DNA of 46,609 nt. Origin: Candidatus Bathyarchaeota archaeon. Its GTDB lineage: Archaea > Thermoproteota > Bathyarchaeia > 40CM-2-53-6. The position numbers were made by a program, and so were the translations under genes. Below are positions 1 to 46,609 of the stretch, piece after piece. Below the pieces are notes generated by a model. It was not told the origin of the DNA. It saw only the letters and a program-made list of their open reading frames with translations, and did no database searches. The stretch covers positions 1 to 46,609 of the forward strand of contig VBBS01000035.1 of NCBI GenBank assembly GCA_005888745.1, given 5' to 3'. Position 1 is the first letter of the stretch. Each line of letters begins with the position of its first letter.

Positions 1-990
1 GCTTCGCTCGTCGGCATCATGCAGCTAGGCACAAATGGAGGAGGATACTATGGGACAAATTCCGCCTATCCATTCCAGAACCCCAACCCTGCATCCGACA
101 TCTTCCAGATCTTCTTGATGCTACTGATCCCCACGTCACTCTGTTTCGTATTCGGCCAGCTGATAGGCAAGAAACGGGAAAGCCGCCCCATTCTCTGGGG
201 TGCCTATGCACTCTTTGCTCTGGATCTCTTGATCGCTTTCACCCCTAGCTTCCCAGTTATGGGTCCGGGAATGGAAGTCCGCTTTGGTGATTTCTTCTCG
301 GTTTTCTGGACGGTTGTCACGACAGCGGTGACAACCGGCTCAGTCAACGCATCCCTATCAAGTGTGAACCCACTGGTCATACTCTCCGCGTTCAATGGAA
401 TGCTGATCCAAGCAACCCCTGGTGGGAAGGGAGTTGGAGTGATGTACATGGTCATGTTCATCGTCCTCACAGTCTTCATCGTCGGCCTCATGTCCGGCCG
501 AACACCGGAGTACTTGGGAATGAAAATAACTGCCAGAGATGTAAAGCTGGTAATGATTGCATTTCTGGTCCACCCGGTGATCGTCCTTATTCCGACGGTC
601 CTCGCCTACTCGACCGGGGCTGCCAGCGCTATCGGCGTCGGGACGGATTCTATCGGGTTCACCAAGATTTTGTTCGAGTTCACCTCCGCTGCTGCGAACA
701 ACGGGAGCGATTTTCTCGGGGCATCAGCCAACACGCCATTCTTCAACGTCGCAACAGCCATCGTCATGTTTCTGGGACGCTTCGCACCCATCGGGCTATT
801 GCTCGCTCTAGGCGGATCTATGATCAATAGAAAGAGACTCACAACAGATGTCGGCGTGAGGACGGACAGCTTCCTCTTCTCCATCGTCATTGTGGGAAGC
901 ATACTTGTCCTCGTCCTTCTCACCTTCTTCCCGTTTCTAGCGCTAGGCCCAATTCGAGAGTTCTTCCAAGGACATGCAAACGGGTTCTAG
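1..990 (+). CDS. kdpA: Potassium-transporting ATPase subunit A (C-terminal part)
   Basis: KdpA is the channel-like, K+-binding membrane subunit of the KdpFABC P-type ATPase, which takes up K+ with high affinity. The frame is open at base 1, so about 230 N-terminal residues lie outside the window and 329 are present. The selectivity-filter stretch LGTNGGGYYGTNSAYPF is at the left edge and a second filter-type stretch, TSAAANNGSDF, follows near residue 225. Several hydrophobic helices lie between, as expected for the KtrB/TrkH-like fold. The gene is followed at once by kdpB and kdpC. No kdpF and no KdpD/KdpE sensor pair is visible. Confidence 0.95.
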   Translation, partial: ASLVGIMQLGTNGGGYYGTNSAYPFQNPNPASDIFQIFLMLLIPTSLCFVFGQLIGKKRESRPILWGAYALFALDLLIAFTPSFPVMGPGMEVRFGDFFSVFWTVVTTAVTTGSVNASLSSVNPLVILSAFNGMLIQATPGGKGVGVMYMVMFIVLTVFIVGLMSGRTPEYLGMKITARDVKLVMIAFLVHPVIVLIPTVLAYSTGAASAIGVGTDSIGFTKILFEFTSAAANNGSDFLGASANTPFFNVATAIVMFLGRFAPIGLLLALGGSMINRKRLTTDVGVRTDSFLFSIVIVGSILVLVLLTFFPFLALGPIREFFQGHANGF

Positions 991-1000
991 GGACAGAATC

Positions 1001-3148
1001 ATGGCAACAAGATTCAGCAGGATGTTGTCTGTCCGGCGACCGGCGCTGGTTTCGAGAAGGGTGTTTATTGATTCGCTGGTTCGCCTGAACCCGCTTAGAC
1101 TAGTCGCTAACCCGGTAATGTTGATCGTGGAAATCACCTTCTTCATCGTAGCGGCCATGGCAATCTACCCCCCGGGATTTCCTAGGGTTGCAAGCCCCTC
1201 CCTCCAGTCATTCTACGTGGAGGTTGCCTTGATCCTCCTAATCACAGTCTGGTTCAGCACTCTGTCAGATGCACTCGCAGAGAGTCAGGCGAAGAACACT
1301 GCGAACAGCCTTCGAAGACTCGAGATGGAGGTATCTAGCAAGAAGATTCTCATCGAAGAAGGATCTAGACGGATCGTTCTGACTCCCTCAAGAGAGCTTC
1401 GCAAAGGTGACCTAATTCTTCTCGAGAAGAGTGACACGGTTCCCATTGACGCACAGGTTCTGGAGGGAATCGCGATGGTTGACGAGTCTCTCCTAACGGG
1501 AGAGTCAACTGCGGTTCGAAAGGCGCCGGGAGATGATGTGATCGGGGGCTCGCAGGTTCTCAGCGACACGCTTACGGCGAAGGTCACGGTCAACCCTGAT
1601 GAGACTTTCATCAACCAGATGATTAGAATGGTGGAGTCCTCCAAGAGGCCTAAGACCCCGAACGAGCAAGCCGTAACAATTGTCCTGATAGGACTCACGG
1701 GGATCTTCACGATCCTTATCGGGGCTTTGCTAGGGGTATCTCTGGTTCTGAGTCTCGCAGCGGATCTTTCAGTCCTGATAGCGCTCTACGTCTGCCTCTT
1801 GCCTACGACGATAGGAGCACTTCTACCCTCGATAGGGCTGTCCGGTATTTCTAGGCTCTACAAGGAAAAGATCGTTGCAAAGTCCGGTCGGGCAGTCGAG
1901 ACTGCTGGAGACACTGACGTTATTCTCCTCGACAAAACTGGGACCATCACGGTCGGTAACAGGCAGGCGGTCGAGTTTCTACCCTTTCCCGGATTCACCG
2001 AGAAGGATGTGGGTGAAGCCGCCTTCCTATCCTCGTGGCATGATGATACTCCCGAAGGTAGAAGCCTGATCAGGCTAGCCTACGAGAATGGGTTCGTTCC
2101 AAAAGAAATGAACTCTCTGGACGCATCCGAGGTCTACGAGTTCAGCGCCAGCACCAGAACCAGCGGCGTCAAACTGGCTGGAGGCACTGGATTCATGTTG
2201 CCAAAGAGCGGAGGGACCGGCCGAGAGAGAGGAAGGCTCAGGAGAAAATTCGAACCCCACGTGGAAGGCGGTGTCCCAATCGGATCCGATGAGATAGAAA
2301 TCATCAAAGGCGCTCCTGATGCCATCAAGAAAATTGTCAAATCTGTTCCCGCAGACTACGACAAGATCGTTCAGAACATATCCTCAGCTGGAGACACAGC
2401 TATGGCACTTTCGAGAAATCGAGAGGCGATCGGGATTGTAAGATTGAGAGACGTTCTCAAACCCGATATCAGGGAAAAGATCATGGCGGTCAAGGTGATG
2501 GGCATCAGACCGGTCATGATAACCGGTGACCAACCGCTCACCGCCAAGAGCATAGCGACGGAGGTGGGAATTGACGAGTACCAACCAGAGGCGAAACCCG
2601 AAGACAAGTATCACATCGTCAAGCGGGAACAGGCCGATACCAGAATTGTTGCAATGATAGGAGACGGGACCAATGACGCCCCTGCCCTAGCAATGGCCGA
2701 CGTGGGTTTGGCGATGAATTCTGGGACCCAAGCAGCGAAGGAAGCTGCAAACATGGTCGACCTCGAGTCGAACCCGGCCAAGATCATAGAAGTAGTGATG
2801 CTAGGAAAACAATTGCTTATGACCCGAGGCGCTGTGACAACATTTAGCATTGCGAACGATGTAGCGAAATATTTCGCGATCATGCCTGTTTTGTTTGCAT
2901 CAACTGTCCCAGAGCTGAAGGCGTTAAATGTTCTCGGTCTCGGATTGAACACTGCCGTTCTCTCGGCGCTTATCTTCAACGCAATCATCATCCCCCTCTT
3001 GATTCCCTTGGCAATGAGAGGAGTCGCGTTCAAGCCTTCAGGAACCATGACCCTTTTCCTGAAGAACACACTGATCTATGGAGTTGGCGGAGTTATCATT
3101 CCCTTTGTAGGAATCAAGCTGATAGACGTGGGAATATCGTTGCTCTAG
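1001..3148 (+). CDS. kdpB: Potassium-transporting P-type ATPase subunit B
   Basis: KdpB is the ATP-hydrolysing subunit of the Kdp K+ pump. The sequence shows the actuator motif LLTGES, the phosphorylation motif DKTGT (aspartate near residue 311), the KGAPDAI nucleotide-domain motif and the hinge motif GDGTNDAPAL, with hydrophobic helices at both ends. The start is placed at ATG 1001, which gives 715 residues. An in-frame ATG at 974 would overlap kdpA by 17 bases, but its AAGGA lies too close to it. Compared with the usual roughly 680 residues, the nucleotide-binding domain has an insertion of about 35 residues rich in Gly, Arg and Lys (bases 2175-2290). It is translated with kdpA and kdpC. 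Confidence 0.95.
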   Translation: MATRFSRMLSVRRPALVSRRVFIDSLVRLNPLRLVANPVMLIVEITFFIVAAMAIYPPGFPRVASPSLQSFYVEVALILLITVWFSTLSDALAESQAKNTANSLRRLEMEVSSKKILIEEGSRRIVLTPSRELRKGDLILLEKSDTVPIDAQVLEGIAMVDESLLTGESTAVRKAPGDDVIGGSQVLSDTLTAKVTVNPDETFINQMIRMVESSKRPKTPNEQAVTIVLIGLTGIFTILIGALLGVSLVLSLAADLSVLIALYVCLLPTTIGALLPSIGLSGISRLYKEKIVAKSGRAVETAGDTDVILLDKTGTITVGNRQAVEFLPFPGFTEKDVGEAAFLSSWHDDTPEGRSLIRLAYENGFVPKEMNSLDASEVYEFSASTRTSGVKLAGGTGFMLPKSGGTGRERGRLRRKFEPHVEGGVPIGSDEIEIIKGAPDAIKKIVKSVPADYDKIVQNISSAGDTAMALSRNREAIGIVRLRDVLKPDIREKIMAVKVMGIRPVMITGDQPLTAKSIATEVGIDEYQPEAKPEDKYHIVKREQADTRIVAMIGDGTNDAPALAMADVGLAMNSGTQAAKEAANMVDLESNPAKIIEVVMLGKQLLMTRGAVTTFSIANDVAKYFAIMPVLFASTVPELKALNVLGLGLNTAVLSALIFNAIIIPLLIPLAMRGVAFKPSGTMTLFLKNTLIYGVGGVIIPFVGIKLIDVGISLL

Positions 3149-3158
3149 GAGGGAAACC

Positions 3159-3614
3159 ATGATGAAAATCACCCGACAACTCCTGCAAAACTGCGGCCCA
3201 GCGATCAGGTTAGCAGCAATATCACTAATACTATGCGGGCTAGTGTTTCCCCTCGTCATGACAGGCGTTGCCCAGCTAATCTTTCCATCCCAGGCAAATG
3301 GAAGCCTAGTTCAGTTTCACAACAAGGGCGTAGGGTCAAGTCTTATCGCGCAGAGTTTCAGCCTCCCAATCTTTTTCCATCCCCGAAACGGTTCTGCTTC
3401 AGGGGTTGACCCGGACATCACAGTCCAAGACGCGTATTCTCAGATCCCTAGGATAAGTGCTGCCACCGATCTTTCAGTGGACTTGCTACAACAACTCGTC
3501 AACCAGAACGAGGAGGGCAAGTTCTGGATCTTCGGCACTCCCTACGTAAATGTTCTGAGGCTCAATCTAGCTCTCATTCAAACAAACAACTCAGCCTACA
3601 GCAGATTCCAGTGA
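3159..3614 (+). CDS. kdpC: Potassium-transporting ATPase subunit C, short form
   Basis: KdpC is the single-span periplasmic/extracytoplasmic subunit that stabilises the KdpFABC complex. The N-terminal helix, the FPSQANGSLV segment and the C-terminal YVNVLRLNLAL block are all recognisable. The ATG at 3159 follows a strong Shine-Dalgarno sequence (GGAGG, 3148-3153) eleven bases after kdpB. The protein has 151 residues against about 190 normally. The reading frame jumps from the FFHPRN segment straight to GSASGVDPDIT, so the middle segment containing the usual SGGSNLG block (about 50 residues) is absent without a frameshift. It is probably a compact natural variant rather than a pseudogene, because both flanks are intact. 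Confidence 0.9.
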   Translation: MMKITRQLLQNCGPAIRLAAISLILCGLVFPLVMTGVAQLIFPSQANGSLVQFHNKGVGSSLIAQSFSLPIFFHPRNGSASGVDPDITVQDAYSQIPRISAATDLSVDLLQQLVNQNEEGKFWIFGTPYVNVLRLNLALIQTNNSAYSRFQ

Positions 3615-3782
3615 GTTCGAGCTCTGAGGTTCCTAAAGAGGGATGGTCTGCGTCTTAACTAGCGAATCGACGACATAAGCAGAAAAAGGCCTCCCTGCTT
3701 CCGCTTTGAAATTGAGTTACGACATACGGCTTCACAAACCTTTTCGGAATCGTTTCGGAATTCTCCGGAGTGGTTAATCGAC

Positions 3783-4991
3783 ATGCCTCTCAAGGTTTCG
3801 TCTCTACGGTTGCTGATGAAAATCGTCATTTTGATCATACTCTCGATCGGTCCTTGGATATTCTCGGAGGCTCAGTCATCATCTTCTGCTACGGTGACAG
3901 CCATTCTTACGGGTCTTAGCTTCCCAATCTCTCTTGAGTTTGCCCCAGACGGACGAATCTTCTTCAATGAAAAAAACACGGGCAACATCCGAATCATTCA
4001 ACAGAACGGAACAATCTTGTCATCTCCCTTTGCCACCATTTCGACGATATTCACGGACGATGAATCAGGACTCTTAGGCATGGCTTTGGATCCATCCTTC
4101 GCTACCAACGGATACGTCTACGTCTACTTCACCTATCGCGACGGCCTATCCTACACACACGGCCACATTGTACGCTATACAGCAATAGGTAACATAGGAA
4201 CGGCCCCGATCGATGTCTTCGACGTTGTCAGTGCAGCTCCGAACACGCCTCCTTATCACAACGGAGGCTACATCAAGTTCGGACCTGATGGCAAGCTATA
4301 CACGCAAGTTGGCGAATTCCACCAAGGTTCGCCAGCACAAGACCCATCGTCTACAACTGGTAAGATGCTTCGCATGAACCCGGACGGGTCCGTTCCTTCT
4401 GACAATCCCTTCCCGGGAAGTCTTGTCTATGCTTTGGGCATACGCAATGCTTTCGGCTTTGACTTCGACCCCTCAAATGGAAGACTCATCGCCACCGAAG
4501 CTGGTCCCAGCACCGACGATGAGATCAACATCATCGTGAAGGGCGGAAACTATGGTTGGCCAACATGCCTCGGAATCTGCCACAATCCGTCCTTCACAGA
4601 TCCAATCGTCGACTTCAACCCAGTCGTCACGCCCACCGGGATCGCGACAGCAGCCCCGAACGTCTACTATTTTGGAGAATGGAACACGGGAAACCTCGAA
4701 CGCCTAGAACTCTCTACAAACGGAACTGTAGTTTCGATGAGCCAGGTTTACACGCAGAGTGGAGGAATCATCGCGGTTGAAATGGGACCCAACGGAAAAC
4801 TTTACTTCACCGCTCCAAACGGATTTTACGCTTACGACATTCAACCGCCAGTCTCAGCGACGCCCAATTCCATTCCCATAATCCTCGCGATCACTTTCTC
4901 AATAATCGCAACGGCAGTGTTAGGCTATTCGGCTGTCCGTGATCGGGGCAGACACTCCGCTCAGCCTGCTGCTAGAATACAACAGAGTTGA
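3783..4991 (+). CDS. Glucose/sorbosone dehydrogenase-like PQQ-dependent sugar dehydrogenase, membrane anchored
   Basis: Proteins of this six-bladed propeller family (soluble aldose sugar dehydrogenase, GSDH) oxidise sugars with PQQ as cofactor outside the cytoplasm. The 402-residue product begins with a hydrophobic signal (residues 8-30) ending in SEAQ. The propeller starts at LTGLSFPISLEFAPDG, and the active-site-type motif YHNGGYIKFGPDGKLY lies near residue 160. Later come GIRNAFGFDFDP and GGNYGWP, also typical of the family. A second hydrophobic helix (about 362-385) followed by a basic tail suggests C-terminal anchoring in the membrane. It stands alone between kdpC and a convergent gene. 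The substrate cannot be inferred. Confidence 0.82.
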   Translation: MPLKVSSLRLLMKIVILIILSIGPWIFSEAQSSSSATVTAILTGLSFPISLEFAPDGRIFFNEKNTGNIRIIQQNGTILSSPFATISTIFTDDESGLLGMALDPSFATNGYVYVYFTYRDGLSYTHGHIVRYTAIGNIGTAPIDVFDVVSAAPNTPPYHNGGYIKFGPDGKLYTQVGEFHQGSPAQDPSSTTGKMLRMNPDGSVPSDNPFPGSLVYALGIRNAFGFDFDPSNGRLIATEAGPSTDDEINIIVKGGNYGWPTCLGICHNPSFTDPIVDFNPVVTPTGIATAAPNVYYFGEWNTGNLERLELSTNGTVVSMSQVYTQSGGIIAVEMGPNGKLYFTAPNGFYAYDIQPPVSATPNSIPIILAITFSIIATAVLGYSAVRDRGRHSAQPAARIQQS

Positions 4992-5030
4992 GAGTTCGGC
5001 TCCTCTTGAAATAGAATTAGTGGGTAGCTG

Positions 5031-5471
5031 CTACATCAGTTTCTGGTATAGCACGAAGTATGCTGTGGCCATGAAGACGAAGGTTAGCAGCATGCCGAAC
5101 CCTAGAAAGCCGTATGCCCGGTTGGGCCGATATGCGTTCCGTGTGCTCGTGAACATCATGTACAATCCTACGATTCCCAGCGCATAGAGCAGTGCTACGA
5201 ACACTCCTTCGGCGGGAGTCTGGTTGTTGATGTCGTGCGGGTAGACAAAGCCGAGACCTTGCTGGACATTCAAGAGACTCACCGAGGTGCCGGCGCCGAC
5301 TAGGATGAACAGTCCGCCTGCGAGAACAAAGACCGTGAAGGCGAGGATCAGGAAGGAGGCTACAGGTAATAGCGGTCTGCTGGATCCGGGTGCCAGTTTA
5401 ACGAAACTCATTCGGAATGCTAGGTTGTTGAGGGATCTCTTCAGTTTGAAGAGTCCTGTTCTGAAACCCAT
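5031..5471 (-). CDS. Three-helix membrane protein resembling OSTC (Ost3/Ost6 family), candidate oligosaccharyltransferase accessory subunit
   Basis: The product has 146 residues. A basic N-terminus is followed by a hydrophobic helix (about 36-60) with a GG pair, a polar loop containing NNQTPAEG, and two further helices separated by a short loop with STRNAYRPNR. The order of features matches the eukaryotic oligosaccharyltransferase subunit OSTC/DC2: one helix ending in GG, a loop with NGQ and EG just before helix 2, a helix 2 rich in G, an asparagine-containing loop, then helix 3 and a basic tail. I made this comparison from memory and it is not a computed alignment. The gene encoding the catalytic subunit AglB is in the same window (26231-28774). 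A generic small membrane protein remains possible. Confidence 0.55.
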   Translation of the reverse strand: MGFRTGLFKLKRSLNNLAFRMSFVKLAPGSSRPLLPVASFLILAFTVFVLAGGLFILVGAGTSVSLLNVQQGLGFVYPHDINNQTPAEGVFVALLYALGIVGLYMMFTSTRNAYRPNRAYGFLGFGMLLTFVFMATAYFVLYQKLM

Positions 5472-5530
5472 AGCTGGTCCACGTTGTTAAGTGAGGCAAG
5501 GGCCATCGCCGATTATAAGCCCTGCTTTCC

Positions 5531-5917
5531 GGTTCTGTCAAGTCTTCGGTTGTTCGAGGACTAGACTTGCTCTCATCGACTCAGAGGATTGCCGTCGTCG
5601 TCGGGTTCCCCTTCATTGCTTCACCTGAGAGCCCTTGCGCCTCAGAGACACGTAACCTCATTTTGGCAGTGAACGGTCGAACCTCAACCGCCCCTCACGC
5701 CCGTAGCGTGGTAGCTTGGCCCGTTGCCGGGCGGGGATTTTACGGTGGCCAACCAACCAGGTATCCCAGTTGAGACCCTTCACGTGATCAGAGTCACCTC
5801 CCCAGCGTAACAGGCTCATTTGACGAACGCCCCTAACGAATAGTCGGTCACTCCTCGAACATAACGGTTAGAGATGACCGAAGCTACCACCAAACAACAA
5901 CCGAAGAGTTGACAGTG
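5531..5917. mobile_element. Element D: non-autonomous element with 20-bp terminal inverted repeats and 10-bp target duplication
   Basis: The ends CTGTCAAGTCTTCGGTTGTT (5535-5554) and, inverted, CTGTCAACTCTTCGGTTGTT (5896-5915) match at 19 of 20 positions. The direct repeat CCTGCTTTCC lies just outside both ends (5521-5530 and 5918-5927), as expected of a target-site duplication. No intact gene is inside. Read on the minus strand, the part near 5535-5640 resembles a degenerate TnpB C-terminus (GEAM, then AIL, a stop, VDES and LTEP), matching the end of the broken tnpB at 33000-33136. A hairpin at 5674-5690 matches one at 32979-32995. Another potential stem pairs 5845-5853 with 5871-5880. Confidence 0.8.
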
Positions 5918-5946
5918 CCTGCTTTCCCAAGTGCATGTGCGGGTCT

Positions 5947-5962
5947 GAAACCGTTTTTATAG
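5947..5962 (+). promoter_or_regulatory. Archaeal BRE/TATA promoter for the zinc-ribbon gene
   Basis: The stretch GAAACCGTTTTTATAG looks like a purine-rich BRE followed by a TATA box. Transcription would start about 25 bases downstream, near 5983, just before the TTG at 6004. Its position is the main reason to reject the ATG at 5935 as the start of the next gene. Confidence 0.5.
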
Positions 5963-6003
5963 CGCCTTTCGGTCATGAGACCTCACGAGGCTTCCGCACC
6001 GAT

Positions 6004-6186
6004 TTGTGTCCGCAGAGAATCTTATGCTCCAAGTGCGGCGAACTTCTCTACACTGGGCTTGAACTGGAGACTCCTGGTGAGATCATTCAGCGCAACGGAG
6101 GCTATTGCCCGAAGTGTGGTAAGAAACTGGGATTTGACACTGAGAACCTGAAGATCATTCCTGAGACCCCTGTTCCTGGCCCTTAG
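6004..6186 (+). CDS. Small zinc-ribbon protein
   Basis: Starting at TTG 6004 gives 60 residues beginning MCPQRILCSKCG. The two Cys pairs (CSKC and CPKC) frame a single zinc ribbon, followed by a short Pro-rich tail. Proteins of this shape (CPQRILC..CG, then EIIQ..GG.CPKCGK) are common conserved archaeal proteins of unknown function. An in-frame ATG at 5935 would give 83 residues but would place the promoter inside the coding region. It lies just downstream of mobile element D and upstream of gcvT. No enzymatic role can be assigned. Confidence 0.7.
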   Translation: MCPQRILCSKCGELLYTGLELETPGEIIQRNGGYCPKCGKKLGFDTENLKIIPETPVPGP

Positions 6187-6246
6187 TTCCTCGCATTCTT
6201 TTTTCTACCACCACTCAACTAGCCAGCGGATTATAGGAAGTCGACT

Positions 6247-7452
6247 TTGGCGAGAAGAACCCACGTCTACGAGTACCACAGGAAGCATGGTAACATTGTC
6301 GAGTATGCGGGTTTTGACCTTCCAGTGTGGTTCGAAGGCATAATCCCGGAATGTCGCAGTGTTAGAAACAACTGTGGAATATTTGATGTCTCCCATATGG
6401 GACGAGTTCTTGCGGAAGGAAAAGGCGCCGAGTCGTTCCTCAACGAGCTCACAACGAACGATGTGTCCAGGCTTGCCGTAAGAAGAGGGCAGTATTCTCT
6501 CTTTTGCAATGCCAAGGGAGGGATAATGGATGATCTGACTATCTTCAGAATCGATAACCTGCGATATCTTGTCGTCTACAACGCCGGGAACCGTGACAAG
6601 AACTGGAGCTGGCTTCTCAAGAACAAGACTCGGACCGATGTGACTGTTTCCGATGTTTCTGATAATGTTGCTATGTTCGCGGTTCAGGGTCCTCGAGCGA
6701 GTATAGTCCTCTGGAACTTGTCCGGTGTCAAGCTCGACGAGGTGGAGAAGTATGGGACGAAGGATGTGAAGATGGCTGGGATTCCGTGCCTCCTGACGCG
6801 TAGCGGATACACTGGCGAGGATGGTTTCGAGATCTACGTGTGGAATACTAGTGTGAAGGAACCATCAAACGCGGTAAAGGTCTGGGAGAAGCTGTTGTCG
6901 GGTGGGAGAGAGGTAGGGATTTCTCCGGTCGGGTTGGGTGCTAGAGATGTTTTGAGACTTGAGGCGGGAATGTGTCTCTATGGAAATGATATTGATGAGA
7001 ACACTTCCCCGGTCGAGGCGAGGCTCAACTGGGTTGTTCGTTTGGAGAAGCATGATTTTGTGGGTAAAAATTCAATCATGCGCTTGAAGGAAAAAGGACC
7101 GAGTCGAGTGAGAGCTGGTTTCAAGATGAGGGATAAGGGGATTCCGCGGCAGGGCCAAGACATTTTTGCGGATACTGATATAGTTGGGAAGGTGTCGAGC
7201 GGAACGTTTTCTCCAACTCTCAGTCTTGGGATTGGAATGGGATACGTCCCACCGTCGTTAGCGGCGATCGGGGAGAGATTTAGTGTTGGAATCAGAGATC
7301 GGAGGGTCCAGGCCGAGGTCGTCAAGCTTCCTTTCTATCAACGAAAATCAGGGGATCAGGTTGTGGTGCTTGGTGAAGAGATGGGGTTGAAGGATTTCAG
7401 GAAAAAATACAGCTCGTCTGGTCAGCCCGCGGTCGCGACCGCAACCCATTGA
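6247..7452 (+). CDS. gcvT: Glycine cleavage system T protein (aminomethyltransferase)
   Basis: T protein transfers the methylene group from the aminomethyl-lipoyl arm of H protein to tetrahydrofolate, releasing ammonia. The 401-residue product starts with TTG 6247. It contains the family landmarks YAGFDLPVWF, GIFDVSHMGR, GGIMDDLTIFR, RSGYTGEDGFEIY and GLGARDVLRLEAGMCLYG, in the usual order. The length is slightly above the common 360-380 because of a 25-residue charged tail. The H protein gene is far away in this window (40393), and P and L proteins are not seen. The folate or folate-like (for example tetrahydromethanopterin) carrier used here cannot be told from the sequence. Confidence 0.95.
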   Translation: MARRTHVYEYHRKHGNIVEYAGFDLPVWFEGIIPECRSVRNNCGIFDVSHMGRVLAEGKGAESFLNELTTNDVSRLAVRRGQYSLFCNAKGGIMDDLTIFRIDNLRYLVVYNAGNRDKNWSWLLKNKTRTDVTVSDVSDNVAMFAVQGPRASIVLWNLSGVKLDEVEKYGTKDVKMAGIPCLLTRSGYTGEDGFEIYVWNTSVKEPSNAVKVWEKLLSGGREVGISPVGLGARDVLRLEAGMCLYGNDIDENTSPVEARLNWVVRLEKHDFVGKNSIMRLKEKGPSRVRAGFKMRDKGIPRQGQDIFADTDIVGKVSSGTFSPTLSLGIGMGYVPPSLAAIGERFSVGIRDRRVQAEVVKLPFYQRKSGDQVVVLGEEMGLKDFRKKYSSSGQPAVATATH

Positions 7453-7523
7453 GTCGATATTGCGAGCTATTTCTCCTGACGGTAGAATCCTTGTTCGAGC
7501 TCAACATGTAAGCGGATTATGGT

Positions 7524-7673
7524 TTAGCCGGCCACTTCGAAGTTTCGGGCTTTGAGCCGGTCGCATTCGTGCTGCGTGCTGTGCTTTTCGCACAGGTCTC
7601 TGCTGCAATGGGGACAGTTTTCTACTGCCAGTATTTGGCAGTCGGTGCATACTGCGCCCCATATGAGTGCCAT
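7524..7673 (-). CDS. 49-residue AN1-like zinc finger protein
   Basis: This minus-strand frame starts at ATG 7671-7673 and stops at TAA 7524-7526. It has Cys9, Cys12, Cys20, Cys23, Cys28, His31, His35 and Cys37. The spacing CxxC, CxxC, x4, C, xx, H, xxx, H, x, C is close to the AN1 zinc finger, which binds two zinc ions. A GGAG lies about 10 bases before the ATG. A 65-residue frame in another phase covers the same bases but has no such pattern. Free-standing AN1-type proteins occur widely in archaea, with no settled function. It is convergent with gcvT. Confidence 0.72.
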   Translation of the reverse strand: MALIWGAVCTDCQILAVENCPHCSRDLCEKHSTQHECDRLKARNFEVAG

Positions 7674-7827
7674 TTTTCATTTCTCCGGGGGTTCTCACCG
7701 TATTAGTGATGGTTACTAAACAATTTGGACATTTCCTACTCCAAAAGATAAGTAAGCCGGTACCGAACCTACAAGGACAAGCATAACTGGTACAGCTATC
7801 ATCCGTAATCTTTCTTTACGAATAAGG

Positions 7828-9804
7828 CTAACGTCGGGGCTTCTCTTTCTTCCCCTTTAGCAAGGCATCAAGGCTAACACCGTTGACTGTGAAAACGCGA
7901 TAGCGTGTTCCTGGAAGGTCACCATACGCCTTACCCTCGGCACCGCCAATGCCCTCGATCTCAACCTCATCATGTTCGTCTATGAAGTTCAACGCCCCAT
8001 CGCCCGGAAGAAAGGCCGTCACTGTCTTCCCGTTCTTGATAATCTGAGCCCTAACGCAGTTGGAGGTGAGGAAGCCGTTGGCGAAGAAGTTGTGGTTCTT
8101 GCTGGCAGTTGTAATGTCCAGTAACCGATTTTCGTTGGAGGGCTTGACTTTTGCGATTGTTTCCCATACGAGACCGTCGGGTAAGTCTGACTGTTGCCGG
8201 ACGAACTCCGCGAAGGGAGGACCGATATGAGCCGTGGAGCCCAGCCTTTCGATTCTTCTGACTCCAACTGAAGCCCAGGAATTGACAACGCTTCTCCCAA
8301 AATCGTATCCTTCGCCTCGTAGCCTTTCACAAACCTGCTTGATGGTGAGAGCCTTGGCTCTCAGTTTGAGGGCGCGACTGTAAGCTTCCTTGGCGCGTTC
8401 TATTCGACGCTTTCTCATTAGAAGGTATTCGTAGGCATATCGGGAGAAAGTTTCTCGGGTCTTCTGATACCTGTAGCCTATCTTTCCAAAGAGCGAGAGA
8501 AGATTCTCGAAGCCTGAATCAATGTAGGTTGTGAGTCGGAACAATTTCACGCCGTTGCATCGTATGACCGAAGGTCTCATCGAACACTCAGAGGATTCAA
8601 CGCCGAATTCCCTGAGAAGCCGCCGTATGCTGTTAATGAGTCTCTTGCCGCTCTCAATGTTGCTCTCCGACTTGCAGATGGTGAAACTCGGAGCTTGAAG
8701 AGTGGTTCCATTCCTTCCGCGGGCTCGAGGCTTCTCCAGCTCGCTTCCGAAGAAAGATGCCAAGAATTCTCTCTTTACCCATAAAGGCGCTTTCATTATC
8801 CACTGCGGGACATTGTAGGCAAGATCAGATTTTCGACCCACCGGTGCCCCGAGTGATTTCAACAGAGTAAACAGGACGATTGAGGTGGAAGCTACGATGT
8901 GATAGTGTCCAGAAATTACTTGCTGGGTGCCATTGTACAGGTTGATTATGCTCGTAGATTCTCCCTCGTAAACAGGGCTTGAATGAAATCCTAGCGAGCT
9001 CAGGTCTGCGGCGATGGTTTCCAGATCATCTGGATTACCTGATGCGACGAATTTTCCGGTCCAGCCGTTCCCACCCTTCGAATAGCTGAGGGTTCCGTCA
9101 CCGAAAACATGGCCGACAACTCGTGCGAGTTGAACGACCTTCGCGTTGTCGTAGGTTAAGGGAAGGAGGCTTCTGGAATAGAGTTCCGAAACAATACGGT
9201 TAGATCTTGAAGAAGGAGGAATGTTTTCCAGGATATCCTTGTCGGTAAGGACACCTCCTCGCGACGGCTGCTTCTCAACACCTGGAACGGGCATGACAAT
9301 GACCTTGTCTCCCAACTTCAGCCTTCGGGCCTCAACGACTCCGACCGAAGTGAAGAAGGGATGATCAGCACTACAGACGATCCTACGTCCAGTCTCTTCT
9401 GCGACAACTTCTAGAGCTCCAGTTTGTCTGGCTTCCGTCTCAGTGAGAGCGAAGAAATCTACGATTGGCGACCGTTCTACAACTCTCGTCTGCGGATTGA
9501 ACGTTGCAATTTCGCTGATTCGCCAGTACTGCTCAAGCTTCTCAATTGCGGATGAGTTGCCATCCGCCAATAATACACTCGTACCGGGGGCTACACATTT
9601 TCGGACTGCGCTGTTGGGTTGTCGGCATTCCACTCCGACCTTTTCTAGAACGATGGCTTTTCCCTGCGGCGCCCCTTGGAGCGGGTCTGACTTGTAGTCT
9701 AAACCAAGCATTCGTCGTTTGTACGGTGCGTAGGCCCACCTGAACTCCTTCCGTCTCTTCCGAAGTTTCTGGGCTGCGAACAGCCCCCTTGAGGCCTTGG
9801 CCAT
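7828..9804 (-). CDS. rps12: Ribosomal protein S12 (uS12) precursor interrupted by an intein
   Basis: uS12 sits in the decoding centre of the small ribosomal subunit. Residues 1-69 are the archaeal S12 N-terminus ending in [13 protein letters not shown]. Residues 583-658 are its C-terminus, beginning [13 protein letters not shown]. Joined, they give a normal 145-residue S12. Between them lie 513 residues of intein (entered separately). Functional ribosomes therefore require protein splicing. The gene is the last of the RNA polymerase gene group on the minus strand. A 230-base gap with its own TATA-like sequence suggests separate transcription. Upstream of the ATG, GGTGGATG could act as a ribosome binding site. 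Confidence 0.95.
8059..9597 (-). mobile_element. Intein with LAGLIDADG homing endonuclease inside S12
   Basis: The intein covers residues 70-582. It starts with Cys ([13 protein letters not shown], block A), has the block B histidine in CSADHPFF, and ends [13 protein letters not shown] before Cys+1. The penultimate residue is Ser rather than the usual His. Two LAGLIDADG-type motifs, VVGHVFGDG and LASFFGSEL, keep an acidic residue at position 8, so the endonuclease may be active. It interrupts the conserved RKCVR segment of S12, between Lys69 and the Cys that is both intein and extein nucleophile. Confidence 0.92.
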
Positions 9805-9846
9805 TCATCCACCGTTTACAGGTGAGCAAGTGGGCTCCCTGGGTTG

Positions 9847-9856
9847 CTTTTTAGAT
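9847..9856 (-). promoter_or_regulatory. TATA-like element upstream of rps12
   Basis: On the minus strand the sequence reads CTAAAAAGC about 45 bases before the rps12 ATG, which would leave a leader of about 20 bases. The remaining gap up to 10034 shows only T-rich stretches. Confidence 0.35.
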
Positions 9857-10034
9857 TAACGCCGGATGGGTCAACTTCTTGGTCGAGATCCTTCCTCTTG
9901 TTCATTTACGCTGATCCCGGATCGGTGATCTCTAGGGGGTTTTCTTTTCTCGAGTCCCGCCGCCAAACACTTTCTAATGTGAGGCTCATGGACGTAGAGT
10001 GATTTTGAAAATCCAGTGTCCTAGATAGTTGTGG

Positions 10035-10475
10035 TTATTGGACCACTACGTGGTCGATGTCGAAGTATCTCTTCACAAGCAAACGGGTCTTGTCAATAGT
10101 CCGACCGTTTTTTCCGATTGCGATTGCCTTATCCTGAGCGTCTACTTCCACGACCACGATCTTCTTGTCGGGCCTCTCGGTTACTCGGATCTCTTTGATT
10201 CTTGCAGGTGAGAGGCTGTTACGAATCAAGCCTTCAGGGGTGTCCGCGTACTCCACAACCTCGATCTGCCGACTTGTCATGCGGCGCAACTGGTTAATGT
10301 TCTTCCCGCCCTTGCCGATTGCGAGGCCCATGTCGCCTGGTTTTGCGACGAAAATGATGCGTCCTAGTTTCTCATCGATCACGCAGTCTTGTGTGGTGGC
10401 ACCTGTGGTGCTCTCGAAGAGAGCCATGTATTTCATTTCTTCGCTGGTTAGTTTGATCTTGGGCTGAAGCATCAC
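10035..10475 (-). CDS. nusA: NusA-like transcription factor with two KH domains
   Basis: Archaeal NusA-like proteins keep only the two KH RNA-binding domains of bacterial NusA and are coded next to the RNA polymerase large subunits. The 146-residue product has the KH loops GKGGKNI (54-60) and GKNGRTI (121-127). Three candidate starts lie in frame (GTG 10478, ATG 10475, ATG 10472), with GGGAGG about 14 bases upstream. It follows the L30e gene after about 90 bases. A role in elongation, termination or rRNA handling is inferred from the family only. Confidence 0.93.
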   Translation of the reverse strand: MMLQPKIKLTSEEMKYMALFESTTGATTQDCVIDEKLGRIIFVAKPGDMGLAIGKGGKNINQLRRMTSRQIEVVEYADTPEGLIRNSLSPARIKEIRVTERPDKKIVVVEVDAQDKAIAIGKNGRTIDKTRLLVKRYFDIDHVVVQ

Positions 10476-10568
10476 TTGTTCTGAATCCTCCCAGAGAAAT
10501 GATGAAAAATATTCCTTGCATTCATCAGATGTCCATCTGCCTTCAAAACCAATTCAAGATAAGAGAGA

Positions 10569-10877
10569 TTACTCATTATGCTTCTCAGCTAGTTTCAAGA
10601 CCTCTGAGTCCCCGGGTTCTCTAACGACCATCGATGCAACGGGGAAGGGTTTCTCGCAGAGCGCTCCCAGGTCGAGACTGTTGCCCTGAAAGACGTAGAC
10701 TGGAACCTCTGACTGTTTTGCGTCGTAGACTATGTTTTCGCGAAAATCTGCTGGGCAGTTGCTCGCGAGGATCAAGAGTTTGGCTCTGCCGAGGGAGGCG
10801 CTTGATAGCGTGACTTTGCTTCCGAATTCTACCTTGCCGGTCTTGACGGCCATGCGGATCTGTTTGTTCACGTCCAT
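10569..10877 (-). CDS. rpl30e: Ribosomal protein L30e (eL30)
   Basis: The 102-residue product has the L7Ae/L30e RNA-binding fold. It opens with a helix (VNKQIRMAVKTGKVEFG), followed by KLLILASNCP, the beta strand VPVYVF and the C-terminal SMVVREPGDSEVL. The gene starts six bases after the rpoA stop and is followed by nusA, the standard archaeal order. It belongs to the large ribosomal subunit. Confidence 0.95.
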   Translation of the reverse strand: MDVNKQIRMAVKTGKVEFGSKVTLSSASLGRAKLLILASNCPADFRENIVYDAKQSEVPVYVFQGNSLDLGALCEKPFPVASMVVREPGDSEVLKLAEKHNE

Positions 10878-10883
10878 CTGGCC

Positions 10884-13800
10884 TTACTTGCTCCCTTTCC
10901 GCGACATGGACATCGAGACCTCTATGAGACCCGTGCCCATCGGTACTTGTTGACCGACGATCACGTTCTCGGCGACGCCCCTTAGCGTGTCAACGATTCC
11001 TTTTACTGCAGCGTCTACGATTGTGGGAATTGTGATCTCGAATGCTGCTTTGGCAAGCGTGCTCGCTTTCTCTCCGCTTACGCCATGGCGTCCGACTTGG
11101 AGGACTTCGCCAGATGAGGTCATCATGTCCGCGACAAGCATCACGTGTCGAATGTCTACGTCGAGACCTTGTTCCTCGAGCACTCCTAGAGCCTCTTTGA
11201 CTATCACGTTGCGAGCGGCTTCGATCCCTAGAACTACGGCTGTTTCGTTGATGTTGTTGCTTACCGTCCGGCTTGTATCAACGCCCGGAACCTCGAAGGC
11301 CAACGCGAGACTGGACCCTTCGGTTCTAACTATCCATTCACCTTTCTCCTCTATGACGAGAGCTCTTCGGACTGCAGGTAAACCCTTGACGTGATGGACT
11401 AGGAGTTTGCTCGCTAGGCGTCTGAACTGGGGGATCTCAAGCTCCTTCGACTTGATCTCCACATGGTACCCCTCGACTTTCACCTCGCAGTTCGGCGGTT
11501 TCACCGCATCCCGCACGTCCTGGACGGTGATCTCTCTCTCACGCATCGCTTGCGGGTTCAGTTTTACATCGATTCTCATCCGTGTAACATCAGACTCGAA
11601 TGTGCTGGCTATGTCTCCTAGTGTCGCGTGGGTGAGCTGTGTGGCCACTTCCTGGGCTTTCTCTCTGCTCGCTCTGTGTTTCGGATCCAGGTAAACTGTC
11701 ATGTTTGGAGTTGAGGGGATCTTTCTTGCATCAACGATCTCTATGAGTCTTGGAAGTCCCAAGGTCACGTTTTGCTCTCGGACTCCTGCGAAGTGGAAGG
11801 TTCTGAGCGTCATCTGTGTACCAGGTTCGCCGATGGACTGGGCGGAGACTATTCCTGCGGCCTCGCCAGGCTCCACGAGAGCACGTTTGTAATTCTCTAT
11901 AGCCTCAAGTACGGTCTCGTCAACAGCCGGTTTGGGCAGTTTCGCGTTTACCAGGCTCTGGCGCAGCTTGTTCAGTATCAAGGGCGAGAGAGTGTTGTTC
12001 GCCTTGTCAACTTCATCCTCAACGTACTCCTTGGTCGCGGCAGTTCCCTTCTTCATTGTAAGACGGATGCGTTCTATCAAACGGTCAATGTTGACAGCCT
12101 TCCCGTGATCGCTCTTCGCCGTGTCAACACCGTCTTCGCCATAACGGACCTGGATAATGTTACCTCGGGAATCTCTGACGGTTGAGTCGTATTCGACTCT
12201 GAGATGCTCCAGGGCGTTGATTAGGCGTCGTTGCATGTATCCGCTCTGCTGGGTTCTGACCGCTGTATCGACTAGTCCCTCTCTACCCCCCATCGCATGG
12301 AAGAAGAATTCGATGGGTTCAAGCCCGTCTCGGTAGGAGTTGTAGACGAAGCCTCGAGCTGCTGCTCCGGCGTCTCCAGGTTTGAAGAATGATAGTGCTC
12401 TGCCCCGATATCCTCGGAGGATTCTTTTTCCTCGGATCGATTGTTGGCCGACGCTTGCGGTCATCTGGGATATGTTGAGTGTCGAGCCTCGAGCCCCTGC
12501 CCTGCTCATGATTACGCCGCTGTTGTCCATCTGGAAGTACTGGTCCGCGAACTCGCCCGCTACATCTCGGGCTCTAGAGAGCTCGTTCATGATATAGAGC
12601 TCCAATGATTCTTCCAATGACTGTCCCGGCAACCGTTCTAGCGTCTCTTTGCGGTAGCTGTCGATGTACTCGTTGACTTTCTCTTCGGCCTTGGCGATGG
12701 CTTTAGCGATCTTTTCCTTGGTGGCTGGAGGGATCTCGAGTTCGTCAAACGCGTATGTGAAACCTCGAAGAACCATGTATCGATCGAGAAGTTTCGTAAC
12801 AGCGTTGAGAAAGGTCCTCGCATCTTCCGCTCCGTAGTCTTTGACTATTCGGTGGAAGAGGCTCTCTGATTTTTCGGCGCCGATAGACGCCTTGTCGATC
12901 ACGCCTTGCTCAAGGACGCCATCTTTGATCACGATGAAGGCATCATAGGGGCAGTCGTGAAGAACTCCTTTGTCGCAGTCCGCGCACTTGTAGTAGCTTG
13001 AAAGGTTGGATTTCGACACGAAATTGAAGCCCTTCGGAATGACGATACTGAAAATCTGTTTCCCAGTCCACTTCTCTTCAGGTTTTGTTACTGCCGGCTC
13101 TGGCATAGGTCCCTCGAAGCCGGCCGCCGCAAGTAGCCTCGAGACAGTTGGACGGTCAAGGAGTGTTGATTTCTGCGTTAGAAGGAACGCTGCTGTCAGG
13201 GAGTCTCGGATTGCTCCGATGATCGGCCCTCCGTACCTTGGGGAGAGGATCTGGTCCTGGACCTGCATGAGGAGGCGAGCCTCGGTGCGAGCTTCTTCCC
13301 CTTGTGGAACGTGAAGGTTCATCTCGTCACCGTCAAAGTCGGCGTTGTAGGGCGGACAGACGGTTGGGTTGAGCCTGAAGGTCTTGTAGGGGAGGACTCG
13401 GACACGGTGTGCCATGATGGACATTCTGTGGAGGCTCGGTTGCCGGTTGAAGAGCACAATGTCGCCATCTCTAAGATGTCTCTCGACGACGAAGCCGGGC
13501 TGAAGCGCTTCCGCGACCACCTTTCTATCCGTAACGAATTCGAGCCGGACCCGTCGGCCATCGGGACGAACGATGTACAGTGACCCTGGGTAGGTATCGG
13601 GGCCGTTGCTGATAAGCCGCTTCATCTCTTCGAGATTGTAATCAGTAGCCTTCTCGGGAATCGTTAGGCGGCTTGCAACGTCGAGGGGTACTCCTACTTC
13701 GTTGATGTCTAGGTTCGGGTCAGGGGAAACGACTGTTCGAGCCGAGAAGTCGACCCGTTTGCCTGATAGGTTGCCTCTGAATCTTCCTTCTTTTCCTTTC

Positions 13801-14729
13801 AATCGTTGAACCAGTGTCTTCAGCGCCCTTCCAGATCTGTGTCTCGCAGGGGGGAGGCCTGAGACCTCGTTGTCGAAGTAGGTGGTTACGTGGTATTGGA
13901 GTAGTTCGTGGAGTTCTTGAATGATGTTGATGGGAACTCCGGATTCAAGCGCCTCACGCAGTTTCTGGTTGATTCTGATGATGTCGACGAGCTTGTGGGT
14001 TAGATCGTCCTCGGACCTGATGCCGGACTCTAGAGTTATGGAGGGTCTGACCGAGACGGGAGGGACCGGCATGACTTGGAGGACAGCCCACTCTGGGCGC
14101 GCAGCTTTGGGATCCATTCCGAGGAGAATCAGGTCATCGTCAGGAATTCTCTCAAGTCTCTCCCGGACCGTGCTGGGAGTTAGGCGCACCGCGCCTCCTT
14201 CGGCCACTATCTCGTGGAAGGTGGTGGGTTTGCCATGTTCGATCGGGTACTGTTTCTGCCCGCAGTGGGGACACTGTTGGGCTTTCTTGGCGTCTTTGAT
14301 TATCTCGTCAAGGAAGGCGTCAGGTATAGTGTTGAGTCGTTGTTTGAGATCGGCGTGGCGTACTTTGAATTTCTCGATCTTCTCTTCACTCAGCAGTATT
14401 CTGCCGCAGTTTCTGCAGGTGATTGAGAGGAGTCGATGGATGAGTTTTGCGAAGCTGACATGGATAACGGGTTCTGCCAGCTCAATGTGACCGAAGTGGC
14501 CGGGGCAGGCGGAGGCGGTGTTGCCGCATGTCTTGCATTTTTGGCGAGGTTCAAGGGTCCCGAGTCTGCCGTCCATCAGACCTGATACAATCGGGACTCC
14601 ATCCTCATCGTAGGTGTCCGCTGCCTGGACCTCCACTGCTGATAGTTTTCGAAGTTCTGATGGCGATAATAGTGTGAATCGGATGCTCTGGATTACTTTG
14701 TGAGCTTCTTCCATTGTCGCGAGAGACAT
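10884..14729 (-). CDS. rpoA: DNA-directed RNA polymerase largest subunit, unsplit A'+A''
   Basis: This is the catalytic subunit of RNA polymerase. The start is ATG 14729, two bases after rpoB and preceded by GAGGAGAGGG inside the rpoB end. The frame is open upstream to 14912, but that part only shadows rpoB. The 1281 residues include the N-terminal zinc site CKTCGNTASACPGHFGH (65-81), the GKRVDFSARTVV region, the Mg2+-binding NADFDGD (462-468), the bridge-helix region and the A''-type C-terminal part with EPGTQMTLRTFHFAGV. In most archaea A' and A'' are separate genes, with the break near residue 890 here. No stop or restart is present, so one polypeptide is made. Confidence 0.96.
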   Translation of the reverse strand: MSLATMEEAHKVIQSIRFTLLSPSELRKLSAVEVQAADTYDEDGVPIVSGLMDGRLGTLEPRQKCKTCGNTASACPGHFGHIELAEPVIHVSFAKLIHRLLSITCRNCGRILLSEEKIEKFKVRHADLKQRLNTIPDAFLDEIIKDAKKAQQCPHCGQKQYPIEHGKPTTFHEIVAEGGAVRLTPSTVRERLERIPDDDLILLGMDPKAARPEWAVLQVMPVPPVSVRPSITLESGIRSEDDLTHKLVDIIRINQKLREALESGVPINIIQELHELLQYHVTTYFDNEVSGLPPARHRSGRALKTLVQRLKGKEGRFRGNLSGKRVDFSARTVVSPDPNLDINEVGVPLDVASRLTIPEKATDYNLEEMKRLISNGPDTYPGSLYIVRPDGRRVRLEFVTDRKVVAEALQPGFVVERHLRDGDIVLFNRQPSLHRMSIMAHRVRVLPYKTFRLNPTVCPPYNADFDGDEMNLHVPQGEEARTEARLLMQVQDQILSPRYGGPIIGAIRDSLTAAFLLTQKSTLLDRPTVSRLLAAAGFEGPMPEPAVTKPEEKWTGKQIFSIVIPKGFNFVSKSNLSSYYKCADCDKGVLHDCPYDAFIVIKDGVLEQGVIDKASIGAEKSESLFHRIVKDYGAEDARTFLNAVTKLLDRYMVLRGFTYAFDELEIPPATKEKIAKAIAKAEEKVNEYIDSYRKETLERLPGQSLEESLELYIMNELSRARDVAGEFADQYFQMDNSGVIMSRAGARGSTLNISQMTASVGQQSIRGKRILRGYRGRALSFFKPGDAGAAARGFVYNSYRDGLEPIEFFFHAMGGREGLVDTAVRTQQSGYMQRRLINALEHLRVEYDSTVRDSRGNIIQVRYGEDGVDTAKSDHGKAVNIDRLIERIRLTMKKGTAATKEYVEDEVDKANNTLSPLILNKLRQSLVNAKLPKPAVDETVLEAIENYKRALVEPGEAAGIVSAQSIGEPGTQMTLRTFHFAGVREQNVTLGLPRLIEIVDARKIPSTPNMTVYLDPKHRASREKAQEVATQLTHATLGDIASTFESDVTRMRIDVKLNPQAMREREITVQDVRDAVKPPNCEVKVEGYHVEIKSKELEIPQFRRLASKLLVHHVKGLPAVRRALVIEEKGEWIVRTEGSSLALAFEVPGVDTSRTVSNNINETAVVLGIEAARNVIVKEALGVLEEQGLDVDIRHVMLVADMMTSSGEVLQVGRHGVSGEKASTLAKAAFEITIPTIVDAAVKGIVDTLRGVAENVIVGQQVPMGTGLIEVSMSMSRKGSK

Positions 14730-14731
14730 GG

Positions 14732-17700
14732 TTATGCCCTCTCCTCTAGGTTCAGTCGGGGTGCGATTCCGAGAGCCATGAGCTCTTGTACTAACAGCTT
14801 GAAAGCGTAGGATATTGCGACGGGGGATATGACGGCTTTCTCTGCGTCGATGCGGCAGATGTACTTGTTTTGCTTGATATCGTGATAAGCGAGGGTGCCG
14901 CAGGTCTCGCATACGTAGGCGATGTACTTGTCAGATTCTTCTAGCAGTCTGTCGCGAAGTAGAGCGGATGCTCCGTGTCCGATGAGGCAGTCTCTCTCCA
15001 TTTCCCCAAATCGTAATCCTCCCCCTCTAGCTCTGCCCTCGGTGGGTTGACGTGTGAGCATTTGGACTTGGCCTCTGGCTCGGGCGTGCATCTTGTCGGC
15101 TACCATGTGGTGGAGTTTCTGGTAGTACACGACGCCTATGAACAGGTCGGCTGCGAGCCGTTCACCGGTAATCCCGTTGTAAAGGGGTTCCCGTCCACTC
15201 TTCTCGAAGCCCAGCTTGGTCAACATGTCGCCGATGGCCTGGGGTCCGATGTTTTCGAAGGCTGTCCCGTCCATGATTTCTCCCATTTGGGATGCTAGTT
15301 TTCCGCCGAGTGTTTCTACGAACTGGCCGATTGTCATTCTTGATGGTATCGCATGGGGATTGATGATAACGTCGGGAACGACTCCATCGACTGTGAAGGG
15401 CATGTCTTCTTGCGGTACAAGGAGTCCGATGACTCCTTTCTGTCCGTGACGAGACGCGAACTTGTCGCCTAGTTCGGGGACGCGTAGGTCTCTTACTTTT
15501 ACCTTGACAAGTTTGCTTCCTTCGATAGATTCAGTTACGAAAACTTGATCGATGGTTCCCTGTTCCGAGGGTCTCATCGTAACTGAGGAGTCTCGCTTGG
15601 TAGGGCCTTTGGCTTCGAACTCGCGGTATTCTTCCATGAATCTTGGCGGACTTGTTCGTCCGACAAGAACAGTGTTGCCTGTGGCTTCTGCTTCGGGGGA
15701 AATCATTCCGTCTTCTTCGATGAGTCGGTAGTAGCGGTCCCCGCGATATCCTCTGATGCCGGCTTCTGGTATCTCAAACTTGTCCCGCAGTCCTCCGAGG
15801 TACTGTCTGCTTTCGGCTTCGTAGATTCGGTAGAAGGTTGAGCGGAAGAGGCCTCTGTCGACGGAGGATTTGTTGATGATGATCGCGTCTTCCATGTTGT
15901 AGCCTTGGAAGGAGAGGATTGCGACGACCACGTTTTGCCCGGAGGGGCGTTCGAGATAGTTGAAGACCTCCATGGGTTTCGTCTGGACGATGGGTGTCTG
16001 TGCATAGTGGAGGAGATGGGATCGGGAGTCGACCCTAGTGAAGAAGTTGGTCGAGAAAACGCCCAAGGCTTGTTTCGCCATAGCCGATTCGTAGGCGTTT
16101 CGTGGAGATTGGTTGTGTTCGGGGAATGGGATGAGGCTCGCGGCTATTCCGAGCATAACGTAGGGCGCGATTTCTAGGTGAGTGTGGTCCTTTCTGAGGT
16201 CGTGTTCGTACATGGCGATTAGGGCGTTTTCTTCCTCGTCTGCGTCTAGCATCTCTACGACTCCTGATCTGACCAGGTCTTGCCAGGCGATTCGTCCCTG
16301 TTCGAGTTGGATAAGATGGTCCTCGGTTAGTCGTGGTCGGCTGCTGTCAACCACGATCAGTGGACGCCGGACTCTTCCAGCGTCACAGTTCACATGTAAA
16401 TCGGCTCTTCCTCCCCTCGCCTCTGGAGGATGGAATGAGAAATTAACCTCCGAGCTCAGCTTTCCTTCACGCCTGAGTTCTCGCAGCTCTCCGGCGAGTG
16501 CGGCGGGATCTTTGGAGTATCCCGCTAGTATCCCGTCTACTATGACTTTGCCGCCTGTCGATCTGAGTTTCTTGTCGGAGTCTTCAATCGGGATTACACC
16601 CGACCTCCGCAGCTTGTCGACCATTTCTCTGGGATCGATTCCGACTGATATGCTGCTGGAGAGTGCGAGGTTCTTGACGAGTCCGCAGTTCGATCCTTCT
16701 GGTGTCTCATCGGGGCAAAGCCTTCCATAATGCGTTGGGTGAAGGTCTCTAGCTTCGAGGTTCGGCTGGCTACGACTGAGGGGAGACTGCAGCCTTCTCA
16801 GATGGCTGAGAGTGCTGACGAAATTTGTCCGGTCTAGTAATTGTGTTACGCCGATTCTTCCCCTAACCCAGTTTCCGGTGGCAATTGCATGCTGAACCCT
16901 CTCGGTGATTATTCCAGGCCTAATCGCATTGGCGATCGAAAATTCTATGTGTCGTCTGATGGTTATTCTCTCAAGCTGATACTTGAGATCCCGAGTGAGG
17001 TTTCGGAAGGATATTCGGAACAGTTCAGCTAAGAGGGAACCGGCCAGTTTCAGTCGTTTGTTCGCATAATGATCCTTGTCGTCAGAAGTCCGTCGTCCGA
17101 GCTTGACTTCTATTATTCGAGCAGCAATCTCCGTCAGGAAGAGCCCTTTCTCCCTTCGTTCCGCGGGGAGCCTGCCGAGGTGTGGCAGAAAGTTTCGATC
17201 CAGTACAGACTCGGCTTTCTTCAGTCGGTACTCGTCCACCTGTCCGGGAGCAAGACGGTTGCCGAGATACAGGAGGGCATCGTGACTGTTATTGGCCTCT
17301 AGAGATTTCTCGTACGAGGCTTCAAGTTCGTCTTGTATGTCGGGGTCAGTGCTCACGAGTTCTGCGATCTTGGCGTCTTCCTCGAATCCGAGTGCGCGCA
17401 TGAGGATCATAAGGGGTATGTCGCTGGGGATTCCCGGCATTGTCACGTAGATTCCCGCGTCGCTCTTCAGAGCTACCTCAATACGTGCCCGAAAACCAAC
17501 GGTGGTGGAGAATATTTTGGCCTTATAGGTTGGATTGACGCCAGTGTGCTCGACATCTACGAGAATCCGGTTCGCGGCGAGATCCTCCAAAGCGACTATA
17601 ACTCGCTCGGATCCGTTTACAATGAAGTATCCACCAGGATCAAGTGGGTCTTCTCCGACGCCCACAAGATCGTCAGGTGACAGTTTGGAGAGCAGACAGA

Positions 17701-18079
17701 TTCGGGATTTGAGCATGACTGGTAGATCACCGATGTAGACCATTTCCGGTTGACCTTCTCGCTCGCCGATCACAGGAATCATTTCCATGTGGAGTGGCGC
17801 TGCGTAAGTCAGATTTCGAATTCTGGCCTCAGCAGGATAGATTGACCTCTCAGTGCCATCTACCTCGATCACTCGGGGCGTTCCAATCTCTATCTTACCT
17901 AGTTTGATCCTTAACGGATAATCTCCGATTTCGATGGGCAATTCTCCGACTTCGTCTACGATTGCTTGAAGTCCTCTCTCAACGAAGTCGTTGTACGAGT
18001 CGATGTGTTGACGAACGAGCCCGCTGTCCTTGATGAACTCCTTAGACAGGTTCCAAAGTTGTTGGGTTGTTACGGCCAT
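14732..18079 (-). CDS. rpoB: DNA-directed RNA polymerase subunit B, unsplit
   Basis: RpoB forms the second half of the polymerase active centre. The 1115-residue product contains YNMEDAIIINKSS (about residue 728), the RHGQKGVIG segment (about 880) and the hybrid-binding PHAIPSRMTIGQ. It is one gene, not split into B' and B''. The C-terminal zinc ribbon starts CETCG (about 1056), but the second half reads YICRIDAEK. Only three of the usual four cysteines are present. Translation starts at ATG 18079 after GGAG and follows rpoH by 24 bases. It is one operon with rpoA. Confidence 0.96.
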   Translation of the reverse strand: MAVTTQQLWNLSKEFIKDSGLVRQHIDSYNDFVERGLQAIVDEVGELPIEIGDYPLRIKLGKIEIGTPRVIEVDGTERSIYPAEARIRNLTYAAPLHMEMIPVIGEREGQPEMVYIGDLPVMLKSRICLLSKLSPDDLVGVGEDPLDPGGYFIVNGSERVIVALEDLAANRILVDVEHTGVNPTYKAKIFSTTVGFRARIEVALKSDAGIYVTMPGIPSDIPLMILMRALGFEEDAKIAELVSTDPDIQDELEASYEKSLEANNSHDALLYLGNRLAPGQVDEYRLKKAESVLDRNFLPHLGRLPAERREKGLFLTEIAARIIEVKLGRRTSDDKDHYANKRLKLAGSLLAELFRISFRNLTRDLKYQLERITIRRHIEFSIANAIRPGIITERVQHAIATGNWVRGRIGVTQLLDRTNFVSTLSHLRRLQSPLSRSQPNLEARDLHPTHYGRLCPDETPEGSNCGLVKNLALSSSISVGIDPREMVDKLRRSGVIPIEDSDKKLRSTGGKVIVDGILAGYSKDPAALAGELRELRREGKLSSEVNFSFHPPEARGGRADLHVNCDAGRVRRPLIVVDSSRPRLTEDHLIQLEQGRIAWQDLVRSGVVEMLDADEEENALIAMYEHDLRKDHTHLEIAPYVMLGIAASLIPFPEHNQSPRNAYESAMAKQALGVFSTNFFTRVDSRSHLLHYAQTPIVQTKPMEVFNYLERPSGQNVVVAILSFQGYNMEDAIIINKSSVDRGLFRSTFYRIYEAESRQYLGGLRDKFEIPEAGIRGYRGDRYYRLIEEDGMISPEAEATGNTVLVGRTSPPRFMEEYREFEAKGPTKRDSSVTMRPSEQGTIDQVFVTESIEGSKLVKVKVRDLRVPELGDKFASRHGQKGVIGLLVPQEDMPFTVDGVVPDVIINPHAIPSRMTIGQFVETLGGKLASQMGEIMDGTAFENIGPQAIGDMLTKLGFEKSGREPLYNGITGERLAADLFIGVVYYQKLHHMVADKMHARARGQVQMLTRQPTEGRARGGGLRFGEMERDCLIGHGASALLRDRLLEESDKYIAYVCETCGTLAYHDIKQNKYICRIDAEKAVISPVAISYAFKLLVQELMALGIAPRLNLEERA

Positions 18080-18103
18080 TTCAATTTTCTCCGATAAATA
18101 TAT

Positions 18104-18373
18104 TCAAAAATCTTCCACGACATATCTGTAAAAGTCGGACTCGCCTGCGGTTGCGCTCTTCCGGATGACCTTGATTATGTCCCCCGGCTTGGCACCAATG
18201 GTCCTCGCCGCTGGGTCGCTAGATTTTATGTATGGAAGCTGGAAGGGCTTAATGTGATAGCGGCCTAGGATTTCTCTTGCTTCTTCAGACTTGAGGAGGA
18301 CGTGTTTGGGAACAAGTTCGTGCTTGAATACGTCGTAAGAGAGTTCCTTCTCCTTGTCTTGCTTCTTTACCAA
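18104..18373 (-). CDS. rpoH: DNA-directed RNA polymerase subunit H (Rpb5 C-terminal domain homologue)
   Basis: The 89-residue product contains FKHELVPKHVLL, the LGRYHIKPFQLPYI segment and AKPGDIIKVIRKS, which are landmarks of archaeal RpoH, the jaw subunit of RNA polymerase. The start is TTG 18373. No strong ribosome binding site is seen. It heads the rpoH-rpoB-rpoA-L30e-nusA operon and diverges from the methyltransferase gene. TATA-like sequences on the minus strand occur at about 18430-18443 and 18459-18467. Confidence 0.93.
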   Translation of the reverse strand: MVKKQDKEKELSYDVFKHELVPKHVLLKSEEAREILGRYHIKPFQLPYIKSSDPAARTIGAKPGDIIKVIRKSATAGESDFYRYVVEDF

Positions 18374-18427
18374 TTATTAGTAGCTACCTCGGGAGCGGGG
18401 GACGGCTTAGAGTCCGACCTACCACAG

Positions 18428-19330
18428 GTGAAAAATACACCCGGCGGAAACCCGTTAATAAACCTAGTTTCTGACGAGAGACCGACGATAAAGCCCTTGC
18501 TAGCAAAAGACGAACTTCACACGAATCGCAAACCAACGAATCGACTGAACGATCTCACTGGCAAGGATTGGATCAAGTTTACAAAATCATGGTTCAAGCA
18601 TAGCCCACCGCGCCGGGACAGAACCAAGCTAGTCCATCCCGCCGGTTTTCCCGAGACTCTTGTTCGAGAGTTTGTGGAATTCTTCACCAAACCCAGCATG
18701 TGGGTCCTCGACCCTTTCATGGGAACCGGGAGTACACTTCTCGCAGCAAGAGCAGCAAGGCGAAACGCGGTTGGAATTGAGATCAATCCACGCTACGCTT
18801 CAATGGCCATGTCGAGGCTCGAAGATGCTCCCCCCTCTAATGAAACCCGGCAACTGGTACTCCAGGGGAACTCCCGAAATTTGCGAGAGGTGTTGGATGA
18901 GAACGAGTTTCAGCAGTTCGATTTTTGTATCACATCACCTCCGTACTGGAATCAGCTGAAACGTGCTAGCCTCCGGCAAAGAGAACGCAAGCAGAAGGGG
19001 CTAGACACTAACTATAGTGACGATCCGGAGGACATTGGAAACATTAGTAATTACGAGGAGTTCCTAGATGCTCAAAAGCGAATCTTCGACGAGGTATATG
19101 AGATCATGAAGGTAGGTGGATACTTGGTGGTTGTGACAAACAACGTTTTCTCAGAGGGTCGACTTTACCCACTCGCGTTTGAAACATTGACAACCTTGGC
19201 CAAGACATGGGTCCCGAAGGACGAAAGGATCTGGTTGCACGATGACAAGCGGTTACTTCCACTTGGAATATACAACGCCTGGGTCGGGAACCGCTCGCAC
19301 CAGTATTGCTTGATATTTCGAAAGCAATAG
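18428..19330 (+). CDS. DNA methyltransferase of the SPPY class (probably N4-cytosine or N6-adenine), orphan
   Basis: The S-adenosylmethionine motif DPFMGTGST (about residue 95) is followed by VGIEIN and then by the catalytic motif TSPPYW (about 169). The order is motif I before motif IV. The conserved N-terminal block LTGKDWIKFTKSW is also present. The frame is open back to ATG 18302, which would overlap rpoH on the other strand, so GTG 18428 is preferred, giving 300 residues. No restriction endonuclease gene is adjacent, so it is likely an orphan methylase or a mobile relic. The recognition site is unknown. Confidence 0.82.
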   Translation: MKNTPGGNPLINLVSDERPTIKPLLAKDELHTNRKPTNRLNDLTGKDWIKFTKSWFKHSPPRRDRTKLVHPAGFPETLVREFVEFFTKPSMWVLDPFMGTGSTLLAARAARRNAVGIEINPRYASMAMSRLEDAPPSNETRQLVLQGNSRNLREVLDENEFQQFDFCITSPPYWNQLKRASLRQRERKQKGLDTNYSDDPEDIGNISNYEEFLDAQKRIFDEVYEIMKVGGYLVVVTNNVFSEGRLYPLAFETLTTLAKTWVPKDERIWLHDDKRLLPLGIYNAWVGNRSHQYCLIFRKQ

Positions 19331-19740
19331 TCCAGAGGGGTTTAATGATTACTTGCTACCAGATTCCGGCAGCTGCCTCCATCTCCGCGTCATAGGTTTC
19401 TCCACTCTTACCCGTGTCAATGTAACGATTTTTCTCTTTCCAATTGGTTATTGTTCGCAAGAAAATAGTGAGATATCTGGACATTCCAAGAAAGAGTGAA
19501 GCAGAAAAAAATGACGTTCGCTTATTCCAGTAAGCGTTCTGACGAACTCGGACAGGTCTTGGTTCAGAGCGTTCTATCGAGTCTGATTGAATCATTCTTC
19601 CGCTACAGAAAGATGATTTTCCGTGAATAATTGCTCATCCAACTGATACTACTGACGGGGTAAGTAGTTCACTGTGCTCACAGTAGTCTTTTCCATAAGC
19701 ATCAATCGATTGAAGTACGCTCCAACAGGAATTGCGGGAG
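19331..19740. other. Gap of about 410 bases without a supported gene
   Basis: This A+T-richer stretch lies between the convergent ends of the methyltransferase and the phoU-like gene. A 79-codon minus-strand frame (19356-19595) has no recognisable motif. I see no tRNA, element end or convincing structured RNA here. Confidence 0.4.
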
Positions 19741-20334
19741 CTATTTTCGGGGGCTACGCTCGCCGGACGTTATGTATAGAACTGACTCACTTACATAAGT
19801 GGCGTGATCGGCTATCCTCTCCAAGTATCTCAGGATAAGGGTCCCTGATACCGTACATTTTAGATCAGTGCCGGTACCGTGAGCCGCCCTCTTGACGAAG
19901 CTGAGGTAGATATTATCAACAATATCATCCATTTTCCGGACCCGGTTCGCGAGTTCTACGTCTCTCTCGTTGAACGCTTTGATACTCATGTGTATCATAG
20001 TTTTTGTATGCTCTCCTGCTTCTTGAATTGAGGACTTGTCACAACTAGATAGGTCTCCGAAGATTCCGAAAACATCAGAAATATCGTGAGCATATCTTCC
20101 GAATCGAGAAAACCCGTACGCTATTTCCATGCAAGACTTGATGAACCGAAGGTCAGTGGCGACAGGTTGATACCTCGCCAACAGCTCGACGGCGAGTTCG
20201 CTCACCTCATCTTGAAGCATGCGCAACTCCTCGGACCAACCGTAAATTCGATCCCGCATGTCTTTCCCTTGAACGTAGGCATCAATAGCCGTCGAGACGG
20301 TGCTGTCTGAGAGTTTGCCCATGTCGATAATCAT
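19741..20334 (-). CDS. PhoU-like phosphate uptake regulator
   Basis: PhoU proteins are helical regulators of phosphate transport and two-component signalling. From ATG 20334 the product has 197 residues with two PhoU three-helix bundles. The first carries LARYQPVATDLRFIKSCMEI and the second LILRYLERIADHATYVSES, both hallmark repeats. The E.RGD-type motif of bundle 1 reads SRFGRYAHDI. An in-frame ATG at 20475 would give 244 residues, but the extra part reads as the antisense of the opposing gene. No Pst transporter is nearby. Confidence 0.85.
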   Translation of the reverse strand: MIIDMGKLSDSTVSTAIDAYVQGKDMRDRIYGWSEELRMLQDEVSELAVELLARYQPVATDLRFIKSCMEIAYGFSRFGRYAHDISDVFGIFGDLSSCDKSSIQEAGEHTKTMIHMSIKAFNERDVELANRVRKMDDIVDNIYLSFVKRAAHGTGTDLKCTVSGTLILRYLERIADHATYVSESVLYITSGERSPRK

Positions 20335-20662
20335 GGCCTCAGAGATCGATGCCCCTCTTCCACAGCGACTTGTCGACGACTTGGGTAAGGTAAGTGACTT
20401 GACCAGCTCGGTCTTAGAGGATGCCTTGAAGTCGTTGACGAAAGTGGACGGAACTGTCGCGAACGCTTCAATCAAATCCGCTCAGAGAATTGAGAAAGAC
20501 GCAGAGAGTGTGATGGACAAGCTTTTTGATTTTCGTCTCAACCAAAAGACCGTCGTCGCCGTAAGGTTGGCCCTCGAGAGTTTGAAACGCATCTCCGAGT
20601 ACGGCGAAGATGTTGCAGAGATGACCATAAACCTGACGGCTAGAAGAAGAGAACTTTACTGA
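20333..20662 (+). CDS. PhoU-like single-bundle protein, probably a truncated paralogue
   Basis: From ATG 20333 the 109-residue product is a helical protein. LDDALKSL-like helices, then SAQRIEKDAESVMDKLFDF and LESLKRISEYGEDVAEM, resemble the last bundle of archaeal PhoU proteins (LERIADHA...IAE). The N-terminal AbrB-like domain and first bundle of such proteins are missing. Its start codon overlaps the start codon of the opposing phoU-like gene by two bases (TCATGG), an unusual head-to-head arrangement. It could be a remnant of a rearranged phoU or a functional mini-protein. Confidence 0.55.
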   Translation: MASEIDAPLPQRLVDDLGKVSDLTSSVLEDALKSLTKVDGTVANASIKSAQRIEKDAESVMDKLFDFRLNQKTVVAVRLALESLKRISEYGEDVAEMTINLTARRRELY

Positions 20663-20692
20663 CTTGTCGCTTGATGATCGTTTTTCCTGAAC

Positions 20693-20703
20693 AGTTATTT
20701 AGA
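20693..20703 (+). promoter_or_regulatory. TATA-like element upstream of tRNA-Ser
   Basis: AGTTATTTAGA lies about 26-36 bases before the tRNA 5' end, the expected distance for an archaeal promoter. Confidence 0.45.
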
Positions 20704-20728
20704 CGAGCATTTTGTCCCAGCTTGGTAG

Positions 20729-20838
20729 GCCGGGGTCGCCTAGCCTGGTAGGGCGTCGGATTGCTAAGCCACATTGCTGGTTGCAAAGATCCGATGGGCC
20801 TTAGGCCCTCGTGGGTTCAAATCCCACCCCCGGCGCCA
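20729..20838 (+). tRNA. tRNA-Ser (anticodon GCU) with 22-nt intron and encoded CCA
   Basis: The acceptor stem GCCGGGG (20729-20735) pairs with CCCCGGC (20828-20834). Discriminator G and CCA follow (20836-20838). The anticodon stem TCGGA/TCCGA holds the loop TTGCTA-A with anticodon GCT. The long variable arm GGGCC/GGCCC and T arm GTGGG-TTCAAAT-CCCAC fit serine. The intron is 20767-20788, after position 37. The exon-intron fold is a canonical bulge-helix-bulge: TTGC (20761-20764) pairs with GCAA (20783-20786), flanked by the 3-nt bulges TAA and AGA, each cut between its second and third base. The intron also forms a short helix, GCCA with TGGT. Confidence 0.96.
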
Positions 20839-21115
20839 CAACCATTAACGACCCGAACTCACGAAAGAGATCGAATCCCTCATCCACTCAAATGGCCAAG
20901 TGAGGGATAAGAGCTGGCCAACTCATCGTCGGCATCCTGCAAAGTCACGATTGACGGGAGATCTCAGTCCGGGAGATGCTCGTGGCTGTCCGGAGCCGGA
21001 GAATTCGATCGAGACAAGAATCGTCAGATTGAGAAGTCTTACGGCGAAGGCGATCCCTACGGGCCTAGTTCAAGTCTCACCTTGAATATCCGCCTGAAAA
21101 ATGCTCGGGGAATCT

Positions 21116-21337
21116 ATGAGCATAAGCTGTCCTAAATGCGGACTTGAGGTATCTAGTGCACCAGCGCGCGAGTGGAGATTTCAACAATACCGCGTCTCAA
21201 AGTTCCTATGTACCCGAGGAGACAGGTTCAACCTCGACTCCGGAGAGAGCAAGACCTTTACTATTCCCAGAGCGCCGTCCGGCAGGAATGAGTGCGGAGC
21301 CTGTAGAACTAACAACCCACGTGAGGCCATTTTCTAG
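21116..21337 (+). CDS. Zinc-ribbon-like protein, possibly degenerate
   Basis: From ATG 21116 the 73-residue product starts MSISCPKCGLEVSSA and contains FLCTRGDRFN and KTFTIPRA. That pattern fits small archaeal zinc ribbons with a CxxC pair at each end. In the second half only one Cys of the pair remains (CTRG), so the site looks damaged, as if one codon had been lost. A second frame overlaps it. It could be a decaying gene or an intact gene with an altered site. Confidence 0.35.
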   Translation: MSISCPKCGLEVSSAPAREWRFQQYRVSKFLCTRGDRFNLDSGESKTFTIPRAPSGRNECGACRTNNPREAIF

Positions 21338-21500
21338 CGATTTCCATCCCTCGAGTCCCGCTATCATCCTTGACCCGAGCGCTGTGAGGGGTCTCAGGTT
21401 GAACTCCACGAAGCCTAAAGCAGATTTTGAGTACTGTCCCATATAGCTAAGGACGTATCGAAATATTCAACAACCTGAACCACTTCAAAGAAAGACGATT

Positions 21501-22289
21501 TTGCGAGTCAACATCGCTTTCATGATCCTTGTAATGCCATATCTAGCTGTTAGAAGAGTGTTCAGAGTACTTTTTGGCAGATTGAAGAATTATGAGATTT
21601 TTCTAACTGCAGGCCTCGCCTCAACAACCGACTATCTTGAAAAATTCAAGATCCCAGAACTCGTAAGAACATGGATAGATGTCAGAACCAGATTCGGCTT
21701 CGAGAAAGAAGTCGTGAAGACAGCGTTGGCGATCAAGGGAAACTTGTTTCTAGATGTGGGATCTGACGACGGCTACTATTCTGTGCTTCTATCAAGAAAC
21801 TTTGATGCGATTATGGCCTTCGAACCCAATCCAGCATCCTTCCGGAGACTCAACCTCACGATTGCAGCGGGAAAGCTGCGAAATGTAACCCCGCTGGACG
21901 AATCTGTCTCGGACCACGATGGGACGGCAATCCTCTATGTCAAGACTGTAAGGGGTCGACATTCACTAGAATTCAGCGAACCGGTTTTCGCTCATGACCT
22001 AGGCGGAACAGAAGTTCGCACGGTCACGAGCCTGCCTGTTCGAACCATCAAACTCGACTCCTTAGTAGAGCAGAGTGTAGACCTCGTGAAAGTAGATGTC
22101 GAAGGAGCCGAGTGGAGAGTGATCCAGGGCGCCGAAACAAGCATTGAAACTGGAAGAATCTTGAGATGGATCATCGAAGTGCACGATAAAGGAGCCAAAA
22201 GGGAGTTCGAGAATTACCTACAAGAGAAGAACTATGACACCCGATGGCTCAGCGACAGACACCTGTTCGCCAGCCTTAAGCCCCGATAG
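21501..22289 (+). CDS. FkbM family methyltransferase
   Basis: FkbM-type enzymes are S-adenosylmethionine methyltransferases, often acting on sugars or lipids in surface-glycan clusters. The 262-residue product has motif I LFLDVGSDDGYYSVL, the acidic AFEPNPASFRRL, and the family-typical VDLVKVDVEGAEWRVIQGA near the C-terminus. A 30-residue hydrophobic N-terminus may associate with the membrane. The start is TTG 21501, with an in-frame ATG 24 bases downstream. Neighbouring glycosyltransferase remnants suggest a surface-sugar locus. The substrate is unknown. Confidence 0.85.
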   Translation: MRVNIAFMILVMPYLAVRRVFRVLFGRLKNYEIFLTAGLASTTDYLEKFKIPELVRTWIDVRTRFGFEKEVVKTALAIKGNLFLDVGSDDGYYSVLLSRNFDAIMAFEPNPASFRRLNLTIAAGKLRNVTPLDESVSDHDGTAILYVKTVRGRHSLEFSEPVFAHDLGGTEVRTVTSLPVRTIKLDSLVEQSVDLVKVDVEGAEWRVIQGAETSIETGRILRWIIEVHDKGAKREFENYLQEKNYDTRWLSDRHLFASLKPR

Positions 22290-22466
22290 GAGAACTCAAA
22301 TTTCCGAGCGCTTCCAACCGCGAATTTTCGGCCCCGTTATCCGTCAGAGTGTCCCGTAGGTTCGTCGATTCCATAGGTTGATCCGAAAAGTTATTTCTTG
22401 GAGAGAAATCTTTGACCTCTCCTGAATCTGTACACCAGTCGGATCGGTCGACAGGAGTGACTGAAG

Positions 22467-23039
22467 TTACATGTCTCGCTCTTTCGGAATTCTATGAAAA
22501 ACATATGACAGGAGGACGAACGGACGAACTCTGAATACGGAGTGAACAAGGGTCTTCCAGAATGGATATCGAAGTTCTGCCCGGAACTTTCCATCCGAAA
22601 CCTGCCGCATGACTGAGTGTTTCAAATCAAAACGCTGCAAGTGATAAACGGTAAAGGGGGCAATCACTGTACGCTTACTCTTTTGTAGGAGGACTGTATC
22701 AACAAACTCGCCAGCAGGGTAACCTCCAATACGCCGAAGAAAATCAGAAGAAAGAAACATAGCGCATCCTCTTACGCGAGGCGACAGTTTCAACCAGTAG
22801 GTCATCTTTTCCCAGAGCCTGAAGGTTCTGGAGGAAGAGATTACGTTGAATCCAACAATGTCGGCGACCCCGAATTGCTCGGCAATATTGTCAACGGAAA
22901 AATCGCACACAGTGTCGCTATCAAGGATGAGAAAGTGGCTAAACTCGTTAAGGACGGGATTGACAATGTTGGACACGAATCCACCGTAGGTCTCAGGTGG
23001 TTGAAACCTAACAACTACTGTCTTCACTCTTACTACCAT
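22467..23039 (-). CDS. Glycosyltransferase family 2-like protein
   Basis: The 190-residue product carries the donor-binding motif FLILDSDT (DxD) and a GT2-like acceptor region, RGCAMFLSSDFLRRIGGYP, followed by EFVDTVLL. The usual N-terminal nucleotide-binding strand (VVIP-type) before the DxD is short or lost. The C-terminus has a hydrophobic stretch. Its ATG overlaps the stop of the upstream minus-strand glycosyltransferase (ATGGTAG), so the two could be translationally coupled, or be pieces of one decayed locus. Confidence 0.6.
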   Translation of the reverse strand: MVVRVKTVVVRFQPPETYGGFVSNIVNPVLNEFSHFLILDSDTVCDFSVDNIAEQFGVADIVGFNVISSSRTFRLWEKMTYWLKLSPRVRGCAMFLSSDFLRRIGGYPAGEFVDTVLLQKSKRTVIAPFTVYHLQRFDLKHSVMRQVSDGKFRAELRYPFWKTLVHSVFRVRPFVLLSYVFHRIPKERDM

Positions 23040-23476
23040 CCGCGAACAACTTCTCGCACTTTTAACAGTCCGAGCTTCAGCCCACTCTGTGCTCCTCCTC
23101 TATACGAAGCCGGACCTGTGTGGTTATGTATAATGGGAATATCTATCACGCCATGGGGCTCCCTTGGAATGATCATTTCGTGGACTCTCCCGATAAACCT
23201 AACTCGATTAGAACAGAGCCTTCCGTTGTAGTTTGGATTGAAGACTGGAACGTATTTGTTGTTCACCAGCTCTATTCGCCTAACCCAATAGTAAGGGAAC
23301 TGGGGCTTTAATCTACCGATATAGTCCAGCAACATCTTTGGAGCCTCTTCATCGCTGTCGACAAACAGGAGGTACTCGTCATCCAGCAAATCTTTGACGA
23401 AAGAATTACGAGCATCAGCGAAGTCAGTAATATGCCCGGGATAATCTCGGCCCAGATCAATAACCCTAAACTTCAA
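23033..23476 (-). pseudogene. Glycosyltransferase family 2 fragment lacking its N-terminus
   Basis: The 147-residue frame from TTG 23476 begins just before FADARNSFVKDL and the catalytic-type LLFVDSDEEAP. In complete GT2 enzymes these lie 50-80 residues from the start, after a VVIPT...DSGSTD segment. That segment is absent. A stop lies six codons upstream, and the other two frames show no continuation. The rest of the domain (LCSNRVRFIGRVHEMI) is well preserved. I read it as a 5'-truncated gene, although a short active form cannot be excluded. Confidence 0.5.
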
Positions 23477-23583
23477 TCCTATTCTCCATACTCAATTTGT
23501 TCCCGCATCGAGAACCGGACGGCCAATCCGATAGAACTGGAGGATTGACGTCTAAATGACTTTGCTTAAACTCGGCCAAGACT

Positions 23584-23799
23584 CTAGTGGAAACCTACCT
23601 CGGCTAAATAGATACGGGAGGCAACGTTCTTCCTGTTACGAAGGAGCTGTCGAAATCCTTCGTTCAAAGCCACCCTCGTAATCCGAGCGCACAGCGCCGA
23701 GTAAGCTAGCAAATCCAGCGGTTTCTTGAGCCAACAGATATTCGAACAGAGAACAAGCCAAGAATCAGGTTCAAAAACACAATTCTCGTCGCCGTTCAA
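23584..23799 (-). pseudogene. Possible glycosyltransferase C-terminal remnant
   Basis: This short frame (71 codons) has a WLKKPLDLLAYSALCARI segment followed by an Arg-rich tail. It resembles the membrane-proximal tail of some GT2 enzymes. No catalytic domain precedes it. The assignment is weak and rests on general resemblance. Confidence 0.25.
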
Positions 23800-23860
23800 T
23801 CATTAGTCCGCTTGAAAGACTATTAGAAACCGATCCGAACGTTGTATACGTGGCGTAGGC

Positions 23861-24592
23861 GTGAGCTGGGAAATCATCGGTGCAATAATAACCCTGACTG
23901 GCCTCCGCCTGGTATGGATAGTCAAGCGTCCAGTTCACAAAGATATATCATTCTATATTCTGCCAGGTCTTTCCAACCTCCGAAAGATGATTCGATATGA
24001 TCCTGGGTTTTCCTACGTTCCTTATGGTCTGATCTGGTATGCCATCAACGTGCCAATAGTGCGCCTGGGACGTTATAATGGTCGTTTCTGGATGGCAGCG
24101 ATGGCCTTGATCGATAGCCTTTTTCTGGGGTACAGTTTTCAATTGGGTCTAACCGTCTTCTTCGTCTACGTCGTGATAGGAACTTTCCAGTTGCTTCGAG
24201 CACCTTGGAATACGACCATTAACTGGCTGATCATGCTTGCACCGATTAGCTGGATATTCTTGCTTGTGGCTCCCATTGCAAAGTTTCCTGTAGGCCTTCC
24301 AATCCAGGTTTGGAGTTACACTGGAAGGGCAGTTGGACACCAGCACAACTACATCTATTTTGGACTGCTAGGAACACTTTGGCTGATCGTCTGCAACCAC
24401 CTATACCTGCTTCCCGAAATTGAGAGCTCGATTGTCATTGGTCTAGGAGTCGTCTGGTGTTTCATCTTTGTCTATGCATACCTTGAGAGGAAAGCTGGAA
24501 GGAGAGAATCAATGGCCAAACCATCTGCGGGTTCTGTTAACTCTTCGTGGGATGAGTTAGCTTCGGGGCATCGACTCCGGGGATTACCGTAG
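23861..24592 (+). CDS. Polytopic membrane protein of unknown function with element-derived C-terminus
   Basis: The 243-residue product starts at GTG 23861 and has about six hydrophobic helices separated by short loops, with a basic exit (YLERKAGRRE). I do not recognise the family. From residue 226 the reading frame enters mobile element A and ends NSSWDELASGHRLRGLP. The GINS protein at 28974 ends with nearly the same tail from element B. The original stop codon was therefore probably lost by insertion. It lies next to decayed glycosyltransferase genes, so a role in envelope glycan export or modification is only a guess. Confidence 0.6.
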   Translation: MSWEIIGAIITLTGLRLVWIVKRPVHKDISFYILPGLSNLRKMIRYDPGFSYVPYGLIWYAINVPIVRLGRYNGRFWMAAMALIDSLFLGYSFQLGLTVFFVYVVIGTFQLLRAPWNTTINWLIMLAPISWIFLLVAPIAKFPVGLPIQVWSYTGRAVGHQHNYIYFGLLGTLWLIVCNHLYLLPEIESSIVIGLGVVWCFIFVYAYLERKAGRRESMAKPSAGSVNSSWDELASGHRLRGLP

Positions 24593-24700
24593 GCGTCGGG
24601 TTCCAGTACTGCCAGACAGACTTGAAAGCCAACACGATAAAACGACAACTGCCAAGATCCTAGGTATAAGTCAGAGAGGCATCCGACAATAAGTTGACTG
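24534..24700. mobile_element. Element A, 167 bp, inverted copy of element B
   Basis: Bases 24536-24695 match the reverse complement of 28871-29030 at all but two positions. The ends are imperfect inverted repeats (CTGTTAACTCTTCG at one end, CAGTCAACTTATTG at the other when inverted) related to the ends of element D. Read on the minus strand, its right end matches the tnpB-tail ends of elements C and D (GAACCCGACG, AATCC, GAGTCGATG). No clear target duplication is seen. Confidence 0.8.
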
Positions 24701-24713
24701 AGGCATCGGGATA

Positions 24714-24725
24714 ATGGATAAAAGG
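24714..24725 (+). promoter_or_regulatory. TATA promoter of the L44e operon
   Basis: ATGGATAAAAGG lies about 45 bases before the L44e ATG, which leaves a leader of about 20 bases containing the GAGAGG ribosome binding site. The promoter begins 13 bases after element A ends. Confidence 0.5.
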
Positions 24726-24766
24726 ACGCCCCGCCCCAAACCAGTCTTTCCCACAGTGAGAGGAAA

Positions 24767-25045
24767 ATGAAGTATCCTAAAGAGATCAACACCTACTGCC
24801 CGAAGTGCAAACACCACACAGCACATGCCGTTGCAGTCTACAAGGCGGGCAAGCAGCGGACTCTATCATGGGGAGCCAGACGACAAGAAAGACGAAAACA
24901 TGGCTACGGCGGTCAGAAATTTCCTGAACTGAAACGCACCGCCAAGACGACTAAGAAAGCGCTTGTCAAACTGAAATGCCGAACCTGCAACTATACAATT
25001 GAGAGGCTGGGTATCAGGCTGAGAAAACTGGAGGTCGGAGCCTAA
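24767..25045 (+). CDS. rpl44e: Ribosomal protein L44e (eL42)
   Basis: This is a zinc-binding protein of the large subunit near the E site. The 92-residue product has CPKCKHHTAHAV, the basic middle GARRQERRKHGYGGQKFP with the conserved GGQ-type turn, and a second Cys pair (CRTC) near the end. The ATG follows GAGAGG. It heads the four-gene group L44e-S27e-aIF2-alpha-Nop10, a standard archaeal order. Confidence 0.95.
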   Translation: MKYPKEINTYCPKCKHHTAHAVAVYKAGKQRTLSWGARRQERRKHGYGGQKFPELKRTAKTTKKALVKLKCRTCNYTIERLGIRLRKLEVGA

Positions 25046-25047
25046 CA

Positions 25048-25239
25048 ATGAGGTGGGAGCTAATACCAAAACCTCGAAGCATATTCTTACGCGTCAAATG
25101 TCCCAAATGCGCTAACGAACAGGTAATTTTTGAGCGAACTAGCAACTATGTGAAATGCACAGTTTGCGACGAGCTTCTAGCTCAACCAAAAGGTGGAAAG
25201 GCAGAGATTAGAGGAGAAATATTACAGCCCCTCGCTTAG
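25048..25239 (+). CDS. rps27e: Ribosomal protein S27e (eS27)
   Basis: The 63-residue product is a single zinc ribbon: VKCPKCANEQVIFER, then VKCTVCDELLAQPKGGKA, matching the archaeal S27e pattern with four cysteines. The start ATG is two bases after the L44e stop and the stop is about 20 bases before aIF2-alpha. It belongs to the small ribosomal subunit. Confidence 0.95.
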   Translation: MRWELIPKPRSIFLRVKCPKCANEQVIFERTSNYVKCTVCDELLAQPKGGKAEIRGEILQPLA

Positions 25240-25262
25240 AGGGAACTAGGGGAGGAATTGAG

Positions 25263-26054
25263 TTGAGTGTCCAGGCTTCACAACCACTAATGCCCGAAGT
25301 TGGGGATCTGGTCGTTGCAACCGTAACCAGAGTCGAAGACTACGGTGCATACGTGAAGCTCGACGAGTTTAGCGGGATCGAAGGTCTTGTTCATATTTCG
25401 GAAATCTCAACCACGTGGGTTCGAAACATTAGGGAACACGCGCGACAAGGCCAGAAGCTAGTTCTGAAAGTCTTACGGGTAAGCTCACAACGGAACCAGA
25501 TAGATCTTTCCCTCAGAAGAGTCACAGGCAGAGAAAAGTCCGAGAAGATGCTGGAATGGAAGAAGGAGCGAAAGGCCGAAGCGATCCTGAAGAGTGCCGC
25601 TGACAAACTGAAAAAGTCAGCAGATGATGCTGAAGACATTAGAAAGATTCTCCTAGACAAATTCGGAGGACTCTACTCTCCCCTCGAAGAGGCCCTGGAC
25701 GAGGGCCCCGAGGTCCTTGTAAAGGGTGGATTATCATCGGAATGGGCCTCGGCAATAGCCGAAGTTACTAAGACGAAGATCCGACTTGAAAGATCGAAGG
25801 TCCGAGGAACCGTCTCGATAACCTGCCACAAACCTGGCGGAGTCGAGATGATCAAGCAAGCCCTGACCAGCGCGAAAAAGATTCGTAAACCCCGCGGAAG
25901 CGAAGTGAAAATCTACTCGATAGGATCACCCAAGTACAGAATAGAAGTCCAAGCTTCCAGCTTCGAAGCAGCCGAGAAAACCCTAAGCCTGGCAGTGGAA
26001 GAGGCCCTGGGGGCCATCAAGAAGGCTGGCGGCGAAGGAAGGAAGCTTGGATGA
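25263..26054 (+). CDS. Translation initiation factor aIF2 subunit alpha
   Basis: aIF2-alpha is part of the trimeric factor that brings initiator tRNA to the ribosome. The 263-residue product starts at TTG 25263 after GGGGAGGAATTGAG. Residues 14-88 form the S1 domain, with VTRVEDYGAYVKLDE and GLVHISEIS. The helical middle and the C-terminal alpha/beta domain (VKIYSIGSPKYRIEVQA) follow. The stop overlaps the Nop10 start (ATGA). Confidence 0.94.
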   Translation: MSVQASQPLMPEVGDLVVATVTRVEDYGAYVKLDEFSGIEGLVHISEISTTWVRNIREHARQGQKLVLKVLRVSSQRNQIDLSLRRVTGREKSEKMLEWKKERKAEAILKSAADKLKKSADDAEDIRKILLDKFGGLYSPLEEALDEGPEVLVKGGLSSEWASAIAEVTKTKIRLERSKVRGTVSITCHKPGGVEMIKQALTSAKKIRKPRGSEVKIYSIGSPKYRIEVQASSFEAAEKTLSLAVEEALGAIKKAGGEGRKLG

Positions 26055-26221
26055 AATGGCTGATGAGACGATGCCCAAACTGCTCGAGATACACCCTGAA
26101 AGAAATCTGTCCAGTTTGTGGATCCCCGACTAGAAATCCCCACCCTCCAAAGTTCTCGCCGGACGATAAGTACGCCCGGCAGAGAATGGAAGGATCTAGC
26201 GCGATTTCAGAAGAAGCCTAG
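26051..26221 (+). CDS. nop10: H/ACA RNP protein Nop10
   Basis: The 56-residue product starts at ATG 26051, overlapping the aIF2-alpha stop. It shows the Nop10 signature: CPNCSRYTLKEICPVCG (zinc ribbon), then RNPHPPKFSPDDKYARQR. Nop10 is needed with Cbf5 and Gar1 for RNA-guided pseudouridylation of rRNA. The position after aIF2-alpha is conserved in archaea, which supports the call. Confidence 0.95.
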   Translation: MKWLMRRCPNCSRYTLKEICPVCGSPTRNPHPPKFSPDDKYARQRMEGSSAISEEA

Positions 26222-26230
26222 AGAACGTTA

Positions 26231-28774
26231 TCACATGAAGGTCAGAGGCTGAGGCATAGTAACTGCGATGTCCAAGAGCTGAGCGGGATCGCCCTGCCAC
26301 CTCGCCCGGACCAGAATATACGAATGGCCCACAGGAAGTCCAGTCCAGTTGTAGACGAAATTACCTGCAGTAGCATTGACTCTCGCTATGAAATTCCAAC
26401 TACTTCCCGTACCGGTTGAATATTCCAGGATGACCGGGATCCTGTCAGTCGTTGTGTCAACGGGTTTTCCTGTCGAGCTCGTCAGGGTCCCGGTAATGGT
26501 AGTGTTTCCGCCCGTACGCTTGACAATCGCCGGGGTAAGCTGGGCCGTCATAGACGGCTGGTTAGGGTACTTTAGTGAGTAAACAAGAACGTACGATGAG
26601 GAAGAGACAAAGTCCTGAACGAAAAAGTTGGGAGACGCAGGTCCCGTATCGTTGGCATCTGTCGGCTTTCCTCCCGGGTAACCATTTCGCATCAGGAGTC
26701 CAAGAACTGTATTACTGGTTGGGATCTGAACCACGTTAGGACGTGTCCCCACTTGACTGGTTATCCTCTCGTCTGTGGTCTTGTTATCTATCGTCACGAT
26801 ACGATGGTATTCTGACACGCCTGTCGAGGAGTCCGTGATGATCTGCCTAAAACTCACGCTAGCAACCCCCATGGGGGTATTGATCGATGTGTTGTTGCCT
26901 ATCCGGACCATCCAGTACCATTTACTATCATCACCGTATCCGCAAAAGGGCGGTCCACCTGAGCCGCAGAGCCCACGGTTGTTATAACTGACAAAGATGG
27001 CCACGTGAGTAATTCTCTCCTGTCGCATCAGTTGAACAGCGAGGGACTCGTTCAGCATGAAACCAGTCGCGATGTCCTTGATCGCAGTTGTGTTCCCTGT
27101 CCCGTTATCTGAAAGGGTGGACAGGCCAGTGTTCACGGTGATCCAGTAACCATAGTCCCACCAGGTGAAGACAACACTTGAGTGCGGTAGATTGTTGTTC
27201 ATCCAAGAGAGAGCCTCAAGCCAGTCAGGCACGGACGCGCGGACCGGAAGGCTGGCGGACGCGATTGTCGTTGGCGTGTAGGCAGACTGAACAGCGTTGA
27301 TGAAGGTTGGAACTACGAGGACTAGAATGATGAGAAGGATACCCAGACTGAACTCCCGGCTTACCCTACTGGTGAAGCGTAGTTTCCGTCGGGGAAAGAT
27401 AACCGCCTGCTGAATAATATCCATCGCGGGCTTACCCAGTTCAACCACTGTTATCGCTGCGAGAGTCGACATCACCGGTGCCAGAATCAGGGTTAGCCGG
27501 ACAAGGCTGGCTGCGAAGTAGAACCCTGTTACCCCGAATATTATCAAGAGAACGTCGCCCTCGCGAAGCCGTTGAAAGGCAAAGAAGAACCCGAAGACAC
27601 CCAGAATTATGAGGCTGCCTAGTTCGAGGTAAAGGCTCGCCCATGTGGAAGGCCTGTTCTCAGCAACTGATGCAACAAGCGGAATACTGTTCCGCACGAA
27701 AGGGTTCACCGTTGCGAGGAACTTGCCCTGAAGCAAGGCACCCGAGACTACCTTCGTACTTACCAGCCCAAAGATTATCACGGCTGCAGACGCGATTGCA
27801 AGACCTAAGACGCCCAGTCTTCCACGGCTGGAAGGGGCAAGCCTTGCAAGCTCCATCACAACGAGGAGACCCATAACTCCGAGCAACGCGATGGTCGTAC
27901 TCTCGGTCAGAAACGTGTGTCCGAGAAGCGGGATTTCCGTCCCGATGTACAACATGAAGCCAATGGTTATGCCGTAGGATAGGAAAAGTCGCGGGGTGTA
28001 TCGTTTCAGAACCACCAAGGCCAAGGCGAACAATCCAAGCACCTCGGCGGCATAACGGAAACTTCCCCATGAGAACGACATGTAGATGAGGCTGATGCTC
28101 GACATCATACTGTAAATTATCGTGCTCTTCAAACTCCTCCCGGGATTCACTGCTCGAATGAAGAATAGGAATGTCAGGATCATCGTAGGGACACCAACAC
28201 CCTCATTCCGGAAGAAACCTAGCTCCGTTCGACTGATGAGACTCGAGCTGAATGCGGTGAACAAAGCGGCGAACAGCCCTGCGCTCTTTCCCCACAGATC
28301 CTTCGCGAAAAAGTACGTGACTAAGACAGCGAAGGCCCCGAGCAAGATGGGGCTATAGACGGCTGCGTCGTATAGGTTGATGTTGACACCAATAGATTGG
28401 AAGAACTGGTAGATCAAGGTCCCGGTGAAACTTGTGCCCGGATAACTCGTGGAGACCGGAGCGCGTCCGAACGGGAACCATTCGCTAGTATTCACATACG
28501 TATACCACGACTGCCAGCCATTGGCTGTAACCTGCCGCATGTCGTTGAAGTTGAAATAAGGATCGAACTCTGAAATGTAAGCTCCCCAGCGGAGAGGAAG
28601 CAGTCGGACGAGTGACGCCAATATGAGGGTGAGCGAGAGAATTGAATAGTGAAGAAATGTTGCCCGAGAGATCAGACCCAGATTCTTCCTGATTGCCCTA
28701 AATCGAGAGGAAATACTCTCTCGTGTTAGGCCTGCTCGAATCTCACCGAGAAAGCCTTCAGGTTCAACCTCCAC
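26231..28774 (-). CDS. aglB: Oligosaccharyltransferase catalytic subunit (AglB/Stt3 family)
   Basis: AglB moves a lipid-linked glycan onto Asn of N-x-S/T sequons outside the membrane. The 847-residue product has about 13 hydrophobic helices in its first 490 residues. The first external loop has the metal-binding EFDPYFNFND (69-78). The catalytic acceptor motif WWDYG is at about residue 537, followed by a soluble C-terminal domain with a beta-rich end. The start is GTG 28774. It converges with Nop10, leaving only nine bases between the stops. The upstream region is filled by element B and the GINS gene. A possible accessory subunit lies at 5031-5471. Confidence 0.95.
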   Translation of the reverse strand: MEVEPEGFLGEIRAGLTRESISSRFRAIRKNLGLISRATFLHYSILSLTLILASLVRLLPLRWGAYISEFDPYFNFNDMRQVTANGWQSWYTYVNTSEWFPFGRAPVSTSYPGTSFTGTLIYQFFQSIGVNINLYDAAVYSPILLGAFAVLVTYFFAKDLWGKSAGLFAALFTAFSSSLISRTELGFFRNEGVGVPTMILTFLFFIRAVNPGRSLKSTIIYSMMSSISLIYMSFSWGSFRYAAEVLGLFALALVVLKRYTPRLFLSYGITIGFMLYIGTEIPLLGHTFLTESTTIALLGVMGLLVVMELARLAPSSRGRLGVLGLAIASAAVIIFGLVSTKVVSGALLQGKFLATVNPFVRNSIPLVASVAENRPSTWASLYLELGSLIILGVFGFFFAFQRLREGDVLLIIFGVTGFYFAASLVRLTLILAPVMSTLAAITVVELGKPAMDIIQQAVIFPRRKLRFTSRVSREFSLGILLIILVLVVPTFINAVQSAYTPTTIASASLPVRASVPDWLEALSWMNNNLPHSSVVFTWWDYGYWITVNTGLSTLSDNGTGNTTAIKDIATGFMLNESLAVQLMRQERITHVAIFVSYNNRGLCGSGGPPFCGYGDDSKWYWMVRIGNNTSINTPMGVASVSFRQIITDSSTGVSEYHRIVTIDNKTTDERITSQVGTRPNVVQIPTSNTVLGLLMRNGYPGGKPTDANDTGPASPNFFVQDFVSSSSYVLVYSLKYPNQPSMTAQLTPAIVKRTGGNTTITGTLTSSTGKPVDTTTDRIPVILEYSTGTGSSWNFIARVNATAGNFVYNWTGLPVGHSYILVRARWQGDPAQLLDIAVTMPQPLTFM

Positions 28775-28865
28775 TTTTAGCTAGCACTCTCTTTCTACAA
28801 GTCTTCAGTAGTTACGAGGGGATGGCTTCCCGTTCCTGCCGTTAATATTCTTGTGGTTGAGCGCT

Positions 28866-29032
28866 CTGCTAACTTATTGTCGGATGCCTCTCTGACTTAT
28901 ACCTAGGATCTTGGCAGTTGTCGTTTTATCGTGTTGGCTTTCAAGTCTGTCTGGCAGTACTGGAACCCGACGCCTACGGTAATCCCCGGAGTCGATGCCC
29001 CGAAGCTAACTCAACCAACGAAGAGTTAACAA
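28866..29032. mobile_element. Element B, 167 bp, inverted copy of element A
   Basis: This is nearly identical to element A in opposite orientation. Its left end CTGCTAACTTATTG and right end (inverted, TTGTTAACTCTTCG) are imperfect inverted repeats. On the plus strand it encodes a TnpB-tail-like string (EPDAYGNPRSRCPEANSTNE). It overlaps the 3' end of the GINS gene. Confidence 0.8.
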
Positions 29033-29576
29033 AACCTCTTATCTCGACCGCGGTGCCTTGCCGTATTAGGCTCTCAGCATTCTCGTATGGAAGGACGGCG
29101 ATGTCTTCTTTCAGGAATGGTCCGTGAGTCTTAAGGTCTACGCCTATGATAGAGGGCATGTCTTTGACGAATCGTAGTAGGAGTTTGTCTTTCTTTTTCT
29201 CTGGAAAGTTCGAGGGCTCTATTCCTTGAACCGTGTCTTCCTTGAACTTTCGGTAATGGCGAGCAAGACTAGAGAGTTCTTCCTGAGCCCACTTCTCCGA
29301 GGTGTGCGCCGTCACATGGGCGTTGGTCTGGGAGGTTCGCCAGATTTTCGAGAGTCTTCGGTCGATGAGCTCGACAACTAGTCGTTCTATCCTTTTTGTT
29401 TCTTCGTCTAGAAGGACGGCTTTGAGGGATCGTTGATCTAGGTTCCTCTGGGTTTCCTTCAATCTTCGGACGTACGCTGCTAGGTCTCGAAAGAACTCGG
29501 GCCTGAGTTCCTGGAGTTCAGGGCTGTGGAACTCGCGTCGCCATGCTTCGATTGTTTCATCATAGATAGTAGCCAC
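28974..29576 (-). CDS. GINS complex subunit (Gins51-like) with element-derived tail
   Basis: GINS links the MCM helicase to the replication machinery. The 200-residue product has the helical A domain in the first 120 residues. The small B domain follows with GVDLKTHGPFLKEDIAVLP and AESLIRQGTAVEI. It should end shortly after EIRG, but the frame runs into element B and gains NSSLVELASGHRLRGLP. The gene is followed on its 5' side by priS and priL, a replication cluster typical of archaea. The effect of the extra tail is unknown. Confidence 0.85.
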   Translation of the reverse strand: MATIYDETIEAWRREFHSPELQELRPEFFRDLAAYVRRLKETQRNLDQRSLKAVLLDEETKRIERLVVELIDRRLSKIWRTSQTNAHVTAHTSEKWAQEELSSLARHYRKFKEDTVQGIEPSNFPEKKKDKLLLRFVKDMPSIIGVDLKTHGPFLKEDIAVLPYENAESLIRQGTAVEIRGFVNSSLVELASGHRLRGLP

Positions 29577-29644
29577 TGCACTGCACCTACCTGGGGGACG
29601 AGACCAGGCCCCCTTGACCGAGCTAATAATATCTTGATAGTGGC

Positions 29645-30859
29645 CTAGGCGACGGGCTCTGCTCGGTGCTTGCAGAGAAGGAGCATGGCAGCGGTCGACG
29701 GCAACACTACAGTCTCGTCGTGATACGGTCCGAAGCGTTCTTCGCCGAGTCTAAAGCCTGGGGACTCCTTGACCTTGACCTTGATTTCACCTTGGAATGC
29801 CAGGGGTTCTTTGAATGGGTCGAACTCGTCGAGTCTTTCTTCGGGAACCTTCATCGCTAGGAGTCCAGTGTGGCCGTTGAGGGTTCCCGGCATTCTGATG
29901 AGTCTGTGAATATCTGTTGTTACTACGGTGTCTATCTTCGCCGATTTTTTCTCGACGGCTTTTTTCACCAGGGTTTTCCAAGTGGAGATTCCAACACCCT
30001 TCACTGAGCTCCAGAATGGTTTCCGGAGAAGATCTTCCCTGTCCCATGACCTCAAGGCGTTGACTTGAGTCGAGCTAAGGCCTATTTGGTCCATCTCGCT
30101 TCCGAGAATATCGTAGATTCCAGCAACTATTCGTCCTCTCCAACCCGGTTGACCTATGAGTGGGCCTTCTGCCAGCTTTGTCCCTCCAACACTAGTCTCC
30201 TCCAGTTCGTGGAGTTGCGGTTCTAATCCTTGAGCGAGAAGATAGTCGGCGATTTCCCTGCGTTCTTCTTCCCCAAGCTGCGAGGTCTGTTTGGAATATA
30301 CGTGGACATGGTATCCTCGGTGTCCTGAGAAGAATAGTCGGGTGGCTTCATGGTCTACTCCAATATCCGTGTAGAGCATCTCGAGGAGCTTTGCAGTTTC
30401 CTCTTTTGCTTCTTGGAGGCATCTGTCGCATAGCCAGGTTTGTTCCTCCATACGGTCATTCTTGCACTTTGGACAGAGCTTTGGGACTCCTCCATTTCCA
30501 GTCGTGCCGCAGGCTTTGCATTTCCAATTGTCATGGTCCGGTTTGCATGGTGTGTTGAGATGGTCTGCGTCGATGTCGAAGACCAGATCGGCACCTGTCC
30601 ATCCCTTCTCTTCCATTGGTGCTGTAGGCTCTCGATAGTATGCTGTGGAGAAGTAGACGTGTGATGGGACCAAGTCTCTAACTGCCGTCAGGAGTGAAAC
30701 GGGGTCTTTGAAGGATCGATGTCTGACCATGAACTTTCCATTGAAGAGGAGGAAGCCGTATTCTCTTTCTGACGGGTTCGGAGGAGGGTCTAGCTGTCTC
30801 TTCGGGTCGAGGTAGTATTGTTGGAATTTCTGTCTGATGACTTGTTCAGCCGGGTTCAC
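29645..30859 (-). CDS. priS: DNA primase small (catalytic) subunit
   Basis: PriS synthesises the RNA/DNA primer for replication. The 404-residue product carries the catalytic DIDADH (95-100) and SGHRGYH (178-184). Between them is an expanded zinc region with three Cys pairs (CKAC, CPKC, CDRC; 114-147). The start is GTG 30859, whose GTGA overlaps the priL stop. Archaeal PriS are usually about 350 residues, so it is rather long. Confidence 0.94.
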   Translation of the reverse strand: MNPAEQVIRQKFQQYYLDPKRQLDPPPNPSEREYGFLLFNGKFMVRHRSFKDPVSLLTAVRDLVPSHVYFSTAYYREPTAPMEEKGWTGADLVFDIDADHLNTPCKPDHDNWKCKACGTTGNGGVPKLCPKCKNDRMEEQTWLCDRCLQEAKEETAKLLEMLYTDIGVDHEATRLFFSGHRGYHVHVYSKQTSQLGEEERREIADYLLAQGLEPQLHELEETSVGGTKLAEGPLIGQPGWRGRIVAGIYDILGSEMDQIGLSSTQVNALRSWDREDLLRKPFWSSVKGVGISTWKTLVKKAVEKKSAKIDTVVTTDIHRLIRMPGTLNGHTGLLAMKVPEERLDEFDPFKEPLAFQGEIKVKVKESPGFRLGEERFGPYHDETVVLPSTAAMLLLCKHRAEPVA

Positions 30860-31917
30860 GTTTCGGCCCCTTTTCCTGTCAGGATTCTAGCTTTTCTCTT
30901 GTAGTAGCTTAGAGGGTTTCGGATTGTGCTGCAAATATCGTCCGGCTTGTAGCAGACTCCATGTGTTTTGAGTGTGGTGCACATTGGGCAAGTGTACTTT
31001 GTCCTCCCGCCTCGCTTGCCGGCTATATGCTCGACTTGGTAGCGGGTCATTCTCTCGGAAAAGTCGCTGGCAGGCTTGAATGCCTTCACGATATCTTCCT
31101 CTCCTGCTCCGATGTTGACGAGGAAGGATGCGAGGGTGAATCGGCCCATGTGTTGTACATTCTTTCCCTCTGCAAGATTGTCGATGAGGTGTCTGACGCA
31201 GGGAGGCATTGATTCTGGCGAGGGTACTTTGGGGAGCTCATAGTGGGATGGAACGCCTAGCCATTTGGTGATGAGTCCTCTTGTCCGTTCGACCTTAGGC
31301 TGTAAGAGCTTGGGTATCTCACCGGGAGGCCTACTGCTCCTCTCTACAATCTTCGTTCTGACCTCTTCCTCGAGGAGACGAGCAAGTTCTTCTCTGGTCG
31401 CATAGACGAAACCGTGGTCTAGAATCCGGTTGGGGAGCTTCCATTTTGGCTCTTTGAGATGAACAGAGTTCCTTAGGTAGTCGGCCAGTGCGATCGCGAA
31501 GTCGTAGAATCTCTTTCCGAGCTGCGCATCGATCTTGTTTAGCTTCCAGCCGAAGGTCGTTCGGGCGATATAATCGAGCTTCTCTGGGCTCTCCTGTCGG
31601 AGAAGCTCGTAAGCTCTCTTAGATTCGGCCAGCGCGAACCTTCTCTGCGCTCTCTCCTCGCCGGTAAGGCTTAGGATCAGATTTGAGACTGGGAATGAGA
31701 GTATCTCAGCATTCTCGTTGCTGAACTCGTTCGACACTCTTCCCTTTGAGAGGGCTTCCTCCAGTCGTTTTTCCGCTCTCTCTAGGACAGGACTGAAATC
31801 TGGGGACGCGATGTCGTCGATGGAGATTCCTAGTTCTTTGATGTAGTCAGAGGCTTCGTTGAGGAAGGGGTATTTGGCTAGGTCAGCCCTTGTTAACATT
31901 AGATTCGGCTCTGACAA
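30856..31917 (-). CDS. priL: DNA primase large subunit (Fe-S)
   Basis: PriL supports primer initiation and length control and binds a [4Fe-4S] cluster. The 353-residue product has the helical N-terminal domain and a C-terminal domain with the cysteines of PPCVRHL, YTCPMCTT, HGVCY and DDICSTIRNPLSYY. The first frame start is TTG 31917. ATG 31899 (MLTRADLAKYPFL) is an equally good start. The stop overlaps the priS start. Confidence 0.93.
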   Translation of the reverse strand: MSEPNLMLTRADLAKYPFLNEASDYIKELGISIDDIASPDFSPVLERAEKRLEEALSKGRVSNEFSNENAEILSFPVSNLILSLTGEERAQRRFALAESKRAYELLRQESPEKLDYIARTTFGWKLNKIDAQLGKRFYDFAIALADYLRNSVHLKEPKWKLPNRILDHGFVYATREELARLLEEEVRTKIVERSSRPPGEIPKLLQPKVERTRGLITKWLGVPSHYELPKVPSPESMPPCVRHLIDNLAEGKNVQHMGRFTLASFLVNIGAGEEDIVKAFKPASDFSERMTRYQVEHIAGKRGGRTKYTCPMCTTLKTHGVCYKPDDICSTIRNPLSYYKRKARILTGKGAET

Positions 31918-32084
31918 CCTTGCGGGTGATGGGATCGCATATTAACTGTCGGGTGCTCCTGTCCTATTCTCGTTCTTCTACCGATTATCAATCGGAGCTC
32001 AGATTCTAGTGAGGAACCCCGCGATTGCTATCAATCAAGTCGGTAAGACAGAAGCCTTAGGCTTCTGAAAATCTCCTAAGGCTC

Positions 32085-33136
32085 TTGGATGAGTTCAGAC
32101 GCAATGTAAACGTCTGCATCGCTTATCGGGATAGAAGACAAGCACGGCCACCGGGATTCTTCGCAATTATCGGAAGGCTAGGAAGAAGAACCCTCGGACG
32201 AGGGTTCCATACGCTAGAAAGCTGATGCTGAAAACATGCTACGGGTTCAAGATAGAGAACAATCTTCTCAGACTGCCGGTCAAGCCGCGAGAGTACGTCT
32301 ATGTCAAGCTCAACGGTCATACGCTTCAAGTTATCTCGGGCCTCAATGTTCGCTCGATCACTCTGACTCCAGGCTCGGTCAGCATCAGTTACTCGAAAGA
32401 GATAGTCGAGATAGAACCGGAAGGATACCCAGGCGTAGACCGGAACTTAGATAATGTGACAATCGCATCAACCGACGGGACAGATCGAAGATTCGATCTC
32501 TCAAAGGCGAACAGGATCAAGGCCGATTATCGCTTTGTCAAGAGCCGGTTCAAGAGAAACGATGCCCGAATAAGAGGACGAGTCTTCTCCAAGTATGGAG
32601 AGAAGCAGCAGGACCGTGTACAACCACTACTCCACAACGTCTCCAAGAGAATAGTTGATGAGGCAAAATCAAAACGGTAAGGGATTGTCCTCGAGAGGCT
32701 AACTGGGCTTAGAAGACTCTATCGTAAAAGCAATGGACAGTCTAGAAGCTATCGAGCGAGGATGAACAGCTGGGGCTATGGAGAGCTGCAACGACAGATA
32801 GAGTACAAGGCGCGATGGGAAGGAGTGAAGGTAATCTATGCTCCTGCTAGGAACACTTCTAAGCGGTGCTCAATGTGCGGGTACAAGACCCTAGAGAGCA
32901 CCCAACGACAACTATGGTGTCCAACATGTGGAACGTTCCTATACAGATTAGAACGCGGGTAGAAACATAGCTGCGGGAGGGCTGAGGTTCAGCCCCAACG
33001 GGCCTCCAGGTGAAGCAATGGTAGAAGAACGGGAACCGGAGAAAGCGATCCTAATCCTCAAAGTCGATGGAGGTCAGTTGAGTCTTCAACGACGACCCAC
33101 CACTAGAACAAATTCAACCGACGAAAAGTCAACAGA
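32085..33136 (+). pseudogene. tnpB: Broken tnpB (IS200/IS605/IS1341-type RNA-guided nuclease), element C
   Basis: TnpB proteins are RuvC-type RNA-guided nucleases carried by IS elements. The pieces read in order: LDEFRRNVNVCIAYR (from 32085), a frameshift before 32200, then KLMLKTCYGFKIENNLLRL. RuvC motif I GVDRNLDNV follows, then SKR with an in-frame TAA at 32678, the motif II glutamate in VLERLTGLRR, and the zinc finger CSMCGYKT...CPTCG. A frameshift near 32952 is followed by NAGRNIAAGGLRFSPNGPP and GEAMVEEREPEK. The third acidic residue has also changed (FLYRL for FLDRD). A palindrome (32050-32066) and a hairpin (32979-32995) flank or overlap it. No tnpA is present. Confidence 0.85.
32979..32995 (+). 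ncRNA. Hairpin at the tnpB 3' end, possibly part of an omega RNA or right-end structure
   Basis: GGGCTGA-GGT-TCAGCCC forms a 7-bp stem with a GGT loop. The corresponding site in element D (minus strand of 5674-5690) is CGGTTGA-GGT-TCGACCG. Two pairs change on both sides (G-C to C-G, C-G to T-A) and one becomes a wobble, so pairing is kept while the sequence changes. Confidence 0.5.
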
Positions 33137-33139
33137 ACC

Positions 33140-33895
33140 TTATTCAGCCTCTATTCTTGGGGCGAGATAATAAAGAAGCCTTCCTTGCTGGGGCATTTCG
33201 AACTCGACTTTGATTGGCATGTTGGTGGAGAACTCGAGAGAGGTGACTTCCGAGGCTCCTGAGCCGGCCCGGATTATCTCTCCTAGATAGTTTAGGTTGT
33301 ATGTAGCTTTCGCCGGTTCTTTCACATCGAGTTCGAGGATGGCATCGGATCCCTTGTCCAATTCTATCAGAGCGCTGGTCAGTTCGCCTGCCGCCCTGAC
33401 GACGAATTTTTCCTGGCTTACTTCTAGCTTGACATTGTCGCTGATTGATTGTGCGTCATCGATAATGTCTCGCAAGCTTGCTGCGGTAATCTTGACTCTT
33501 GCGTTGAACGGGACCTTCGGCGTTGGAACTTCTTCGGTGGAGGGTTCGAGGGTCGGTGTTATGAATTTCCTGACAATGTTGCCTTTTAGTGTGATGTTGA
33601 GCTTCTTGTTCGCATCATCATAGACAACCTCGATGGATTCGTCACTCTTCGTCCTTTTCAACAGTTTGAGGAGGTTTGAGACGCTTAGACGAAGCTTCGT
33701 TGGAGCTGTGCACTCGTAAGTGTCGAAGGCTGTCTTGGGCCACTCGAAGTCGACCATGGCTATGTGCGAGGGATCCATAGATCGCAGCTTGATCCCGTCG
33801 GGCGAGGCGTTGAAGTCGGCTTCTTCGATGAGGCTTGAGATTGCTCCTATGAGGTTGCGGAATAGCCGAGCATCGTTCATTGTGGCTTTGAACAT
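33140..33895 (-). CDS. pcn: DNA sliding clamp PCNA
   Basis: PCNA is the ring-shaped processivity clamp of replication. From ATG 33895 the 251-residue product starts MFKATMNDARLFRNLI, the typical N-terminus, and includes the SMDPSHIAMVDFEW block and the C-terminal LLYYLAPRIE. A TTG at 33952 in frame would add 19 charged residues. The first start is chosen because it gives the normal length. The stop is followed within a few bases by the right end of element C. It is the last gene of the Csl4-RpoL-HAD-RNase III-like-DUF99-TFS group. Confidence 0.93.
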   Translation of the reverse strand: MFKATMNDARLFRNLIGAISSLIEEADFNASPDGIKLRSMDPSHIAMVDFEWPKTAFDTYECTAPTKLRLSVSNLLKLLKRTKSDESIEVVYDDANKKLNITLKGNIVRKFITPTLEPSTEEVPTPKVPFNARVKITAASLRDIIDDAQSISDNVKLEVSQEKFVVRAAGELTSALIELDKGSDAILELDVKEPAKATYNLNYLGEIIRAGSGASEVTSLEFSTNMPIKVEFEMPQQGRLLYYLAPRIEAE

Positions 33896-33954
33896 GGGGT
33901 TTGCGGGCTTTTCCTTCTTGGCCGATGTTTCCGCTATTGAACTTTCCAGCAATT

Positions 33955-34278
33955 CTAGCTATTCTCCCGCCATGTTGCTCCGCAATTGGTACATCTAAAG
34001 AATTGGGTCGAGGACTCGTCGCCGCCCCTTGTCTGGACGAGCCAGTAGAACGCCTCGTGATTGTTGCACTTTGGGCATTCAGCCTTTGTCTTGGGAAGGG
34101 TCCTTATTTTCTGTTCTTCCCGTCCTATCACGATGATCTTCTCTCTCTCATGGGCCAGCCTGCTAACTTGCTTGTCGCCGCGGCTGCTCGTGTAGCCGCA
34201 CTTTCCGCAGGCCATGAATACTTTCTTCTCTCTCTTGGCGGGTAGGAGCGTGGACCCGCATTTAGGACAGAACTGCAA
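33955..34278 (-). CDS. tfs: Transcription factor S (TFS, TFIIS-like)
   Basis: TFS rescues backtracked RNA polymerase by stimulating transcript cleavage. The 107-residue product has an N-terminal zinc ribbon (Cys4, 7, 24, 27) and a C-terminal ribbon (Cys68, 71, 96, 99). The active hairpin RGGDESSTQFF carries the essential acidic pair Asp87-Glu88. It overlaps the end of the DUF99 gene by 17 bases. Confidence 0.95.
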   Translation of the reverse strand: MQFCPKCGSTLLPAKREKKVFMACGKCGYTSSRGDKQVSRLAHEREKIIVIGREEQKIRTLPKTKAECPKCNNHEAFYWLVQTRGGDESSTQFFRCTNCGATWRENS

Positions 34279-34807
34279 AACAGGTTCCGCTATCCAAGCT
34301 CCTAGGAGGCGAATTTATTTGTTGGCTTGGAAACGGGTGTTTTCGGGAAAATCGCGATCTAGCGAGTAAGTGGGCGATTCGCAGAGGCTCAGGAAGCATT
34401 CCCGTTGTCCAGGTTGTGGAAAGTATTTCTTGAAGGATCCTTCGAGGAAGGTAGCTTTTTACCTGCAATTGCTTCTGTCCAACCTTGTATGATTTGAACC
34501 CGTCTGATCGTCTCTTTCTTGTCGAGTTGACCGTGATGACCGGCAGTTTGGTCAATCTCTCGATCTCGTCGGGGTTGAGTTGCTTTTCTGGATCGTGTGT
34601 CATGATCAGTCTTAGCTCGGGAAAAAACCGCTTTCTGATGATCGCGGACGCGACCTGTATGCTCTCGAGCGTAGGCTTTGAGGGTAGGACGAGAACTCCG
34701 TCGAGGTAATCGCTACCTCGCGTGACAGCGCCCATCAGGCGTCGAGGGTTGCATAGGTCGAGCCCGAGAGTCCTGATCTCCTTCTTGACGGTAAGAGTGC
34801 GCGTCAT
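34262..34807 (-). CDS. DUF99 family protein (endonuclease V-like fold)
   Basis: The 181-residue product begins with VKKEIRTLGLD, then RGSDYLDGVL, ELRLIMTHD and LPVITVN, and ends its core with TTGMLPEPLRIAHLLA. These blocks, in order, match the archaeal DUF99 family, which is related to endonuclease V but of uncertain activity. The glycine-rich IDDG-type site at residue 16 is altered (LDLCNP), so catalysis may be lost. It overlaps its neighbours: ATGA with the RNase III-like gene upstream and 17 bases with tfs downstream. The last 30 residues are poorly conserved in character. Confidence 0.65.
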   Translation of the reverse strand: MTRTLTVKKEIRTLGLDLCNPRRLMGAVTRGSDYLDGVLVLPSKPTLESIQVASAIIRKRFFPELRLIMTHDPEKQLNPDEIERLTKLPVITVNSTRKRRSDGFKSYKVGQKQLQVKSYLPRRILQEILSTTWTTGMLPEPLRIAHLLARSRFSRKHPFPSQQINSPPRSLDSGTCFAVLS

Positions 34808-35169
34808 GATTGTTTAAGCTTGGAGAGAGCTACTTCCACTAGGTCTGAGAAGTTCTTGCTAGGGTCAAGATTCTCCTTCTTGAGACAAAACACTATTTCT
34901 TCGAGAGTGATCATTTTCTGCAGCCACACATGTCCAAGCAATGCCTCCAAACTGTTAGCAACCTCTCCTCGGCCCACTCGTCTCGGGAGACGCTTTCTCA
35001 GTCCAGCTTTTGCGGCTGCATCTGCGAGGATCTTGTCCTGGACCTTTGTTCCTCTGGGTCGACCTGTGGTTTCTGTTAGGGCTATCGAGTAAGCGAAGTT
35101 CAGAAGAGAGTCTCCGAACTGGGCGAGATCGGTGTCTGTGAGAATCTTGCCAAGATCCTCGTCGTTCAA
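34804..35169 (-). CDS. Ribonuclease III-like helical domain protein
   Basis: The 121-residue product has LAQFGDSLLNFAYSIAL, resembling the RNase III signature LEFLGDAVL, then KVQDKILADAAAKAGL and VANSLEALLGHVWL. The last block matches the second half of an RNase III fold. The aspartate of the signature is kept, but the preceding catalytic glutamate is replaced (LAQF). No double-stranded RNA binding domain follows. Similar short proteins are conserved in archaea. Whether it cuts RNA is uncertain. Confidence 0.65.
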   Translation of the reverse strand: MNDEDLGKILTDTDLAQFGDSLLNFAYSIALTETTGRPRGTKVQDKILADAAAKAGLRKRLPRRVGRGEVANSLEALLGHVWLQKMITLEEIVFCLKKENLDPSKNFSDLVEVALSKLKQS

Positions 35170-35212
35170 CCAGGATCAGCCTGACAATAGTTTCATGAGC
35201 TATTGAAGGTGT

Positions 35213-35890
35213 TCATTTGAAGAGGATGGATTGTAACTCGTCTAGTGAGGTTATTATCGACTCGGCGCCCGCCTCTTCTAATTCTTCTCGTGAATAGAAT
35301 CCCTGTGGCAGTCCTACTGTCTTGGTTCCGGCCCGTTTTCCGCCCAGCATGTCCACGGGTTCATCTCCGACGACAAAACACTCCCTTGGCTGGAGGTGGA
35401 ACTCATCGATGGCTTTGAGGTAGGGTTGCGGTGATGGTTTGAATTCCGCAACTTGTTCAGGAGTAACCGCGCAGCGGAAATAGTCTCCTAGTTTCCACCT
35501 GTCCAAACGTGTGGTGAGCCGTGTTTTCCGTACGAAAGTCACTAAGCCCATGATGAACCCTTTCTGCCGGAGTTGTTCCAGGAGTCCGACTAGATCTTTT
35601 CCGGGTCCCGTCTCATCCATTTTGGCGTCTAGTTTCTCGAAGAATCTGGCGCGAACCTCCTCGTCGCGGTCGAGTCCTTGTTCTCGGGCAAGCGAGACGG
35701 CCAGTCCGCTTATCTTCAAGGTCTCTCGTGCTAGCCCAGTTTTGATGAGGTTTCGGGCCAGCTCGAGAGCTTCGTAAGCTGTGACTGCGAGGTTGAATTC
35801 TCTGAGGGTCTCTTCGATCAGCGAAATCCAGAGTCTCCAGTCTCCATAGAGTGTGCCATCGAAATCAAAGATGATGCCCCTCGATGGCAG
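35213..35890 (-). CDS. HAD-superfamily phosphatase with probable CTG start codon
   Basis: The 225-residue product contains the nucleophile motif IIFDFDGTLYG (Asp9, Asp11), the motif II stretch LVTFVRKTRL, the lysine in FKPSPQPYLKA and the motif III/IV CFVVGDEPVDMLGGKRAG. It is a phosphoglycolate phosphatase-like HAD enzyme. No ATG, GTG or TTG lies between the upstream stop and the DFDGT motif. The first such codon (TTG 35719) is 48 codons after DFDGT and would destroy the active site. CTG 35888-35890, eight bases after a GGAG, gives the start MPSRGIIFDFDG. It overlaps no neighbour; rpoL ends 14 bases upstream. Confidence 0.82.
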   Translation of the reverse strand: MPSRGIIFDFDGTLYGDWRLWISLIEETLREFNLAVTAYEALELARNLIKTGLARETLKISGLAVSLAREQGLDRDEEVRARFFEKLDAKMDETGPGKDLVGLLEQLRQKGFIMGLVTFVRKTRLTTRLDRWKLGDYFRCAVTPEQVAEFKPSPQPYLKAIDEFHLQPRECFVVGDEPVDMLGGKRAGTKTVGLPQGFYSREELEEAGAESIITSLDELQSILFK

Positions 35891-35904
35891 AGGGCGGTCT
35901 CCGG

Positions 35905-36198
35905 CTAGCTTTCAGCTTCGGCTGTTACTGCGGCACTGAACTTTTCAATGAATTCCTCGGTGTCCGAGTGGACCTTTTTCGCAGCTCGCTCCAAGGCCTT
36001 CTCGGCGGAGGACTCGCCTTTCATTCTCAAGGTTATGACGGGTTTGGTGAAAAGTGGGTGTGGAAGGTCGTAGCCTGCCCAGTCCACTGTCTTGTCTTCA
36101 AGGAGCGCGTTCTGCATTAGATGGCCAAAGGTGTGTCCTTCTCCTTCCATCTCAACCTTGAGGAATCCCTTGGATTTCTTCAAGACGTTAACCTTCAA
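35905..36198 (-). CDS. rpoL: DNA-directed RNA polymerase subunit L (Rpb11-like)
   Basis: RpoL pairs with RpoD in the polymerase assembly platform. The 97-residue product has EGEGHTFGHLMQNALLED, then VDWAGYDLPHPL and the PVITLRMKG strand, matching archaeal RpoL. ATG 36198 overlaps the csl4 stop (ATGA). Confidence 0.92.
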   Translation of the reverse strand: MKVNVLKKSKGFLKVEMEGEGHTFGHLMQNALLEDKTVDWAGYDLPHPLFTKPVITLRMKGESSAEKALERAAKKVHSDTEEFIEKFSAAVTAEAES

Positions 36199-36773
36199 CT
36201 GGGCACGTTGCCTCCGGCTTCAAAGTCCTCGGCCAGTCGTCTTCTCTCAACATTTAGACACAGCGTACAACGGAGAATCCTTCCTGACAGTACAAGCTCG
36301 CCTCCGCACCTTGAGCAGTAGGCTTTGATCACGCCCATGTCTCGTCCGACGGTTGTCAGCTTTGGGATTCGCTGGCTCACATCGATTACCTTTCCCCGGA
36401 TAATGTCGTTTGGTTTGCAGACGTCACCCATGAACCGCTCGAATCTTGGGCTAGAGTTGGAGATGTGCAACATGCCTGTAAACGGTGGTTGCAGCTTATG
36501 CCCGTCAACTACGATGATGTTGATGATGGCCATTTTCTCCTGGACCTTCTCAACAACACCGATGATCGTAGACCCTTCCTCAGGGACGATCGGGGGTCCA
36601 GCGGAAGTTTTTACCGAAACTATATGGCGGTTGGAATCTACTGCGGCTACTCCGGTCTGAGACGAGAATACTGTTCCTTCCACCTCGACCGTTCCGCGAC
36701 CCGGCATGAACTCTTCGACAACGCCAAGCTTTACCCCTGGAACAACGAATTGCCCATCCAGCTTCTTTATCAT
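36195..36773 (-). CDS. csl4: Exosome RNA-binding protein Csl4
   Basis: Csl4 is a cap subunit of the archaeal exosome, which degrades RNA 3' to 5' with Rrp41/Rrp42. The 192-residue product has an N-terminal domain (FVVPGVKLGVVEEFMPG), a central S1 domain (about 60-145, ending DVSQRIPKLTT) and a zinc ribbon (YCSRCGGELVLSG, RCTLC). It is the first gene of the operon running to pcn. Confidence 0.93.
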   Translation of the reverse strand: MIKKLDGQFVVPGVKLGVVEEFMPGRGTVEVEGTVFSSQTGVAAVDSNRHIVSVKTSAGPPIVPEEGSTIIGVVEKVQEKMAIINIIVVDGHKLQPPFTGMLHISNSSPRFERFMGDVCKPNDIIRGKVIDVSQRIPKLTTVGRDMGVIKAYCSRCGGELVLSGRILRCTLCLNVERRRLAEDFEAGGNVPS

Positions 36774-36820
36774 GGCTGTTCTGGTAACCTTTTCAGGAAG
36801 GCTCTATTCTGCCTGCCCGA

Positions 36821-36831
36821 TTCTTATACTC
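36821..36831 (-). promoter_or_regulatory. TATA promoter of the csl4-rpoL-pcn operon
   Basis: The minus strand reads GAGTATAAGAA about 50 bases upstream of the csl4 ATG, which leaves a leader of about 25 bases. Confidence 0.5.
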
Positions 36832-36916
36832 TTGTCTTGAAACGAGATAACGTACCGTAGTCCTAACACGTTGGAACCGAGTGGGTGGCCTGGACTGGAG
36901 TCTAGTATCGTGTGGC

Positions 36917-37888
36917 CTATTGCATTTTTTGCCCGCATTCTGGACAGAATTTGGTCCCAGCGGCGACCGGTTTTCCGCAGTTGGGACAAGGTATCATAGT
37001 TTGCGCGGGAGGCGGTACGAACATGGTTGCTCCGCAGTTAGGGCAGAATCGGGCTCCTTGTTGAACACCGTTTCCGCACTTCGGGCATGCGACGAGTGCT
37101 GGCTGGGGTTGCACAGATGGCTGCATCTGCGCGTTCATGACTTGGGGTATAAGGACCATTCCTGCTCCGAAGCCCGCGCCTGGAGACGAGCCGATGCTTG
37201 ATCCAATGTCCTTTGCCGTCTCCATCCTCAACACGTCTGAGGTAGCTGCTTTCTGTTTGATCCAGAAGAGTCTATCTCGGAACTGATCAGAGGTGTCGAT
37301 GCCTTCGAACTTGAAATCAACAAGGTCGGTTCCTATTCTTTTCAGAGCATCATTGATATTGACTTTCACGGTAACCGATGCTTTGTCGAGTTGAGTGAAT
37401 GCGGTTTGAAGATCGTATTTTGACATTTCATCGATGACTCTTTCGTTGATGAAGCCTCGGATGAAATCGTCCACTTGCTGAGTATTGTAGGCTCCTTGTC
37501 CCCCGACAACCTCGTTAACGAACAAGTTGGAGTCAGTTACCCTGAACCATGCTGTCCCGTGAACCATCAAGGGAGCCAGCTCTGTCGTCTGCGCCTTTGC
37601 GCCCCACTTGCCAGCGAACTGTTTCGTGGAGACGTATATGACGGTGGCTGTGAAGGGTGTCTTGCCGCCGAAGAATATTCGGTATGCCGAAGTTATGAGA
37701 GGCAGGTTGAGAGTTGTAAGAGTATGTCTCCCGGGAGGGAAGACGTCATATGCCTTGCCGTCTTTGAGAAAGACCGCCGTCTCATATTCATGCACGACTA
37801 ACTGTGCGGCGTTCGTGATTTCTTCTACTGGGTATCGCCAGACGACATCGTCTGGGCCTGCTCCTCTCCACTCTATGACTTGTGGCAT
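36917..37888 (-). CDS. SPFH-domain protein with two C-terminal zinc ribbons (YdjI/virion-core-like)
   Basis: The 323-residue product has an SPFH (stomatin/prohibitin-like) domain covering residues 10-230: VVHEYETAVFLKDGK, FPPGRHTL, and a long helix ending near VLRMETA. A glycine- and proline-rich linker follows, then two zinc ribbons (ACPKCGNG...FCPNCG and PCPNCGKP...FCPECG). Such YdjI-like proteins are linked in bacteria to membrane stress and oligomeric platforms. No transmembrane helix is seen. The start overlaps the stop of the upstream coiled-coil gene (TAATG), so the two are co-translated. Confidence 0.8.
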   Translation of the reverse strand: MPQVIEWRGAGPDDVVWRYPVEEITNAAQLVVHEYETAVFLKDGKAYDVFPPGRHTLTTLNLPLITSAYRIFFGGKTPFTATVIYVSTKQFAGKWGAKAQTTELAPLMVHGTAWFRVTDSNLFVNEVVGGQGAYNTQQVDDFIRGFINERVIDEMSKYDLQTAFTQLDKASVTVKVNINDALKRIGTDLVDFKFEGIDTSDQFRDRLFWIKQKAATSDVLRMETAKDIGSSIGSSPGAGFGAGMVLIPQVMNAQMQPSVQPQPALVACPKCGNGVQQGARFCPNCGATMFVPPPAQTMIPCPNCGKPVAAGTKFCPECGQKMQ

Positions 37889-38430
37889 TACTGCTGAACC
37901 CCCAGGATTACATCTTTGCGGCCGTTATACGCGGTCTCGAGCGCGTCGACCGCTTTCATCGCGTCGGAGATCTTTCCTTTTGCATCTCGAACATGTCCAT
38001 TGTCCACAGTATCTTTGAGACCTTGAATGGCCGTTGTTACGGTATCCGTCATCTGCAGGAGTTGCATGTCATAGTCCATCATTCGGTCCAAATCTGGCTC
38101 TTTGACCTTTGTAACATCAAAGAAGCCTGCGTATCCGTATTCTGAGTGGTTGATACGTTCGACAACCCTGTCGAGCCGCGCCATGAGATGATCCGTGTCA
38201 TCCCACGTGTCGTTGATTCCCTGGTTGACTAGCGACCTGTAGGTGTCCTTCGCTTGTGCCTCGGCACTGGACAGTTTCTGGTAGATCTGGTTTCTGAGAA
38301 GCTTGTCTGACTCACGCCGGATCTCTCTCTCCTTGTATCCATGGAATCCCGGAATTAGAAGCATGATTTTCTCTTGTAGATTGGTCTGAGATTTGGCCCT
38401 TTCGTAAAATGAGTTGCTCGACTGGCTCAA
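37888..38430 (-). CDS. Helical/coiled-coil partner protein of unknown function
   Basis: The 180-residue product starts at TTG 38430 and contains the motif LIPGFHGYKEREIRRESDK near residue 30, followed by long amphipathic helices (YQKLSSAEAQAKD, LARL-type heptads) up to residue 170. I do not know a named family. The tight overlap with the SPFH gene suggests one functional unit, perhaps a membrane-associated complex. Confidence 0.65.
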   Translation of the reverse strand: MSQSSNSFYERAKSQTNLQEKIMLLIPGFHGYKEREIRRESDKLLRNQIYQKLSSAEAQAKDTYRSLVNQGINDTWDDTDHLMARLDRVVERINHSEYGYAGFFDVTKVKEPDLDRMMDYDMQLLQMTDTVTTAIQGLKDTVDNGHVRDAKGKISDAMKAVDALETAYNGRKDVILGVQQ

Positions 38431-38470
38431 CTTCGAACCTTTCCCTTAACATTCAGATTTCACAGTCTAT

Positions 38471-38484
38471 GTTACTTTTAAGGG
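38471..38484 (-). promoter_or_regulatory. TATA promoter of the coiled-coil/SPFH operon
   Basis: The minus strand reads CCTTAAAAGTAAC about 45-50 bases before TTG 38430. A leader of about 20 bases containing AAGG would result. Confidence 0.45.
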
Positions 38485-38672
38485 TGTCAAAACCATTGAA
38501 GCCTAAATCCGGGACTACTGTCTTTCAAACTTTCATAATCAAACCTTTCGGATAGGCGGATCCCGTCGAAAAATGTTCATCCTTTTTAGATCAGCAATAG
38601 GTCACGGTCAGTCTTTCCGGGCGGGTTACAGAATGACTATGTTGAGATTCGCAGGTGGGAGGCGTTGCGCAG

Positions 38673-38828
38673 ATGAGGACTGTCAACAGGGAAGAACCGG
38701 TTACACGAAGCCATTTCATCGACTGTCCCAGCTGTAAGACTCATACCATCAAGCTCAAACGAATTGTCCAAGTCGGACGATGCAAGAGCTGCCCACGAGT
38801 CATACAAGATTGTAATAGTATACGTTAA
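38673..38828 (+). CDS. 51-residue zinc-ribbon protein
   Basis: The ATG at 38673 follows GGGAGG after about 12 bases, and the stop is TAA 38826-38828. The product has Cys18-x2-Cys21 (DCPSCKTH) and Cys37-x2-Cys40 (RCKSCPR), a single zinc ribbon with basic surroundings. No family can be named. A longer frame in another phase (38764-39063) shows no recognisable features and is rejected. A TATA-like stretch CTTTTTAGAT lies near 38580. Confidence 0.55.
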   Translation: MRTVNREEPVTRSHFIDCPSCKTHTIKLKRIVQVGRCKSCPRVIQDCNSIR

Positions 38829-39001
38829 GGAGGGAAAATCTAAGCCTGCGACGAAAACGCTGACTGCGTATCCGGCACCGAGTCCGGACGCAACATTGCC
38901 GTCTTGGCAGGTGCCTCCGACAGTTACAGTCTCTGAGACTTCGGTATATCCGTACCGAAAAACGGACGCCCGTGAAAGTTCTTGGGCCGGTTGTGTAACA
39001 G

Positions 39002-39610
39002 CTACCAGTGGTCGTAGTGGGTGGATTTTTCGACAGGCTTTCTTCGGGGACGACCGAGGCTGACAGCCGGATAGCCAAGATATACCAGGCAGGCAATCTT
39101 GACATGTTCCGGGACCCCGAGGACCTTTTTGACCTCTGGCTCACCTCTGGTCGAGGTAGAACCGTGAACTGTCAGGCATGTTCCAAGGCCCAACGCGTGA
39201 GCCGCCAGCATTAGGTTCTGGATCGCCGGATAGATGCTCGCATACCTGACCTCCTCACTCTTGCTGACACGGTTCAGATCGACGCAGCAATAGACTATTA
39301 CAGGAACCTTCTCAGTGTGGCGAAGCATCTCCGTAGCCTCATCATATACGTCTCTCATACGAGGGGACATTCCTGAACCACCAGCGAGTCTCTCAAGCCA
39401 TGCTCTGAGCATAGGTTCCTTGAGACGGGCCTTTACCTTTACATCACGAACCACGATAAACTCCCAGGGCTGACTGTTGCTTCCTGAGGCAGCCTTGGAA
39501 GCGGACTCTAGAATGATCCTGATCTTGTCGTCAGAAACCGGGTCGACCTTAAATTTTCGGACTGATCTAAGAGAGCTGATTCCATCCAGTAAAGAGATCT
39601 CCCTTGGCAT
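39002..39610 (-). CDS. Nitroreductase family protein
   Basis: Nitroreductase-fold enzymes bind FMN and reduce nitro compounds, quinones or other substrates with NAD(P)H. The 202-residue product starts with a helix containing SVRKFK, has ASKAASGSNSQPWEFIVV (FMN phosphate and ring contacts), and ends with ALGLGTCLTVHG and LGYPAVS.GRPRRKP, the usual C-terminal block. The substrate is unknown. It diverges from the deoxyribonucleotidase gene. Confidence 0.88.
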   Translation of the reverse strand: MPREISLLDGISSLRSVRKFKVDPVSDDKIRIILESASKAASGSNSQPWEFIVVRDVKVKARLKEPMLRAWLERLAGGSGMSPRMRDVYDEATEMLRHTEKVPVIVYCCVDLNRVSKSEEVRYASIYPAIQNLMLAAHALGLGTCLTVHGSTSTRGEPEVKKVLGVPEHVKIACLVYLGYPAVSLGRPRRKPVEKSTHYDHW

Positions 39611-39694
39611 ACCAGCTTGTTGACCCGCTCAAGGTTAAAGACTCTCGCGGTCCAATTTGACTTTCGTCAATTGCATAGGTCTCAATCTGACCGC

Positions 39695-40249
39695 TTGAGA
39701 ATTGCGGTCGATCTTGACGGGGTCTTAGCTGAGACAATGGAAGCATGGTGCAAACGCGCCAACGAGTTCCTTGGCACAAGCTTGAGGCTTGCCGATCTAG
39801 ATACTTGGGCGTCCTGGCGCAAGCTCGGAATCAGCAGAGAACAGTTCTTCCAGTTTCTGGATGAGGCATGGGATGACTGGGAGAGCATACCTCCAACGGA
39901 ACCAAGATTAGCGGAAAGAGTCCGGAATTTATCCCGATCCGGACGGATCGACATTGTGACCGGTCGCAGCAAGGAGAGCGTCAAAGCGGCAAAGAGCTGG
40001 CTCGCCGAGCACAAGATACCATATGAGCGATTTGTACGGGTCCCAGGCTGGAAGGACAAGATCTCTCTAAACTATGATGTGTATATTGACGATGCACCAG
40101 AGTTGATGCCTCTTATCTCGCGCAATCCCATGATGTGGGGAATACTATACAGCAGGCCATGGAACCGAACCGTCCCTGAACTACGCCATGTCTTCAGGGT
40201 CAAGAGTTGGACGGAAATCCCAAGACTCCTCGAGCAGATACAACAATAA
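39695..40249 (+). CDS. 5'(3')-deoxyribonucleotidase-like HAD phosphatase
   Basis: The product begins LRIAVDLDGVLAETM, with the HAD nucleophile and acid/base aspartates, then IDIVTGRS (motif II) and a lysine-containing GWKDKISLN, and YDVYIDDAPEL (motif III/IV). This layout matches the NT5C/deoxyribonucleotidase group, which removes phosphate from nucleoside monophosphates. Frames open back to TTG 39617. TTG 39695 is chosen because the shorter gene leaves an 84-base divergent promoter region next to the nitroreductase. The start is uncertain. Confidence 0.75.
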   Translation: MRIAVDLDGVLAETMEAWCKRANEFLGTSLRLADLDTWASWRKLGISREQFFQFLDEAWDDWESIPPTEPRLAERVRNLSRSGRIDIVTGRSKESVKAAKSWLAEHKIPYERFVRVPGWKDKISLNYDVYIDDAPELMPLISRNPMMWGILYSRPWNRTVPELRHVFRVKSWTEIPRLLEQIQQ

Positions 40250-40343
40250 GACGAGCGAGAAGGTCCAGGCCTTACAAATCATTCCCCAGAGATTTAGAAG
40301 GAAGAAACGCTGGCCCACGTCGGATCACGAATAGTCCTTCCTG

Positions 40344-40356
40344 GAATCTTTATACC
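40344..40356 (+). promoter_or_regulatory. TATA promoter of gcvH
   Basis: AATCTTTATACCG is followed 25 bases later by GAGGGA (40381-40386), which is correctly spaced as a ribosome binding site for TTG 40393. Confidence 0.55.
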
Positions 40357-40392
40357 GAAACGAACCATCACATAAATTCTGAGGGACCCACG

Positions 40393-40803
40393 TTGAAAGG
40401 CGATTACAAGGTTCCAGAAGATGTCTACTACACGAAAGAGCACGAATGGGTCCGGCTCGAAGGAGAGAGGTGCAGAGTAGGAGTAACCGACTACGCCCAG
40501 AACTCGCTGCACGAAGTCGTTTACGTCGACCTTCCAAAAATAGGTCTCAAAGTAGGCCAGATGCAAAGCATTGGCACAGTCGAATCAGTGAAGGCCGTCG
40601 CCGATGTCTACTCCCCTATCTCAGGCACAGTCCTCGAGGTCAACAACACGCTCTCAGATGCCCCCGAACTAGTCAACAAGAATCCGTACGGTGAAGGATG
40701 GATTACGATAATCCAGCCAGAAGATTTGAAGAGAGAACTGCCCGGTCTCATGAAAGCAGCTGACTACAAGAACCTCTTGAAGAAGATAACCGAGAAGAAA
40801 TGA
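40393..40803 (+). CDS. gcvH: Glycine cleavage system H protein
   Basis: H protein carries the aminomethyl group on a lipoyl arm between P and T proteins. From TTG 40393 the 136-residue product begins KGDYKVPEDVYYTKEHEW. It contains GVTDYAQNSLHEVVYVDLP and the lipoylation site VESVKAV (Lys67), then SPISGTVLEVN and NPYGEGWI. The frame is open back to 40207, but that part is a shadow of the previous gene. The promoter at 40344 and the GAGGGA box fix the start. gcvT is 33 kb away. Confidence 0.94.
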   Translation: MKGDYKVPEDVYYTKEHEWVRLEGERCRVGVTDYAQNSLHEVVYVDLPKIGLKVGQMQSIGTVESVKAVADVYSPISGTVLEVNNTLSDAPELVNKNPYGEGWITIIQPEDLKRELPGLMKAADYKNLLKKITEKK

Positions 40804-40837
40804 GAATCCTAAGGGACGACACTTTTGGTCGCCTAGG

Positions 40838-40849
40838 ACGTTTATCTTC
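40838..40849 (+). promoter_or_regulatory. TATA-like element of the Lhr gene
   Basis: GACGTTTATCTT lies about 40-50 bases before ATG 40888, downstream of gcvH. Confidence 0.4.
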
Positions 40850-40887
40850 GAGAGTTTCCAATCCTGTCCACTGACTAGTGAAGTAAA

Positions 40888-43800
40888 ATGGTCTCAGAAG
40901 CCTTCGCCCTCCTTTCTTCCCCACTGAAAGGATTGCTCCATGAGACAGGAATCTCAAAGCCAACGCCACCACAGGTCGAAGCCATTCCCTTGATAGCCCA
41001 GGGCGACAACGTGCTCATAATTGCCCCCACAGGTTCAGGCAAGACCGAGGCAGCACTGCTTCCATTGATCGATAGAATGATCCGGAGTCCGGACAGACAA
41101 GGCATCTCACTCGTCTACATAACACCACTCAGGGCGCTGAACCGAGACCTCCTCAAGCGACTCCAAACATGGTCCGACAAACTCGGTTTCTCGGTCGAAG
41201 TTCGACACGGGGATACGCCGGCCAAAGACAGAAGACGGATGGCAGTCAAACCCCCCGACCTTCTCATCACAACACCGGAAACCCTCCAAGCTATATTGCC
41301 TGGCAAACGGATGAGGGATCATCTTCGTCACGTCAAATCTGTCGTAGTCGATGAGATCCACGAGCTGGCAGGCGACCGTAGAGGAGTTCAGTTGACCGTC
41401 GGTCTCGAGCGGCTCAGAGAGATCTGCGTCAACGGTTTCCAGAGAGTCGGACTCTCAGCCACGGTCGGCAACCCCGAAGAAATCGCACAATTCCTCGGAG
41501 CCAATCAGCCTGTCAAGACAGTACAGATTCCACTCAACAAGTCGACCAGATACAAGGTAGAGTATCCGGCACCAGGAGAGGAAGATCGAGACCTCGCTAG
41601 ACGACTATACACCACGCCCGAGGCTGCTGCGAGACTTACACTTGTAGACGATCTGATAGAAGCTCACGATTCCACCCTAATCTTCGTCAACAGCCGAGTC
41701 AACGCCGAACTGCTCGGATCCAAGTTCAACATGATGAACCGAGAAATAATGGTCCACCACGGCTCACTCCCCAGAGAAGAAAGAGTCCGAGCCGAAGAAG
41801 CATTCAAGGCCGGAGAAGTCAAAGGTCTCGTATGTATACCAGAAGAGGAGCTGATCGTTACCTCACGGGGTGTGAGACACGCGAGAGAGATTACTGAAGG
41901 AGATAGTGTCGTCTCCTACGATCTTGACTCTTGCAAAACGGTTTTCAGGCCAGTTACAAGAAAGTTTTGGCAGACAGCTGACCGCCTGGTACACGTTAGG
42001 CATGAGCTAGGTCTCCTTAAGGTAACCCCCAACCATCCTGTGCTGTGCTTGGGACCGGGTGGCTTGGTGTGGAAAGCGGCCAGCGAGATTGTAGCTGGAG
42101 ATGCTTTGGTCACGATTGGTCGAATACAAAAGCAGCCAGTTCTTACGCACACCTTGATTGATTATCCGAATCTTTTTGTCAAGAATTCTAGCATACGTTT
42201 ACTCGGCTATGATCCGCCGGGAAACCCTGGTTCAGAGGTAAGTAGATTATCCCTTGTAAAGTTGGTCATGAGTCAGGATGACCTTGTCAAGATCAAAACT
42301 TTCAACACTACACAAACGACGTACACCATTCCGTCTTGGGCGGACAGTCGGCTCGGATACTTACTGGGGTTCCGCAAGTCGGATGGCGACAACCACATGC
42401 GATTCTTCAACACCGACCCAAAGAAGCTCGGCCAGGTAGAATCCTATCTTTCGGGACTTTACGGGGGTTCAATGTATCACGCTGAGATTACGGAAAATCT
42501 TTCGAGTTTCCGAGGGAACAAGTCTCGAATGGTGCTGCAGGCTCATTCAAAGCCCATATCGAATCTTCTTGACAATCTTTGGAGCACTCTACCTCTCCCG
42601 AGGGATATTGTAAGCTCCTTCTTGGCAGGGTACTTGGATGGAGACGGATGCGCTGTTGTCAGGAATGGCAACCGGCTTGAGCAGCTTCAGTTTGTGACTT
42701 TCGATCCCGTCAACCGAGAGTACTTGATCTTCTCACTACTATCCCTTGGCATGAAGCCCAAGCTTTGGAAGGCGAATGGGGTTTCCGGTGAGGGTTTCAC
42801 TGTCAGTGTGGTCTATAGCGACGATAAGTCTCGATTGCTCGAACTTGTGAAAGAACAATCCATTAAGGCCCGAGAACTGAACGCTCCTTCTCTTGGGAGA
42901 AAGCAAAGAACCTTCTACGGTCTTGGTTCATACATCAAGTCCAAGAGAATTGAGAGAGAAATATCCTCGTATACACTCTGGAAACTGATTGGCTATTCCA
43001 CAAGATACGAGAACCCAAAAAGAGGGATGGCTGCAAACTTTCTATCTCGTCTGAACGAACTTCTCAGATCTCCGCTGCTCGACGGACTTATCAAAGGGAA
43101 TTTCGGTATTTCGCAGGTTCGTTCAGTCCAGAATGTCGAAGGGAGAGTGGACGTTGTCAACTTTGAAGTCGAACATACTCAAACCTACGCAGTTGGAGGT
43201 ATCGTAACTCATAACTGCACGAGTACCCTTGAGTTGGGAATAGACATTGGATCCGTTGACCTAGTCGTCCAATACATGTCTCCTAGACAGGTAAACAGTC
43301 TCGTTCAGCGTGTAGGCCGGTCAGGTCACACTCTCACTAGAACTTCTGAGGGAGTTTTAGTTTCAGTCTCGACCGAGGACATCCTGGAATCTGTCGGAGT
43401 CATCGAGCTAGCGAAAGAGGGACGATTAGAACATACCAATATTCACTTTGGTGCGTTAGATGTGGTAGCGCATCAGATCGCGGGAGTACTGATGGACTCA
43501 GAGGGAAGCCTCGAGGTCTCACAAGCTAAGAGCATCATCAAGAGAGCCTACCCATACCGCGACCTAGAGGACGGCGCACTTGACAAGGTCATCGAATTCA
43601 TGCGCAAGATGGGCTACCTCAAGAAAGACGACAACACCCTATACCGCACTTCCAGGACTCGATTCTACTATTTCGAAAATCTGAGCATGATCCCCGACGA
43701 ACGCCGCTACCTAGTAGTGGATCTCACGAGTCAGCAAAACGTTGGCATTCTCGGCGAAGAATTCATGATCACCAAAGCCCGCATCGGACTAAACTTCATC

Positions 43801-45129
43801 GTTAAAGGACGAGTCTGGCAGATCAAACAGATTACAGACGATGGGAAAGTCTACGTCCTTCCCATCAACGACCCCACGGCTGCTATCCCTGGATGGGATG
43901 GGCAAATGCTTCCTGTGCCTCGTGCACTGGCAACCAAGGTCGGCACCTACAGAGCCGTTGTGGATCAGCTACTGATTGAGCACGCTCCAAAGTCGACCGC
44001 TGTGGAGATCCTATCCGAGCGTTGGCCTTGCGAGCCCTACGGGCTGAGGCGACTGATTGAAGAGATTGAGGCCCATCAGGCAACAGGTGCACCCGTTCCA
44101 ACCGATCAACGGGTCCTCATCGAGGGATTTGATCGGTATATCATAATTCACACCCACCTCGGAGACATACTCAACTTCACCCTTGGAGAAATAATCGAGG
44201 AACTCTTCCGCCGCCAAGGTCTCGTCCGAATGTGGTGGTCGGACCCCTACAGGATACTCTTCGAAATGACAGCCGACACCTCCGACCTCGACTTGGAAAC
44301 CCTATTCAGGAAAGAGGTCTTCGGAGTCGAAGAAGCTGTACTAGGCGGAGCATGCCACGGAGTCCTTCATCGCCACTTCCCATGGCAACTCCACATGAAA
44401 CATGTTGCTGAAAGGTTCGGCGCACTAAACCGTGGACGGCTCATGTATGGAGATGCAATGAAAGAGCTGATGCTGAGATTTCGACTCACTCCCATTTATG
44501 ACGAGACCATCCGGGAAGCACTAATGGAACATTCTGACTTCGATGGGGCCAAAGAGATATTCCGGCAGATCAAGGACGGATCTTTGAGAATCCAGTTTTT
44601 CCAGTCAAAAGACAAGCCTACGCCTCTCGCATATCACATTCTTTATCGACACGTGGACGTTCCTGAACTAATCGCTCCGGAGAATGTTGCCGCAGACAAT
44701 CTCACGAGGCTCCGCATATCCATTGAGGGACGTGTAATAGACCTGCTATGCTTCGACTGCGGAGTACTAAACTCCGAAATCATGATTGCCGATCTTCCTG
44801 AACACCCGGAATGTACATCCTGTCGGTCAAAACTTCTAGCCCCGCTTTTCTGGTCCAGCAACTACGTAACAAGCATTCTCAGAAAAAAGCGCGAGAAAGA
44901 AATTCTTGACGAAAACGAAGGGAAAACACTAGTTAAGGCTAGAAGGTCAGCAGACCTGGTAATTTCCTATGGGAGACGCGCTGTCATCGCTCAGTCCGTT
45001 TATGGAATAGGACCGCAGACCGCCAGCAGAGTGCTCGCCGTAATGCAAGACAAAGACGAAGATTTCTACAAGGACATTCTCGACGCGAAGCTCCAATTCA
45101 TAGCAACAAGGCCCTACTGGAACAACTAA
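40888..45129 (+). CDS. lhr: Lhr-family superfamily 2 helicase precursor containing an intein
   Basis: Lhr-type helicases act in DNA repair. The 1413-residue precursor has APTGSGKTEA (Walker A, about 46), VVVDEIHELAGDR (Walker B, about 155) and GLSATVGN. Motif V TSTLELGIDIG is split by the intein, and the RVGRSGHT arginine finger follows. Downstream are the winged-helix and Lhr-specific C-terminal regions, a Cys4 zinc site (CFDCG...CTSC) and a C-terminal helix-hairpin-helix (YGIGPQTASRVLA). Removing the intein (316-776) leaves 952 residues, close to the usual size. Confidence 0.94.
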   Translation: MVSEAFALLSSPLKGLLHETGISKPTPPQVEAIPLIAQGDNVLIIAPTGSGKTEAALLPLIDRMIRSPDRQGISLVYITPLRALNRDLLKRLQTWSDKLGFSVEVRHGDTPAKDRRRMAVKPPDLLITTPETLQAILPGKRMRDHLRHVKSVVVDEIHELAGDRRGVQLTVGLERLREICVNGFQRVGLSATVGNPEEIAQFLGANQPVKTVQIPLNKSTRYKVEYPAPGEEDRDLARRLYTTPEAAARLTLVDDLIEAHDSTLIFVNSRVNAELLGSKFNMMNREIMVHHGSLPREERVRAEEAFKAGEVKGLVCIPEEELIVTSRGVRHAREITEGDSVVSYDLDSCKTVFRPVTRKFWQTADRLVHVRHELGLLKVTPNHPVLCLGPGGLVWKAASEIVAGDALVTIGRIQKQPVLTHTLIDYPNLFVKNSSIRLLGYDPPGNPGSEVSRLSLVKLVMSQDDLVKIKTFNTTQTTYTIPSWADSRLGYLLGFRKSDGDNHMRFFNTDPKKLGQVESYLSGLYGGSMYHAEITENLSSFRGNKSRMVLQAHSKPISNLLDNLWSTLPLPRDIVSSFLAGYLDGDGCAVVRNGNRLEQLQFVTFDPVNREYLIFSLLSLGMKPKLWKANGVSGEGFTVSVVYSDDKSRLLELVKEQSIKARELNAPSLGRKQRTFYGLGSYIKSKRIEREISSYTLWKLIGYSTRYENPKRGMAANFLSRLNELLRSPLLDGLIKGNFGISQVRSVQNVEGRVDVVNFEVEHTQTYAVGGIVTHNCTSTLELGIDIGSVDLVVQYMSPRQVNSLVQRVGRSGHTLTRTSEGVLVSVSTEDILESVGVIELAKEGRLEHTNIHFGALDVVAHQIAGVLMDSEGSLEVSQAKSIIKRAYPYRDLEDGALDKVIEFMRKMGYLKKDDNTLYRTSRTRFYYFENLSMIPDERRYLVVDLTSQQNVGILGEEFMITKARIGLNFIVKGRVWQIKQITDDGKVYVLPINDPTAAIPGWDGQMLPVPRALATKVGTYRAVVDQLLIEHAPKSTAVEILSERWPCEPYGLRRLIEEIEAHQATGAPVPTDQRVLIEGFDRYIIIHTHLGDILNFTLGEIIEELFRRQGLVRMWWSDPYRILFEMTADTSDLDLETLFRKEVFGVEEAVLGGACHGVLHRHFPWQLHMKHVAERFGALNRGRLMYGDAMKELMLRFRLTPIYDETIREALMEHSDFDGAKEIFRQIKDGSLRIQFFQSKDKPTPLAYHILYRHVDVPELIAPENVAADNLTRLRISIEGRVIDLLCFDCGVLNSEIMIADLPEHPECTSCRSKLLAPLFWSSNYVTSILRKKREKEILDENEGKTLVKARRSADLVISYGRRAVIAQSVYGIGPQTASRVLAVMQDKDEDFYKDILDAKLQFIATRPYWNN
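41833..43215 (+). mobile_element. Intein with LAGLIDADG homing endonuclease inside Lhr
   Basis: The intein is 461 residues long. It begins Cys (CIPEEELIVTSRG), has the block B TPNHPVL, and ends TYAVGGIVTHN with Cys+1 (CTSTLELG). Both the penultimate His and terminal Asn are present. Endonuclease motifs LLGFRKSDG and LAGYLDGDG keep the position-8 aspartates. It sits at the front edge of helicase motif V, between Val315 and the Cys of CTSTLELGIDIG. Confidence 0.93.
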
Positions 45130-45464
45130 TCGATCCAGCCTCTCCACCCAACAAATTGTCAGCTGGAACCGCATTCACAAACCAGTCGAGTTCCCCGATC
45201 ACTGAGAATCCCAGACTGATTATTGTCTAACCCTTGGGCTGAGAAACAGAAAGCTCTAGATCTCTTCAGATACGCTGAGTATTATTCCACCGGTGGGAAT
45301 TTAGGAAGGTGTATCCATCAATATGACTCGCTGGGTGAGAAACACATGTCAGTCCTCCCGCCTCTGATCGCTCACCAGCGAATGAGCAAACGAGACCTCG
45401 CAACAACTGAGACTAGTTCACTAGGCGAGACGTTCCAAGGCCTGCCCCACTAAACGCCTCCGAA
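45130..45464. other. Gap of about 335 bases without a supported gene
   Basis: A 76-codon plus-strand frame (45223-45453) has no recognisable motif or start signal. A short imperfect inverted repeat (CGCTGGGTGAG and CTCACCAGCG) lies within it. Confidence 0.4.
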
Positions 45465-46609
45465 ATGGAACCCTTAGCAAACATTCTCATCATACGAGCG
45501 TTTTGCTCGCTGTCGTCTTTGTTCTGCTCCGTAGCGATCCACTCAGCGCATGCTAATACCCACAACTTTGTGATAAAGTGGGGAACCCTGGGAGGGCCAA
45601 TGCAACCCACGGATAACAGTTGAGTCTTCAGGCAACAGCTACGTCGCGGACTTTCACAACTCACAAGTCGAGAAATTTGCCGGCAACGGAATGCTGCTGA
45701 CAGCTTGGGGGTCCAAAGGCTCCGGGTCAGGTCAGTTTATGCAACCTCAGGGAATTGCCCTGGACACCTCTGGGAACGTGTATGTAAGTGATTCAATAAC
45801 TAACAACATTCAGGAAGTTCACTAACACTGGAGCTTTCTTGTTCTCTTGGGGAGGCGCGGGGTCAGGTCCGGGTCAGTTCCTGACTCCGAAAGACATAGC
45901 TGTAAACAAAACAGACTTTGTACATGCTGCTGACAAGGGTAACGCTCGCGTGCAGATCTTTCGAAGTACCGGGGCTTTTGTTTCCAGTTTTGACAGGCTC
46001 GGTTCTGGACAAGTCAATTTTTCCTACCATCTCCGAATGGAGTGGCTGTCGACTTCTCGGGAAATGTGTCTGTGGTTGACAACGTCGACAATAGAGTAGA
46101 CAAATTCTCCTCCATAGGCACCTTGCTCTTCAGCTTCGGGATTCGAGGAAGCGGGAACGGTCAGTTTACAATCCGACCGACGTTGTGGTTGATACATCAG
46201 GAACCATTTACGTAAGCGATTTTTACAATGATCGCGTCCAAAAGTTCTCGGCAAACGGAAGCTACCAGAGCAACACTAGGTTTCCTGGCACCGGCAGATT
46301 TGACGATCCCTACGCTGTCGCGCTGGACGGATTAGGACATCTCCGGTTTTGCGTATGTGACAGATGTGTCAACCAACCTTGTCGAAAAATTTCCAGCGCT
46401 GGCGTTCTTGTCAAATCCTGGGGAATCGGACTGCTCAATGGCCCAGAAGATATCGCGATCGAATCGCAGGGCAGCGTCTACGTTGCCAACTACTTCAATA
46501 ACCGCGTGGAGAAGTTCCTGGGAGATGGAACGTTCGTCGCGGCCTGGAGTTCGTTGGGCGATGAAAATGGTCAGCTCAGTGGGCCGGCAGGCGTTGTTGT
46601 CGACGGCAC
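45465..46609 (+). pseudogene. Decayed NHL-repeat beta-propeller protein
   Basis: From ATG 45465 the frame starts with a signal-peptide-like stretch and NHL repeat 1 (NFVIKWGTLGGPMQP), then breaks at about 45620. Later pieces show repeats with GSGSGQFMQPQGIALD, GNVYVSDSITNN, GSGPGQFLTPKDIAV, NDRVQKFSANG and GSVYVANYFNNRVEKF. They lie in changing frames (frame changes near 45813, 46015, 46170, 46335 and 46400). At least five indels would be needed to restore one frame. The right edge cuts it off. Extracellular NHL proteins of this sort are common surface proteins. Sequencing indels could also explain the breaks. Confidence 0.75.

Follow-up and report, generated by a model that had tools for sequence, protein, structure and literature searches.

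The rps12 gene in the window, a stretch of 46,609 nucleotides from a Candidatus Bathyarchaeota archaeon, is interrupted, immediately behind the PNSA-x-RK motif of ribosomal protein uS12, by what is very probably (about 93%, by our estimate) a class 1 intein that encodes a LAGLIDADG homing endonuclease. As judged from its sequence, this intein would be spliced out to give a 145-residue uS12 and would have spread by homing. The mechanism is that of a known class 1 intein type; the unusual part is the host, and we make no claim of priority for it.

The rps12 precursor is a single frame on the minus strand (positions 7828 to 9804; 658 codons plus stop) with an ATG start and no internal stop. Pfam matches the 658-residue product to S12 as two pieces (E = 7.8e-37) and to Intein_splicing (E = 7.8e-10), and NCBIfam matches it to archaeal/eukaryotic uS12, again in two pieces (1.3e-60), with intein_Nterm starting at residue 70 and intein_Cterm extending to residue 583. 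Based on these borders and on the junctions, the intein comprises precursor residues 70 to 582 (8059 to 9597, minus strand), which is 513 residues from Cys1 to Asn513, and it begins with Cys and ends with Ser-Asn, followed by the host Cys+1. Comparison with uninterrupted uS12 delimits an N-extein of residues 1 to 69 that ends in PNSAVRK (9598 to 9804, minus strand) and a C-extein of 76 residues that starts at Cys+1 ([10 protein letters not shown]; 7831 to 8058, minus strand). The two exteins (1 to 69 plus 583 to 658) join to 145 residues, and five congeners (G007, G008, G011, G013, and G015) have exactly this sequence as an uninterrupted uS12. The initial annotation had proposed a 513-residue intein in uS12 with borders at 69/583, and a 145-residue S12 upon its removal, and both proposals are borne out by the family searches, the frame, and the congeners. 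The C-extein starts at the equivalent of position 72 in the archaeal chain 4v6u_AN and of position 71 in the yeast chain 3j6x_23, in a loop that we take to contact the decoding site. Upstream on the same strand are frames named by sequence and place rather than by family search: NusA-like (10035 to 10475), ribosomal protein L30e-like (10569 to 10877), and RNA polymerase subunit A-like (10884 to 14912).

The residues expected of a class 1 intein are in place (block names as in passages of PMC4031507). Block A (9559 to 9597, minus strand; NCBIfam intein_Nterm) supplies Cys1, where class 1 inteins have Cys or Ser. In the alignment, block B (9358 to 9402, minus strand) has Ser76 and the invariant His79 as the equivalent of Thr-x-x-His, and blocks F and G (8059 to 8124, minus strand) contain the acidic residue Asp494 and His502, followed by Ser512 and the C-terminal Asn513, with Cys+1 in a position that may be Cys, Ser, or Thr; removal of the intein restores the conserved 145-residue host protein. 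Cys1, Asp78, His79, Asp494, His502, and Asn513 are invariant among 45 aligned relatives, and whole-intein dN/dS values of 0.28 (for the pair of this genome, G000, with its congener G002) and 0.18 (for the congeners G006 and G003) point to purifying selection. After translation, the intein would fold and Cys1 would form a thioester; Cys+1 would accept the N-extein, and Asn513 would then cyclise, leaving the uS12 halves ligated into the 145-residue protein that would enter the small subunit. That the halves work unligated, or that the ribosome uses the unspliced precursor, is very unlikely, given that Cys1, Asn513, and Cys+1 are kept in all 21 full-length S12-site alleles (although empty uS12 alleles of the genus usually have Cys at this position as well) and that an insert of 513 residues would hardly be accommodated within the subunit. 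An empty uS12 allele from the same family (L021 in G020) has Ala rather than Cys at +1 and should not support splicing of the S12 intein.

The window intein is atypical at two positions, both of which it has in common with its relatives: Ser replaces the usual Thr of block B (19 of the 21 S12-site inteins have Ser here and 2 have Thr), and block G lacks the penultimate His, which is common in class 1 inteins and not strictly defining for them. The initial annotation had noted the penultimate Ser and had supposed that it was unusual and that asparagine cyclisation might need other help. The Ser is there (Ser512), but it is not exceptional for this site, at which the penultimate residue is Ser in 7, Gly in 14, and His in none of the 21 inteins. 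At other sites, it is Ser in 50, His in 2, and Ala in 1 of 53 RtcB-type inteins (assigned from their junctions), Gly in all 5 RpoB inteins, and Gly in 6 and Lys in 4 of 10 RpoA' inteins. Protein splicing without a penultimate His was reportedly described in a paper from 2000. The DnaE inteins are split inteins of cyanobacteria. Like the S12 intein, they have no penultimate His, with Ser or Ala in its place (in passages of PMC5874633), and their entries give weak profile matches to the S12 intein. Since other inteins also have Ser or Ala at this position, a special helper for Asn cyclisation need not be assumed.

If a normal rps12 were present elsewhere, the interrupted copy could simply be a broken gene. 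As the initial annotation had anticipated, the genome in which the window lies (2,195,209 bases in 75 contigs, 93.23% complete) yielded no second rps12 in a PF00164 search, in which the only matches were the two halves of the interrupted frame. The same S12-family search found no separate uninterrupted uS12 in the 22 other carriers, 19 of which have one complete interrupted rps12 frame. Eighteen of the 22 were covered under 21 handles, three of which duplicate a contig (G002, G003, and G006 were searched as G420, G419, and G430), and the other four are G470, G523, G531, and G758. Most carriers, including our 75-contig genome, are drafts whose missing portions could contain another rps12, and the N-half of the gene is imperfect in two of them. 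In G424 (L049:1025-1231), the interrupted frame is without the first part of the N-half, while in G418 (L061, Vulcanisaeta MG_3), a contig end falls inside the intein and the N-half is split over two frames; draft error and decay are indistinguishable in both cases. Against this, none of the 23 carriers has a second S12, two of them (G070 and G137) are one-contig assemblies that are 99% complete, and the filled alleles of the genus all encode the same extein protein sequence, so a normal copy missed by assembly or binning is highly improbable. In G523, the gene is broken across two contig ends and intein sequence opens the second contig; we suspected a split intein here and rejected it in favor of one precursor broken by the contig ends.

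The S12 intein is not a singleton. A search of archaeal genomes, which the initial annotation had suggested, found the site filled in 23 genomes that are patchily distributed over the window genus, Nitrososphaeria, Caldivirga/Vulcanisaeta, two DPANN groups, and one MAG labelled Euryarchaeota. Four of the 18 genomes of the window genus are filled and 13 are empty, with 1 lacking an S12 match; in the family (21 genomes), 4 are filled (G000, G002, G003, and G006), 15 are uninterrupted, and 2 have no match. At least 6 genomes are filled in a sample of 398 from the phylum (G000, G070, G137, G179, G274, and G381), and for the 71 listed genomes of that sample that share the order or class of the window but not its genus, there is no intein-scale match among the matches listed, which were sorted by E value. 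Further samples gave 6 of 25 in the family of G070, 5 of 250 in the class of G421, 3 of 87 in the phylum of G427, 2 of 145 in the phylum of G429, and the single genome in the class of G425. Because these samples share genomes, and several were built around genomes already known to be carriers, the counts are not prevalences.

When the genome collection was scanned with a pattern, 144 relatives were confirmed, and the 79 loci that came back were assigned to insertion sites by eye from their junctions. Fifteen of these are at the S12 site (L044 to L055, L061, L065, and L068). Three of them come from MAGs that belong to the window genus (Crenarchaeota 13_1_40CM_3_52_10 and _17 and Bathyarchaeota BA_23), and the others are from Nitrososphaerales and Thaumarchaeota MAGs, Diapherotrites, Micrarchaeota, two Aenigmatarchaeota, one Euryarchaeota MAG, Vulcanisaeta MG_3, Caldivirga RSNS23, and Caldivirga MU80. 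A scan of viral contigs gave one weak match (27% over 97 residues). Because the same arrangement recurs in other genomes, it is not a product of chance. Many of the genomes are metagenome derived, which would allow assembly or binning to have fused an intein to rps12, but the same junction is found in 23 genomes from several lineages, including a RefSeq Caldivirga contig (L068) and the one-contig genomes, and such an artefact is the least probable of the explanations that we considered. Since the only rps12 found carries the intein and the same insertion recurs, ribosome building in these archaea should depend on protein splicing.

Within the window genus, synonymous divergence separates the history of the intein from that of its host gene. 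For G000 and G002, dS is 0.241 in the intein versus 0.928 in the exteins, and for G006 and G003, it is 0.094 versus 0.453. The intein values are four- to fivefold lower, and the sign was reversed in 0 of 5,000 codon bootstraps for either pair. Neighboring frames agree with the exteins: dS is 0.35 to 0.78 over 9 frames for G000 and G002, in which case the intein value of 0.24 is just modestly below the lowest neighbor, and 0.29 to 0.61 over 5 frames for G006 and G003. These values are from frames judged to be real genes; short frames paired by blastp, which are mostly antisense shadows and many of which have very low dS, were left out. A low dS is not inherent to the intein, because in Caldivirga/Vulcanisaeta control pairs, intein and extein dS are similar (0.266 and 0.287, 1.38 and 1.04, and 1.40 and 1.78, respectively; one further pair was saturated in the exteins), which also suggests vertical descent of the S12 inteins in that group. 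In the window genus, the synonymous drop inside the intein thus marks a recent transfer between species. Extein DNA was compared among the 14 of 19 alleles that are of equal length (5 were left out), and for each of the 4 filled alleles, the closest of the 13 others is an empty one.

Homing would account for such a transfer. On entry of related DNA, the intein would cut empty rps12 alleles, and repair would copy the intein in; its upkeep would rest chiefly on homing and on the harm done when an intein is lost imprecisely from a gene that is essential, rather than on a demonstrated benefit. The alleles share one insertion point, belong to one clade, and occur patchily, as those of a mobile element would. 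Divergence changes abruptly at the junctions: going upstream, both pairs first differ in the extein at the 4th base, and going downstream, at the 3rd and 7th bases. We thus found no co-conversion tract beside the intein (8059 to 9597) in either pair. Homing by repair should leave such a tract, and very short tracts or later recombination must therefore be assumed.

The endonuclease is represented by two LAGLIDADG-type motifs, as the initial annotation had noted. The first (intein residues 157 to 168; 9094 to 9129, minus strand) ends in GDG with Asp167, and the second (residues 273 to 287; 8737 to 8781, minus strand) has GSEL with Glu286, which provides the two acidic metal-binding residues of this endonuclease type. 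Pfam LAGLIDADG_3 matches the window intein below its cut-off, and it matched 8 of 20 S12-site members at E values up to 0.1. A further stretch (8260 to 8388, minus strand) is possibly DNA binding; a helix-turn-helix is our tentative guess for it, based on a weak TrmB match in just 2 of 20 members. Asp167 and Glu286 are both kept in 19 of 21 S12-site inteins. The exceptions are two Caldivirga inteins of 449 residues (L036 and L037), in which both motifs are altered, with both acidic residues replaced, the endonuclease part is shortened, and the possible DNA-binding stretch is absent. These inteins retain the invariant splicing residues, and dN/dS for the pair is 0.08 in the splicing parts versus 0.21 in the endonuclease part, an order that fits a need for splicing and a lesser need for homing. 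The value of 0.21 still indicates constraint on the endonuclease part, and so its decay may be recent.

The retention of damaged-endonuclease alleles with constrained splicing parts in two Caldivirga genomes could also be taken to mean that splicing is conditional, i.e., that ligation of uS12 awaits a signal such as heat, redox state, or rRNA binding and so gates ribosome assembly. The host is indeed a ribosomal gene of which one copy was found, and RadA inteins provide a precedent (PMC5790916). Near relatives with identical uS12 live without the intein, though, its distribution is patchy, homing accounts for its upkeep, and we saw no feature beyond those of a normal intein. We consider conditional splicing improbable, and it is equally doubtful that Caldivirga-like lineages in particular keep the intein as a posttranslational gate on ribosome assembly after endonuclease decay.

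In a tree of 56 inteins, which included 15 of the 53 RtcB-type inteins, the 21 distinct full-length inteins from the S12 site all group into a single clade (99/99), and the RtcB, RpoA', RpoB, and Pus10 inteins each form a clade of their own by site; the order among the S12, RpoB, RpoA', and Pus10 clades is not settled by this tree. The window genus has two S12 intein types that are 51% identical and are found in hosts with identical uS12 proteins. An earlier tree of 50 inteins had RpoB inteins as the sister of the S12 inteins (92/85), but this grouping was lost on adding four Pus10 inteins, one more S12 intein, and L069, the host of which is a radical-SAM protein as judged by its junction alone. 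We dropped the sister grouping and, along with it, the idea that an intein had spread between neighboring RpoB'' and S12 genes, which had come from the presence of RpoB'' and S12 inteins within one operon in two genomes. We also gave up on tracing transfer between classes with a uS12 host tree, which had too little resolution for this purpose (3 of 14 inner branches starred). Among the gene clusters themselves, that of G422 (L185:4527-8996 and 15847-17829) has three inteins, two in RNA polymerase B'', just ten host residues apart, and one in uS12, and that of G470 (L184:3318-6296 and 12966-14924) has one each in RNA polymerase B'' and uS12. Pus10-like tRNA pseudouridine synthases also have inteins in the phylum of G429, and the +1 residue there is Ser or Cys (L188 and L191 by NCBIfam, L189 and L190 by junctions alone).

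The closest named NCBIfam intein model is RtcB_rel_intein (NF038162), which matches precursor residues 69 to 584 (7.2e-85) with 285.7 bits, well under the model cut-off of 1,150 bits. RtcB inteins resemble the S12 inteins in length (466 to 518 residues), block layout, LAGLIDADG-type motifs, and prevalent penultimate Ser. They differ in having another host and another site (GYDIN|C..CGVR) and in forming a separate clade (100/100); the window intein, with its uS12 host and its lower score, is not one of them, and the RtcB intein in the same genome is 30% identical to it. Compared with the RtcB inteins, those of RpoB, RpoA', and Pus10 are closer to the S12 inteins: identity reaches 33% over the full length for an RpoB intein, and all three groups have similar ends ([12 protein letters not shown]). 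Haloarchaeal inteins are similar in that filled and empty alleles and full and reduced endonucleases coexist, while the hosts named for them in passages of PMC4071816 and the abstract of PMC10643990 are polymerases, MCM/cdc21, and similar proteins and no ribosomal proteins.

In our search of the open-access literature, outside which most subscription journals lie, we found no report of an S12 intein. According to passages of PMC5874633, 62% of bacterial and 67% of archaeal inteins are in replication, recombination, and repair proteins. The stem "ribosom" is absent from the intein reviews PMC5874633, PMC7765530, PMC4031507, and PMC10663303, and no mention of S12 or ribosomal-protein inteins was found in PMC3035369 and PMC4390880 (some texts were searched for one term only). 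PMC4071816 mentions ribosomal proteins four times, in the passages shown as a reference tree.

If the intein is spliced as we propose, each small subunit in the carriers needs one splicing event in a universal protein for which a single gene copy was found per genome, ribosome biogenesis becomes a natural assay of splicing speed and fidelity, and a homing element is able to persist in a core ribosomal gene over several archaeal lineages. The paired alleles within the window genus, in which dS drops at the junctions, preserve a clean record, in nature, of inteins passing between soil archaea. Pipelines for annotation or phylogeny in which uS12 serves as a marker should allow for the insert. Caldivirga and Vulcanisaeta carriers may be culturable.

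The genome from which the window comes is intein rich (contigs C2, C16, C18, C20, C38, C44, and C61). Apart from rps12, frames that contain inteins match MCM, CDC48, ATP synthase A and B, B12-dependent RNR, aEF-2, Mrp/ApbC, PurL, and RtcB, and there are two further weak matches (C16:28934 and C18:3112). With inteins in both uS12 and aEF-2, translation in this archaeon would depend on the splicing of both.
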